This document shows positions 1-47,211 of a DNA stretch of 47,211 bases, one piece after another. The stretch's first letter is position 1; each line of letters starts with the position of its first letter. The notes below the pieces were generated by a model that was not told where the DNA came from, did no database searches, and saw nothing but the letters and a program-made list of their open reading frames with translations. This stretch comes from Candidatus Gastranaerophilales bacterium (lineage in GTDB: Bacteria; Cyanobacteriota; Vampirovibrionia; Gastranaerophilales; Gastranaerophilaceae). The position numbers were made by a program, and so were the translations under genes. The stretch is taken from contig CALVAS010000005.1 in assembly GCA_944325585.1 (NCBI GenBank), positions 1 to 47,211 on the forward strand. Direction: 5' to 3'.

Positions 1-1
1 T

Positions 2-274
2 GAAGATTTAGGAAAAGGCCTCAGATCTCAAGTAGGTACAATCTTCTCAACAAAACAAAAAGGGCCGAGATACCTTGAAGTTGCTGAAGGTTATGTTCTT
101 GAATTAGGTTTGGACAAAAACGACGAAATTATCGGATACAAATTCGTTCACCTCGGCAAATTCATGGATGCCGTTAAAAAAGGCGTTGATCCGAAAGAAG
201 CTCTTGAAAAATTCACAAGCACTTACGGAAGATTTGATGAAGCCGTTAAGAAAATCGACCCGAGGGTGGAATAA
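2..274 (+). CDS. NifU-like iron-sulfur cluster assembly scaffold protein, C-terminal part
   Basis: The reading frame is open from base 2 to a TAA at 272-274, so the 5' part lies outside the window and about 90 C-terminal residues remain. The visible part begins EDLGKGLRSQVGT, has KGPRYLEVAEGYV in the middle and ends in DPRVE. I recognise this as the tail of the roughly 240-residue NifU_N-type 'iron-sulfur cluster assembly scaffold' proteins that sit directly before GGGtGRT genes in Bacteroidetes and Clostridia. That gene order is present here, with the GGGtGRT gene 177 bases downstream. The cluster-binding cysteines of this family are N-terminal and cannot be checked. Function in Fe-S assembly is inferred from family name only. 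Confidence 0.7.
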   Translation, partial: EDLGKGLRSQVGTIFSTKQKGPRYLEVAEGYVLELGLDKNDEIIGYKFVHLGKFMDAVKKGVDPKEALEKFTSTYGRFDEAVKKIDPRVE

Positions 275-451
275 GCAAATTCCCGGTAGAGTGAAGGGCG
301 AAGCCCAAACTCGTAACATCCACAGCTCCGCTTGAGCGGCTCAAATTTGAAAAATTTGAAAAGCGAAAACAAGGAGCAGGAAAGCCGGATAATTTGATAA
401 AACAGGCAAAATCAAAAAATAAAAGTAATTAAAAATTAAGAGGAAATAAAA
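275..451. other. Intergenic spacer with small hairpins
   Basis: This 177-base spacer lies between the scaffold gene and the GGGtGRT gene. It holds a two-step hairpin at 289-312 (GAGT/ACTC outside, GGGC/GCCC inside) and a second short one at 328-339 (CCGC-TTGA-GCGG). Neither is followed by a T-run, so they do not look like intrinsic terminators. A ribosome binding site AGAGGAA lies just before the ATG at 452. The two genes may still be co-transcribed. Confidence 0.4.
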
Positions 452-1456
452 ATGACAGTAAAATTTGAAGGACAAGACAGACGTCAGGCTAAATTGAACA
501 AAATTTTACCGGAATACGGCTTCAAATCACTTGAAGACGCACGTGATCTTTGTTTGTCAAAAGGCATCGACGTTGATAAAATTGTTAAAGGAATTCAGCC
601 TATCGCATTTGAAAATGCTGTTTGGGCATATACTTTAGGCGCAGCTATTGCATTGAAAAAAGAAGCAAAATCAGCTGCAGAAGCAGCAAGTTTAATCGGT
701 GAAGGTTTGCAGGCATTCTGTGTTCCGGGATCTGTAGGCGACACAAGAAAAGTAGGACTTGGTCACGGAAATTTGGCAGCTATGCTTTTGAGAGAAGAAA
801 CTAAATGTTTCTGCTTCCTCGCAGGCCACGAATCTTTCGCTGCTGCTGAAGGTGCTATCGGTATTGCAAGAAACGCTAACAAAGTAAGAAAAGAGCCTTT
901 GAGAGTAATCTTGAACGGTCTTGGAAAAGATGCAGCTTACATCATCTCAAGAATCAACGGTTTCACATCAGTTGAAACTAAATACGATTACAAAACAGGC
1001 GAATTGAAAATCGTTAAAGAACAACCGTTCTCAGACGGCGAAAGAGCAAAAGTTAAATGCTACGGTGCTGACGATGTTTCAGAAGGTGTTGCAATTATGA
1101 TTCACGAAGGCGTTGATGTTTCTATCACAGGTAACTCAACTAACCCGACAAGATTCCAACACCCTGTTGCAGGTACTTACAAAAAATGGTGCTTCGAAAA
1201 CGGACGTAAATACTTCTCAGTAGCATCAGGCGGCGGTACAGGAAGAACACTTCACCCTGATAACGTTGCTGCAGGCCCGGCTTCATACGGTATGACTGAT
1301 ACTATGGGCAGAATGCACGGTGATGCTCAATTTGCAGGTTCATCTTCAGTTCCTGCTCACGTTGAAATGATGGGTATTATCGGTATGGGCAACAACCCGA
1401 TGGTTGGTGCAACCGTTGCAGTTGCAGTTGCCGTTGAAGGCGCTTTGAATAAATAG
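452..1456 (+). CDS. GGGtGRT family protein (function unknown)
   Basis: The 334-residue protein carries the family signature GGGTGRT at residues 260-266, in the context SGGGTGRTLHPD. It has many glycines and several conserved-looking histidines and cysteines (GLGHGN near 103-108, KCFCFLAGHE near 118-127). There is no signal peptide or membrane segment, so it should be cytosolic. Length is normal for the family. The ATG at 452 has a good ribosome binding site (AGAGGAA). It follows a NifU-like scaffold gene, the arrangement seen for this family elsewhere, which suggests a link to Fe-S or redox chemistry, but no reaction is established that I know of. Codon choice looks like that of a well-expressed gene. 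A strong terminator follows immediately. Confidence 0.85.
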   Translation: MTVKFEGQDRRQAKLNKILPEYGFKSLEDARDLCLSKGIDVDKIVKGIQPIAFENAVWAYTLGAAIALKKEAKSAAEAASLIGEGLQAFCVPGSVGDTRKVGLGHGNLAAMLLREETKCFCFLAGHESFAAAEGAIGIARNANKVRKEPLRVILNGLGKDAAYIISRINGFTSVETKYDYKTGELKIVKEQPFSDGERAKVKCYGADDVSEGVAIMIHEGVDVSITGNSTNPTRFQHPVAGTYKKWCFENGRKYFSVASGGGTGRTLHPDNVAAGPASYGMTDTMGRMHGDAQFAGSSSVPAHVEMMGIIGMGNNPMVGATVAVAVAVEGALNK

Positions 1457-1477
1457 TTATTCAAAATGAAATTAAAC

Positions 1478-1511
1478 AAAAAAGCGGACAAATATATTGT
1501 CCGCTTTTTTT
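1478..1511. terminator. Bidirectional intrinsic terminator
   Basis: The stem GCGGACAA (1484-1491) pairs with TTGTCCGC (1497-1504). It is flanked by an A-run on the left and a T-run on the right, so it can end transcription on both strands. It lies between the GGGtGRT gene (+) and the His-rich gene (-), which converge here. Confidence 0.9.
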
Positions 1512-1533
1512 GTGTGAGTTTTAAAAATTAAAA

Positions 1534-1878
1534 TCAGTTGTTTTTGTTTCTAGCTTCAAAAATCAGATTTTTTATTGCGATTTCTAATGCTTCGGTTTCG
1601 CTTACATTATGTTCAGCTGCATAATCTTTAATTTTTTGGATTGCTTCTTCGCTCAATCTTCTGTTGAACGGAATACGTTTGTTGTCGCATTTTCTGCCTG
1701 CGCCGTCGCGTTTTCCGCCCCAGCCGCAGCCTTTACCTTCGCCGCCGCCATGGCAGTGTCCCTCACCGTGTCCGTGACAGTGATGTTCGCCTTCATGACC
1801 TTCGCAGTGATGACCTTCTCCATGATGACAGCCTTCGCCGTGATGACAACCGTGTTCATGATTACAATGTTCGTGCAT
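1534..1878 (-). CDS. His/Cys-rich protein with ribbon-helix-helix-like C-terminus, possible metal-responsive regulator
   Basis: The first 51 of 114 residues contain 17 histidines and 7 cysteines among glycine and glutamate, a typical soft-metal-binding low-complexity stretch. The rest begins GGKRDGAGRK (54-63), followed by KRIPFNRRLSEEAIQKIKDYA and NVSETEALEIAI. That looks like a short beta strand and two helices of the Arc/MetJ/CopG (RHH) kind. I do not recognise a named family. Start is supported by an unusually strong ribosome binding site (AAGGAGGG) just upstream and a promoter at 1902-1929. A metal sensor or nickel/zinc storage protein that controls transcription is an inference from the two halves. 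No transporter gene is adjacent. Confidence 0.75.
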   Translation of the reverse strand: MHEHCNHEHGCHHGEGCHHGEGHHCEGHEGEHHCHGHGEGHCHGGGEGKGCGWGGKRDGAGRKCDNKRIPFNRRLSEEAIQKIKDYAAEHNVSETEALEIAIKNLIFEARNKNN

Positions 1879-1901
1879 TTTATTCCCTCCTTATAATATA
1901 C

Positions 1902-1929
1902 ATGATAACTCTGAATTTGATTTTGTCAA
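1902..1929 (-). promoter_or_regulatory. Promoter of the His-rich protein gene
   Basis: On the minus strand TTGACA (1924-1929) and TATCAT (1902-1907) are separated by 16 bases. Transcription would start near 1895, giving a very short leader with the AAGGAGGG ribosome binding site. Confidence 0.6.
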
Positions 1930-2014
1930 TACGTAATCAAGATAAATTTTTATTCCAAAAATTTTATGTTTGTCTTAGAATGAAAATATAACTTTATTTA
2001 AGGGGAGATAAGAA

Positions 2015-2968
2015 ATGGCTAAAAACAGAATTGGAATTGATGTTGGCGGAACAAATGTGAAAATTGCGCTTGTGGACACAAAAGGAAAAATCGTTTATTC
2101 AAATTCGGTGCCGACGCGTGCCGAAATGGGTTATGAATATACCGTAAATAATATTAAACAGGCAATTTATGACTTGCTTAAGGAAACCAAATTAACGACA
2201 AAAGATATTGAAGGAATCGGATTTGGATTTCCGGGACAGGTTGATTACAAAGCAGGTATTGTAAGAAATGCTCCGAACATTCCGGGCTGGGTAGAGGTTC
2301 CGATAGCAAAACTCATTGAAGATGAGTTTAAAATCCCGACACGCGTAGATAATGATGTAAGATGTGCGGCTCTTGGCGAATTGAAATACGGTGCCGGAAA
2401 AGGCTGTGAAAACATGATTTGTATTACGGTTGGAACAGGTATTGGTTCAGGTTTGATTCTCAACGGAAAACTTGTAAGAGGAGCTTCTAATGCTGCTGGT
2501 GAAATCGGACACATAAAACTTCAAATGCAGGATGGACCTATTTGCGGCTGCGGAGATACAGGATGTTTGGAAGCCTTTGCATCAGGACCTTCAATTGTTG
2601 CAATGGCAGAGGATTATATCAGAGGCGGAAAGTCTACTAAATTCCGAGAAATGGCAAACGGCGGACAGATTACACCGTATATTGTCTGCGAAGCTGCAAA
2701 AGCAGGAGATCCTGTTGCGAAGAGAATTTTCACAATCATGGGTGAATATATCGGAATCGGTATGGCAAGTGTTGTAAACCTTTTGAACCCTGAAAAGATT
2801 ATTATTGGCGGCGGAGTTGCAGATGCGGGCGATATTCTGCTTGCACCTTTGACTGAAACTCTTAAAAAACGCGCTATGAAGATTGCGGGTTCTGCGGTTG
2901 AAGTTGTGCCTGCGCAGCTGGGTAACACTGCCGGAGTTATCGGTGCAAGTCTTCTAATCGAGAGTTAA
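2015..2968 (+). CDS. ROK family glucokinase
   Basis: This 317-residue sugar kinase would phosphorylate glucose or a related hexose with ATP in the cytosol. It has the N-terminal phosphate-binding motif DVGGTNVK (9-16), the catalytic aspartate in VDND (D114), the glycine loop VGTGIGSG (139-146) and the ROK signature EIGH (163-166), followed by the zinc cysteines C177, C179 and C184 in CGCGDTGCLE. There is no N-terminal helix-turn-helix, so it is a kinase and not a ROK repressor. Length fits ROK glucokinases. Start is supported by AGGGGAG at 2001-2007. It appears monocistronic. Substrate choice within the ROK family cannot be read from sequence with certainty. Confidence 0.88.
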   Translation: MAKNRIGIDVGGTNVKIALVDTKGKIVYSNSVPTRAEMGYEYTVNNIKQAIYDLLKETKLTTKDIEGIGFGFPGQVDYKAGIVRNAPNIPGWVEVPIAKLIEDEFKIPTRVDNDVRCAALGELKYGAGKGCENMICITVGTGIGSGLILNGKLVRGASNAAGEIGHIKLQMQDGPICGCGDTGCLEAFASGPSIVAMAEDYIRGGKSTKFREMANGGQITPYIVCEAAKAGDPVAKRIFTIMGEYIGIGMASVVNLLNPEKIIIGGGVADAGDILLAPLTETLKKRAMKIAGSAVEVVPAQLGNTAGVIGASLLIES

Positions 2969-2977
2969 ATTATTTAT

Positions 2978-3021
2978 GTACATTCTTTTCTTTTGTTGCG
3001 ATGCAAAAGAAAAGAATGTAC
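2978..3021. repeat. Perfect 18-bp inverted repeat after the glucokinase gene
   Basis: The arms 2978-2995 and 3004-3021 are exact reverse complements around an 8-base loop. They are TTTTC-rich, and no T-run follows on the + strand, so this is not a standard terminator. It could still act as one, or be one end of the larger intergenic element that continues to 3134. Confidence 0.75.
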
Positions 3022-3048
3022 CAAGAAAAGAAAACACGCATACCGTTT

Positions 3049-3134
3049 AATCACTACTAAACTCAACCTGAGCGGATTAACTCGCTAACGCTCAAACAAA
3101 ATCCGCTTTGCTATTGTTTCGTTAAGTAGTGATT
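3049..3134. repeat. Nested inverted repeat element
   Basis: The outer arms AATCACTAC (3049-3057) and GTAGTGATT (3126-3134) enclose inner arms AGCGGATT (3071-3078) and AATCCGCT (3100-3107). The whole could fold as a long interrupted hairpin or cruciform. The right outer arm overlaps the -35 box of the holA promoter by two bases. No open frame of note is present. Dispersed intergenic repeat or regulatory structure is possible. Confidence 0.55.
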
Positions 3135-3160
3135 GACAAAATTTTAAATACTCATAATAT
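3133..3160 (+). promoter_or_regulatory. Promoter of holA-holB
   Basis: A consensus TTGACA (3133-3138) and TAATAT (3155-3160) are separated by 16 bases, about 50 bases before the holA ATG. No clear ribosome binding site precedes the ATG at 3213. Confidence 0.6.
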
Positions 3161-3212
3161 TTTTATGCAGATGAAATTTGTTTCGTAACTTCATTTGTGA
3201 TAAAAATAAATT

Positions 3213-4169
3213 ATGGCAGTGTATTTTTTCTACGGAGACGAAGATTTTAATATAGAAAAAGAAATCGACAAACTGAAAAAGGGTTTGGATAAAAATTTTC
3301 TGGAAATGAGTTTTAAAACTTATGACAATCCAAAATTTCCGGATTTAATTTCAGTTCTTCGTTCGCAGCCGATGATGTTCGGCAAAATGCTTGTTATCAT
3401 AAACTGCCTTGATTATTTTACCAAAACTTTTGATGACAAACAGATTAAAGAAATTGAAAGCGCTCTTGAAAATAATAACGAAAACCTTGATATAGCCTTT
3501 GTTGCTGTGCTGCCTCGCGAGGGCGGTAAAAAACTCGACAGCCGCAAAAAACTTTTCAAAGTTCTGGCAAAACACAATGCAAAAGAATGTGCATCAATTC
3601 CGAGTTACAAAACTGCTGAACTGGAAGATTGGGTTAAAAAATCCGCGAAATCCAAGTCATTGAAAATTAATCCTGACGCGGTAACGGCGCTTATTTCACA
3701 GGTCGGCAACAACCTTCGCCAGCTTGACGGTGAACTGGAAAAATTGAAACTTATGTGCTTTCCGGACAAAATCGCAACAAAAGAAATGGTTAAAGAAATT
3801 TGCATTTCAAACGAAGATCTCTTTGCATTTTCTGATTATTTGATGGTTGGAGAAAAAGATAAGGCGCTTTTAGAGTATAGAAAACTCTTAGAAAAAAAAT
3901 ATCCGCTTGAAATTTTGTCGACTTTGCAGACAATGTTGAGACGCTGGATAGTTATTAAAGCCAGAGCGTCTGAACTTACACCGTTTGAACTCGGCAAACT
4001 TACGGGTCAGCATGAATATGTTGTCAAACTTTCTATTCAGAAACTTAAAAAAACAAACCTGAAAGATCTTGTAAAAATGAAAAAGAATTTAACCGAGGCT
4101 GAATTTAAAATCAAATCAGGTCAGGCTTTCAACGTGGAAGATGAGGTGGAAAATGCTTTCCTCAAGTAA
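3213..4169 (+). CDS. holA: DNA polymerase III delta subunit (clamp-loader subunit)
   Basis: The 318-residue protein starts MAVYFFYGDEDFNIEKEIDKL, the usual N-terminus of bacterial HolA. It continues with FGKMLVIINCLDYF, VAVLPREGGKKLDSRKKLFK and the C-terminal helical region ILSTLQTMLRRWIVIK, all typical of the delta family. Delta opens the beta sliding clamp so that it can be loaded on DNA at the replication fork. Length is close to the usual 330-340 residues. The ATG has no obvious ribosome binding site. Its 3' end overlaps the 5' end of the delta-prime gene, so the two clamp-loader subunits are translationally linked. Confidence 0.85.
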   Translation: MAVYFFYGDEDFNIEKEIDKLKKGLDKNFLEMSFKTYDNPKFPDLISVLRSQPMMFGKMLVIINCLDYFTKTFDDKQIKEIESALENNNENLDIAFVAVLPREGGKKLDSRKKLFKVLAKHNAKECASIPSYKTAELEDWVKKSAKSKSLKINPDAVTALISQVGNNLRQLDGELEKLKLMCFPDKIATKEMVKEICISNEDLFAFSDYLMVGEKDKALLEYRKLLEKKYPLEILSTLQTMLRRWIVIKARASELTPFELGKLTGQHEYVVKLSIQKLKKTNLKDLVKMKKNLTEAEFKIKSGQAFNVEDEVENAFLK

Positions 4170-5022
4170 AGTCAGAGAAGATTATCCAAAATTAATCGAA
4201 TATTTTGAAAGCGGAATTAACAACCCTGCAAGAAGCATTGCACATTGTATTCTTCTTTACGGAAACGATTTGGACGTACAGTATCAGATTGCTCTGGAAG
4301 TTGCGCGGATGCTTAATTGTAAAGGTACGCACACCCCTGATTGTGATTGTCTTAACTGCCGGTGGATTCGCGAAAACAATCATCCAGAAGTGAGAACAAT
4401 TTCAAAAGTTGATAACAAACCTTCGGACGATGATGCCAAAACAGTAATTTCAATTGCGCAGGCAAGAATGATTAAAAATGATCTTCTTGTGACTTCCGAG
4501 TATCACAGAGTCTTGATTTTTTGCGATAAAGATAAGGACGGAAATATTTGCCCGCTTAATGAAATCAATTTTCCGGAAGCTGCTGCAAATGCGCTTTTGA
4601 AAACATTTGAGGAACCGCCTTCCGGTACAACTTTTTTCTTCCTTACAAAAGACAAAACAGATGTAATCACAACTGTTCTTTCGCGCGCGCAAAGTTTCTT
4701 TGTTCCCTCAAAACTTGCAGAAGACAGAGACTTTTCAATAGTAAAAGATGTCATGGATTTCTTTCTTGAAATTGAGCGTTCACAAGTTTTGGATTTTAAT
4801 GAAAAGCTGATTGCATTAACTGCCGAGCATGAACCGCTGACGATTTTAACCCAGATGCAAAACTATCTTGCGGCGGTGCTTTCGGGCGGAAATTTGAGCA
4901 GAGCAAAACAGTATGAATTTATTAAACATTTAAAGACAATTGAAAATGCCAAAAAAGAATTTGCAGTAAACATGAATCCGCAAACAATTTTTGAAACCTT
5001 GAGTCTCAATATGGTTTTGTAA
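4141..5022 (+). CDS. holB: DNA polymerase III delta-prime subunit
   Basis: This 293-residue AAA+ clamp-loader subunit lacks a working Walker A: the position holds GNDLDVQYQI where a P-loop would be, as is common for the stator subunit delta prime. A zinc module is formed by C60, C68, C70 and C73. Family blocks ANALLKTFEEPPSGTTFFFL and VLSRAQSFF are clear. The frame begins inside holA. ATG 4141 (MRWKML) and ATG 4153 (MLSSSK) are both possible, and AGGTGG at 4144-4149 would serve the second. Adjacent to holA, it would form the delta-delta-prime pair of the loader. Confidence 0.83.
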   Translation: MRWKMLSSSKVREDYPKLIEYFESGINNPARSIAHCILLYGNDLDVQYQIALEVARMLNCKGTHTPDCDCLNCRWIRENNHPEVRTISKVDNKPSDDDAKTVISIAQARMIKNDLLVTSEYHRVLIFCDKDKDGNICPLNEINFPEAAANALLKTFEEPPSGTTFFFLTKDKTDVITTVLSRAQSFFVPSKLAEDRDFSIVKDVMDFFLEIERSQVLDFNEKLIALTAEHEPLTILTQMQNYLAAVLSGGNLSRAKQYEFIKHLKTIENAKKEFAVNMNPQTIFETLSLNMVL

Positions 5023-5035
5023 ATTTTTTAACAAA

Positions 5036-5064
5036 TTGATTATCAGATATTTATTATCTATAAT
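5036..5064 (+). promoter_or_regulatory. Promoter of histidine kinase gene, probably leaderless
   Basis: TTGATT (5036-5041) and TATAAT (5059-5064) are spaced by 17 bases. The ATG at 5071 begins only 6 bases after the -10 box, about where transcription should start, and no ribosome binding site is present. A leaderless mRNA is the simplest reading. Confidence 0.6.
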
Positions 5065-5070
5065 TTAATC

Positions 5071-6729
5071 ATGAAAAAGTTTGATATTTTTAACCGCTTT
5101 AGGGATGCGGTAATTATCACAAACAATAAAAGGGAAGTCGTTTATAAAAATAACAAATTTAAAAGATGGTTCCCTGAATTTTCCGATATCAAAAAGTTTT
5201 CGCATAACGCAAATTTTGACATCTGTCCGCTCGAAACCGAAAATGTCGAAAACTATTCTCCCATCTATAACGCAATGATTTCAAAAGAGGATTTTTCCGC
5301 AAGAATTTCTTACCAGAGTGAAAGAGGAAAACTTCAATATTATGATTTGTATGCAACAAAAAGATGGAAATATACACTGATGTTTTTATCGGACATCAGC
5401 GCAGAAGCCGAATTAAATTCCGTGGAAAATTTAAATAAAAAATTAAAAGAGCGCGTTGTTTATCTCGAAAATCAGAATGAAGATTTGATGAAAATTAAAC
5501 AAAAAGCTCAATCACAAGCCATCCGAATCGCTCTCATAAACAAAGTTTCCAACATAATCAGAGAATCAATGGATCTGTCTGTTATTTTGATTTCGGCTCT
5601 TAAAGAACTGTCTGTAATGTTTGGAACTTTCAAGGCTTATTACGCGTCTTATAATAACGGGAGTTTTTGTGTTGAGGAAGTTTATCCCGCAAAAAATTCC
5701 GAAATGAAAAAAACTTTCGAGTTTGATGAAGAAACCGCTGAAACTATTCTCTCACGCAGTATTTCGGTTCAGCATACCTTAAGAGAATTTAAAGGTGCCG
5801 AATCTTTTAAACAGCCTGTTATGCGTATTGCGGTTCCGGTTTTTCACCTCCAAAACCTAATCGGTGTGATAGTTTTGCTCAGTTACAAAAAAAGAGAATT
5901 GAATGAAGAACTTGAAATTCTGGAAGCAATTTCATCACAATTGGGTAACGCAATTATAAGAGCGGAACTCTATAACAAAAATATTCAAACCGTTCACCAA
6001 TTGCAAAATGCTTTAAAAGAACTTAAAGAAACACAGCTTCATTTGATTAATTCAGAGAAAATGGCGTCACTTGGCCAGCTTGTTGCAGGCGTTGCCCATG
6101 AAATTAATACACCGATTGCCTCAATCAAATCTAATAATACAATTCTTTCAAAATTTATTCCGCGGATTCAAGACCCTGAAATATCCTCGATACTTGCTGA
6201 TATCAATGATGTTGACCGTGAAGCAATTCAAAGAATCAGTCACATGGTAACTTCGCTTAAAAAATTTGTGCGTCTCGATGAGGCCGAACTTCAGGAAGCT
6301 GATATTAACAAAGAGCTGGAACTAACGCTGGACTTGATTCGGCACGAAACTAAGAACAGAATTGAGATAGAAAAACATTACGGAGAAATCCCTCTCATAA
6401 AGTGCTATCCGAATATGCTAAATCAAGTATTCACCAATGTTTTGGTCAATGCGTGCCAGGCGATTGACGGCAAAGGAAAGATAACAATTACAACGTCTTA
6501 TACCCTCAAAACTTTGACAGTGTCTATAAAAGACACCGGAAAAGGAATTGAAAAATCAGAAATCAATAAAATTTTTACGGCAGGATATACTACAAAAGGA
6601 GTAGGAGTCGGAACAGGATTAGGATTGGCGATTTCTGCAAAAATAATTGAAAAGCACAGGGGCAAAATTATTGTAAACAGTGAAGTTGGCAAAGGTACGG
6701 AGTTTATTATTACTATCTGTAGTGAGTAG
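5071..6729 (+). CDS. Soluble sensor histidine kinase with PAS-like and GAF domains
   Basis: The protein has 552 residues and no membrane segment. Residues 1-115 look like a PAS-type sensor. Residues 113-150 are coiled coil. About 160-300 is a GAF domain, ending SSQLGNAIIRAELYN. The H-box is GQLVAGVAHEINTPIASIK with phospho-acceptor H343. The ATPase domain shows NQVFTNVLVNACQAI, DTGKGIE and GVGTGLGLAIS. This architecture belongs to the cytosolic kinases of the NtrB/DhkK style (VAHEINTP). No response regulator is adjacent, so it is an orphan in this window. Its own promoter overlaps the region just after holB. Signal unknown. Confidence 0.85.
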   Translation: MKKFDIFNRFRDAVIITNNKREVVYKNNKFKRWFPEFSDIKKFSHNANFDICPLETENVENYSPIYNAMISKEDFSARISYQSERGKLQYYDLYATKRWKYTLMFLSDISAEAELNSVENLNKKLKERVVYLENQNEDLMKIKQKAQSQAIRIALINKVSNIIRESMDLSVILISALKELSVMFGTFKAYYASYNNGSFCVEEVYPAKNSEMKKTFEFDEETAETILSRSISVQHTLREFKGAESFKQPVMRIAVPVFHLQNLIGVIVLLSYKKRELNEELEILEAISSQLGNAIIRAELYNKNIQTVHQLQNALKELKETQLHLINSEKMASLGQLVAGVAHEINTPIASIKSNNTILSKFIPRIQDPEISSILADINDVDREAIQRISHMVTSLKKFVRLDEAELQEADINKELELTLDLIRHETKNRIEIEKHYGEIPLIKCYPNMLNQVFTNVLVNACQAIDGKGKITITTSYTLKTLTVSIKDTGKGIEKSEINKIFTAGYTTKGVGVGTGLGLAISAKIIEKHRGKIIVNSEVGKGTEFIITICSE

Positions 6730-7027
6730 TATATATTAAAAAATGTTACAAATTTGATTTAAATATAATTGAATTTCATCTAATATTAAAAAAACAATCA
6801 TTAAATTTGAATAAATAATATAAGCAGTACATGACAGAAACGAAAAAATAGTTTATATTTATAATATAAAGTGTGAGTGTTACCCTTTATCAAAAATCAC
6901 ACATCCCGCAGTAAAAGATTTAATGTTAATAAATTTTAATAAAAGTAGGTAAAAAAGGCAATAATATTCTAACAAAATTTTTTATAAAAATATAGTGTGT
7001 AGAATATTTTTGTAGTGTCGGAGGAAA
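6730..7027. other. AT-rich intergenic region upstream of the HEAT-repeat gene
   Basis: This stretch of almost 300 bases has no credible gene. A TATAAT lies at 6860-6865, but its -35 region is poor. A 6-bp hairpin (GTGTGA 6871-6876 with TCACAC 6897-6902) follows shortly after. If that promoter is used, the HEAT gene has a 5' leader of roughly 150 bases, long enough to hold regulatory structure. I do not recognise a riboswitch class. Confidence 0.35.
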
Positions 7028-7888
7028 ATGATGACTATTAGTGTGAACAGCAAGAAAAAACAAGTAAAAAAGACTTTTGACGAATTATTGATGGATTTAA
7101 AAACCAGCAACTCCGAAAAAGTTCGTTATAATGCTGCGCGTGTTTTAGGCGAAATGGGCGATTCAAAAGCTGTTGAACCATTAATTGATGTTTTAAAACA
7201 TGACAAAAACGGCTCCGTAAGATTGTATGCAGCCCGTGCACTCGGTGAATTGGGTGATTCAAAAGCCACAACTCACTTAATCGAGTCATTAAGAGAAGAC
7301 AGAAATGTTGACGTACGTGTTCGTGCAGCACGTGCTCTCGGACGCCTTGGCGGCGCAATTGTTGTTGAACCGCTTGTTGAAGCTCTGAATGATGAAAATC
7401 CGCAAGTATGTATTACAGCTACAGACGCTTTGATTGAAATCGGTGATGTTGCAACCGATGCTTTAATTGAATCTCTTGACCATGAAAAAGTTAATGTTCG
7501 CTGTGATGCTACAAGAGCTCTCGGTGAAATCGGAAACAAAAAGGCTGTTGATAAAGTTATAAATATGTTGTATGACGAATGGGTAAACGTTAGAATTTAC
7601 GCAGTAACGTCTCTTGGAAAACTTAATGATACAAAAGCTGTTCCGGCGCTTATTGATGTTATGAAAAACCGTAACGAAAATGAGCTTGTAAGAGCAGGTG
7701 CAGCTGCAGCACTCGGTGTTCTTCGCGATCAAAGAGCGTTGCTTCCTTTAAGAGAATTGATTATGGAAGCTGAAGAACTTGGCGAATTGGAAGACACTGC
7801 ATTAAAATCATTCAAGAAAATCATGGCCGCAAACTGGCAGTCAATTCCGGGCGCAACAGCTCAAAAGAAGCCTGCTAATGCGTTCTAA
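7028..7888 (+). CDS. HEAT-repeat protein (PBS-lyase-like HEAT repeats)
   Basis: The 286-residue protein is built of about seven tandem HEAT repeats of roughly 31 residues, such as VRYNAARVLGEMGDSKAVEP and the next one VRLYAARALGELGDSKAT. This is the repeat type found in cyanobacterial phycobilin lyases (CpcE, NblB) and in many scaffold proteins. No phycobilisome genes are near, so a general protein-protein scaffold role is more likely. The C-terminal tail is basic and alanine-rich. No signal peptide. The first ATG (7028) follows GGAGG. An adjacent second ATG could also serve. Monocistronic, with its own terminator. Confidence 0.8.
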   Translation: MMTISVNSKKKQVKKTFDELLMDLKTSNSEKVRYNAARVLGEMGDSKAVEPLIDVLKHDKNGSVRLYAARALGELGDSKATTHLIESLREDRNVDVRVRAARALGRLGGAIVVEPLVEALNDENPQVCITATDALIEIGDVATDALIESLDHEKVNVRCDATRALGEIGNKKAVDKVINMLYDEWVNVRIYAVTSLGKLNDTKAVPALIDVMKNRNENELVRAGAAAALGVLRDQRALLPLRELIMEAEELGELEDTALKSFKKIMAANWQSIPGATAQKKPANAF

Positions 7889-7926
7889 AAACTAATTTGG
7901 TATAATTCTCAAATTCATATATGTAC

Positions 7927-7952
7927 AAAAGACCGCCAATGCGGTCTTTTTA
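7927..7952 (+). terminator. Intrinsic terminator of the HEAT-repeat gene
   Basis: AAAAGACCGC (7927-7936) pairs with GCGGTCTTTT (7941-7950) around loop CAAT, followed by more T-rich sequence. Confidence 0.88.
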
Positions 7953-8105
7953 TTTTGTAGTAAAATGAAAAAATATTCTTGAATGAGAGGTTCTCGCAGT
8001 TTGAGTGCAAATGGTTATGACCGGCACCGCAAGGATTATTTTCGACGGAAATATGAACTGCCTTCACTGCAACGCCTTTAAGATGAAAAACAGAGATGTA
8101 AATAA

Positions 8106-8759
8106 TCAGTTTGATTTCAGAAATATTTTTGCAATTTCAATATCTGTTTGAGTTGTAATTTTTATGTTTTTATAACTTCCGTCAAGAATGTAAACTGTTT
8201 GTCCGAGTGTTTCAAGCATTCCTGCATCATCTGTAAAATTTTGTTCTCTTAATTTTTCATGCGCATGTTTTATCAGGTTATATTCAAAAGCCTGAGGGGT
8301 TTGAGTGTTATAAAGTTTTGCGCGGTCAATGGTTCGAATAATTTTACCGTTTTCAACCTCTTTTATCGTGTCGATTGTTTTTGTTGCGACAGTCATAGCC
8401 TTTACATCCCTTACCATTTCAATACAGTTGTTAATTATGTCTGTAGAAATCATCGGGCGTGCACCGTCATGAATTATTACATAATCGCATGTGTCGAACA
8501 AAAGCCCGTTATAAACCGACTGCTGACGTGTGGCTCCGCCTTCGGTCAGCTTTACTTTCGGGTAATTTTTGAATAAATCTTCTAATTCTGTAATTATAGA
8601 GGGATGTGAACAAATGATGATTTGGTCAACAGCCGATTTGTTAAAAGCATCAACCGTATAACGAATGATTTCTTTATCATAAACTTTTTCAAGCAGTTTG
8701 TTTTTAGAGCCGAATCTTGAACTTGTGCCGCCGGCTGTGATTATTGCGTTTATTTTCAT
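8106..8759 (-). CDS. ispD: 2-C-methyl-D-erythritol 4-phosphate cytidylyltransferase
   Basis: IspD transfers CMP from CTP to methylerythritol phosphate in the MEP isoprenoid pathway. The nucleotide-binding start INAIITAGGTSSRFG, followed by NKLLEKV, is plain. Also present are GGATRQQSVYNGL, VIIHDGARPMIS, TIKEVENGKIIRTIDR, LYNTQTPQAFEY and the end segment TDDAGMLE, all hallmark blocks of the family. The longest frame begins at a GTG (8777), but the ATG at 8759 has GAGGGA upstream and gives the usual N-terminus, for 217 residues. No ispF is fused or adjacent. Confidence 0.92.
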   Translation of the reverse strand: MKINAIITAGGTSSRFGSKNKLLEKVYDKEIIRYTVDAFNKSAVDQIIICSHPSIITELEDLFKNYPKVKLTEGGATRQQSVYNGLLFDTCDYVIIHDGARPMISTDIINNCIEMVRDVKAMTVATKTIDTIKEVENGKIIRTIDRAKLYNTQTPQAFEYNLIKHAHEKLREQNFTDDAGMLETLGQTVYILDGSYKNIKITTQTDIEIAKIFLKSN

Positions 8760-8832
8760 ATCCGTAAAATCCCTCACAACTATCTTTAAAATTATTTTAC
8801 CATAAAAATCGTAATCAAAATTAACATGATAC

Positions 8833-8860
8833 TTGATTTATTAGATTTTTAATATATTAT
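8833..8860 (+). promoter_or_regulatory. Promoter of rpmB
   Basis: TTGATT (8833-8838) and TATTAT (8855-8860) are separated by 16 bases, about 36 bases before the rpmB start codon. Confidence 0.5.
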
Positions 8861-8896
8861 AGTGTTACACGACTAGCTAGAAAAGGAAAATTTATT

Positions 8897-9088
8897 ATGT
8901 CTAAAAAATGTGATGTATGTGGTAAAACACCGATAAAAGCAGCAAAGTTAACTTTTTCGCATAAACAAATTGTTCACCGTCAATTACCGAACTTGCAATC
9001 AGTTAAAGTTAACGTAAACGGTCAAACAAAAAGAATTAATGTTTGTACATCTTGCTTAAGAGCAGGAAAAGTTCAAAAAGCTGTTTAA
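8897..9088 (+). CDS. rpmB: 50S ribosomal protein L28
   Basis: The 63-residue basic protein starts MSKKCDVCGKTP and contains FSHKQIVHRQLPNLQ and KRINVCTSCLRAGKV. It belongs to the zinc-ribbon (C+) form of L28, with cysteines at C5, C8 and the CTSC pair near residues 51-54. L28 is a large-subunit ribosomal protein. The ATG is preceded by AAGGA about ten bases upstream. It is a single-gene unit between a promoter and a strong terminator. Confidence 0.95.
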   Translation: MSKKCDVCGKTPIKAAKLTFSHKQIVHRQLPNLQSVKVNVNGQTKRINVCTSCLRAGKVQKAV

Positions 9089-9112
9089 TCGTTTTTTATC
9101 AGAAAACTATTT

Positions 9113-9145
9113 AAAAAGGAGCTTATATTATAAGCTCCTTTTTTT
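9113..9145. terminator. Bidirectional intrinsic terminator after rpmB
   Basis: An almost loopless hairpin pairs AAAAAGGAGCTTA with TAAGCTCCTTTTT and ends in a T-run. The A-run on its left makes it work for the converging minus-strand gene that ends at 9144. Confidence 0.9.
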
Positions 9146-9668
9146 AAAGTTCATATGGATTAACGAATTTTTTACCGGGCACTGTTGTCGGTTGTGTCTG
9201 ATACTCCTGCGGAATCAGTTGCTCCAAATCCATATTGAAATCCATAAGATTTGTGTCGAGGTCTGATAACATTTTTATCAGTTTTATAATGTTTAAATCC
9301 ATATTGAGCAGAACACCAACATCCGTCGGCTCGTCAAAATTCGGTTCAGGATACGGTGAGGATTTTTTTACTGCATTCAAAACCCTGTTATCAAAATCAG
9401 TGCTTCCGGAACTTTGAACAATTTTGTACTCAACGAGTTTGCCTGTTTTATCAACTTTAAATAAAACCAGTGTTGCAAGACTTGCATTTGTTTGCGGCAT
9501 GTCAAAATTAGAAATTATTTTTTTGCCGACAGCAAGAGAATACTGCTGCATTTCCGGTGTGCCGCCAAATGGGTTTATCCCGACGGTTTCCTGAGACATG
9601 TCAAATGCAAAACCTGTGCAGGCAAAAATTATTAAACTTGAAATTGTTATGAATATTTTTTTTAACAT
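9144..9668 (-). CDS. Exported protein with TonB-like C-terminal domain
   Basis: The 174-residue protein has a signal peptide (MLKKIFITISSLIIFACTGFA, cleavage probably after GFA). A TonB/TolA-type C-terminal domain covers about 55-125, recognisable from VLFKVDKTGKLVEYKIVQSS, then GSTDFDNRVLNAVKKSSPYPEP. A tail of about 50 residues ends in KKFVNPYEL. There is no membrane-anchored proline-rich spacer, so it is not a classical TonB. It starts three bases after the next gene of the same kind, so the two are co-transcribed. Periplasmic role unknown. Confidence 0.75.
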   Translation of the reverse strand: MLKKIFITISSLIIFACTGFAFDMSQETVGINPFGGTPEMQQYSLAVGKKIISNFDMPQTNASLATLVLFKVDKTGKLVEYKIVQSSGSTDFDNRVLNAVKKSSPYPEPNFDEPTDVGVLLNMDLNIIKLIKMLSDLDTNLMDFNMDLEQLIPQEYQTQPTTVPGKKFVNPYEL

Positions 9669-9671
9669 GTT

Positions 9672-10439
9672 TTATTCCTGTTTTTTGTTTACATCAAGAA
9701 CATAATAATCAAAAGTCATTAAGATATTAATTTCTTTAAGATTTTTGTCTGCAGTTTCCGGAAACTTTTCAAAAGGTTCTGTTGTTTTTACTGCAGACAG
9801 AGCGCTTTCATCATTCTCTTTGTTTCCTGAACTATGCTTAATTTCGCATGAAATAAGTTTGCCTTCACGATTAATTTTGAATTGTACTTTCGCAACTCCG
9901 CCGTTGTTTGTCACGGGTAATTTCCAGTTTTTGCGGATATCCTTTTCCACTGCACTAATGTAATCTTTCATACCGGGATATTTTTCATTGTACTTTTGAA
10001 TCAGTTCTTTGTTGTTACTGATTGCGTTTTGTTTTCTCATCTGCCTTGTTGCGGTAAGTTTTTGAACCATTTCATCATCTTTTACAAACATGTTTATGTT
10101 GTTCAAAAAAGAATCCTCGCTGACTTTTTTCATAAGCGCAAATGAATTATCCCAAACCTGCGGTGATTCATACTTGTCTGCATTGTATTCTTTAGATTTT
10201 ATAATTCCTATTTTGTCTTCATTAATGTCATATTTCAAATATACTGTTTTTTCTTTTTCATTTTTGTCTTTGTAGCGTATTACATAAAATAAATAATTTT
10301 CGTTTTTTGAAATCGAATCGTGGTCAAGATAAATGTATTTTGAAGTGTTTGTAATGTTAAGCCGAATCCAGTCTGCTGCAAAAACTGCCGAATTAAGAGA
10401 CAACAAAACAGTGCATATAACAATTGCTTTTTTAATCAT
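9672..10439 (-). CDS. Exported two-domain protein with TonB-like C-terminus (paralogue A)
   Basis: After a signal peptide (cleavage near VFAA, residue 21), residues 22-100 form a domain starting DWIRLNITNTSKYIYLDHDSI, of the kind seen in adhesin-E-like or 'W..I..D..SI' lipoproteins. Residues 160-250 hold a TonB-C-like domain: KDIRKNWKLPVTNNGGVAKV, then FKINREGKLISCEIKHSSG and EPFEKFPE. The layout matches the gene upstream (10512-11279) segment for segment, so the two are paralogues. Function is unknown. Export to the periplasm is the only firm statement. Confidence 0.72.
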   Translation of the reverse strand: MIKKAIVICTVLLSLNSAVFAADWIRLNITNTSKYIYLDHDSISKNENYLFYVIRYKDKNEKEKTVYLKYDINEDKIGIIKSKEYNADKYESPQVWDNSFALMKKVSEDSFLNNINMFVKDDEMVQKLTATRQMRKQNAISNNKELIQKYNEKYPGMKDYISAVEKDIRKNWKLPVTNNGGVAKVQFKINREGKLISCEIKHSSGNKENDESALSAVKTTEPFEKFPETADKNLKEINILMTFDYYVLDVNKKQE

Positions 10440-10465
10440 ACATTTCCCTCATAAAATAAAAAACT

Positions 10466-10506
10466 TAAAAAAGGGAAATCATCAAACTTGTTCAATGATT
10501 TCCCTT
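10466..10506 (-). terminator. Intrinsic terminator between the two paralogues
   Basis: On the minus strand a 12-bp perfect stem (arms 10471-10482 and 10495-10506) is followed by a T-run. It ends the transcript of 10512-11279. Read-through, or an unseen promoter, must feed the next two genes. Confidence 0.85.
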
Positions 10507-10511
10507 AAAAA

Positions 10512-11279
10512 TTATTTTACATATTTTTTGAACATTTTCTGTTCAAACTTAATCGGAATATTAAGCGTTCTTGTTGGTGCATTTCCTTCCGGGAACGGTG
10601 CGAACGGAGCAGAAAGATTAACTGCTGCAATGGCTGCACGTTTTGCCTGTTCGTTGTGCGAAGAGTCCAGAATTCTGTATCCGTTGTAGCTTCCGTCTGA
10701 ATTTATGCTGACAACCAATGTAACATCTGTGTAAATTGTACTAAATGTTGTTGTCCAATTTTTCAAAACAGTATCTTTGACATTTGCAATGTAAGCTTTA
10801 TATTCTTCATCAGTAAAACCGAAACGGCTGTTTGTCGGAAGATAATTTGAAACATTTTTGATATTTGTAATGTCCATGCTTTCCGGTGAATATTCGGCAG
10901 CTTTTTCATGATAAAGAGCAAGTGCAAAGTTGTGTGCACTGCTTAATACTGAATTGTATTGAACATCTTTCATAAAAGCTCTTGAATGTTTGCTGTAAAA
11001 TCCGGGATTATATTTATCGGGTTCAAAATCCTCTACCCTTATAATACCGGCTGTATCATCAGAAAAATCTGATTTTGCATAAACTATCTTGGTCGGATTA
11101 TTTCCTTTTTTGTAAATTAGTGCATATGTGCATGTATCAATGCTTCTGTATTTAATGGAGTCAGTGTCAATAAACATCTGAATTTCAGGGCTGCCGCTGT
11201 CAATTGCAACCCACGTTGCAGCGTTTGCGGATAATGCACTGAATAAACACATGGCTAAAATAAATAATTTCTTTTTCAT
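10512..11279 (-). CDS. Exported two-domain protein with TonB-like C-terminus (paralogue B)
   Basis: This 255-residue protein has a signal peptide (cleavage after ANA, residue 20). Its N-terminal domain starts TWVAIDSGSPEIQMFIDTDS and contains KIVYAKSDFSDDTAGIIRVE, which lines up with KTVYLKYDINEDKIGIIKSK of paralogue A. The C-terminal TonB-C-like domain runs from about 165 (VKDTVLKNWTTTFSTIYTDV, then LVVSINSDGSYNGYRILDSS) to AAVNLSAPFAPFPEGN. It is the first gene of a three-gene array of related exported proteins. A good TATAAT lies upstream. Confidence 0.72.
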   Translation of the reverse strand: MKKKLFILAMCLFSALSANAATWVAIDSGSPEIQMFIDTDSIKYRSIDTCTYALIYKKGNNPTKIVYAKSDFSDDTAGIIRVEDFEPDKYNPGFYSKHSRAFMKDVQYNSVLSSAHNFALALYHEKAAEYSPESMDITNIKNVSNYLPTNSRFGFTDEEYKAYIANVKDTVLKNWTTTFSTIYTDVTLVVSINSDGSYNGYRILDSSHNEQAKRAAIAAVNLSAPFAPFPEGNAPTRTLNIPIKFEQKMFKKYVK

Positions 11280-11303
11280 ATTAAACCCTCATCTTTTTAT
11301 TAC

Positions 11304-11333
11304 ATTATAATAGTAAACATATGCTTTGTGCAA
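11304..11333 (-). promoter_or_regulatory. Promoter of the TonB-C-type gene array
   Basis: On the minus strand TATAAT (11304-11309) sits 18 bases from a weak -35, TTGCAC (11328-11333). The ATG follows about 25 bases downstream. Confidence 0.5.
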
Positions 11334-11450
11334 GTTTTTTAAATTAAGCGGAAATTTTATTAAGGGATGTTACAACATTTAAAAATCATTTGTTTTTTTT
11401 GTCAAAATAAAATAAAATATAATTGGGAAATTTGAGGGATAAAATAAATT

Positions 11451-11957
11451 ATGTTAAAAGAAGAGGTTAGAGAAAAAACTTTATCACCGCAGCAGGTACG
11501 TGCAATTTTGAATGCTGATAACAAGGAGATTGTTGAGTTATGTAAACGTGCTGCAATAATGCCTAAGAAAAATACAAAAGGTCAAACTTATTTTTCATAT
11601 GATGAAGTTCGTCATTTGAGAAGATTGCAGGCGAAAAAGAATGTAACAAATCCGATAGCGATTTCTGCACCGGCAGCACCTCAAAAAGATGTAGCAATAA
11701 TGAAAAGCATTCTTGGCTCGCTCAAAGATATGGAAACTAAATTGAGCGACAGAATTGCAAAGGTTATTGATGAAAAACTTGAAGGCATGGATGAAGTTGT
11801 TGTGGAACTTATTCGATGCAAAACAGATAACGAAACTTTGCGTCAAAAGATTATTGATTTGAACAAAGAAATTTATCAGCTTAAAAATGACCTCAACAGC
11901 TACAAACCTATCGGGTTTGGAATGTACAGAAAAAAAGAAAGAAGTATTTGGGAATAA
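11451..11957 (+). CDS. MerR-like helix-turn-helix protein with coiled coil
   Basis: Residues 9-62 of 168 look like a MerR-type winged helix: LSPQQVRAILNADNKEIVEL, then CKRAAIMPKK, FSYDEVRHLRRLQ. A linker follows (PIAISAPAAPQ), then a long helix pair from about 85 to 155, likely a dimerising coiled coil. The C-terminus is GFGMYRKKERSIWE. I do not recognise a named family. A TATAAT lies at 11418-11423 and a weak ribosome binding site (GAGGGAT) before the ATG. It is the gene before recA, but a terminator-like hairpin separates the two. A DNA-binding role is inferred. Confidence 0.65.
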   Translation: MLKEEVREKTLSPQQVRAILNADNKEIVELCKRAAIMPKKNTKGQTYFSYDEVRHLRRLQAKKNVTNPIAISAPAAPQKDVAIMKSILGSLKDMETKLSDRIAKVIDEKLEGMDEVVVELIRCKTDNETLRQKIIDLNKEIYQLKNDLNSYKPIGFGMYRKKERSIWE

Positions 11958-11991
11958 TACTTTCAATACTTTATTAAATATAAAATTTCTT

Positions 11992-12049
11992 CATGATTTT
12001 AGGTTGTTTTGGTTTTTTAAATCTGAATAATTTAAAATCATGTTTTTTA
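11992..12049 (+). terminator. Terminator-like hairpin between the MerR-like gene and recA
   Basis: CATGATTTTA (11992-12001) and TAAAATCATG (12033-12042) are exact reverse complements with a loop of 31 bases, followed directly by TTTTTT. The large loop is unusual. It may be a terminator for the upstream gene or an attenuator in the recA leader. Confidence 0.55.
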
Positions 12050-12079
12050 TTTAAAAAATAATTTGAAAAGGGATAAAAA

Positions 12080-13105
12080 ATGGCTACAAAAGAAAAAGAA
12101 ACTGAGACAACTTCAAACATTGATGAAAGAAGTAAGGCATTAAAACTTGCGATTGAAAAGATTGAAAAAGATTTTGGAAAAGGTTCCATAATGAAACTGG
12201 GCGATAAGGCTTCCGTAAATGTCGAAGCTATTCCGACAGGTTCACTGGCGCTTGATTTGGCGTTGGGAATAGGCGGTGTGCCAAGAGGACGTATTATTGA
12301 GATTTACGGGCCGGAAAGTTCTGGTAAAACAACTCTTGCGCAGCACATTGTTGCAGAATGCCAAAAACGCGGCGGAATTGCAGCTTTCGTTGATGCAGAG
12401 CATGCCCTTGATCCGGAATATGCAAGAAATCTGGGTGTAAAAGTGGATGACCTTTTAATTTCACAGCCTGATACAGGTGAACAGGCTCTTGATATTACAG
12501 AAGAACTTGTGCGTTCAGGTGCGGTTGACGTTGTTGTTGTTGACTCGGTGGCTGCGCTTGTTCCGAAAGCCGAAATCGAAGGGTCTATGGAAGATCAGCA
12601 AATGGGGTTGCAAGCCCGTCTGATGAGCAAGGCTTTAAGAAAACTGACAGGTGTTATCGGAAAAACAAACACTACAGTTATTTTTATCAACCAGTTGAGA
12701 ATGAAAATCGGTGTGATGTACGGTAATCCCGAAACAACTACGGGCGGAAACGCTCTTAAATATTACGCATCTGTTCGTATGGAAATTAAACGTACGGAAG
12801 GTGTTAAAGGCGAAGACGGTGATGTCGGAAACCATGTAAGAGTAAGAGTTCTGAAAAATAAAGTGGCTCCCCCTTTTAGAACAGCTGAATTTGATATTAT
12901 TTTCGGCAAAGGAATCTGTAAAGTCGGCAATATTTTAGATGTTGCAGTAAACCTTGATATAGTTAAAAAAGCAGGTTCATGGTTCAGCTTTAATGATGAA
13001 AAACTCGGACAGGGGCGTGACAAGGCAAGAGATTTCTTAACTGAAAATCCTGATATTTTAAATCAGATAGAAACTCTTGTAAGAGAAAAACTTGCACAGC
13101 AATAA
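12080..13105 (+). CDS. recA: Recombinase RecA
   Basis: The 341-residue RecA has the P-loop GPESSGKT (77-84) and the blocks [32 protein letters not shown] and [17 protein letters not shown], plus the L2-region [19 protein letters not shown]. It forms filaments on single-stranded DNA for recombination and repair. AAAGGGA precedes the ATG. The 120 bases upstream contain no GAAC-N4-GTTC or similar LexA box that I can see, so control by LexA is not evident. A strong hairpin terminator ends the unit. Confidence 0.98.
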
Positions 13106-13121
13106 AATTGAAAAATTATTT

Positions 13122-13159
13122 AACTAACGCCGGAGTTTTGTAAAACTCCGGCGTTAGTT
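13122..13159 (+). terminator. recA terminator hairpin
   Basis: Eighteen-base arms (13122-13139 and 13142-13159) are perfectly complementary around a two-base loop. It sits 17 bases after the recA stop. The T-run after it is short, but the stem is strong. Confidence 0.8.
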
Positions 13160-13261
13160 TATCGAAAATGATAAGATATATTAAGATTGACGAATAATTG
13201 TAGCAAAAAAAATTCTTTCGGGCTTTAATATGAATACTTGATTTGATAAACGGAGGCAATA

Positions 13262-14245
13262 ATGCAAGTAAATTCAATAAATGCCTATAGAACTACCCCT
13301 TTACACTTTCAGGGCAAAGATAATAAGAGTAACGGGCTTAAAAATGCGGCAAAAGCTACAATTTTAGCAACTGCATTGACGGCTGCAGCACCAATGTATC
13401 AAAGCTGTGATAAATTGACAGGTGATTTTGTACACAATCATTATCTAAAATTGCCGACAGACACTTTCACAAAGGAAGAGCTTGTGCCGACACCTGTTCC
13501 GCCGCAGATAATTTTTATTGAAAAAGAAGTCCCGGGAAAAACAGATACAGTTATAAAGCGTGATACAACCTACCTGCCAGGTGATACAATCTATAAAAAT
13601 GACACAACAATTATAGAAAAACCGCCTGTCATTATACATGATACGCTTCGTATACCGGGGGATACGGTATTCATAAAAGATGAGTGGGATTCAGATGTTC
13701 CGCCAAAGCAGGAAGAAATTTATGAAGATTTGGGAATTATACCGAACGGAGACGGAAAATTCTTCATATCAGAATCTTATTATGATGAAAAGAACAATCA
13801 GTTTGTCCAAAGACATCTTCACGGACAGGGAAGTTCCCGTGACGGAAAAATTCTTGTCTATAACATAATTAAAACAACATGGGATGATGAAGCTGAAGGT
13901 GTTGTTTTAGGTAAAAACGAAGAGTTTGAAAAACAACTTGTTTATTTGTCAGAAGACGGCAATGACCTTGGTATTAAGATTATGAAACCAAAAGTTGATA
14001 TAGGTGTTTCCAATAACAACCAGCAGTCCAACTGGCAGGTATTTGAAACAGGTACATTGTCAACCCCTGATGCATGGCAAGACGGTGAATCCTTCTTTAT
14101 GCAAAATCATGGCGGAGTAGTTGACATGACCAACGGTTTTAAGTTACAACAAGGAAAGACAGATCAATCGGTTACAACGATAAATCCATACGACAGCGAA
14201 TGGGAATTAACCGATTGGAATGTCATAAAAGGAGATCCTGATTAA
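13262..14245 (+). CDS. Lineage-type hypothetical protein with N-terminal FQGK motif
   Basis: The 327-residue protein is of unknown function. The first 20 residues hold the motif INAYRTTPLHFQGK (F16-Q-G-K19), comparable to the start of the protein at 44020-44742. A hydrophobic alanine-rich segment (29-45) is followed by QSCDK, so it could be an internal membrane anchor or a late signal sequence. Residues 80-140 contain degenerate repeats: VPGKTDTVIKRDTTYLPGDT, then IPGDTVFIKDEW. The C-terminal half, about 150-327, is acidic and rich in aromatic residues, probably a beta domain. GGAGG precedes the ATG. Own terminator. Probably surface-exposed or exported (inference). Confidence 0.7.
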   Translation: MQVNSINAYRTTPLHFQGKDNKSNGLKNAAKATILATALTAAAPMYQSCDKLTGDFVHNHYLKLPTDTFTKEELVPTPVPPQIIFIEKEVPGKTDTVIKRDTTYLPGDTIYKNDTTIIEKPPVIIHDTLRIPGDTVFIKDEWDSDVPPKQEEIYEDLGIIPNGDGKFFISESYYDEKNNQFVQRHLHGQGSSRDGKILVYNIIKTTWDDEAEGVVLGKNEEFEKQLVYLSEDGNDLGIKIMKPKVDIGVSNNNQQSNWQVFETGTLSTPDAWQDGESFFMQNHGGVVDMTNGFKLQQGKTDQSVTTINPYDSEWELTDWNVIKGDPD

Positions 14246-14264
14246 TTTATATGTGGTAAGAAAG

Positions 14265-14302
14265 CTCTCTTGAAAAACAAAATTTTTCAGGGGAGTTTTT
14301 TT
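14265..14302 (+). terminator. Intrinsic terminator after the FQGK protein gene
   Basis: A 13-bp stem (14265-14277 with 14283-14295, including G-U pairs) is followed by seven T. The -10 box of the next gene starts only four bases later. Confidence 0.75.
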
Positions 14303-14305
14303 ATG

Positions 14306-14311
14306 TATAAT
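14306..14311 (+). promoter_or_regulatory. -10 box of the XRE/zinc-ribbon gene, probably leaderless
   Basis: TATAAT at 14306-14311 ends six bases before the ATG at 14318. A weak -35 (TTTTCA, 14284-14289) lies 16 bases upstream, inside the preceding terminator. No ribosome binding site fits. Confidence 0.5.
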
Positions 14312-14317
14312 ATAGTT

Positions 14318-14719
14318 ATGAAAACTTTAGCGAGATTTATACAGGAAAGACGGGAACAGGCAGGACTGTCAGTTACGGGACTGGCAAAAAAGAGTAATGT
14401 CAATCCTGAAATTATAGAAGAAATTGAGAGCGGCAAAGAATTGTTTTTGCCGGTAACAATACGGCAGAACCTGGCAAAAGGGTTAAAATGCCTGCCTGAT
14501 GAGATAAAAAAATACGAAAAAGATTTCTCAAACGACTTTGTTTCGTTGGAGATAATAGAGAGTTTAAAAGATTTGATATTAAACGGTGCCGGCGGGCTAA
14601 AGTGTCCTAAATGCGGCGCAAATTTAATTACAAAAGTTGAAAGAATGTACGACTTGGAAGATAATCTTGTTTTACACCCCAAGGCACATTGTTCCAAATG
14701 CGTATTTCAGATTCATTAA
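14318..14719 (+). CDS. XRE-family regulator with C-terminal zinc ribbon
   Basis: From ATG 14318 the product is 133 residues (MKTLARFIQERREQAG...). A longer frame starts at a TTG (14270), but that would lie within the terminator and upstream of the promoter, so I prefer the ATG. Residues 1-58 are a Cro/C1-type helix-turn-helix (LSVTGLAKKSNVNPEIIEEI). The C-terminus has CPKCGANL and, 30 residues later, HCSKC, forming a zinc ribbon. HTH plus zinc ribbon suggests a DNA-binding regulator whose target is unknown. It converges on the TPR gene ending at 14725. Confidence 0.75.
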   Translation: MKTLARFIQERREQAGLSVTGLAKKSNVNPEIIEEIESGKELFLPVTIRQNLAKGLKCLPDEIKKYEKDFSNDFVSLEIIESLKDLILNGAGGLKCPKCGANLITKVERMYDLEDNLVLHPKAHCSKCVFQIH

Positions 14720-14724
14720 ATTAA

Positions 14725-15282
14725 TCAGAGATTTTCCTGAACCAGATTTTGTATATGAAGTCTGACAGCCGGCGTAATAAGCAAATCCGGTTCAATATAT
14801 GTGAATTCATCAAGAGTTGTTATTGCCTGTTGAATGTTGCCTGTTTTTTCGTAAATTATTCCGCGCATGATAAGATTTAAAGGATTTGAATTTGCCTGCG
14901 TCTCTTTCAGCTTTTGCTCCGTAATATTCAATGCAACATAACAGTCCGCAAGATTTTGATAATATTTAAGGTTAAGACTGTATTGCAAAATAGCTTTTTC
15001 AAAACAATCAATTGCCATATCCGGATATCCGAGTTTCATGTAAGTTTCACCGAGATTGTTATAATAAACGGCTGTTGCCTGTGTGTTCGGGTTCAGGCTG
15101 ATTGCTATTTTAAATTCCTGAATTGCCGGATAATAAAGATTGTCTTTTAGATAATTAAGCCCTTTGTTATTGTGGATATAGGCGTTGCGTACAGCATCAA
15201 TTACATATACATCAGGTTTTTTATAACCTGATGTGAAAAATGATATTAAAAATAATAAAAATATGGTAATTGTTTTTTTCAT
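14725..15282 (-). CDS. Exported TPR-repeat protein
   Basis: The 185-residue protein starts with a signal peptide or N-terminal anchor (MKKTITIFLLFLISFFTSGY). About three TPR units follow: GLNYLKDNLYYPAIQEFKIA, then VYYNNLGETYMKLGYPDMAI with DCFEKAI, then LIMRGIIYEKTGNIQQAITT. TPRs mediate protein-protein contacts. It is the last gene of a five-gene unit that begins with the GH13 gene at 19724. The stop of the preceding gene is only five bases before its ATG. Confidence 0.75.
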   Translation of the reverse strand: MKKTITIFLLFLISFFTSGYKKPDVYVIDAVRNAYIHNNKGLNYLKDNLYYPAIQEFKIAISLNPNTQATAVYYNNLGETYMKLGYPDMAIDCFEKAILQYSLNLKYYQNLADCYVALNITEQKLKETQANSNPLNLIMRGIIYEKTGNIQQAITTLDEFTYIEPDLLITPAVRLHIQNLVQENL

Positions 15283-15287
15283 AACGC

Positions 15288-16214
15288 TTAAATCAGATTA
15301 ATTTCCAGACCTTCATATGCAAGCTGCACATTTTCATTCTCATAATGTTTTTTAATGGAATTTAATTTTTTGTCATCATAACCGGGGTCAAAATGGTAAA
15401 ATATTAATTTTTTTGCACCGGCTTGTTTTGCACATTCGACAGCCATGTCAAAAGTTGAATGACCGTAGCCTTGTTTGGGCACAAAGTTGTTTAAATAATC
15501 TTCCGTTGTATATTGCGCATCATGGATTAAAACATCACAATTTCTTGCAAAGTTTGTGAGTTTTGTGTCTCCGCCAAGATAGCTTTCTTTGTCAGTCGCG
15601 TAAACCAGAACTTTATTTTTGTATTTTATTTTATAAATCAAAACACCTTCCTGCGGATGTGCATATGAGCGGTAAAAAGTTATTAAAACATCATCTTTTC
15701 CTATTTTTTCATCTTCCGGCGTTTCAATTCTGACGACCGCAGGTTCAGAATTCTTTTTCAGCAAAATTCCTTCTGACTCATTGACGTCCGTTATGTTAAG
15801 ATTGCCTGCAATGTCTCCCAAATCCAGCGGGAAAGATTTTCCGAACAAAAGCCCCGCAAGTTCATCCGCCAAACTTTCAGTGTAATTTGCATTCCCGTAA
15901 ACATTCAAAACAGTTGACGGAACATGAAGAGGACGGAAAAATGTGAAGCCTTGAATATGATCCTGATGGATGTGTGAAATTAAAACCGTTGCTTTAACGG
16001 GGGTTCTTTCCTGCGGTGAAACTCCTGACGTTATATATTTTTCCATAAGTTCATTCCCGCAATCTATCAGACCGGTTCCGGCATCAAGAATGATAAGATG
16101 TCCTCCGACATTTACTTCAACACAGGATGTGTTTCCGCCGTATTCCAAAAAATCTTTTTTGGCAACCGGATAGCTTCCTCTGACTCCTCTGAATTTTATT
16201 TTAAATTCGCTCAT
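15288..16214 (-). CDS. MBL-fold metal-dependent hydrolase
   Basis: The 308-residue protein has the metallo-beta-lactamase motif HIHQDH (H81, H83, D85, H86) and the N-terminal GVRGSYPVAKKDFLEYGGNT block. That block is typical of a bacterial subfamily near RNase Z, PhnP and cyclic-nucleotide phosphodiesterases. Further metal ligands are expected in IHDAQYT, GHSTFDMA and FYHFDP. No signal peptide, so it is cytosolic, unlike its operon partners. GGAGG supports the ATG. The substrate is not predictable. It lies 14 bases after the metallophosphoesterase gene. Confidence 0.8.
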   Translation of the reverse strand: MSEFKIKFRGVRGSYPVAKKDFLEYGGNTSCVEVNVGGHLIILDAGTGLIDCGNELMEKYITSGVSPQERTPVKATVLISHIHQDHIQGFTFFRPLHVPSTVLNVYGNANYTESLADELAGLLFGKSFPLDLGDIAGNLNITDVNESEGILLKKNSEPAVVRIETPEDEKIGKDDVLITFYRSYAHPQEGVLIYKIKYKNKVLVYATDKESYLGGDTKLTNFARNCDVLIHDAQYTTEDYLNNFVPKQGYGHSTFDMAVECAKQAGAKKLIFYHFDPGYDDKKLNSIKKHYENENVQLAYEGLEINLI

Positions 16215-16228
16215 ATTTCCTCCGTGAA

Positions 16229-17254
16229 TTAATTTTTCACAATTTCAAAAGTGCCTGAATGATCTTGTTCCTCTCCTGCATAAAGTTTTGATGCAAAGAC
16301 CATAATTTTAGCGAGTTTTTGAATGTTCTTTAAACGAGTTTCCTTAAATTCAATATTCACAACAACTTTTTTTCTGTGATTTGAAACCGAAATCATTCTG
16401 AATGCGTTGGGATAGGAGACAAGCGAAGGTGTGCTGACATATAAAACGTTATCAAATTGTTTTATCATTGCAGCGTGATAATGCCCCTGAAAAACCGCAA
16501 TAGGATTTTTGTGAGTTTCAATTATTGTGCGGACTTCATTTGCATTTAACAGTCTGTGCCCCGCACTCGCAAACGGTTCAATCACAGGAACATGCATAAA
16601 AATCAGAACCGTATCTTTTTCCGAATTGTCAAGCTCTGTTTTCAGCCATTTTAACTGTTCGTCATTAATAAATCCGTTGCTGGTCAACCTGTCGCGGATT
16701 ATCGTGTCAAGAACAATAACTTTAAAACCTTTTTTCGGAACAAATGAATAGTAAGGTTTTTTGAACGCAAAATCCGGATTGGCTTTGTTTACCATATCAA
16801 GATAAACTTCCGGCGTCAAATAACCTCCGATACATGTATCATGATTGCCGAAAGTTATGTACCACGGATATTTAAGATTTTGAGCATGCGGCAAAAACGC
16901 TCTTAATTCTTTTTCAAAAGACTTGTCAATCTGATCGCCTGTAAACATTACAAAATCCACTCCAGCGGTTTCATTAACCTGTTCAACCGCATCATCAAGA
17001 AGTTTGTCTGATTCTGCCCGCATTTTGTAAGTTGTGTTGTCGTCTCCGGTATAAAAATGCACGTCGCTGATTTGTGCAAATTTAACGGTGTTTGACTTGT
17101 TTTGGAATATATTATCTATAAAATTTGAATTTGGAGTTGTGGCGCTGTAGCATTGCAGCCCGTATGCCATAATTGCTGCAAGAACAAGCGTAAAACACGC
17201 ATTTGCAAGTTTAAATAAAATAGACTCTTTCTTTTTCCTGCTTCTTTTTCCCAT
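16229..17254 (-). CDS. Membrane-anchored calcineurin-like metallophosphoesterase
   Basis: The 341-residue protein has a basic N-terminus (MGKRSRKKKES) and one transmembrane helix at about 13-35, placing the catalytic part outside the cytoplasm. The metal-binding motifs are in order: FAQISDVHF, FTGDQID, FGNHDTCIGG, MHVPV and QGHYHAA. The family hydrolyses phosphomonoesters or diesters. The start ATG overlaps the stop of the preceding TPR gene as TAATG, a sign of coupled translation. Substrate unknown. The surrounding operon suggests an envelope or glycan role. Confidence 0.82.
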   Translation of the reverse strand: MGKRSRKKKESILFKLANACFTLVLAAIMAYGLQCYSATTPNSNFIDNIFQNKSNTVKFAQISDVHFYTGDDNTTYKMRAESDKLLDDAVEQVNETAGVDFVMFTGDQIDKSFEKELRAFLPHAQNLKYPWYITFGNHDTCIGGYLTPEVYLDMVNKANPDFAFKKPYYSFVPKKGFKVIVLDTIIRDRLTSNGFINDEQLKWLKTELDNSEKDTVLIFMHVPVIEPFASAGHRLLNANEVRTIIETHKNPIAVFQGHYHAAMIKQFDNVLYVSTPSLVSYPNAFRMISVSNHRKKVVVNIEFKETRLKNIQKLAKIMVFASKLYAGEEQDHSGTFEIVKN

Positions 17255-18168
17255 TATTTTTGAACCTGATTGACTAATTTGGCTTTGATTTCATTATATT
17301 GTGTCTGTAGTGTTTTATCATCATTAGATAATAGTATTGCTTTGTCAAGATTAAGCAGAGCATTGTTCAAATCGCCCGTTGCGTAATAGCTTAATCCCAA
17401 AAATTTATAGACATCTGAGTTTTGGATTTCACCTGCAATTTTTTCCAGAGATGTCTGTGCTTTTTTGTAGTTGCCGCGCTTAAACAGTATAAGCCCTTCC
17501 AGATATCTGTATTCCAGAGTATCTTCCAGTGCAATTGCCGTTACAATATCTGTTTCTGCATCGTTATAACGTCCGAGTTCAGTCAGCACTCTTGCGCGCA
17601 TTGCATAAGCATAACTTTCCTGCTGATTATACGCAATAAACTGTGTTAAAACAGGAAATGCGTCGTTGTAATTTTTCATTTCAAAATAGCAGATTCCGAT
17701 ATACAAAAGCGGAGCTGAAGATTGTGTTGTTGAATTAAGCGCATTCTGATAATATGTAAGAGCTTTTGAATACTGCTTGGTTTTTCTGTAAAAATCGCCG
17801 GCGAACATATTAGCCCAATATCCTCCGCTGTTGGCGGCGGCTGTCAGATATTGAAGTTCCGCATTTTTATTTCCCGAACGTTTGGCATCCTGAGCAAGAA
17901 CAAGGTTCCTGTTTTCTGTTATCATCGGACTTGTCACGCTGTTGTTTTGCATGCTTTTTAACATGTTTTTTAATGAAACAACTTCTTGATTTGACGGTTC
18001 AATCGACAAAATTTTATCAAGATAATCCATTGCGGAAGCGTAATTTCCCGAAACAGCATAGCTTGTTGCAATGTCGAGGTAATCCTCGGTCATTTCACTG
18101 GCAAAAGCCTTTGCAGGAATTGTTAATATAAATATCGAAAATATTAATGAAAGAATAGATTTTTTCAT
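17254..18168 (-). CDS. Exported TPR-repeat protein
   Basis: This 304-residue protein has a signal peptide (cleavage after KAFA, about residue 23) and then roughly six TPR units, for example ATSYAVSGNYASAMDYLDKI, KTKQYSKALTYYQNAL, YIGICYFEMKNYNDAFPVL and LSYYATGDLNNALLNLDKAI. It is probably a periplasmic scaffold. It lies two bases after the GH13 gene and overlaps the metallophosphoesterase gene by one base. Confidence 0.8.
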   Translation of the reverse strand: MKKSILSLIFSIFILTIPAKAFASEMTEDYLDIATSYAVSGNYASAMDYLDKILSIEPSNQEVVSLKNMLKSMQNNSVTSPMITENRNLVLAQDAKRSGNKNAELQYLTAAANSGGYWANMFAGDFYRKTKQYSKALTYYQNALNSTTQSSAPLLYIGICYFEMKNYNDAFPVLTQFIAYNQQESYAYAMRARVLTELGRYNDAETDIVTAIALEDTLEYRYLEGLILFKRGNYKKAQTSLEKIAGEIQNSDVYKFLGLSYYATGDLNNALLNLDKAILLSNDDKTLQTQYNEIKAKLVNQVQK

Positions 18169-18170
18169 GT

Positions 18171-19724
18171 TTACAGTTCAAATCCTTCTACAAGAAGTAC
18201 AACAGTTTCGCCGGGTTCAAGTTTAACATTGAATCTGTTATCTTTAAAGACCGGAATGCTTTTAATTTTAATCGGTATTGTCATGATTTTTTCATTGAAT
18301 TTTGGAACTTTGATTTTAGCTTCACTAATGTCGGAAAAATTTAAATTACCGAAAACAAGAACAGTTTTTTCATTGTGACTCATTGCATAAGCAAAAACTT
18401 TCGGATTCGTTGATTTTAGAGTTGTAAATTTGCCGTTTGCAATAAGTGCCTGCATTGCTGTTTTGAATCTTACTGCTGTTTCATAATTAGCCAGCAAATC
18501 GTAGCTTGCTGCCCCCGGACGTCTTGAGAAGTTAAAAATATCTATTTTCCCGCGGTGAACAAAATAATATTCGTCGTCCGTGTATGTTTTCGGTGCTTTT
18601 TTGTTTGCCCAAAAATAAATATAATTATCTCCTGTCTGGAATCCGTCAACAAAATACGCATTTAACGGTAACGTTGCATTAAGCCATGTAATCATTTCGC
18701 TGTATTTGTTTCCGTTAACCAGCACCGGACTCATTTCGTCATGAGTTGTAAAACTGCCTATGACAGATTTAGGCTCTTTGAACTTCGCAGAAAGTTCTTT
18801 GTTAAATTTTACATGTTTATAAAGTTCATTTGCGGTTTTCCAGTTTTTCAACTCAAACCAGCTTCCGTAATATCCGTCAAATCCTGCTTCAAGTAGTTTG
18901 TTATACTGCGTGTAAACTCCGTATTGTGAAACCGGAGTCGTCCAGCTGTCAGAAGTTTCTGCAAGCCACATAAACTGCGGATCTTTTTTTCTGGAGTATT
19001 CAATTAATTCCTGCCAGAATTTTGCGGGCTTTAAGGGGGCAACATCCGCACGGATTCCGTCTGCACCCAAACCCATTACCATATCAACAAAACCTTTATA
19101 AAGATTATAAACGTCTCTGTTAATTTTTTCTTCCGTTCCGCCGTTCAACAATCTGACATCCGTCCAATCCGCGGGAACAACAGGTTGACCGTTTTTATCT
19201 TTTACAAAAAGTTCAGGCTGTTCCAGATACAAATCATAAGAGCCGCAGGCCGGCAAATCAATAATTACCCGAATATTTCTTTTGTGCGCTTCGTCAATAA
19301 ATTTCCGGGCCTGCTCCTCAATGGACAGATTGGATTTGCTGCTTTTTAACTGCGGGTTCAAACTGTCAAAACCTGAGGCAGCATATAAAGAACCTGCTGT
19401 TCCAAGAGCTTTTGTTTTGCCTACGGGCGTAATCGGCATTACATGAATTGTGTTTATTTTTGCGTCTTTTAATTCATCAAGCCGATCGATTGCATTTATA
19501 AAATTTCCGCTTTCCTCTCCGTCAATGTCAAATTCGATAATACCGTTTCCGTTTTTGTCCTGTGCATTGAACGTTCTTATATTAAGTTCATAAATAGATG
19601 CGGCATTTGCAAGAAACAGTTTTCTTAAATCGTTCACCCATACCTTATTTGCAGCCTGTACCTCCATAGAAACCGAAAATGTTATAACAAGAGCAAGCAA
19701 AAAAATTTTAAATCTGCCAAGCAT
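18171..19724 (-). CDS. Exported alpha-amylase-family (GH13) protein
   Basis: The 517-residue protein has a signal peptide (cleavage near VQA, residue 24) and a GH13 TIM barrel. The nucleophile is in GIRADVA (D227), the acid/base in WLAETSD (E256) and the third acid in TTHDE (D329), so catalysis should be intact. Region I reads VIIDLPACG (153-161), where most family members have D-x-x-x-N-H. The missing histidine is notable and may shift substrate. An EF-hand-like loop, DKNGNGIIEFD (56-66), could bind calcium. A C-terminal beta domain ends the protein. First gene of a five-gene operon, with AAGGGAGAG before its ATG. Confidence 0.82.
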   Translation of the reverse strand: MLGRFKIFLLALVITFSVSMEVQAANKVWVNDLRKLFLANAASIYELNIRTFNAQDKNGNGIIEFDIDGEESGNFINAIDRLDELKDAKINTIHVMPITPVGKTKALGTAGSLYAASGFDSLNPQLKSSKSNLSIEEQARKFIDEAHKRNIRVIIDLPACGSYDLYLEQPELFVKDKNGQPVVPADWTDVRLLNGGTEEKINRDVYNLYKGFVDMVMGLGADGIRADVAPLKPAKFWQELIEYSRKKDPQFMWLAETSDSWTTPVSQYGVYTQYNKLLEAGFDGYYGSWFELKNWKTANELYKHVKFNKELSAKFKEPKSVIGSFTTHDEMSPVLVNGNKYSEMITWLNATLPLNAYFVDGFQTGDNYIYFWANKKAPKTYTDDEYYFVHRGKIDIFNFSRRPGAASYDLLANYETAVRFKTAMQALIANGKFTTLKSTNPKVFAYAMSHNEKTVLVFGNLNFSDISEAKIKVPKFNEKIMTIPIKIKSIPVFKDNRFNVKLEPGETVVLLVEGFEL

Positions 19725-19749
19725 ACCTCTCTCCCTTAATGTGTGAAGT

Positions 19750-19758
19750 TCTATACCA
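19750..19758 (-). promoter_or_regulatory. Extended -10 promoter of the GH13 operon
   Basis: On the minus strand TGGTATAGA carries the TGN extension plus TATAGA, about 25 bases before the ATG at 19724. No clear -35 box. Confidence 0.4.
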
Positions 19759-19812
19759 GAATTTTAACAGATTTCCGGACAGAATGCAACAAGCTGTAAT
19801 TCTTATACCTGT

Positions 19813-19841
19813 TTGCCAAAAGAATTATTTTAATATATAAT
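19813..19841 (+). promoter_or_regulatory. Promoter of second ROK kinase gene, probably leaderless
   Basis: TTGCCA (19813-19818) and TATAAT (19836-19841) have the ideal 17-base spacing. The ATG at 19851 starts nine bases after the -10 box, and there is no ribosome binding site, so the mRNA should have almost no leader. Confidence 0.65.
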
Positions 19842-19850
19842 TTTATTACT

Positions 19851-20810
19851 ATGAAAAGATATTCTGTAGGAATTGATCTTGGCGGAACAAAAATTCTGAT
19901 TGCTCTAATAAATCGTGAAACCGGAGCAGTGGTCGGTTCTGTTAAAAAGAAAACTAAGAAAGATAAAGGCCCCAAAAATATTATCCGTAAGATGACAGAA
20001 GGAATTAAAGAGCTTCTAGAAGAAACTTCCGTGTCAAAGGAAGAAATTTCTTCAATCGGAATCGGCGCCGCAGGACAGGTCGACAGAGAAAACGGTATTT
20101 TAATCGGTGCTCCCAATCTGGATTGTTATGATTTGAATATCAAAGAGTTGATTTCAAGCCATTTTGATATTCCTGTTTTTCTCGGCAATGATGTTGAAAT
20201 TGCTACAATCGGCGAGATGAAATTTGGAGCGGCAAAGGGATGCGACGATTTTGTCTGCGTTTTTGTCGGAACCGGAGTGGGGTCGGCAATTGTTAAAAAC
20301 GGCGAAATTATACGCGGTGCAACCGGAACAGCAGGGGAAATAGGGCATATAATTGTGGATTTGAACGGACGTCCCTGCGCATGCGGAGCACATGGGTGTC
20401 TTGAGGCTTACGCATCACGTTCTGCAATAGAAAAAAGAATTGAAGGAGCACTTAAGAAGGGGCGTCATTCGGTAATTCTTGATTATTTGGAGAGCGGAAA
20501 ATCCATTACGTCAGGCATGATTCAGAAATCAATCGAGCGCGGGGATGAACTTGTAACTGCATGTGTTGATGAAGCGAGCGATTATCTTTCAGGCGGAATT
20601 GCAAGCATAATAAATTTTGTCAATCCGAAACTAGTTGTTCTTGGCGGCGGGTTAATTGAAGCGGTTGATTATTTTTACAAAAACACAATCAAAAAAGCAA
20701 AGGCAAAATCGCTTCCGGTTCCGGCAAGCAAAATAGAGTTTAAAAAGGCCGCACTGGGAGATTTTTCAGGCGTAATAGGGGCCGCATTTTTAGAGGACAG
20801 AAAGTTATAA
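19851..20810 (+). CDS. ROK family sugar kinase (second copy)
   Basis: The 319-residue kinase has IDLGGTKIL (8-16), the catalytic aspartate in LGNDVEIATIGE, VGTGVGSAIV, and the ROK zinc signature EIGHIIVD followed by CACGAHGCLEAYAS. It shares the layout and length of the first ROK kinase (2015-2968) but is clearly diverged. ATP-dependent phosphorylation of glucose, N-acetylmannosamine or a similar sugar is likely. The position directly before a GT9 glycosyltransferase (gap of four bases) hints at an envelope sugar, but this is inference. Confidence 0.85.
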   Translation: MKRYSVGIDLGGTKILIALINRETGAVVGSVKKKTKKDKGPKNIIRKMTEGIKELLEETSVSKEEISSIGIGAAGQVDRENGILIGAPNLDCYDLNIKELISSHFDIPVFLGNDVEIATIGEMKFGAAKGCDDFVCVFVGTGVGSAIVKNGEIIRGATGTAGEIGHIIVDLNGRPCACGAHGCLEAYASRSAIEKRIEGALKKGRHSVILDYLESGKSITSGMIQKSIERGDELVTACVDEASDYLSGGIASIINFVNPKLVVLGGGLIEAVDYFYKNTIKKAKAKSLPVPASKIEFKKAALGDFSGVIGAAFLEDRKL

Positions 20811-20814
20811 AATT

Positions 20815-21873
20815 ATGAAGAAAGTATTGATTGTTCGATTATCTTCAATGGGAGACATTATTTTTCATATTCCGCTGGCAAATTTGTTTAAAAAAGAAGG
20901 GTATGAAGTCGGCTGGGTCGTTTCAGAAAAAGGTTATGAGCTTTTGAAAGGCAACCCTTGCGTTGATAAGGTTTATTTTGTTCCAGCAAAAAAATGGAAA
21001 CAGCGCGGCTGGCTTAATCCTAAAAATTTCTTTGAATTCCTTTCTCTTTTAAGGGATATTCGTAAAGAAAAATACGATATTGCGATTGATTGCCAGCGAA
21101 TGTTTAAAAGTTTTTACTGGATGATTACCTCCGGCGCAAAACGAAGAATAATTTCACAAGATACGCGGGAATTTGCACAGCTCGGCGCAAATGAGATTAT
21201 CCCGCAGAATTTGAACAGTCTGACACGCCATGTTGTTTTATCAAGTTTTGAGTTTGCAAAATACTTGGGATTGAACACTGATGAAGTTAAATTTACTCTT
21301 CCGGAAACGTCGGATGAAGTTAAAAGACATGTGGATGAACTTTTAAAAGATGCTGATTTATCCAAACCGCTTGTTGTCATTGCGCCTGCAACAACGCGGG
21401 ATTTGAAACACTGGGATAAAGACAACTGGAAAAAGGTTGTAGACGAACTTCAAAAAGATTGTACGTTAATATTTACCGGAACGGAAGGCGACAGAGAACT
21501 GCTTAGTTATATCGGCGCGGATAACAATTTAAATCTTTGCGGTAAAACAAATCTTGAAAGCCTGCGGGAACTTTTTTCCCGTGTTGATTTAGTGATGGCG
21601 CCGGACAGCGGCAGCGCTCACCTTGCATGGGCAAGCGGAAAACCCGCGGTTATTGCGATATTTACCTGTACGCCTCCCAAAAAATACGGGCCGTTCGGAA
21701 ATGATGAAAAATATATTGCAATAAACGGCGGTCTTCCCTGTCAGCCGTGCTGGTTTACCAGAAGCTGTCCGAAAGAAGGCTCCGGCAACAAGTTGTGTAC
21801 AACCGTTCCGAAACCTGATGAAATACTAAATATTGTAAAAAAATTGCTTAAAAAACACACAGCAAACGTATAA
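20815..21873 (+). CDS. Glycosyltransferase family 9 (heptosyltransferase-like)
   Basis: The 352-residue enzyme starts MKKVLIVRLSSMGDIIFHIP, the standard GT9 N-terminus, and has a donor-site block VDLVMAPDSGSAHLAWASGK near the C-terminus. GT9 enzymes add heptose or related sugars to lipopolysaccharide core from ADP-activated donors at the inner membrane. The C-terminal segment holds several cysteines (LPCQPCWFTRSCPKEGSGNK). Together with an LptF/G permease elsewhere in the window it supports an outer membrane with LPS-like glycolipid. Co-transcribed with the ROK kinase. Confidence 0.85.
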   Translation: MKKVLIVRLSSMGDIIFHIPLANLFKKEGYEVGWVVSEKGYELLKGNPCVDKVYFVPAKKWKQRGWLNPKNFFEFLSLLRDIRKEKYDIAIDCQRMFKSFYWMITSGAKRRIISQDTREFAQLGANEIIPQNLNSLTRHVVLSSFEFAKYLGLNTDEVKFTLPETSDEVKRHVDELLKDADLSKPLVVIAPATTRDLKHWDKDNWKKVVDELQKDCTLIFTGTEGDRELLSYIGADNNLNLCGKTNLESLRELFSRVDLVMAPDSGSAHLAWASGKPAVIAIFTCTPPKKYGPFGNDEKYIAINGGLPCQPCWFTRSCPKEGSGNKLCTTVPKPDEILNIVKKLLKKHTANV

Positions 21874-21927
21874 TATTATATAATGCTAATGTATTTCAAT
21901 TAATTTCCGATTCACAGCAGGGGTGAA

Positions 21928-23835
21928 ATGAATTTTTTTGATAAATTAAAAGAATACAAAAAAACTTTGGCGGAAATCGAAAATAGTGTTTACGGGAATA
22001 AACAGGACTATTTGGAGATTTATGAGCGCAATCTTGAGCTGGAAAAAGAGATTGCCGCGCGCACTCAAGAGTTGAATATTGCAAACAAACGAATGCTGAC
22101 GCTTCAGCATATCTGGGAAATGATGAATTCATCCCGTCCGCTCGAAAGTGTTCTTGAAACGATTGTAAACAGTCTTCAGGGGGAACTCGGATATCTTCAC
22201 AGTACGATTTTAAGAAAACAGACGGATGAAAAAGGCGATTTCATGACGGTAATTGCCGAGGCTGACAATTCCGTAATCAAGCGTGTAAATTCCATTATTC
22301 AAATTCCGATGCAGATGAGGCGGCTTAATTATTTTGAAGACGGATTTTACGCAAAATCATTGAACGAGAAAAAAATCGTTACCGTAAAAGATATTGCGGA
22401 GGCATTAAGAGGCATAATTCCGGATTTGCCGGAGGATGTTTTTAAAAAAGTTATGGGCGGAATGAGAAGCAAACTTTTGATAGTAATTCCGCTTTATACA
22501 AGAAACAAACCTTTCGGATTATTCTGTGTTTTTTCATCCCGTGATGAACTTGCGGAGAGTGAAACGGATTTTTTAACGATTTTTGCCCAGCAGATTGAGA
22601 TGGCAATAACGATTGCTGATTTGTTTCAGGCAGTTAGAGAGCAGGCTATTACGGACGGGCTTACGGGGCTTTATAACAGAAGATATTTTGAAGAATATAT
22701 TTCTAAAGAAGTTACGCGTTCTTTAAGGCAGAACCAGCCGTTCAGTGTTATCGGAATTGATCTGGATTTTCTTAAAAAGATTAATGATGAACACGGGCAT
22801 GCATATGGAGATCTGGCAATTAAGACTGTTGCTGATGTTTTAAAAACTAATGCAAGATCAATAGATGTTGCGGCAAGAATGGGCGGGGAAGAGTTCAATA
22901 TTCTGCTTCCCGGAATTGATTCAAAAGGTGCTTTGACGGCAGCCGAAAGAATCAGAAAAGCTATTGAAGGCAGAGAACTGGATTCAATAGGACATATTAC
23001 CGCAAGCATAGGTGTTGCAACGTTTCTTGAACATTCAGACAATCTGGAAGATTTGCTGGAACTTACTGATCAGGCTATGTATATGTCAAAACGTCGCGGG
23101 CGGAATCGGGTGACTGTTGCAAAACCCGTATCGGAAACAAGCTGGCAGGAAGTTGCAGTAAATACCTTTCTTGATATTTTGTCCAAACATAACGTTCCGA
23201 TTGAAAACAATCTGCTTGATGATTTGACAAGCCGTCTTGCAAACGTTAAAGAGCAGCAGTCGGAAACTCCGAAAGAGACTCTTTATTCTGTTGCCGATAT
23301 GCTGACTAAAACTTATAATCCGCTCCATGAAACGGGTGTTGTGAAATCAAAAGTTCTTCTTGCTTCGTCTCTTGCAAAACGTTTTGATCTGCCAAAAGAA
23401 GAAGTTGATAAATTAAAAATTGCGGTTTTGCTTTATGATATCGGAAATCTTATGCTTCCGAAAGAAATTCTTCAAAAAGCTGCTCCGCTGACAGACGACG
23501 AAAGACGTCATATTCAGGAGCACCCTATTATTGCGGCGCGTGATATTTTAAAACCTATTTCCTATATTCAGGATATAATTCCGATTGTGGAGCATCACCA
23601 TGAAAACTGGGACGGAAGCGGATATCCCGGAAAAATTTCAAAGGATGAAATCCCTATAACCTCTCAGATTATTTTGATAGTTGATGCATATTTTGCATTA
23701 ACTGAACACCGTCCGTACCGTGCAAAACTTTCGCCTGTTGAAGCGCTGATTGAAATTAAAAAAGACACAGGTAAAAAATGGAGTGAAGCGCTTGTGCAGG
23801 AATTTGTAACATTAATCGGGCATGATTTAAATTAA
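21928..23835 (+). CDS. GAF-GGDEF-HD-GYP signalling protein with altered HD motif
   Basis: The 635-residue cytosolic protein has an N-terminal coiled coil (about 5-60), a GAF domain (about 62-235), a GGDEF domain with intact active site GGEEF (319-323) and intact inhibitory site R310-x-x-D313, then an HD-GYP domain. In the latter the GYP part, HHENWDGSGYPG, is intact, but the HD core reads LLYDIGNL: Y503 replaces the metal-binding histidine and N507 the lysine of HDIGK. It should make cyclic di-GMP but probably cannot hydrolyse it in the usual way. AGGGGTGA precedes the ATG. Followed closely by thiL. Confidence 0.88.
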   Translation: MNFFDKLKEYKKTLAEIENSVYGNKQDYLEIYERNLELEKEIAARTQELNIANKRMLTLQHIWEMMNSSRPLESVLETIVNSLQGELGYLHSTILRKQTDEKGDFMTVIAEADNSVIKRVNSIIQIPMQMRRLNYFEDGFYAKSLNEKKIVTVKDIAEALRGIIPDLPEDVFKKVMGGMRSKLLIVIPLYTRNKPFGLFCVFSSRDELAESETDFLTIFAQQIEMAITIADLFQAVREQAITDGLTGLYNRRYFEEYISKEVTRSLRQNQPFSVIGIDLDFLKKINDEHGHAYGDLAIKTVADVLKTNARSIDVAARMGGEEFNILLPGIDSKGALTAAERIRKAIEGRELDSIGHITASIGVATFLEHSDNLEDLLELTDQAMYMSKRRGRNRVTVAKPVSETSWQEVAVNTFLDILSKHNVPIENNLLDDLTSRLANVKEQQSETPKETLYSVADMLTKTYNPLHETGVVKSKVLLASSLAKRFDLPKEEVDKLKIAVLLYDIGNLMLPKEILQKAAPLTDDERRHIQEHPIIAARDILKPISYIQDIIPIVEHHHENWDGSGYPGKISKDEIPITSQIILIVDAYFALTEHRPYRAKLSPVEALIEIKKDTGKKWSEALVQEFVTLIGHDLN

Positions 23836-23847
23836 TTATGTATTCTT

Positions 23848-24759
23848 ATGAAAGAAAAAGAGTTTATAAATTTAATAAAAAAAACTTTGAAGTCGGAATA
23901 TATAGGTGATGACTGCGCGTATTTGAAAGATTTGGGCATTGTGGTTTCGCAGGACAATCTGGTTGAAAATGTTCATTTTTCTCTTGATTTTACAACTCCG
24001 TACAAACTCGGATGGAAGGCTGCAATGGTGAATATTTCGGATATTTGTGCAAGCGGTGCGGAGCCTTGCTATTTAACAGTCGGGCTCTCATTGCCTGCAA
24101 ATATTCAATCTGGTTTTGTTGAGGAGTTTTATAAAGGTTTAAAAGATGCGGCCGCAGAGGTCAAAATCGTTGGTGGAGATATTACCGGAGCAGACAAAAT
24201 ATTTATTTCAATAACAGCAATCGGAAAAACTTCAGGCCGTAAAATTTCATCAAGAAAAAACGCAAAAATCGGACAAAAAATAATTGTTTCAGGCGCGCAC
24301 GGTTCAAGCGGAGCAGGATTAAAACTCTTAATGAGCGGAAAACATGAACCGGTAAAATTTATCAATTCTCATCTTATGCCAGAAGCGCAGATTGATTTTT
24401 CGAAAAAGATTGCAGAAAGTATCAAAGAAGATTATGCAATGATGGACACCTCTGACGGTTTGATGGATGCTTTATCTCAAATTGCCGATGCAAGCGGTGT
24501 AAATTTGGAAGTTGATTTAAAAAAAATTCCGTATGACAGTGATTTGAAAAGTTTTGAAAATTATCAAGATTTAATATTTTTCGGCGGGGAAGATTATCAG
24601 CTTGTGGCTTGTGTTAATGAAGAAGTTGCGCGTGGTTTTACGGTAATCGGTGAGGTTAAAACCGGCTCCGGTGTTACTGTTTTGTATGACGACGGTCATA
24701 AGAAAAATTTTTCAAAATTTGATGTTGAAAAAAAACTTTTTAACCATTTTGATGAATAA
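23848..24759 (+). CDS. thiL: Thiamine-monophosphate kinase
   Basis: ThiL phosphorylates thiamine monophosphate to the active diphosphate with ATP. The 303-residue protein has the conserved GDDCAYLKD (20-28), VSQDNLVENVHF, KLGWKAAMVNISDICASGAE, VGGDITGADKIFIS and MMDTSDGLMDAL blocks, and FGGEDYQLVA towards the end. No clear ribosome binding site precedes the ATG, which lies 12 bases after the preceding stop. No other thiamine genes are nearby. The gene ends seven bases before a GC-rich palindrome. Confidence 0.92.
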   Translation: MKEKEFINLIKKTLKSEYIGDDCAYLKDLGIVVSQDNLVENVHFSLDFTTPYKLGWKAAMVNISDICASGAEPCYLTVGLSLPANIQSGFVEEFYKGLKDAAAEVKIVGGDITGADKIFISITAIGKTSGRKISSRKNAKIGQKIIVSGAHGSSGAGLKLLMSGKHEPVKFINSHLMPEAQIDFSKKIAESIKEDYAMMDTSDGLMDALSQIADASGVNLEVDLKKIPYDSDLKSFENYQDLIFFGGEDYQLVACVNEEVARGFTVIGEVKTGSGVTVLYDDGHKKNFSKFDVEKKLFNHFDE

Positions 24760-24765
24760 TTTTTT

Positions 24766-24795
24766 ATCAGGCGCCCCGCGCGCGGGGCGCCTGAT
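24766..24795. repeat. GC-rich perfect palindrome, copy 1
   Basis: Thirty bases are a perfect palindrome without a loop, half-site ATCAGGCGCCCCGCG. It fills the gap between the converging thiL and O-methyltransferase genes. The GC content contrasts sharply with the AT-rich genome. The core of 24 bases (half-site CGGCGCCCCGCG or AGGCGCCCCGCG) recurs at 30445-30472. Poly-T lies before, not after, the stem on the + strand, so it is not a textbook terminator. Confidence 0.8.
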
Positions 24796-24796
24796 T

Positions 24797-25366
24797 TCAT
24801 CTCAACTTTCTTGCAAGCGAAAGCCCAGCCGGAAGCCTTAAAACAACATTTTCATAATCCGGATTTTCCGCAATCGCATCTATAAAAGGTTTCACTTTCT
24901 GTTCATGCGACAATACATTGTCAACCGCCAAAATCCCGCCGGAAACCAGATGCGGATGAATCAATTCAAAATACTTTAAAGTTTCACTCTTGTTCGCATC
25001 AATAAAAACAAAATCAAACATTTCATTTTCAGGTAAATATTCCAAAATTTTTATTGCAGAACCCTCAAGCGTTGTAATGATATCCAGAACTCCGCATTTT
25101 GCAAAATTTTCCCTCGCAGGAATAATTCTTTTTTCATAAAATTCAACAGTTGTTAATTTCCCGCCGGTTTCTTTTAATGCTTTTGAAATCCAAATTCCCG
25201 AATATCCGTTTGAAGTACCCAGTTCAAGAACATTTTTGGATTTTGCTGTTCTTATCAAAAGGTTTAAAAATTCTCCGGTAACACGCGCAACATTCCAGAA
25301 TTGTTTCTGCGTTTTTTCAAGTTCCAAAAGGGTTTGTTGTGTTATATCATCAAAATCTTCTATCAT
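24797..25366 (-). CDS. SAM-dependent O-methyltransferase (family 3 type)
   Basis: The 189-residue protein has the SAM-binding motif VLELGTSNGYSGIWISKAL, then KLTTVEFYEKRIIPARENFA and FDFVFIDANKSETLKYFELI with LVSGGILAVDNVLS, as in the small caffeoyl-CoA/catechol O-methyltransferase-like family. The acceptor is unknown. The ATG overlaps the stop of the beta-propeller gene by four bases (ATGA), so it is the last gene of the grpE-dnaJ unit. Confidence 0.85.
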   Translation of the reverse strand: MIEDFDDITQQTLLELEKTQKQFWNVARVTGEFLNLLIRTAKSKNVLELGTSNGYSGIWISKALKETGGKLTTVEFYEKRIIPARENFAKCGVLDIITTLEGSAIKILEYLPENEMFDFVFIDANKSETLKYFELIHPHLVSGGILAVDNVLSHEQKVKPFIDAIAENPDYENVVLRLPAGLSLARKLR

Positions 25367-26796
25367 TTGTTTATCTTTTTCACTTTGTCAACAACTACAA
25401 TAGAGTTAATCGGAATGTCAACGGAATTTGTTTTTATAACTTTCTTTAATCCCAAATCAATTATTGAATATTTTTTTGCTTTCGTATCTGTTACGATTGC
25501 AAGATTAGTGTCATCAATACGGAAAATTTTTGTGGAAAATCCGTCGGTGCCGAGTTCAATAATATCCGTCAACTGATCTGTTGTTGTGTCTATTATGCAA
25601 ATTTCGTTGTTTACTGCTCCCAGAACGTAAAGTTTGTCGTTAAACACAAGCATGTCAACAGGCTTAACAGTAATATCCGTTTCTCCGACAAGTCCGATTG
25701 TTTTATAGTCAATTATTGCAAGGCGGTTTTTGGTGCGGCTTGTTATGTAAATTTTTTTGTTCGCATAAGCAATTTTTGAAGTGTTCGGGAACCTTCCGAT
25801 TTCGCGCAGAAGATATCCGTTATCAAGTTCAACCGCCCAAATTTCATTTGTTTTTTTATCCACATAAAATAACTTTGTGCCGTCTTCGCTTAAGGTAAGT
25901 TTTTCACACATTCCGTTAAGTTTGAGTTGTTTTTTTAATGTCATATTCTCAAGATTCAAAACATAAATGCTTGCATCTTCCGGACTTGCAATGTAGGCAA
26001 TTTTATTTTTGGAGTCAATAATTATTTCATCCGGCTGCGTTTTTAAACTTATCTGTTTGATAATTTGTTCGTCTGCCAGTGAAATAACATCAACCGACTT
26101 TTTGTTGTATGATGTTACAAGCAAAAATTTTCCGTCGTAACCTTTCATTGAAATCGGGATGTTATCCTGCGAAAGTGCATACTCAGGCGTTTGTTTTGAC
26201 GGGTTAAGCACCTGTATATTTTTTGTGAAATTTGTGGTTGCATAAATTGTTTTGTCTTTCAATTGCGGAACTATGGAAAGTGAATTAACAACAGAATTTC
26301 CGTCTTTACTCTTTGTCGGAATAACCTTTAGAGTCGGCTCGTTAATTGTTGAAATCTCAAGATTTCCGATAATTCCTTTAATATTTTCAGGTATCGCAAG
26401 CCCGTGCGGAACAAGCATATCCTGCGGCAAAAGCCCTGTTTTAAGCTGGTGCGGCGGATTTTGAAGTTTTGTTATGCTTTTTCTGCCTTCATTATCCTCT
26501 ACAACTTTTAAAAGAACATAATCGTTATTAAAAATTACAATATCCGGTTTTTGGGAAAGAGTTTTGCCTGCCGGAACAGTTGATGAAATTTCAAGGGCTT
26601 CCGGATTGATAATCCTTGCCGGAATTACCGGAAGATAAATCGTATTGTCCGGAAGAATAATTACGCCGTCAAAGCGAAAATTTGTTTCTGGAAATTCCTG
26701 ACTTATTATATTTTTTACATCTTTAGGAAGCTCAGACGCATATACACAGCCTGACGCTGCTAAAAATAAAGCCAATACAATAAGTATTTTTCGCAT
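25363..26796 (-). CDS. Exported beta-propeller protein
   Basis: The 477-residue protein begins with a signal peptide MRKILIVLALFLAASGCVYA. The cysteine in ASGC could be a lipobox, or cleavage may follow VYA. From about 170 onward, repeating blades resemble the YVTN/NHL type: DEIIIDSKNKIAYIASPEDA, SIYVLNLENMTLKKQ, EDGTKLFYVDKKTNEIWAVE, KPVDMLVFNDKLYVLGAVNN. Function unknown. It is presumably periplasmic or surface-bound. The ATG overlaps the dnaJ stop (TAATG). Confidence 0.75.
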   Translation of the reverse strand: MRKILIVLALFLAASGCVYASELPKDVKNIISQEFPETNFRFDGVIILPDNTIYLPVIPARIINPEALEISSTVPAGKTLSQKPDIVIFNNDYVLLKVVEDNEGRKSITKLQNPPHQLKTGLLPQDMLVPHGLAIPENIKGIIGNLEISTINEPTLKVIPTKSKDGNSVVNSLSIVPQLKDKTIYATTNFTKNIQVLNPSKQTPEYALSQDNIPISMKGYDGKFLLVTSYNKKSVDVISLADEQIIKQISLKTQPDEIIIDSKNKIAYIASPEDASIYVLNLENMTLKKQLKLNGMCEKLTLSEDGTKLFYVDKKTNEIWAVELDNGYLLREIGRFPNTSKIAYANKKIYITSRTKNRLAIIDYKTIGLVGETDITVKPVDMLVFNDKLYVLGAVNNEICIIDTTTDQLTDIIELGTDGFSTKIFRIDDTNLAIVTDTKAKKYSIIDLGLKKVIKTNSVDIPINSIVVVDKVKKINK

Positions 26797-27920
26797 TATT
26801 GAAAAACTCCTTTAACTTTATTTAAAAGCGATTCCTGTTGAGGTTTTTTACCGCCTTTTAATTCATAAAGTTTTCTGTATAATTGTTTCTCTTCTTCTGT
26901 CGGTTGTGTCGGTATGACCACGTTAATAATTATAACATGATCACCGCGTTGTGAAGGACGGGAAATTAACGGAACCCCCGCGCCTTTTATTTTAACTGTA
27001 TTGCCGCTTTGAACGCCGGGTTGAATCTTAACTGTTTTAATGCCGTCGAGTGTGCCTATTTGAAGTTCGTCGCCAAGAACAGCCTGTGCAGGATTAATTT
27101 CAAGCGTAGAATAAATGTCTATTCCGTCGCGTTTGTAATATTTTGACTCTTTTACATGAAGAATTACAAACAAATCCCCTGCCGGTCCGCCGTTTGTGCC
27201 TGCGTCGCCTTCGCCTGAAACACGTATTTTCGATAAATTATCAACGCCTGCCGGAATTTTAATTTCAATTTTCTTTTCTTTTTCAACTTTTCCGTAGCCT
27301 TTGCAGGCTTTGCAGGGCGTTCCGATTTTTTGACCTGTGCCGCGGCAGTCCGGACAAATTGTAATTTGTGAAATCGCACCGAGCGGTGTGCGCGTTACTC
27401 TCTGCACCTGACCTGTACCGTGACATGTCGGACAGGTTACGGGTTTTGTTCCTTTTTGAGCACCTGTTCCGTTACATTCTGTACAAACTTCCAGATGTTC
27501 GAATTTTATTTCTTTTTTTGTTCCGAATACGGCTTCTTTAAAATCAATTTCAAGATCATATCTCAAATCATCCCCGCGCTGCGGAGCATTCGGGTCTGAG
27601 CCTCCAAATCCGAAACCGCCAAATCCGCCGAAAAACGAATTGAATATGTCGTTTAAATCGCCAAAGCCGCCAGCAAACGGGCCGTTTGTGTCAAATCCGG
27701 CATTTTTCAGTCCGTCTTCGCCGTAACGATCGTAAGTTGCGCGTTTGTCATCATCCATCAAGGTTTCATATGCCTTGCCCAGTTCTTTAAATTTTTCCTC
27801 CGCATCCGGAGCTTTATTTACGTCGGGGTGAAGAGTACGGGCTTTTTTTCTGAATGCCGATTTAATCTCTTCTTTTGTTGCGGTTTGTGATACTTCTAGT
27901 ATTTCGTAATAATTTGCCAT
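26796..27920 (-). CDS. dnaJ: Chaperone protein DnaJ
   Basis: The 374-residue co-chaperone stimulates DnaK ATPase. It has a J domain with HPD (31-33), a glycine/phenylalanine-rich linker (GGFGGFGFGGSD), four CxxCxGxG zinc motifs (CTECNGTG, CPTCHGTG, CPDCRGTG, CKACKGYG) and the C-terminal substrate-binding domain. Length is normal for type I DnaJ. It follows grpE after 56 bases that contain a small hairpin. The usual dnaK gene does not lie between them. Confidence 0.97.
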   Translation of the reverse strand: MANYYEILEVSQTATKEEIKSAFRKKARTLHPDVNKAPDAEEKFKELGKAYETLMDDDKRATYDRYGEDGLKNAGFDTNGPFAGGFGDLNDIFNSFFGGFGGFGFGGSDPNAPQRGDDLRYDLEIDFKEAVFGTKKEIKFEHLEVCTECNGTGAQKGTKPVTCPTCHGTGQVQRVTRTPLGAISQITICPDCRGTGQKIGTPCKACKGYGKVEKEKKIEIKIPAGVDNLSKIRVSGEGDAGTNGGPAGDLFVILHVKESKYYKRDGIDIYSTLEINPAQAVLGDELQIGTLDGIKTVKIQPGVQSGNTVKIKGAGVPLISRPSQRGDHVIIINVVIPTQPTEEEKQLYRKLYELKGGKKPQQESLLNKVKGVFQ

Positions 27921-27950
27921 TTCTTAATTGTTTTCCCTAACCTTCTTCAT

Positions 27951-27972
27951 GCGGCATGGTTTTTTATGCCGC
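27951..27972 (-). other. Hairpin between grpE and dnaJ
   Basis: GCGGCAT (27951-27957) pairs with ATGCCGC (27966-27972) around an eight-base loop, five bases after the grpE stop on the minus strand. No T-run follows on that strand, so it is more likely an mRNA stabiliser or processing site than a terminator. Confidence 0.5.
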
Positions 27973-27976
27973 TTTG

Positions 27977-28561
27977 CTATTCTGCCGTTGCAACATTAAC
28001 GAGCGACGGTCTTAAGACTTTGTCACCCATTTTGTAACCTTTTTGAAGTTCATTGATTATAGTATGTTCGGGATGTTCGGATGTCGGTGTCTGCATAACA
28101 GCTTCATGGAAATTAGGATCAAAGGTTTGACCTTCCGCTTCAATTATTTCCAGTCCGAGTTTTGATAAAGTGTCCCAAACCTGTTTGTGTACAAGATTGA
28201 AACTTTCTTTGCATTTTTCACAATCTTCAACATTTTCAAGAGCCTTTTCGCCTCTTTCAAAGTTGTCAAGAACTTCAATCATCTTTTTCAATGCATTTTC
28301 TGCACCGTATTTCAAAAGGCTTTCTCTTTCCTGAGCCTGACGTTTGCGGTAGTTGTCAAAGTCGGCCGCAAGTCTTAAATACTGGTTGTTCAGAGTGTCA
28401 TATTTTTCCTGAAGTTTTGAAAGTTCATCAGTATTGTTATCGTTTTTTTCGTCGGAAGTTTCTTCCGGTTTTGATGAGTTTTCTGTTTCGGAATTCATCT
28501 CATCAAGTTTAATCTCTTCATCCATGTGTTTTTTAAAAGGATTGTTATGTTTGTGTGTCAT
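27977..28561 (-). CDS. grpE: Nucleotide exchange factor GrpE
   Basis: The 194-residue protein has an acidic N-terminus, a long coiled coil (KLQEKYDTLNNQYLRLAADF, then DNYRKR) and the C-terminal GrpE signature (LGLEIIEAEGQTFDPNFHEA, VMQTPTSEHPEHTIINEL, GYKMGDKVLRPSLV). It releases ADP from DnaK. First gene of the unit grpE-dnaJ-propeller-methyltransferase. I see no CIRCE element upstream. Confidence 0.96.
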   Translation of the reverse strand: MTHKHNNPFKKHMDEEIKLDEMNSETENSSKPEETSDEKNDNNTDELSKLQEKYDTLNNQYLRLAADFDNYRKRQAQERESLLKYGAENALKKMIEVLDNFERGEKALENVEDCEKCKESFNLVHKQVWDTLSKLGLEIIEAEGQTFDPNFHEAVMQTPTSEHPEHTIINELQKGYKMGDKVLRPSLVNVATAE

Positions 28562-28689
28562 ATCTCTACCTCTACAATATAGTATAACTTAATTATAATT
28601 TATCAAGTTGTCGAAAAGGGGAAAATTTATTATTTTTTAATAATTTAACAGTTTTTAATTTTCTTTACATTATTTAACTTATTTACTTC

Positions 28690-28717
28690 TTGAAATATTG
28701 TTGTATTATCATATATG
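28690..28717 (+). promoter_or_regulatory. Possible promoter of murA
   Basis: TTGAAA (28690-28695) and TATATG (28712-28717) are 16 bases apart, 39 bases before the GTG start. The -10 box is imperfect. Confidence 0.35.
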
Positions 28718-28756
28718 TAGTATTGATTAAAAGTAATTTTTCTTTTCGGAGGAAAA

Positions 28757-30076
28757 GTGACAGATAAATTTTATATCAAAGGCGGAACACCCCTAAAAGG
28801 AGAGGTCAAAATAGGAGGAGCCAAAAATTCGGTTTTGAAACTTATGGCTGCCGCTCTTCTTGCAAAAGGTCAGACAAAAATTCATAACGTACCTGATTTG
28901 ACGGACGTTGAGATAATGTTAAACGTGATTGCGCAGCTCGGTGCAAAAACTTCGTACAACAAAGAAGAAAAGTCTGTTACGATTGATGCGACAGATATTA
29001 CTAATATTACGGCTAAATACGAACTCGTAAGTAAAATGAGAGCATCTTTTATTGTATTGGGTGCGCTTGTTTCAAGATGCAAAGAAGCAATTGTTGCACT
29101 TCCGGGCGGATGTGCAATCGGTGAGCGCCGTGTGGATTTTCATATCCGCGGTCTGGAAGCGCTCGGTGCCAAAATTAAGATTGAAAACGGTTACGTGCAT
29201 GCTAAAGCCGGCCGTTTAGTCGGAACAGATATTTATCTTGATATTCCGTCAGTGGGCGCAACGGAAAACCTTATGCTTGCGGGAGTTCTGGCAGAAGGTT
29301 CCACCAGAATCCAGAATGCTGCGCAGGAACCTGAGATTGTTGACCTTGCGAACTTCTTAAATTCAATGGGTGCTGACGTCAACGGTGCCGGAACCTCCGA
29401 AATTATTATCAACGGTGTAAAACAAGAAAATCTTCACCCGATTGAATATACAACAATTCCTGACAGAATTGAGGCGGGCACGTTCATGACGGCAATTATC
29501 GCAACCCGCGGTAAAGGTATTATTCGTAACGTTTTCCCCGCTCATTTAACATTCTTTACGGATAAACTTTTGAAAATGGGTGCAAATATAAAACTTATCG
29601 AACCTAATTCGCTTGAAGTCAGCTGTAAAAACAGATTGAGTTCAATTAATTTTATCACACAGCCTTATCCCGGCTTCCCGACGGACTTGCAGTCAATGGC
29701 AATGACGCTTTTGACAACAGCAAACGGTGTCGGAATAATTACGGAGAGTTTGTATGAAAACCGCTTTATGCAGGTTCCTGAACTTCGCCGTATGGGCGCA
29801 GATATTCATCAGGACAGAAATCATGCAATTATAAAAGGCGTGAAAAAACTTACGGGAACTACTCTTGCGGCAAGCGATTTGCGTGCCGGAGCCTCTCTTG
29901 TTGTTGCCGCTTTGATGGCAGAGGGCAATTCTGTTATTGAAAACTTACATCATATAGATAGAGGATACGAAAATTTCGAATCTAAGCTAAGATTGTTAGG
30001 AGGCAAGATAGAAAGAAAAGACGATACATTGCCGGTAAACCTGACGGAGGATACACATAATGAGTCCTACTTATAA
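28757..30076 (+). CDS. murA: UDP-N-acetylglucosamine 1-carboxyvinyltransferase
   Basis: MurA makes the first committed peptidoglycan precursor from UDP-GlcNAc and phosphoenolpyruvate. The 439-residue protein has GGAKNSVLKLMAAALLA (K23, N24) and the active-site loop LPGGCAIGERRVDFH with C119, the target residue of fosfomycin, so the sensitive form is expected. Further blocks: GATENLMLA, ATRGKGIIRNVF, PGFPTDLQSMAM, LRAGASLVVAALMA. The start codon is GTG with a strong GGAGG upstream. The 3' end overlaps the next gene by 17 bases. Confidence 0.96.
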   Translation: MTDKFYIKGGTPLKGEVKIGGAKNSVLKLMAAALLAKGQTKIHNVPDLTDVEIMLNVIAQLGAKTSYNKEEKSVTIDATDITNITAKYELVSKMRASFIVLGALVSRCKEAIVALPGGCAIGERRVDFHIRGLEALGAKIKIENGYVHAKAGRLVGTDIYLDIPSVGATENLMLAGVLAEGSTRIQNAAQEPEIVDLANFLNSMGADVNGAGTSEIIINGVKQENLHPIEYTTIPDRIEAGTFMTAIIATRGKGIIRNVFPAHLTFFTDKLLKMGANIKLIEPNSLEVSCKNRLSSINFITQPYPGFPTDLQSMAMTLLTTANGVGIITESLYENRFMQVPELRRMGADIHQDRNHAIIKGVKKLTGTTLAASDLRAGASLVVAALMAEGNSVIENLHHIDRGYENFESKLRLLGGKIERKDDTLPVNLTEDTHNESYL

Positions 30077-30398
30077 ACGCTGGTACGACCACGATCCGCT
30101 ATTATTGGAAGTCATAGAGCTTTTGAGAAATTATCAAACGGAATTGAGAGCTCAGGCCGAAATATTTCTCTCCAAAATTGAGGAGAAAGTTTCAAAAGAA
30201 ACGGTTGAAAAGTTTTATCAAATGACAAAAGAAACCAATGCAAACAATCGCTGGTACGACAAAGATCCTGTTATATCAAGAACAGTTGAACTTTTGCGGA
30301 TTGTTCCTCCGGAAGCACAAAAAATTTGCGCGGAAAACTTTATAAGGACTTTAAAAGAAATGGGTATTGAATACGAAAGCCCGAATAAAGATAAATAA
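30060..30398 (+). CDS. Small protein with duplicated RWYDxDP motif (function unknown)
   Basis: The 112-residue soluble protein is an internal duplication. Residues 7-45 (RWYDHDPLLLEVIELLRNYQ...) match residues 63-101 (RWYDKDPVISRTVELLRIVP...). Each half is predicted helical after the RWYD-x-DP turn. The start lies inside murA, a 17-base overlap that implies coupled translation. A terminator follows. I do not recognise a characterised family. A possible role with murA in wall synthesis is guesswork from position. Confidence 0.75.
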   Translation: MSPTYKRWYDHDPLLLEVIELLRNYQTELRAQAEIFLSKIEEKVSKETVEKFYQMTKETNANNRWYDKDPVISRTVELLRIVPPEAQKICAENFIRTLKEMGIEYESPNKDK

Positions 30399-30404
30399 GT
30401 TTTG

Positions 30405-30432
30405 AATCCGTCTAAAAAGGGCGGATTTTTTA
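30405..30432 (+). terminator. Intrinsic terminator of murA unit
   Basis: AATCCG (30405-30410) pairs with CGGATT (30422-30427), extended by G-U and C-G pairs around an A-rich loop, followed by a T-run. Confidence 0.75.
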
Positions 30433-30444
30433 ATTGTTTTTTCT

Positions 30445-30472
30445 TCCGGCGCCCCGCGCGCGGGGCGCCGGA
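30445..30472. repeat. GC-rich perfect palindrome, copy 2
   Basis: Twenty-eight bases are perfectly palindromic, half-site TCCGGCGCCCCGCG. The inner 22 bases are identical to copy 1 at 24766-24795. It lies behind the murA-unit terminator and 48 bases before the mfd start, between genes in the same direction. Confidence 0.8.
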
Positions 30473-30520
30473 TAAGAAAATTCTATTTACATTTTGTTAC
30501 ATCTAATATAAACTGTTCTT

Positions 30521-33500
30521 GTGTTTACAATAAACAATCTGGACAACGAAAATTATTCACAGTTTCAGTATCTTGTAAAATCAAGGTACTCTTTTGCCGT
30601 AACCGGTCTTATAACTATTTTGAGATTGTTTTTGCTGAAACAGACCGCGAAAATCTCAAAAAAGAAAGTCCTTTTTATAACTTCAACAGAACAAAATGCT
30701 CTTAAATATCAGAACGATTTGCTTCGTGCGTTTGACGTAAAGGCGGAAATTCTGCCGTTTCAAAATATTTCAATGTATGAAACAATTTCGCCGAACGGTT
30801 ACGAATACGGTGAACAAATCAGAATTCTGAGAGAAAAACCCGAAATAGTTATTGCACCTGTCAAGGTTATGCTTGAAAAATTCCCTGATGAAGAATTTTT
30901 TGAAAAAAATTCGATAAAGATTAAAGTCGGGGAAGATGTTGATACTAAAAAAATCGGAGAAACCCTCATCCAATTCGGTTATAAGCGTTCAACCATGGTG
31001 AGCGATATCGGTGAATTTTCAATCAGAGGCGATATTATAGATGTTTATTCGCTGGACAAAAAGCCTGTCAGAATTGAACTCTGGGGGGATGAGGTTGTTG
31101 ATTTGAGATATTTTGACAACGAAACTCAAAAATCAATCGAAAAAGTTAAAGAGATTGAAATTTTGCCTGTTCACAAGTTTATACTTACTGATGAAAATAA
31201 AAAGACTTTTAATCTTTCGCCTGAGCTTTCCGAACAATTGCAGGAAGAGGGGTATTTTGAAGGAATTGATGTTTATCAGAGTTATTTCAATCCAAAATTG
31301 GTGACTGTTCTGGATTATTTGAGGGATTATGTTGTCATAATTGATGAAACCGCGGAAGTCTATTCACGGTTTGAGAGTTTTGATGCAGCTTACGAAGACC
31401 AGATTGCCGAAAACCTTAAACTCGGACTTCATTATGAATTGAAAGAGCGGAACCATGTTGTTTTTGAAGATTTTATACAAAAACTTGCGGGTTTTGTGAA
31501 GATAGGATTTAACAATTTTCTTGATGATGAAATGGATGAAATTGTTGAATTTAATACTCTTCCTCTCAAAAATTTCGAGGCAAATCTTGATGATATCTCG
31601 CAGTTTATAAAAGAAAATGCAGGCTATGATATTGTGATAGCAACCGACTACAAAGAACGTGTTAAAGAAATTCTGAAGGAAAGAGAAGTTTTTAAAATTG
31701 TTGAATTCACTGACAGCATAACTTCTCACGGCGGAATTCTTGAGGATTTTAAGACAATAATTTTTACTGACCGTGAATTATTTAACAAACGTTCTAAAGA
31801 AGTTACGGCCTCACGCAAATCTTATTACAAAGAAAAACCGGAATATATCGAAAATATTAATGATATCAAAGAGGGTGAATACGTTGTCCACAGTATTCAT
31901 GGTGTCGGGATTTACAGAGGTCTGAGCCAGCAGGAAATCGACGGGCAGTTGAAGGATTACCTTACAATAGAATATGCTGCAAAAGACAGACTGCACATTC
32001 CGGCAGAGCAGATTAACCTTCTTGTAAGATACAGAGGCTCAGGTTCAATTAAGCCGAAACTTTCCCGTATGGGCGGCAAAGATTGGGAAAATACAAAAGC
32101 CAGAGTTAAAAAAGAAGTCGAACAGGTTGCATATGATTTATTGAGGCTTTATGCACGGCGCAAGATGCAGCAGGGAATTGCATTTTTGCCTGATACCAAC
32201 TGGCAGGTGGAAATGGAGGAAGCTTTTGAATACACCGAAACTCCTGACCAGATGAAGGCGATTACCGAAGTTAAAGCGGATATGGAAAGCGACAAACCAA
32301 TGGACAGACTAATCTGCGGGGATGTCGGGTTCGGAAAAACTGAAGTTGCAATGAGAGCAATTTTTAAGGCAGTAACTTCGGGAAAACAGGTTGCCGTAAT
32401 CGTTCCGACAACAATTCTTGCGCTTCAGCATTTTCAGACAATGAGCGAAAGGTTTAAGCCATTTGGAGTAAATGTTGAACTTCTTTCCCGTTTCCGCACC
32501 CATAAAGAGCAGAAAGAAACCGTAAAAAAACTTGCAATCGGCGAGTGTGATGTTGTAATCGGCACACACAGGCTTTTGCAGGAAGGAATTGTGTTTAAGG
32601 ATTTAGGACTTCTTGTAATTGATGAAGAACACAGGTTCGGAGTAAAACATAAAGAAAAATTGAAGGCATTCAGAGAAAACATTGATATAATTACAATGTC
32701 GGCTACACCTATTCCAAGAACGCTTTACATGTCACTCTCCGGCATAAAGGATATGTCAATAATCAACACCCCGCCTAAAAACCGTCTTCCGATTAAAACT
32801 TACGTCGGAGTCTGGAATGAAACAATGGTTAAAAATGCCATTATCCACGAACTTGACAGAGAAGGGCAGGTTTTCTATCTTTACAACCGTGTTGAAACTA
32901 TTGAAGAATTCAAATATCAGCTTCAGCAGCTTGTACCGAATGCCAGAATTGCCGTCGGGCACGGGCAGATGGATGAAAAAGCGTTAGAAAAAGTGATAGT
33001 TGATTTTGCAAACCATGAATATGATATCCTTCTTGCAACAACGATTATCGAAAACGGTATTGATATTCCGAACGCAAACACTATGATAATCCATGATGCA
33101 GACCGTTTCGGGCTTGCGCAGCTTTACCAGCTAAGAGGACGTGTCGGGCGTTCGCAAAGACAGGCTTACTGCTACTGTTTCTACAAACAGAGCAAAGAAA
33201 TTACAAAAGAAGCATTCCAGAGATTAAAAGCAATCAAAGAATTCACGACACTCGGAAGCGGTTATCAAATTGCAATGAGAGATGTAGAAATTAGAGGAGT
33301 CGGAAATATCTTAGGCACCAAGCAGCACGGGCATATGATTAATGTCGGTTTCGACACATACTGCCAACTTCTTGATGAAACGGTAAGAGAGCTTCAGGGC
33401 GAAGTCGTAAACAAAAACAACCCTGCGATTGTTGATATCAATGTTACTGCATTTATACCTGACGAGTGGGTTGGTTCGGCCGAACAGAAAATGATTGAAT

Positions 33501-33901
33501 ACAAACGGCTTGCGGATGTAAAAAATGATGTAGAATTGGATTACATTACGGAAGAATGGAAAGACAGGTTTGCAAAGCCGCCCGAAAGTGTTGAGAATTT
33601 AATCAAACTTATACGGATACGCCTTGCCGCAACAGATGTCGGAATTTCTCTTATCCGTGAAACCAGTGATAATATAAGAATTTATATGCCGTTTCTTGAA
33701 GGTGAATGGAAAATTATTCAAAGAGGACTTCCTTCTAATATCCTGAAGAAAATAAAATTTACAATAGCCCCGAAGTCCTGCCAGGAGGGTAATTCCATTT
33801 TGCTTTTAAATAATGCATATATGAATTTTGATGAAGTATTTAACATTTTGACGGATTTGTTTTATTATATTCATAAAATCAGTCATGAATTTACATACTA
33901 A
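30521..33901 (+). CDS. mfd: Transcription-repair coupling factor Mfd
   Basis: This 1126-residue DNA translocase releases stalled RNA polymerase and recruits nucleotide-excision repair. The N-terminal UvrB-like region includes GEFSIRGDIIDVYSLDKKPV. An RNA-polymerase-interacting CarD-like domain follows (GEYVVHSIHGVGIYRGLSQQ). The helicase part has Walker A GDVGFGKT (600-607) and DEEH (701-704), then SATPIPRTLYMSLSGIKDMS and LRGRVGRSQRQAYCY, and a C-terminal TRCF domain. Start is a GTG with no ribosome binding site and AT-rich promoter-like sequence (TTTACA, then TATAAA at 30507-30512) directly upstream, so it may be leaderless. Confidence 0.96.
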   Translation: MFTINNLDNENYSQFQYLVKSRYSFAVTGLITILRLFLLKQTAKISKKKVLFITSTEQNALKYQNDLLRAFDVKAEILPFQNISMYETISPNGYEYGEQIRILREKPEIVIAPVKVMLEKFPDEEFFEKNSIKIKVGEDVDTKKIGETLIQFGYKRSTMVSDIGEFSIRGDIIDVYSLDKKPVRIELWGDEVVDLRYFDNETQKSIEKVKEIEILPVHKFILTDENKKTFNLSPELSEQLQEEGYFEGIDVYQSYFNPKLVTVLDYLRDYVVIIDETAEVYSRFESFDAAYEDQIAENLKLGLHYELKERNHVVFEDFIQKLAGFVKIGFNNFLDDEMDEIVEFNTLPLKNFEANLDDISQFIKENAGYDIVIATDYKERVKEILKEREVFKIVEFTDSITSHGGILEDFKTIIFTDRELFNKRSKEVTASRKSYYKEKPEYIENINDIKEGEYVVHSIHGVGIYRGLSQQEIDGQLKDYLTIEYAAKDRLHIPAEQINLLVRYRGSGSIKPKLSRMGGKDWENTKARVKKEVEQVAYDLLRLYARRKMQQGIAFLPDTNWQVEMEEAFEYTETPDQMKAITEVKADMESDKPMDRLICGDVGFGKTEVAMRAIFKAVTSGKQVAVIVPTTILALQHFQTMSERFKPFGVNVELLSRFRTHKEQKETVKKLAIGECDVVIGTHRLLQEGIVFKDLGLLVIDEEHRFGVKHKEKLKAFRENIDIITMSATPIPRTLYMSLSGIKDMSIINTPPKNRLPIKTYVGVWNETMVKNAIIHELDREGQVFYLYNRVETIEEFKYQLQQLVPNARIAVGHGQMDEKALEKVIVDFANHEYDILLATTIIENGIDIPNANTMIIHDADRFGLAQLYQLRGRVGRSQRQAYCYCFYKQSKEITKEAFQRLKAIKEFTTLGSGYQIAMRDVEIRGVGNILGTKQHGHMINVGFDTYCQLLDETVRELQGEVVNKNNPAIVDINVTAFIPDEWVGSAEQKMIEYKRLADVKNDVELDYITEEWKDRFAKPPESVENLIKLIRIRLAATDVGISLIRETSDNIRIYMPFLEGEWKIIQRGLPSNILKKIKFTIAPKSCQEGNSILLLNNAYMNFDEVFNILTDLFYYIHKISHEFTY

Positions 33902-33917
33902 AAGAAAGAGAGACATT

Positions 33918-35072
33918 ATGAAGGGAAAAAAACTCTTAGTTACATTAGCGGTATCTGCGGTTTTGTTTACCGGATGCGGTTTAAAAGGCGGAAATGCCAT
34001 TATTAAAATCAATGACAGCAAAATTACGCAGGGACAGTTTGATGAAAAAATGGATCAGGCAATCGGCAACTCAATGTTCTCAAGAATGGGCGTTGATTTG
34101 AAAAACGGAAAAAATACATTCCTGATTAACCTGATTAAAGAACGTGTTGTTAACGAATTAATCGTAAAAACACTTCTTGATGAAGAAATTAAAAAACGCG
34201 GTATCAAAATTACAAACAAAGATACTGAAGATGCAATCAAAGATATTATTGACAAAGTCGGATCAAAAGAGCAGCTTGACAATATCTTGAAACAAAACGG
34301 AATGAGCTCCGCTCAATTCAGAAAAGATATCGCAGAACAGGTTAAACTCAAAAAACTTGCCGAACAATTGGGCAACTCTGATGTAACAGATGCAGATGCA
34401 AAAAAATTCTATGATCAAAATATTCAAAGATTTAAATACCCAGAACAAGTTAAAGCATCTCACATCCTTATTGCAGCAAACAGAAAAGATTTGGAAGAAC
34501 TTGTAAAAGCGGAAAATGAAGGTAAAGAGCTTTCAGAAGCTGACTTGAAGGCAAAAGTTGATGCAAAAATTAAAGAGAAAAAAGATAAAGCAGAAAAACT
34601 TTTAGCAGAAGCTAAAAAAGATCCGTCTCAGTTTGCAAAACTTGCAAAAGAAAATTCAGAAGATCCTGGTTCTGCAAATAACGGCGGAGAATTGGGATTC
34701 TTCCCGAAAGGAAAAATGGTTCCTGAATTTGAAAAAGCCGCTTTTGCCCTCAAACCGAATACTTTATCAGGTCTTGTTCAAACTCAGTACGGTTATCACA
34801 TTATCTACGTAACCGACAGAAAAGCTGCAGGTCAAGAGCCGTTTGAAAAAGTTCAAAAGGATATCAAAGAATATTTGAAAAATCAAAAACAAGTTGAGTT
34901 GATTGATAATCTGGTTGAATCTTTGAAAAAGAATGCGACAATCGAGTTTGTAGATCCTTCTTACAACCCCGAAAACATTCAGGCAGAAGTTCAAAAACAA
35001 TTGGATCCTAAAGGACAGGCTGAAGCACAGCAAAATGAAGACAAAATTCCTGATATCCAAAAGAAAAAATAA
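33918..35072 (+). CDS. Parvulin-type peptidyl-prolyl isomerase, probable lipoprotein
   Basis: From ATG 33918 the product has 384 residues. An earlier in-frame start (33885) lies inside mfd and would put charged residues before the signal sequence, so it is less likely. The signal peptide ends in a lipobox-like FTGC. Residues about 30-165 form a SurA/PrsA-type N-terminal domain. The rotamase domain starts QVKASHILIAA, has FAKLAKENSEDPGSANNGGE and ends YGYHIIYVTDRK. It carries an unusually long charged helical insertion between ASHIL and the rest (about 70 residues). It folds exported proteins. A terminator follows. Confidence 0.88.
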   Translation: MKGKKLLVTLAVSAVLFTGCGLKGGNAIIKINDSKITQGQFDEKMDQAIGNSMFSRMGVDLKNGKNTFLINLIKERVVNELIVKTLLDEEIKKRGIKITNKDTEDAIKDIIDKVGSKEQLDNILKQNGMSSAQFRKDIAEQVKLKKLAEQLGNSDVTDADAKKFYDQNIQRFKYPEQVKASHILIAANRKDLEELVKAENEGKELSEADLKAKVDAKIKEKKDKAEKLLAEAKKDPSQFAKLAKENSEDPGSANNGGELGFFPKGKMVPEFEKAAFALKPNTLSGLVQTQYGYHIIYVTDRKAAGQEPFEKVQKDIKEYLKNQKQVELIDNLVESLKKNATIEFVDPSYNPENIQAEVQKQLDPKGQAEAQQNEDKIPDIQKKK

Positions 35073-35093
35073 ATTTAATAAATTGGACAAATT

Positions 35094-35124
35094 AAAATCC
35101 CGCTTTTTACAGGCGGGATTTTTA
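35094..35124 (+). terminator. Intrinsic terminator of the PPIase gene
   Basis: AATCCCGC (35096-35103) pairs with GCGGGATT (35113-35120), followed by T-rich sequence. Confidence 0.85.
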
Positions 35125-35228
35125 TATACAAAGAGTTTTATATACAAAATATCCGTTTTCAAATCTTTATAATTTATTGCAAAGAGAGCCTGTATTTTGT
35201 AAAATCAAATAAAAGAAGGGGTATTGTA

Positions 35229-35942
35229 ATGAGTGAAATTCAGAAAAGAATACTTATCGTTGATGATGATGATGAAATCCGTGATCTTTTAGAGTTTGAT
35301 ATTTCTCAGAGCGGTTATTTTGTTGATACGGCAAGCGACGGGATGGAAGGGCTTAATAAAGCATTAAACAACGCGTATGATTTAATTCTTCTGGATGTTA
35401 TGATGCCAAAGATGAACGGTTTTGATGTCTGCAAAAATATTCGTCAGGCAAAACTTGCAATCCCTATTCTTATGTTGACTGCAAAAGGTACGATTGACGA
35501 TAAAACAGAAGGCTTTGACTGCGGTGCGGACGATTATCTTGTGAAACCTTTTGATATCCGCGAGGTTTTGCTTAGAATCCGTGTTCTGCTGCGGCGAAAT
35601 CAGGTTGAAGATTCAAATGATTTGTCAAATGAAGTTCTGAAAGTCGGAGATATAGAAATTTTTCCCGATACTCTTGAAGCCGTTGTAATAAATAAACGCG
35701 TGAAACTTACACCGACGGAGTTTGAAATTTTGTACTGTCTGATGCAGCATTTTAACAATCCGGTTACTCTTGCAACATTGCTGGATGAAGTCTGGGGCTA
35801 TGACAGTGACGAAGATGTTCGAATGCTGCGTGTGCATGTCGGAGGTTTGAGAAACAAAATCGAACCCAACCCGAAAATTCCAAAATACCTTCATACTGTG
35901 ACAAATGTCGGATATAAACTGACTCCTTTCGGAGATGCTTAA
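35229..35942 (+). CDS. OmpR/PhoB-type response regulator
   Basis: The 237-residue protein has a receiver domain with acidic pocket D13-D15, phosphorylation site D56 (LILLDVMMP), T84 and K106, and a winged-helix DNA-binding domain with RVKLTPTEFEILYCLMQHFN and the end THVGY-like block TNVGYKLTPF. It overlaps the downstream histidine kinase gene, its likely partner. A good ribosome binding site (AGAAGGGG) precedes the ATG. A TATAAT lies at 35168-35173, but the -35 is weak. Confidence 0.92.
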   Translation: MSEIQKRILIVDDDDEIRDLLEFDISQSGYFVDTASDGMEGLNKALNNAYDLILLDVMMPKMNGFDVCKNIRQAKLAIPILMLTAKGTIDDKTEGFDCGADDYLVKPFDIREVLLRIRVLLRRNQVEDSNDLSNEVLKVGDIEIFPDTLEAVVINKRVKLTPTEFEILYCLMQHFNNPVTLATLLDEVWGYDSDEDVRMLRVHVGGLRNKIEPNPKIPKYLHTVTNVGYKLTPFGDA

Positions 35943-37647
35943 ACGTATGAAATTTTTTAAATTAAAACGTCTGAAAATAGTTGAACAAATAGCGGTTGTT
36001 TTCTTTTTTGCGGTTTTGATTCCGATGTCGGTCAGCGGATTTATCATAAACAATGTAAACCAGCATTCAATGCGTAATCAGCTTAGAGAAACCGCTGTTT
36101 TAATCGCAAATATGGTTTCCGATGAGATTGATTTCTTTACTGATACAGTCACCGGTAACATGGAACAGCTTGCGTTTTCTTTGAAATATTTTAAATCCCA
36201 TTCTCGGCGTGCAAAATATCTTCAGGATGTAAAACAAAATCTTCAAAATTGCGAAGATCTTGTTATCGCGGAAAACCAAAACGCAGCAAATCTGATTCAT
36301 GATAAAAACAAGGCGGAAAATAAAGCAACGATTTCAGTTCCGCTTGAAACCGGCGAAGTTCTTGTTGCAACATATTCACTTGTCGAACTTAAAGATGAAC
36401 TGTTTAACTCATTGCAGGATGACAGCAGACAGATTTATGTTCTGACAGACGACAGCAAACTTATTGCGGCTCACAATTTTAATGACGAAGATTTTCAAAA
36501 AACAATGTCACTGCTTCCAAAAAATTTGCGTGTGGGAAAACCCGTAATTTTTGGCGACATTAAAAACCAGCCGCTGGTTTATGTAACAAAAACTAATCCT
36601 AAAATAACAATTATCGTTAATACGACAGAATATGTAACCAACCGCGCAATTAACGAAAACAGATTGAAAATAATTCTTTCCATTGTTGCGGCAACACTGG
36701 TAATTCTTTTTATAACAGCACTTTATACATTTTATCTTTATATCAATATCAGACAATTGTTTAAGGGGATAATTGCACTTTCAAAAGGTAATTACGAACG
36801 TCAGATAAGACTTCTTGTAACAGCTTTTACACCGCATGAAATTGTGTTTCTGGCTTATGAATTTAACCGTATGGCAAGCGAGATTCACAAATCCTACAAA
36901 CAGTTAAAAAAGAATAACAAAGAACTCAAGCAATTGAATGAATTTCGTTCTAACTTGATTGACACTGTGAGTCATGAATTGAGAACGCCGCTGACAAGTA
37001 TTCAGGGATACACATCACGTCTTATGCGGAACGATATTACAATAGATGAGGAAACCAGACAAAAATCTTTACGAATAATAAGGGAACAATCTGAGCGGCT
37101 CAAGCGTCTTATAGAAGACTTGCTGACGATTCCGGATATTGAAGGTATGAGGTTGAAAACAATTGTTGAAAGCGTCTATTTGCCTGAAGTTCTTGAAACC
37201 GCAAGATTTTTAGTCAAAAACAAAGATAATAAACAAATTGAAGTTAATATTACAGAAGATTTTCCGGCTGTTTCAGGTGATAAAAACAGACTTGAACAGG
37301 TTTTTGTAAACTTGATAGAAAATGCCGTAAAATACGCAAAACCTGATACTGTTATAACGGTAGATACGGCGGTTGCGGACGGCAAAGCAAAAATCTTTGT
37401 ACAAAATGATTGTGATGTTATTCCGCCGAAACAGTTGAAAAGATTGTTTGAAAAGTTTGTACGTCTTGATGATAACACGACAAGAACTACCAGAGGTACG
37501 GGGCTTGGTTTATTTATTGTAAAGGGTCTTGTCGAGGCAATGGGCGGAACAATAGAACTTCATTCGGACAAAAATATCGGATTTTGTGCAGAGGTCACAT
37601 TGCAGCTTGCATCTTCGGATGAGGTGTTGAATGAAAAGAGCAATTGA
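35935..37647 (+). CDS. Membrane sensor histidine kinase
   Basis: The 570-residue kinase has two transmembrane helices (about 18-38 and 244-268) around a periplasmic sensor domain of some 205 residues that resembles double-Cache domains. Then come a HAMP segment (about 270-322), the H-box LIDTVSHELRTPLTSIQGY with H347, and an ATPase domain with EQVFVNLIENAVKYAKP and TRGTGLGLFIVKGLVEAMGG. The gene overlaps the regulator by eight bases. A second start, ATG 35947, is also possible. Signal unknown. It shares an operon with tadA and a TIGR02757 gene. Confidence 0.9.
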   Translation: MLKRMKFFKLKRLKIVEQIAVVFFFAVLIPMSVSGFIINNVNQHSMRNQLRETAVLIANMVSDEIDFFTDTVTGNMEQLAFSLKYFKSHSRRAKYLQDVKQNLQNCEDLVIAENQNAANLIHDKNKAENKATISVPLETGEVLVATYSLVELKDELFNSLQDDSRQIYVLTDDSKLIAAHNFNDEDFQKTMSLLPKNLRVGKPVIFGDIKNQPLVYVTKTNPKITIIVNTTEYVTNRAINENRLKIILSIVAATLVILFITALYTFYLYINIRQLFKGIIALSKGNYERQIRLLVTAFTPHEIVFLAYEFNRMASEIHKSYKQLKKNNKELKQLNEFRSNLIDTVSHELRTPLTSIQGYTSRLMRNDITIDEETRQKSLRIIREQSERLKRLIEDLLTIPDIEGMRLKTIVESVYLPEVLETARFLVKNKDNKQIEVNITEDFPAVSGDKNRLEQVFVNLIENAVKYAKPDTVITVDTAVADGKAKIFVQNDCDVIPPKQLKRLFEKFVRLDDNTTRTTRGTGLGLFIVKGLVEAMGGTIELHSDKNIGFCAEVTLQLASSDEVLNEKSN

Positions 37648-38053
37648 GTTTTTGAGAAGGAACATTTTATCTTCTGAAATTCCGGTGGCTGCAATTGTTG
37701 TAAAGGATGGTCAGGTGATTTCTGCTGCCTGCAACCGGAAAGAAGCTGAAAACGATGTCACATCTCATGCTGAAATCCTTGCAATACGAGAGGCGGCACA
37801 AAAACTCGGCAGATGGCGTCTTGAGGATTGTGAGATTTATGTGACGCTGGAACCCTGTCCTATGTGCGCCTGGGCAATTTTACAATCAAGATTAAAAACT
37901 GTTTATTTCGGTTCATACGATTTGAAATACGGAGCGTTTGGCTCTGTAATAGATTTAAGGAATTTTTCCGACACAAAACTAAAGGTTTACGGCGGAATCT
38001 GTGAAAAAGAGTGCGACGAAATTTTGAAAGAATTTTTTGCGAGGCTGAGATGA
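37631..38053 (+). CDS. tadA: tRNA-specific adenosine-34 deaminase
   Basis: TadA converts adenosine to inosine at the wobble position of tRNA-Arg(ACG). The 140-residue cytidine-deaminase-fold protein has the zinc site HAEILA and EPCPMCAWAI, plus the N-terminal IPVAAIVVKDGQVISA block. It lacks the first 10 or so residues of longer homologues. The start overlaps the kinase gene by 17 bases and has GAGGTG upstream. Confidence 0.9.
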   Translation: MKRAIEFLRRNILSSEIPVAAIVVKDGQVISAACNRKEAENDVTSHAEILAIREAAQKLGRWRLEDCEIYVTLEPCPMCAWAILQSRLKTVYFGSYDLKYGAFGSVIDLRNFSDTKLKVYGGICEKECDEILKEFFARLR

Positions 38054-38832
38054 TTACAAAAGAAAAAATGGATGAACTTGTTAAAAAATATGAGACGGCG
38101 AATTTTATAAATCCGGATCCGATAAGTATTCCGCATAAATTTACTGATAAAAGAGATATTGAAATTGCTGGATTTATCGCTTCTCTTATTGCATACGGAA
38201 GCCGCAAAGTTTTTCTTAAAAAACTTGATGAACTTTTTAAAATTGCAGAGAATGAACCGTTAAATTTTATTTTGAATTTTGAACCGCAAATTCTTGGCGA
38301 TTTCAATTACCGTTTTGGAAAACCTGCTGATTTTGCGGAGATTTTTGGTATTATGCGCGCGCTGTATGAGAAAGACGGGGGATTGGAGGAGCTTTTTAAA
38401 TACGGATACAATTTGAATGATGCATCAGTATCAGGCGAACGTTTAGGCGGAATGTTTACTGTTGTTACGGATTATTTTTATTCACGTGCTTCCGAAAATG
38501 CCGGTCAGGGTTTTTATTTTATGATTCCGGATCCTAAAAAGGGCGGTGCTATGAAAAGGATGTGTATGTATTTAAGATGGATGGTCAGAAAACCGCCTGT
38601 TGATTTTGGTATCTGGAATTTTATGCCGAAGTCTGAGCTTTTGATACCGCTGGATGTGCATGTTGCAAGAATTTCGCGGGAGATGGGGCTTTTGACGCGG
38701 AAACAAAATGATTTTAAAGCAGTTTTGGAATTGACGGAAAATCTCAAAAAATTTGACGCAGACGACCCGTCAAAATATGATTTTGCAATGTTCGGGCTGG
38801 GGGTTGATGAGTCGACGGACAAGAAGATTTAG
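38050..38832 (+). CDS. TIGR02757 family protein (DUF2400)
   Basis: From ATG 38050 the product has 260 residues. This start overlaps the tadA stop as ATGA and has GAGG upstream. A frame beginning at 38011 would lie inside tadA. Family marks are IEIAGFIASLIAYGSRKVFL, KRMCMYLRWMVRKPPVDFGI and LIPLDVHVARISREMGL. The helix-rich fold resembles the helix-hairpin-helix glycosylase superfamily at its C-terminus, and a nucleic-acid role has been suggested for such proteins, but the function is not established. Confidence 0.85.
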   Translation: MITKEKMDELVKKYETANFINPDPISIPHKFTDKRDIEIAGFIASLIAYGSRKVFLKKLDELFKIAENEPLNFILNFEPQILGDFNYRFGKPADFAEIFGIMRALYEKDGGLEELFKYGYNLNDASVSGERLGGMFTVVTDYFYSRASENAGQGFYFMIPDPKKGGAMKRMCMYLRWMVRKPPVDFGIWNFMPKSELLIPLDVHVARISREMGLLTRKQNDFKAVLELTENLKKFDADDPSKYDFAMFGLGVDESTDKKI

Positions 38833-39062
38833 TCTTCATATAAATGTTTGTCGGGAAGGTCATCAGGAATATATCTGAATAAATCGTTCGGGGTGCAATC
38901 GAGAGCAAAACAGAGTTTGTCAAGCGTTGCAAAATCAATTCCTCTGGTTTTGTCATGATAAATATTATATAAGGTTTTCCTACTAATTCCTGTTAGTTTA
39001 ACAATCTCGTGAAATTTAATTCGTTTTTCACCGATTATTATGGAAAGTCTATTTTTTATCAT
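38829..39062 (-). CDS. Small XRE-family (HTH_26-like) regulator
   Basis: The 77-residue protein is almost entirely one Cro/C1-type helix-turn-helix domain (FHEIVKLTGISRKTLYNIYH, then IDFATLDKLCFALDCTPNDL). Such solitary domains often repress their own gene. The stop overlaps the converging TIGR02757 gene by four bases. An inverted repeat at 39111-39128 lies upstream and may be its operator. No toxin or antitoxin partner is adjacent. Confidence 0.85.
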   Translation of the reverse strand: MIKNRLSIIIGEKRIKFHEIVKLTGISRKTLYNIYHDKTRGIDFATLDKLCFALDCTPNDLFRYIPDDLPDKHLYED

Positions 39063-39110
39063 ATTCTCATGATAAAAAATGTGTAGTATAATTACATCAA
39101 TTTGTAATTT

Positions 39111-39128
39111 ATTACCTAAATGGGTAAT
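39111..39128 (-). promoter_or_regulatory. Inverted repeat upstream of the XRE gene, candidate operator
   Basis: ATTACC (39111-39116) and GGTAAT (39123-39128) form a hexamer dyad, flanked by TGTAA and TTACA. It lies about 50 bases before the XRE start and upstream of a minus-strand TATACT-like -10. Autoregulation is an inference. Confidence 0.35.
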
Positions 39129-39209
39129 TTACAACATATTTTTGTTAGTATATATTAATAATTGGTCTACATTTTATAAGAATTCTTAATTCCAAAAAAA
39201 TTTTTTTTT

Positions 39210-39250
39210 GTCCTTTCTGTGCTCACTTTCCTGGAAAGGACTTTTTTTTT
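39210..39250 (+). terminator. Orphan intrinsic terminator
   Basis: GTCCTTTC (39210-39217) pairs with GAAAGGAC (39234-39241), followed by nine T. It points rightward, but no + strand gene lies just upstream, since the region 38829-39062 is coded on the minus strand. A short non-coding RNA ending here is possible. Confidence 0.65.
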
Positions 39251-39261
39251 AAGAATAATAA

Positions 39262-39293
39262 ACGAGGCGCCAGCCGCAGGGCTGGCGCCTCGT
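39262..39293. repeat. GC-rich hairpin, copy 3 (related)
   Basis: Fourteen-base perfect arms (39262-39275 and 39280-39293) enclose loop GCAG. The arm ACGAGGCGCCAGCC shares AGGCGCC with palindrome copy 1. It lies 52 bases past the pfp stop on the minus strand. A moderately T-rich run follows on that strand, so it may act as the pfp terminator. Confidence 0.65.
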
Positions 39294-39344
39294 AAATCCC
39301 TCAATCTCTCAAACGGCAATTGCCGCCTGAAAATCGGTTAAACC

Positions 39345-41027
39345 TTATGCATTAATCAGTGATTTGCCTCTTTCCAATTGAAGAGTGCAAGTTGTTGTAT
39401 CACATACGCAAGCAGGGCCGAAATACTGAATTGCTCCGGGGAACAAATATCTGTCATTCATTGCCCATTCTTCTCTGTTTTCTTCCAACTGTTTGAAAAC
39501 AGGGCCGTCAAGTTCAACAAGAGCTTTTTGAATAACAGGTTTCATTTCTCCGTGGCGTTTTTCCATATTCATCATCATTGTTAAAGGCACTCCGCCTGCA
39601 ACCCATTCATCTGCAGGTTTTGTAAGGTTTCTTACTGATGAAAGATATCCTGTCAATCCGAAGTTGATTAATGCAAATGCATTGAATCCTAATGAATAAC
39701 AGTAATCAGCATCAAAGTTTGACGGGAATGCACATCTGCCTTCATATCCGAAGAAGTGTGATTGTGCAGAGAATTTACCGATATATTCACCCTGTGATTT
39801 CAATTCATCAAGTCTTGTTTCAATCATTTCGATTAACAATTTTTCCGTCTCGATTTTTGAAACCTGTACGTTTCCGTGCGGGTCGCGGTCTGCAAGAAGC
39901 TGACCTTTAATCAATATCGGAAGTGAGTTGTAAACTTTTGCATTTGCTTCATCAAGTCTGTTTTCAACAATATCAAATTTTTCTCTGATTGTTGTTGCGT
40001 TTACAAAGTTCGGATCAGATTCCAAACTTGCCATGATATCATTCAAATTTGCAATCATTGCCTTCATTTCAGGAATGAATTCAATCAAACCTTCCGGAAT
40101 AATTGCAATACCGAAGTTTTTACCTTTATCGGCACGTTTAACGATAATACTTGTCATGTAATTGATAATTTGTTCAAGTGACATTTTTTTCGCTTCAACT
40201 TCTTCGGAAATCATTGTGATATTTGGCTGTGTTTGAAGAGCCGCTTCCAATGCTACGTGAGATGCACTTCTTCCCATAATTTTGATAAAGTGCCAGTATT
40301 TTTTTGCGGAATTTGCGTCTCTTTGAATGTTTCCGATTAATTCTGCGTAAGTTTTTGTCGCTGTATCAAAACCGAATGAAATTTCGATTTGATCATTTTT
40401 CAAATCGCCGTCAATAGTTTTTGGACATCCGATAACCTGAATTCCTGTGTTGTTTTTTACAAACCATTCAGCCAGAAGTGCTGCGTTTGTGTTGGAATCG
40501 TCGCCGCCGATAATTACAACAGCTTTGATATTTAATTTTTTACAAACTTCCAATGATTTTTGGAATTGTTCTTCTGTTTCAAGTTTTGTACGGCCTGAAC
40601 CGATAATATCAAATCCGCCTGTGTTTCTGTATTGATCAATAAATTCATCAGTAAATTCAACGTATTTTCCGTCGATAATTCCTGACGGGCCGCCTAAAAA
40701 TCCGTAAAGTTTGTTAGATGAATTTGCTTGTTTTAATGCATCATACAAACCTGCAATAACGTTGTGTCCGCCCGGAGCCTGTCCGCCTGAAAGAATTACG
40801 CCGACATTTTTCGGTTCTGAAACTGACATTGAAATTGAATTTTTAAAAGTTACAACCGGTTTGCCGTAAGTGTTTTTGAACAAGTTTTTGATTTGTTCCT
40901 GATCTCTTACGGATTCTGTTGCATCTCCCTCAACCATCTCAAGGCTGTTAATGCCAAGAGCAAGGCAGGCAGGAAGTTTCGGTTGATACTTAAGTCTTTC
41001 AATTTGTAACGGTGAAAGTGTTTTCAT
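39345..41027 (-). CDS. pfp: Pyrophosphate-dependent phosphofructokinase (long form)
   Basis: The enzyme interconverts fructose 6-phosphate and fructose 1,6-bisphosphate using PPi. From ATG 41027, which has AGGAAGA upstream, it has 560 residues, the length of the plant-beta/spirochaete-type long PFP. An earlier frame start (41069) lacks a ribosome binding site. GGDDSNTNA (174-182) has the second aspartate that marks PPi use where ATP enzymes have glycine. PKTIDGDL (202-209) and [20 protein letters not shown] are the other active-site blocks. Presence suggests energy-saving, reversible glycolysis, common in anaerobes. Confidence 0.93.
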
Positions 41028-41134
41028 ATTCTCTTCCTTCTGTTTAAAAAATAGTACTTTAACACTCATATTTTACTACAAAAATGAACATGAGCAAACA
41101 TAATAATTCTGGGAACTTACACGAAATTTTGCAA

Positions 41135-41710
41135 TCAGGAAATGCGGTTCATTTTCTTTGCAATTTCGGAGTGGATTCGGTTTGCGCGGTACAAATATGC
41201 CGTAAGTTTTTCATAATTGGCTTTTGTTTCGCCGTATGGAACCTTCATTTGTATAAGTTCGTCAACGTTTTCGTTAATGCTTTCAAGCGTGTCCAGCGAC
41301 TCGCTCAAGTCCGCAATTGATTTGAATTTTTTGGAAATTTTTGCAAAAAGTTTTCTTGAAATAAATCTTTGAATCCGTATTATTACCGGAAGTTTCTTCT
41401 TGACTTTAGGCTTTTGTGTTTTTAAGCGCATTTTAAAATTCTTTTTAGCAAACTCTTCTTTCAATTCTTTAATTTCGTTTTCAAGATGTTTTGCCTGAAG
41501 TTTTAGTTCCATAACATCCAGAAGTTTGCCTAAAAGTTCGCGTCCTTTAATTTTTTCGTTAAGTTTTTCAAGCGCTTCTTCTTTTTCATTTATCAAAATT
41601 TCAAGACGCAAAGATTCGTCATCCACTTCCTTTAAAGTTTTGTCATTGAGGATGTTCAAATCATAATCGTTTAGTCTTTTGAAATTGCCTGAAAAGAAGT
41701 TTTCGTTCAT
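41135..41710 (-). CDS. Coiled-coil protein of unknown function
   Basis: The 191-residue protein is highly charged. Residues about 25-95 form a coiled coil (ESLRLEILINEKEEALEKLN...ENEIKELKEEF). A very basic central part (KTQKPKVKKKLPVIIRIQRF, then ISRKLF) and a second helical region follow. No signal peptide or membrane helix. I do not recognise it. It follows the LptF/G-type permease gene after 42 bases and is probably co-transcribed. The basic patch may contact nucleic acid or the membrane. Confidence 0.65.
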   Translation of the reverse strand: MNENFFSGNFKRLNDYDLNILNDKTLKEVDDESLRLEILINEKEEALEKLNEKIKGRELLGKLLDVMELKLQAKHLENEIKELKEEFAKKNFKMRLKTQKPKVKKKLPVIIRIQRFISRKLFAKISKKFKSIADLSESLDTLESINENVDELIQMKVPYGETKANYEKLTAYLYRANRIHSEIAKKMNRIS

Positions 41711-41752
41711 GTTCGTTTATCCTAAAAAACGGCAAAAGATTTTTTTGCGTTT

Positions 41753-42874
41753 TTATTCGATTGTGTAAACTTTTTTGTAATAAAGCGCCAGACCTGCAAT
41801 CGTCAAAACAATATTCGGCATCCAGGCTGCCAGAAACGGTGCGATAGAACCCGCTTCGCCAAATGAGATTGATAGTGCGCGGATGAGATAATAGGCAAAG
41901 ATTATCAGAATGCTGAACAAAAATCCGCGGTTATATCGTACTCTCGGCGGTGTTATCGCAAGCGGAACACCGATTAAAACAAGAGCGATTGTTGTTAAAG
42001 GCAGTGCAAGTTTGTCGTAAAGCTCAATGACAAGAATGTTTTTTTGTTTTGCATCCAGTTGGCCTGTACCGCTTGAAAGATATTTGACAAGTTGCGAAAA
42101 GTTCATTTCTTTTGCCATGTTTTTGTTCATTTCTTTTGACAAATCCATTCCGAAGCGCATTGTGGAATCTTCAAACAATGCGGTATTCAAAACTTTTCCG
42201 TTCTCACCGACTGTATAAACGGCGCCTTTCTGGAAATTCCATCCCTCAGGACTTGTTTTCCCTTCATCTGCCTGTAGAATTTGTATTGTACCGTTTTTTG
42301 AGGTGTCAAGAAGTGTTATGTTGTGAAGGATTTTGTCTTCGCAATATCCCACATAAAAAAGCCGTTTTAAAGTGCCTTCTTTGCTTAATTCTTTAAAAAC
42401 AAAATTCTGTTTACCGTCTGGAATATTTTTTTGTCCTAATGCCCATAGTGCCAAATCTTTTGACTGTTTTGTCATAACAGGAACAATTGTTTCGTTAATA
42501 AAAAAGCTGAAAATAGACATTACAACCGCAAAAATGAAGATTGGTTTTGCAATTCTGTTAAGTCCGATTCCGCAGGCTCTCATAACTGTGATTTCCGATT
42601 TTAAACTCAGTCCGTTTAATGTCATAACGGTGGCAAGCAGAACGCCCATCGGAATTGTCATAACAATTACCTGCGGGAGGTTCAGAATAATCATCATTAA
42701 GGCAACTTTAAACGGGATTCCGAAGTGGGAAATCTGTTTGATTAATGTAATGAATGTGTCGGAGGCGAAAATGATTGACGTAAATACGCAAACGCCCATC
42801 AAAAACATTTCAATGACTTGTCTTAAGATGTATTTATCCAGCAGTTTTACTGTTTTTTTCCCTTCGTAAGCCAT
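41753..42874 (-). CDS. LptF/LptG family lipopolysaccharide export permease
   Basis: The 373-residue YjgP/YjgQ-family protein starts LLDKYILRQVIEMFLMGVCV and continues with LNLPQVIVMTIPMGVLLATV and SEITVMRACGIGLNRI, typical of the family. About six transmembrane helices flank a periplasmic beta-jellyroll domain (about 135-270). With LptB and its partner it extracts LPS from the inner membrane. Only one such gene lies here, so I cannot say whether it is F or G. In an operon after a zinc alcohol dehydrogenase gene (24 bases). Confidence 0.88.
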   Translation of the reverse strand: MAYEGKKTVKLLDKYILRQVIEMFLMGVCVFTSIIFASDTFITLIKQISHFGIPFKVALMMIILNLPQVIVMTIPMGVLLATVMTLNGLSLKSEITVMRACGIGLNRIAKPIFIFAVVMSIFSFFINETIVPVMTKQSKDLALWALGQKNIPDGKQNFVFKELSKEGTLKRLFYVGYCEDKILHNITLLDTSKNGTIQILQADEGKTSPEGWNFQKGAVYTVGENGKVLNTALFEDSTMRFGMDLSKEMNKNMAKEMNFSQLVKYLSSGTGQLDAKQKNILVIELYDKLALPLTTIALVLIGVPLAITPPRVRYNRGFLFSILIIFAYYLIRALSISFGEAGSIAPFLAAWMPNIVLTIAGLALYYKKVYTIE

Positions 42875-42898
42875 GATTTAATATTATCCCAAAATTGT

Positions 42899-43864
42899 TT
42901 AAAATTCCAATAAAACTTTCAAAGTTTCTTTTTCTTTATTTTTTTCAAACGCCTTGATTGCATCATCTGCTTTGTATCTGGCGGAAATAAGAGGAGTAAA
43001 ATCAATTTTTTGTGATTTTAACAATCTTAAAGCAGGCCCGAACTGACCGCAGCGGGAGCCGAGAACAGTAATTTCATCAATTACAACCGGCGCAAGATTA
43101 AACTCTTTTGAGGCGGCGACTGTACTCTTTAAAACTAAAGTTCCGCGGGGTTTTGTGAGCGCAAGCGCAGTTTCAAATCCTGAAATTGAACCTGTTGCTT
43201 CAACGACAACATCATATATTTTTTCAACTTTTAAATCATTCAAAAGTTTTGTTTCAACCCCCTGTGCTTTTGCGATATTGAGTTTGTTTTGATGTTTTCC
43301 GATTAAAGTTACATCAATATTTTGTGCGTTCAAAGTCAATGCCGTAATCAGCCCCAGTTTGCCGTCCCCGAGAACAATTACTTTTTCAAAAGGTTTTATG
43401 TGAAGCTGTTCTGTAATTTCGCAGGCTGCCGCAAGAGGTTCAACAAACACAGCCTGCTCATCCGCTACATTGTCCGGAACTTCAAAAAGAACTTCAACAG
43501 GCATTGTAAAATACTGGGCAAAACAGCCGTCTTTTCTCCAGATTCCTAGTGTATGGCGGTTCGGGCAGTGGCGGTAAAGTTTTTCGGCACAATACGGACA
43601 ATCAGGTTCTTTGCAGCCGTAGCTGATTTCGGAAACTACACGTTTGCCGATTAAAGATTTATCCTCTCCGTTCACATCAACCACAACTCCGACGGCTTCG
43701 TGCCCGAGAATTCCTTTATAGCCCATATAGCCTTTTGTGATTTCAAAATCCGTATTGCAAATTCCGGCAAGCGTCACTTTAATCAACGCTTCGCCTTTTT
43801 TCGGCACCGGTTTCTCGTAATCGTTTACTAACTTTAACCCTTCATCAAATACAACAGCTTTCAT
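42899..43864 (-). CDS. Zinc-dependent medium-chain alcohol dehydrogenase
   Basis: The 321-residue MDR enzyme has a catalytic-zinc cysteine in GICNTDFEI, GHEAVGVV with the histidine ligand, structural zinc cysteines in CKEPDCPYCAEKLYRHC, and the cofactor loop VIVLGDGKLGLITALTL. The substrate (threonine, sorbitol or similar polyol/alcohol) cannot be told. TAGGAG precedes the ATG, and an extended -10 (TGCTAAAAT, minus strand, 43891-43899) lies upstream. First gene of the unit with the Lpt permease. Confidence 0.88.
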   Translation of the reverse strand: MKAVVFDEGLKLVNDYEKPVPKKGEALIKVTLAGICNTDFEITKGYMGYKGILGHEAVGVVVDVNGEDKSLIGKRVVSEISYGCKEPDCPYCAEKLYRHCPNRHTLGIWRKDGCFAQYFTMPVEVLFEVPDNVADEQAVFVEPLAAACEITEQLHIKPFEKVIVLGDGKLGLITALTLNAQNIDVTLIGKHQNKLNIAKAQGVETKLLNDLKVEKIYDVVVEATGSISGFETALALTKPRGTLVLKSTVAASKEFNLAPVVIDEITVLGSRCGQFGPALRLLKSQKIDFTPLISARYKADDAIKAFEKNKEKETLKVLLEF

Positions 43865-44019
43865 ATTATTCTCCTATTTATTTAATCTGAATTTTAGCAC
43901 AAATGTTTGTTACATAATGTAAAATTAAAGGATGATATGTTTTGATAAAATGCAAAAAAAATGTATTTCAGTTTTAATATTGAACATAACGGATTAAGAA
44001 ATCAGAAAGGTCATTGTAT

Positions 44020-44742
44020 ATGAGAATCAGCCCTATTACACCAAAATATAATTATTCAATTTCTAAACAGCCAAATTTCAACGGAGATAAAAAATCAAAT
44101 TACGACAAAAATGAATCTATAAGCAGCGGGCCGAGTCAGAAAACTATTGATTTTATAAAAGCGTTTTCTCGTAATGCAAGATCTCTTGCAAATAACGAAG
44201 TATCAATAAAAGAATATGATTTTCAAACCGGGAACCTTAAACGAAAAACCGTTTACAAAAACGGCAGTACCAATATACATCATATAGACGATTTTGATCC
44301 AAAAACGGGCAATCTTATAAAACATACACTTTACTATAAAGACGGTAAAACAATTTTATCAGAAACGAAATATGACAGAATAACCGGAAATCGTATTAAA
44401 GATATATCTTATAATGTATTATTGGGCGGCTTTGACTTTATTGAAGAATTCAATTCTGAAAATGGACAACGTACAAAGCTTACCTGGTATTACGAAGACG
44501 GCAAAACAATAAAGTTTATCGATAATTATAATCCTGTAACCGGAGATTTTATAAACGGTACAAATTACAGAAAAGATGGAACTCTTAGTTCTTCTTCTGT
44601 AGAATATCCTGATGAAAAAATGAATATTACGACCTACTATGATAATGAAGGCAAGACAATAACATATCTTGAATCTTATGATGAAGTAACTCACACACAT
44701 CAATTCTTTTCACCAGATGACAAGCCCTTAGATATTAAATAA
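44020..44742 (+). CDS. Repeat protein with N-terminal FNGDK motif and TG-x-DGKT repeats (DUF2963-like)
   Basis: From ATG 44020, nine bases after AAAGG, the protein has 240 residues. An in-frame TTG at 44014 is less likely. The N-terminus RISPITPKYNYSISKQPNFN with FNGDK at 20-24 resembles the FQGK start of the protein at 13262. From about residue 68 to 225, six to seven repeats of 22-26 residues follow, consensus Y-(D/N)-x-x-TG-(N/D)-x-I-K-x-T-x-Y-x-x-DGKT-I-x-x-I-x-x. This resembles the DUF2963 repeats known from phytoplasmas. No standard signal peptide. Function unknown. Confidence 0.75.
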   Translation: MRISPITPKYNYSISKQPNFNGDKKSNYDKNESISSGPSQKTIDFIKAFSRNARSLANNEVSIKEYDFQTGNLKRKTVYKNGSTNIHHIDDFDPKTGNLIKHTLYYKDGKTILSETKYDRITGNRIKDISYNVLLGGFDFIEEFNSENGQRTKLTWYYEDGKTIKFIDNYNPVTGDFINGTNYRKDGTLSSSSVEYPDEKMNITTYYDNEGKTITYLESYDEVTHTHQFFSPDDKPLDIK

Positions 44743-44759
44743 ATGTTTTAGAAGAATAA

Positions 44760-44960
44760 TTATGATTTTGCAACAACTTCCGCAACAAGTTCGCCGTAGC
44801 TGTTGAAGTGTCCGTCTGTTTCCTCAACTATGTAATTAAGTTCCGGTTTGCCTTCAATTGCTTTTTCTGCTGCATCCATTGCTTCATCATAATCTTTATA
44901 GTCACCGATTAATGTTCTTGTGATTTCTGAGTAATTTTTTTCTGTGTAAACGTGATACAT
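44760..44960 (-). CDS. Small hypothetical protein
   Basis: The 66-residue protein starts MYHVYTEKNYSEITRTLIGD and has a glutamate-rich middle part (DEAMDAAEKAIEGKPELNYI, then VEETDG). A beta-alpha-beta-like layout is likely, similar to small domains that bind ligands. An AGGGG ribosome binding site supports the start. It lies 14 bases after the serine acetyltransferase stop, so they are probably co-transcribed. I do not recognise it. Confidence 0.65.
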   Translation of the reverse strand: MYHVYTEKNYSEITRTLIGDYKDYDEAMDAAEKAIEGKPELNYIVEETDGHFNSYGELVAEVVAKS

Positions 44961-44974
44961 AATTATACCCCTTT

Positions 44975-45634
44975 CTATTTATTTTCAATTTTTTCTAACT
45001 TTTCTTTCAACTCCAGAACCTCATATTTGAGTCTGTTCAATTCGCATTTGACTGGATCCGGAATTCTGTTGTGCATCAAAACTCCGTTTTTGTCTTTGAT
45101 TTTTCTGTGGACAACTCTCCCCGGAACCCCGACGACAGTTGAGTATTCAGGAACATCTTCCACAACAACGGAGCCGGCCCCGACTCTTACATAATCCCCC
45201 AGAGTAATGTTTCCTAACACTTTTGCCCCTGCGCCGACAATTACATTATTTCCCAGAGTCGGGTGGCGTTTCCCCTGCTCTTTTCCTGTTCCGCCGAGTG
45301 TCACCTGCTGATATATCAGAACGTCATCACCAATTATGGTTGTTGCGCCTATTACAACACCTTCGCCATGGTCAATGAAAAATCTTCTGCCGATTCTTGC
45401 CGCCGGATGAATTTCAATACCTGTTATTATTCGGGTAATATACGAAATTACTCTTGGTATAAGCGGAATATGCCACTTGTACAACCGGTGTGCAAAACGG
45501 TATGCAACAAGTGCGTGAAGTCCCGGATAACATAAAATTACCTCAAGAAGATTATTTGCGGCAGGGTCTTTGTCGTAAATAACTTTTATGTCTTCTTTTA
45601 CTTTTGTAATTCCGCGTTTTAGTATTGTGAACAT
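44975..45634 (-). CDS. cysE: Serine O-acetyltransferase
   Basis: The enzyme acetylates serine with acetyl-CoA for cysteine synthesis. From ATG 45634 (AAAGGA upstream; a TTG directly before is unlikely) it has 219 residues, the short EpsC-like form. The fold is a left-handed hexapeptide beta helix with [40 protein letters not shown] and [20 protein letters not shown], preceded by the [20 protein letters not shown] helix region. The C-terminal tail is a coiled coil. Confidence 0.92.
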
Positions 45635-45655
45635 CAATTAATCCTTTGGTTGGTT

Positions 45656-45707
45656 AGTGAAGGATGAGGAATTATGAAATATAAAGCCGCCTGCCTCACG
45701 CTTCACT
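45656..45707. repeat. Imperfect inverted repeat at the tyrS 3' end
   Basis: The arms 45656-45669 (AGTGAAGGATGAGG) and 45694-45707 pair in 12 of 14 positions, with the right arm overlapping the tyrS stop codon. A third related sequence, GTGAAGTGTGAGG, lies at 47164-47176. No T-run follows on the minus strand. Confidence 0.5.
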
Positions 45708-46929
45708 ATTTTACAAGTTTTGCGTATTTACGTTTTCCTGCCTGCAATATTACACTGTCAGTAAAGTTCAGAGTATAAGTCATATCGGCAATTTTTTCGC
45801 CGTCTATTTTTACTCCGCCGCCCTGAATCAAACGTTTGGCTTCACCTTTACTTTGGACAAAATTCAACTCAACCAGAAGGTCAAGAATGTTTTTGCCCTG
45901 TTCGACTTTAACTTCTTCAATATCTGACGGAAGTCCTTTGTTGGAAACAACGTTGATAAATTCAGCCTGAGCTTTTTCAGCACCTTCTTTGCCGTGGTAT
46001 TCTTCCGTAATGGTGTATGCAAGTTTAAGTTTTAAATCCCGCGGGTTTACGGAAGGATTTTTGAGGGCATTTTCGATTTCTTTTAATTCTTCTTCCGTAA
46101 CATCTGTTAAAAGTGTAAAGTATTTTACAATCAGAGTGTCAGGAATACTCATTAATTTTCCGAACATATCATTTGCGCTGTCTGTCAGAGAAATACAGTG
46201 TTCAGGATATGTTTTTGACATTTTTACAACGCCGTCAGTGCCTTCAATCAAAGGCAAAAGCATAACCATCTGAGGATATTTTTTGCCGTAGGCCTCCTGA
46301 ATTTGGCGTCCCAAAAGAGTGTTAAATCTTTGATCCGTTCCGCCGAGTTCAATATCAGCATCAATTACAACAGAATCGTAAGCCTGCATCAGCGGATAGA
46401 AAAATTCGTGAACAGAAATCGGTTTTCCTTCGGCGTATCTTTTTGCAAAATCGTCGCGTGTCATCATCTGCGCAACAGTCATTTGCGCCGCAAGTTTCAA
46501 AAGTTCAGTAAAACTCATTTTGTGAAGCCAATCGGCGTTGTTTGTAACTTCTGCCTTTTCAACATCCACAACTTTTGACATTTGTTCAAAATATGATTTT
46601 GCGTTTTCTTCAACCTGTTCCTTTGTGAGTGACGGACGGGTTTCAGATTTTCCTGAAGGGTCGCCGACCATTGCAGTTGCACCGCCGACAATCAAAACAA
46701 CTTTATGCCCGAGTTTTTGAAATTCTCTTAGTTTTCTCATTACAACGGTATGCCCCAGATGTAAATCCGGACGTGTCGGATCCATTCCGAGTTTTACTCT
46801 TAATGGTGTATTTGTATCTTTTGCGTGCTGTAATTTTACGGCAAGTTCTTCAATGCCGCCGGGCAAAACTTCTGCACCTCTTGAAAGTTTTTTTGCCTGT
46901 TCTATAAATTCTTCTCTTATATCAACCAT
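45706..46929 (-). CDS. tyrS: Tyrosyl-tRNA synthetase
   Basis: The 407-residue class I synthetase has the HIGH-type motif LHLGHT, the KMSKT loop (VVKMSKTYPEH), tyrosine-binding blocks PLMQAYDSVVIDADIELGGT and a C-terminal S4 RNA-binding domain (NFVQSKGEAKRLIQGGGVKI). It is the long, TyrZ-like form seen in many bacteria. AAGGAG precedes the ATG, and a TACAAT-like -10 lies upstream. Confidence 0.96.
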   Translation of the reverse strand: MVDIREEFIEQAKKLSRGAEVLPGGIEELAVKLQHAKDTNTPLRVKLGMDPTRPDLHLGHTVVMRKLREFQKLGHKVVLIVGGATAMVGDPSGKSETRPSLTKEQVEENAKSYFEQMSKVVDVEKAEVTNNADWLHKMSFTELLKLAAQMTVAQMMTRDDFAKRYAEGKPISVHEFFYPLMQAYDSVVIDADIELGGTDQRFNTLLGRQIQEAYGKKYPQMVMLLPLIEGTDGVVKMSKTYPEHCISLTDSANDMFGKLMSIPDTLIVKYFTLLTDVTEEELKEIENALKNPSVNPRDLKLKLAYTITEEYHGKEGAEKAQAEFINVVSNKGLPSDIEEVKVEQGKNILDLLVELNFVQSKGEAKRLIQGGGVKIDGEKIADMTYTLNFTDSVILQAGKRKYAKLVK

Positions 46930-47211
46930 ATTCTATTCTCTCCTTGTTGATTTAATTGTATCAAAAACAAAAACGCCGGAGCAGGTACGGTAAAAATATT
47001 TAACATTCAAAGAATGTTGAATAAATATTGAAAAACAGGGCACCGGCTTTTAGCCGGTGCCCTGCAGGTTAAACTATCCGGACTCACTCCGTCCGCAATT
47101 CGCCCCGCTCTGCGGGATTATATTATTTATAATCCTGCCTGTCTGCCGATTGATATGTACAAGGTGAAGTGTGAGGTGTGATGTGTGAACAAGTTTGAAT
47201 GGATGAAGAAC
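46930..47211. other. Intergenic region with several hairpins
   Basis: No gene is visible in the last 282 bases. Contents: the tyrS promoter area up to about 46970; an AT-rich hairpin near 46996-47030 (AACATTC/GAATGTT core); a GC-rich hairpin at 47036-47064; a small stem CCCGC-TCT-GCGGG at 47104-47116; and GTGAAGTGTGAGG at 47164-47176. The window ends before the next gene. Confidence 0.5.
47036..47064. repeat. GC-rich hairpin, copy 4 (related)
   Basis: Thirteen-base perfect arms (47036-47048 and 47052-47064) enclose loop TTT. The arm CAGGGCACCGGCT is similar in composition to the other three GC-rich stems but not identical. It lies upstream of tyrS, and no T-run follows on either strand. Confidence 0.65.

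What the first reader, a model, noticed from the sequence alone, without database searches (positions are those of the whole stretch)
13262..14245. Non-classical N-terminus with F-Q-G-K followed by a hydrophobic segment
INAYRTTPLHFQGK followed after 10 residues by an Ala-rich hydrophobic stretch and then Cys is not a normal signal peptide. A similar N-terminus occurs at 44020 (RISPITPKYNYS, then FNGDK). I associate this start (I-x-P/N-I ... F-(N/Q/S/T)-G) with many otherwise unrelated proteins in gut Gastranaerophilales. It may be a sorting or secretion tag.
Basis: partly seen in the sequence, partly recalled or inferred. Interest (0 to 1): 0.6.

Follow-up and report, generated by a model that had tools for sequence, protein, structure and literature searches.

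The report
Shared start tag on co-regulated proteins
In gut bacteria of the order Gastranaerophilales, dozens of otherwise unrelated proteins begin with the same short polar leader ending in Phe-x-Gly, and many of their genes share a promoter-like DNA element, which points to a dedicated and apparently undescribed protein-targeting signal and gene set, possibly for export from the cell.

Summary
Window 13262 encodes MQVNSINAYRTTPLHFQGK, a linker, a weakly hydrophobic stretch and Cys49; 44020 begins MRISPITPKYNYSISKQPNFNGDK. The organism is a Gastranaerophilales. In 48% of its genome about 19 of 875 genes start with a polar, acid-poor leader ending in F-x-G or F-G-x, on unrelated bodies (EF-hand, ankyrin, DUF2963, amidohydrolase, membrane proteins).

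The tag is conserved while leaders diverge: in 13262 orthologs (12 of 12 same-genus N-termini read), in 22 of 24 amidohydrolases, and in about 20 homologs of a membrane protein. The two untagged amidohydrolases, from another family of the order, start at the domain itself.

New finding: tagged genes share an upstream element, TAGCAAAAA-N(~14)-TTTAATAT. A matrix from 8 tagged genes, applied to other genera, picks mainly tagged genes (7 of 10 against 16%, p=0.0003). Genes chosen only by this DNA have acid-poor, aliphatic-at-3 N-termini like type III secretion substrates. Every relative searched has a full-length FlhA; this genome has the whole export gate in single copy.

Best reading: an order-wide regulon of proteins with an N-terminal targeting signal; a flagellar-type T3SS is the likeliest reader (inferred). 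Export is unproven.

The parts
13262..14245 (+). Tagged protein (327 aa): leader, weakly hydrophobic stretch, Cys49, DT-rich linker, C-terminal beta domain of unknown fold
13262..13315 (+). N-terminal tag, residues 1-18 MQVNSINAYRTTPLHFQG
   Evidence: orthologs
13307..13315 (+). F16-Q17-G18 core (TTT CAG GGC)
13346..13408 (+). Ala-rich hydrophobic stretch and invariant Cys49 (13406-13408), lipobox-like
   Evidence: Cys invariant in 20/20 homologs
13201..13231 (+). Promoter-like element TAGCAAAAAAAATTCTTTCGGGCTTTAATAT shared by tagged genes
13173..13187 (+). Second conserved upstream block AAGATATATTAAGAT (seen in the 13262 orthologs)
13252..13256 (+). Shine-Dalgarno GGAGG
   Evidence: conserved
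44020..44742 (+). Second tagged protein (240 aa), DUF2963 repeats (1e-31, scored on the 44014 reading of the same ORF)
44020..44085 (+). N-terminal tag MRISPITPKYNYSISKQPNFNG, F20-N21-G22
43950..43980 (+). Promoter-like element ATGCAAAAAAAATGTATTTCAGTTTTAATAT

Best explanation
The start of 13262 is a short N-terminal targeting signal: Met, usually an aliphatic residue at position 3, a polar acid-poor leader of about 5-35 residues, then F-x-G (or F-G-x). It is fused to otherwise unrelated proteins of Gastranaerophilales, many of whose genes share a promoter-like element (TAGCAAAAA-N~14-TTTAATAT), so they appear to form a regulon. Shown by computation: the tag is enriched, anchored to the start, conserved, and associated with the shared element. 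Inferred: the leader is read by an export machine. The likeliest reader is the flagellar-type type III export apparatus found throughout the order; it would work like hrp-box genes with N-terminal T3SS signals. In proteins with a downstream hydrophobic stretch (such as 13262) that stretch would then anchor or lipidate the product.
For: Tag on unrelated proteins. Start-anchored excess, absent in other bacteria. FxG/FGx kept in 13262 orthologs, in 22 of 24 amidohydrolase N-termini read (both Phe codons and all four Gly codons used) and in about 20 homologs of a membrane protein, with diverging leaders. The two untagged amidohydrolases (family f7 of the same order) start at the domain (MKIVKKYIDMHVHVG), so the tag is an added piece. 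Shared element: 7-mer GCAAAAA in 9/19 tagged v 49/856 other upstreams, p=7e-7 before correction for about 1600 words; element in all 13 same-genus 13262 loci aligned; a matrix from 8 G000 genes applied to 915 genes of other Gastranaerophilales gives 10 hits, 7 tagged v 16% (p=0.0003), and no hit in 540 genes of other orders of the class or 1185 of other bacteria. The 23 non-seed genes picked by the element alone are enriched for I/L/V at 3 (p=0.001), no acidic residue in 2-12 (p=0.012) and both T3SS patterns (p=0.004); these patterns are those reported for Pseudomonas syringae T3SS substrates (PMC3338616). Export gate: full-length FlhA family in 57/57 relatives, FliP 56/57, FlhB 29/30; G000 also FliQ, FliR, FliO, FliM/N, FliE, FliF, FliH.
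Against: No direct evidence of export. Known T3SS signals have no strict consensus, whereas this one has FxG. The T3SS genes tested lack the shared element. Tagged bodies include enzymes and a 582-aa protein with four predicted membrane segments. In 13262 the tag precedes what looks like a Sec lipoprotein signal, which would make a second export signal redundant. In the class the tag-T3SS link is not established: f14 and f12 have FlhA but the small samples show no clear tag. P-values treat related genes as independent, and the tagged list was partly chosen by eye.
Confidence: 0.42

Rival explanations
1. Intracellular docking motif. The leader stays in the cytosol and FxG binds a common partner (scaffold, storage body, envelope machine), recruiting soluble enzymes and membrane proteins alike.
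For: Soluble enzymes (amidohydrolase; GH77 glucanotransferase with a related leader) and membrane proteins share the tag; the distance of FxG from the start varies, as in short linear motifs; co-regulation.
Against: Start-anchoring and the acid-poor leader are more typical of targeting signals. No partner known.
Confidence: 0.27
2. Cleaved leader. A dedicated protease cuts at or near FxG and releases the mature protein.
For: The leader diverges while FxG stays put next to the domain (FKG-SIIDSH in the amidohydrolase).
Against: In 13262 and others a long linker follows; no GG, LPXTG, prepilin or other familiar cleavage motif by inspection; no NCBIfam signal model matches.
Confidence: 0.14
3. 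Extended n-region of ordinary Sec signals, like the extended signal peptides of autotransporters.
For: 13262: h-region and invariant Cys; L018:2206 has a similar Ala-rich hydrophobic stretch after the tag.
Against: Most tagged proteins have no hydrophobic segment near the tag.
Confidence: 0.09
4. Chance, AT-rich composition, or spread of a 5' end by recombination.
For: The simple FxG count is only mildly raised (36/448 near the start v 9-31 in internal windows).
Against: Internal pseudo-start and other-genome controls; conservation; tags share at most 12 nt of identical DNA.
Confidence: 0.06

Closest known systems
Type III secretion N-terminal signals, e.g. Pseudomonas syringae substrates (PMC3338616) in HrpL/hrp-box regulons (general knowledge)
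   Same: Aliphatic residue at position 3 or 4, acid-poor first 12 residues, polar leader, unrelated bodies, shared promoter element, export gate present
   Different: A nearly fixed FxG core; export not tested; the T3SS genes tested lack the element; serine enrichment weak
Bacterial lipoprotein (Sec/SPII) signal peptide
   Same: 13262 family has an h-region and an invariant Cys preceded by S, G or A
   Different: 25-60 residue polar extension before it; -3/-2 lipobox positions often non-canonical (YQSC, AGSC); most tagged proteins lack it
Extended signal peptide region (ESPR) of type V autotransporters (general knowledge)
   Same: Conserved N-terminal extension before a hydrophobic region
   Different: Different sequence; here also on proteins without a signal peptide
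Flagellar / non-flagellar type III export apparatus
   Same: FlhA, FlhB, FliP, FliQ, FliR, FliO, FliE, FliF, FliH, FliM/N families in this genome
   Different: A lower-scoring FlhA type present throughout the order; the higher-scoring type is missing in this genus

Membership tests
Type III secretion substrates | Genome encodes a T3SS export gate | tested here: met
Type III secretion substrates | Aliphatic/Pro at 3 or 4 and no acidic residue in the first 12 | tested here: met
   element-selected genes 16/23 v 44% (p=0.013) and 14/23 v 36% (p=0.012); tagged set 16/19 each, partly by selection
Type III secretion substrates | More than 10% Ser in the first 50 | tested here: inconclusive
   7/19 tagged; 10/23 v 24% among element-selected (p=0.03)
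Type III secretion substrates | Same promoter element as the T3SS genes | tested here: not met
   seven T3SS-locus upstreams score below 1
Type III secretion substrates | Demonstrated secretion through the apparatus | not testable with these tools
   needs an experiment
Sec/SPII lipoprotein (13262 family) | Lipobox [LVI][ASTVI][GAS]C after the h-region | tested here: inconclusive
   Cys 20/20, preceded by S, G or A; -3/-2 canonical only in part (LASC, LAAC v YQSC, AGSC)
Sec/SPII lipoprotein (13262 family) | Short n-region | tested here: not met
   25 or more polar residues before the h-region
Known N-terminal sorting-signal models | Match of the leader to a Pfam or NCBIfam signal-domain model | tested here: not met
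   no such match

The most novel reading that the evidence does not exclude
Gastranaerophilales run a T3SS that, in this genus, lacks the higher-scoring (presumably flagellar) FlhA type, with its own regulon of N-terminally FxG-tagged substrates delivered outside the cell into the animal gut.
Probability: 0.25. Interest if true: 0.92.

Novelty: new variant of a known kind. Interest (0 to 1): 0.72.

Why it matters
A readable N-terminal tag plus a promoter element would list, from sequence alone, a co-regulated and possibly exported protein set in a largely uncultured gut lineage. It makes testable what these bacteria might export, and whether the T3SS retained across the order is a secretion system.

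Tried and rejected
HD-GYP protein L033:14539: its FGQ is not kept in orthologs, so it was dropped from the tag list. A variable-spacing two-block promoter model was too lax; the gapless matrix was used instead. Fold search of the 13262 model gave no match with E<0.001 (residues 1-68 low confidence) and no PDB sequence match. Recombinational spread of tag DNA: longest shared word 12 nt. Simple FxG counts are weak evidence. Within G000 the enrichment of strict FxG among element hits is not significant by itself at the working threshold (4/11 v 18%, p=0.12); significance there comes from leader composition (p=0.0005) and from the independent genomes. Paper searches on Gastranaerophilales/Melainabacteria/Vampirovibrionia with secretion terms returned no description of such a tag, but the library is partial.

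Full report
WHAT IS THERE. The ORF at 13262-14245 is real: ATG with a GGAGG Shine-Dalgarno, 327 aa, downstream of recA. It begins MQVNSINAYRTTPLHFQGKDNKSNGLKNAAKATILATALTAAAPMYQSCDK. The protein at 44020 begins MRISPITPKYNYSISKQPNFNGDKKSN and carries DUF2963 repeats (that scan used the 44014 start of the same ORF). RecA is 95% identical to that of a named Candidatus Gastranaerophilales genome. The window is contig C5 of a 1.76 Mb, 105-contig assembly.

A SHARED MODULE IN ONE GENOME. Searching the genome with 13262 found a second protein matching only over the N-terminus (query residues 6-61): MKISAVTYQTNPYFAGNDKKPNKLKTAAGAAAIALATAAPMAESEAQ, on an EF-hand body. I sampled 847 kb (48%) of the genome, in 20-kb stretches plus the window, and called 875 genes with a simple gene finder of my own. 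About 19 start with a polar, acid-poor leader ending in F-x-G or F-G-x. Extrapolated, that is about 40 per genome. Bodies: EF-hand, weak ankyrin, Amidohydro_2, DUF2963, and many with no Pfam match. None of the 20 candidates then listed has an early hydrophobic segment (0/20 v 188/855), but the leader definition partly causes that.

IS IT MORE THAN CHANCE. A score trained on half of the sample gives 10/471 starts against 1/2014 internal Met pseudo-starts (p=5e-7) in the training half. In the held-out half at the lower threshold it gives 4/404 against 2/1806 (p=0.012). G007 (same genus) gives 4/194 v 3/799 (p=0.03), other sampled members of the class (all from families with FlhA) 9/1298 v 11/5012 (p=0.012), other bacteria no excess. 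These are modest numbers, and several proteins are related.

CONSERVATION. All 13 same-genus relatives have a 13262 homolog, next to recA in the loci read. In the 12 whose N-terminus I read it keeps FxG or FGx: FQG, FEG, FNG, FSG, FGS, FGA. More distant homologs in G014, G029 and a named Gastranaerophilales keep it too, with Cys after a hydrophobic stretch. Cys49 is invariant in 20 of 20 aligned homologs, including paralogs that lack FxG. The amidohydrolase is the clearest case: 22 of 24 N-termini read carry F-x-G or F-G-x right before the IIDSHMH start of the domain, with diverging leaders and synonymous change in the Gly codon. The two exceptions, from family f7 of the same order, start at the domain, MKIVKKYIDMHVHVG, and are 279 aa instead of about 379. 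A third family, an integral membrane protein found in 53 of 57 relatives, keeps FxG or FGx in about 20 homologs, with F at about residue 23 to 38 (in four further loci my gene caller chose a start after the tag region).

A SHARED UPSTREAM ELEMENT. GCAAAAA occurs within 120 nt upstream of 9 of 19 tagged genes and 49 of 856 others (p=7e-7, about 0.001 after correction for 1632 words). The surrounding sequence aligns as TAGCAAAAA-N(~14)-TTTAATAT. It is conserved in all 13 same-genus 13262 loci aligned (the window and 12 relatives), as is a second block AAGATATATTAAGAT. A matrix built from eight tagged genes of this genome was run on 915 genes of other Gastranaerophilales. Of ten hits at score 10 or more, seven have FxG/FGx within residues 5-50 and no signal-like run, against 16% (p=0.0003); at 12 or more, five of six (p=0.0007). 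It gave no hit in 540 genes of other orders of the class or in 1185 genes of other bacteria. Within this genome the non-seed hits have tag-like leader composition (p=0.0005), while strict FxG alone is not significantly enriched there. This indicates a regulon that goes with the tag in several families of the order. Several tagged genes without the element sit directly behind another gene, so they may be co-transcribed.

RESEMBLANCE TO TYPE III SUBSTRATES. P. syringae T3SS substrates are reported to have an aliphatic residue or Pro at position 3 or 4, no acidic residue in the first 12, and more than 10% Ser in the first 50 (PMC3338616). I tested 23 non-seed genes chosen by upstream DNA only: aliphatic/Pro at 3/4 16/23 v 44% (p=0.013); I/L/V at 3 12/23 v 21% (p=0.001); no acid 14/23 v 36% (p=0.012); both 10/23 v 18% (p=0.004); Ser 10/23 v 24% (p=0.03).

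THE CANDIDATE MACHINE. Full-length FlhA-family proteins occur in 57 of 57 relatives. A high-scoring type (about 860-890 bits) occurs in only part of them and not in this genus; a second type (about 670-730 bits) appears throughout. In this genome the second type lies with FliE, FliF and FliH. FliO, FliP, FliQ, FliR and a FliM/N protein form another cluster, and FlhB is elsewhere. In other families the second-type locus includes rod-like genes; this genus has two weak rod matches or fewer, against about six to nine in most relatives with the high-scoring FlhA type. Absence of flagellin was not tested. The T3SS genes checked do not carry the element.

WHAT IS SHOWN AND WHAT IS INFERRED. Shown by computation: the tag exists, is start-anchored, conserved, and associated with a shared upstream element. 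Inferred: that it targets proteins, that it is an export signal, and that the T3SS reads it. The weakest point is 13262 itself, where a lipoprotein-like region follows the tag. The strongest rival is an intracellular docking motif.

LIMITS. Gene starts come from my own caller. The tagged list was partly chosen by eye, though the later tests used fixed rules. Samples of other orders are small. Numbers of tagged genes outside the sample are extrapolated.

Noticed in passing
L018:11154-12629 (-) and L225:383-2164 (-), own genome: Two proteins carry the FlhA/SctV C-terminal region of FHIPEP without its N-terminal membrane part. Relatives of the first type occur across the order. Possible soluble docking proteins.
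   Followed up: partly
L018:9076-11103 (-): GH77 4-alpha-glucanotransferase with a tag-like leader MRILPVQNRIYNSPSFQRRP and the shared element at about -33.
   Followed up: partly
L224:624-3937: Proteins beginning MGMAASQARYLGLTARKTNVEYEGQQ and neighbours upstream of the FliE-FlhA cluster, no significant Pfam match; related protein in G007. Possible T3SS substrates.
   Followed up: no
L144:862-2238 and other same-genus loci: Paralogs of 13262 share its C-terminal domain and the Cys but have a different leader (MGL.EVSK...) and an extra hydrophobic segment, no FxG.
   Followed up: partly
window 13126-13161: Inverted repeat AACGCCGGAGTTTT / AAAACTCCGGCGTT just after recA, terminator-like.
   Followed up: no
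window 41135-41710 (-): Protein beginning MNENFFSGNFKRL with GCAAAAAAA 38 nt upstream; may be another member of the set (element score only 4.7).
   Followed up: no
L005:1775, L010:6064, L226:4452 and others: Several prepilin-like proteins with unusually long leaders before the FT[LM][AS]EVLIT[LI]GIIG stretch.
   Followed up: no
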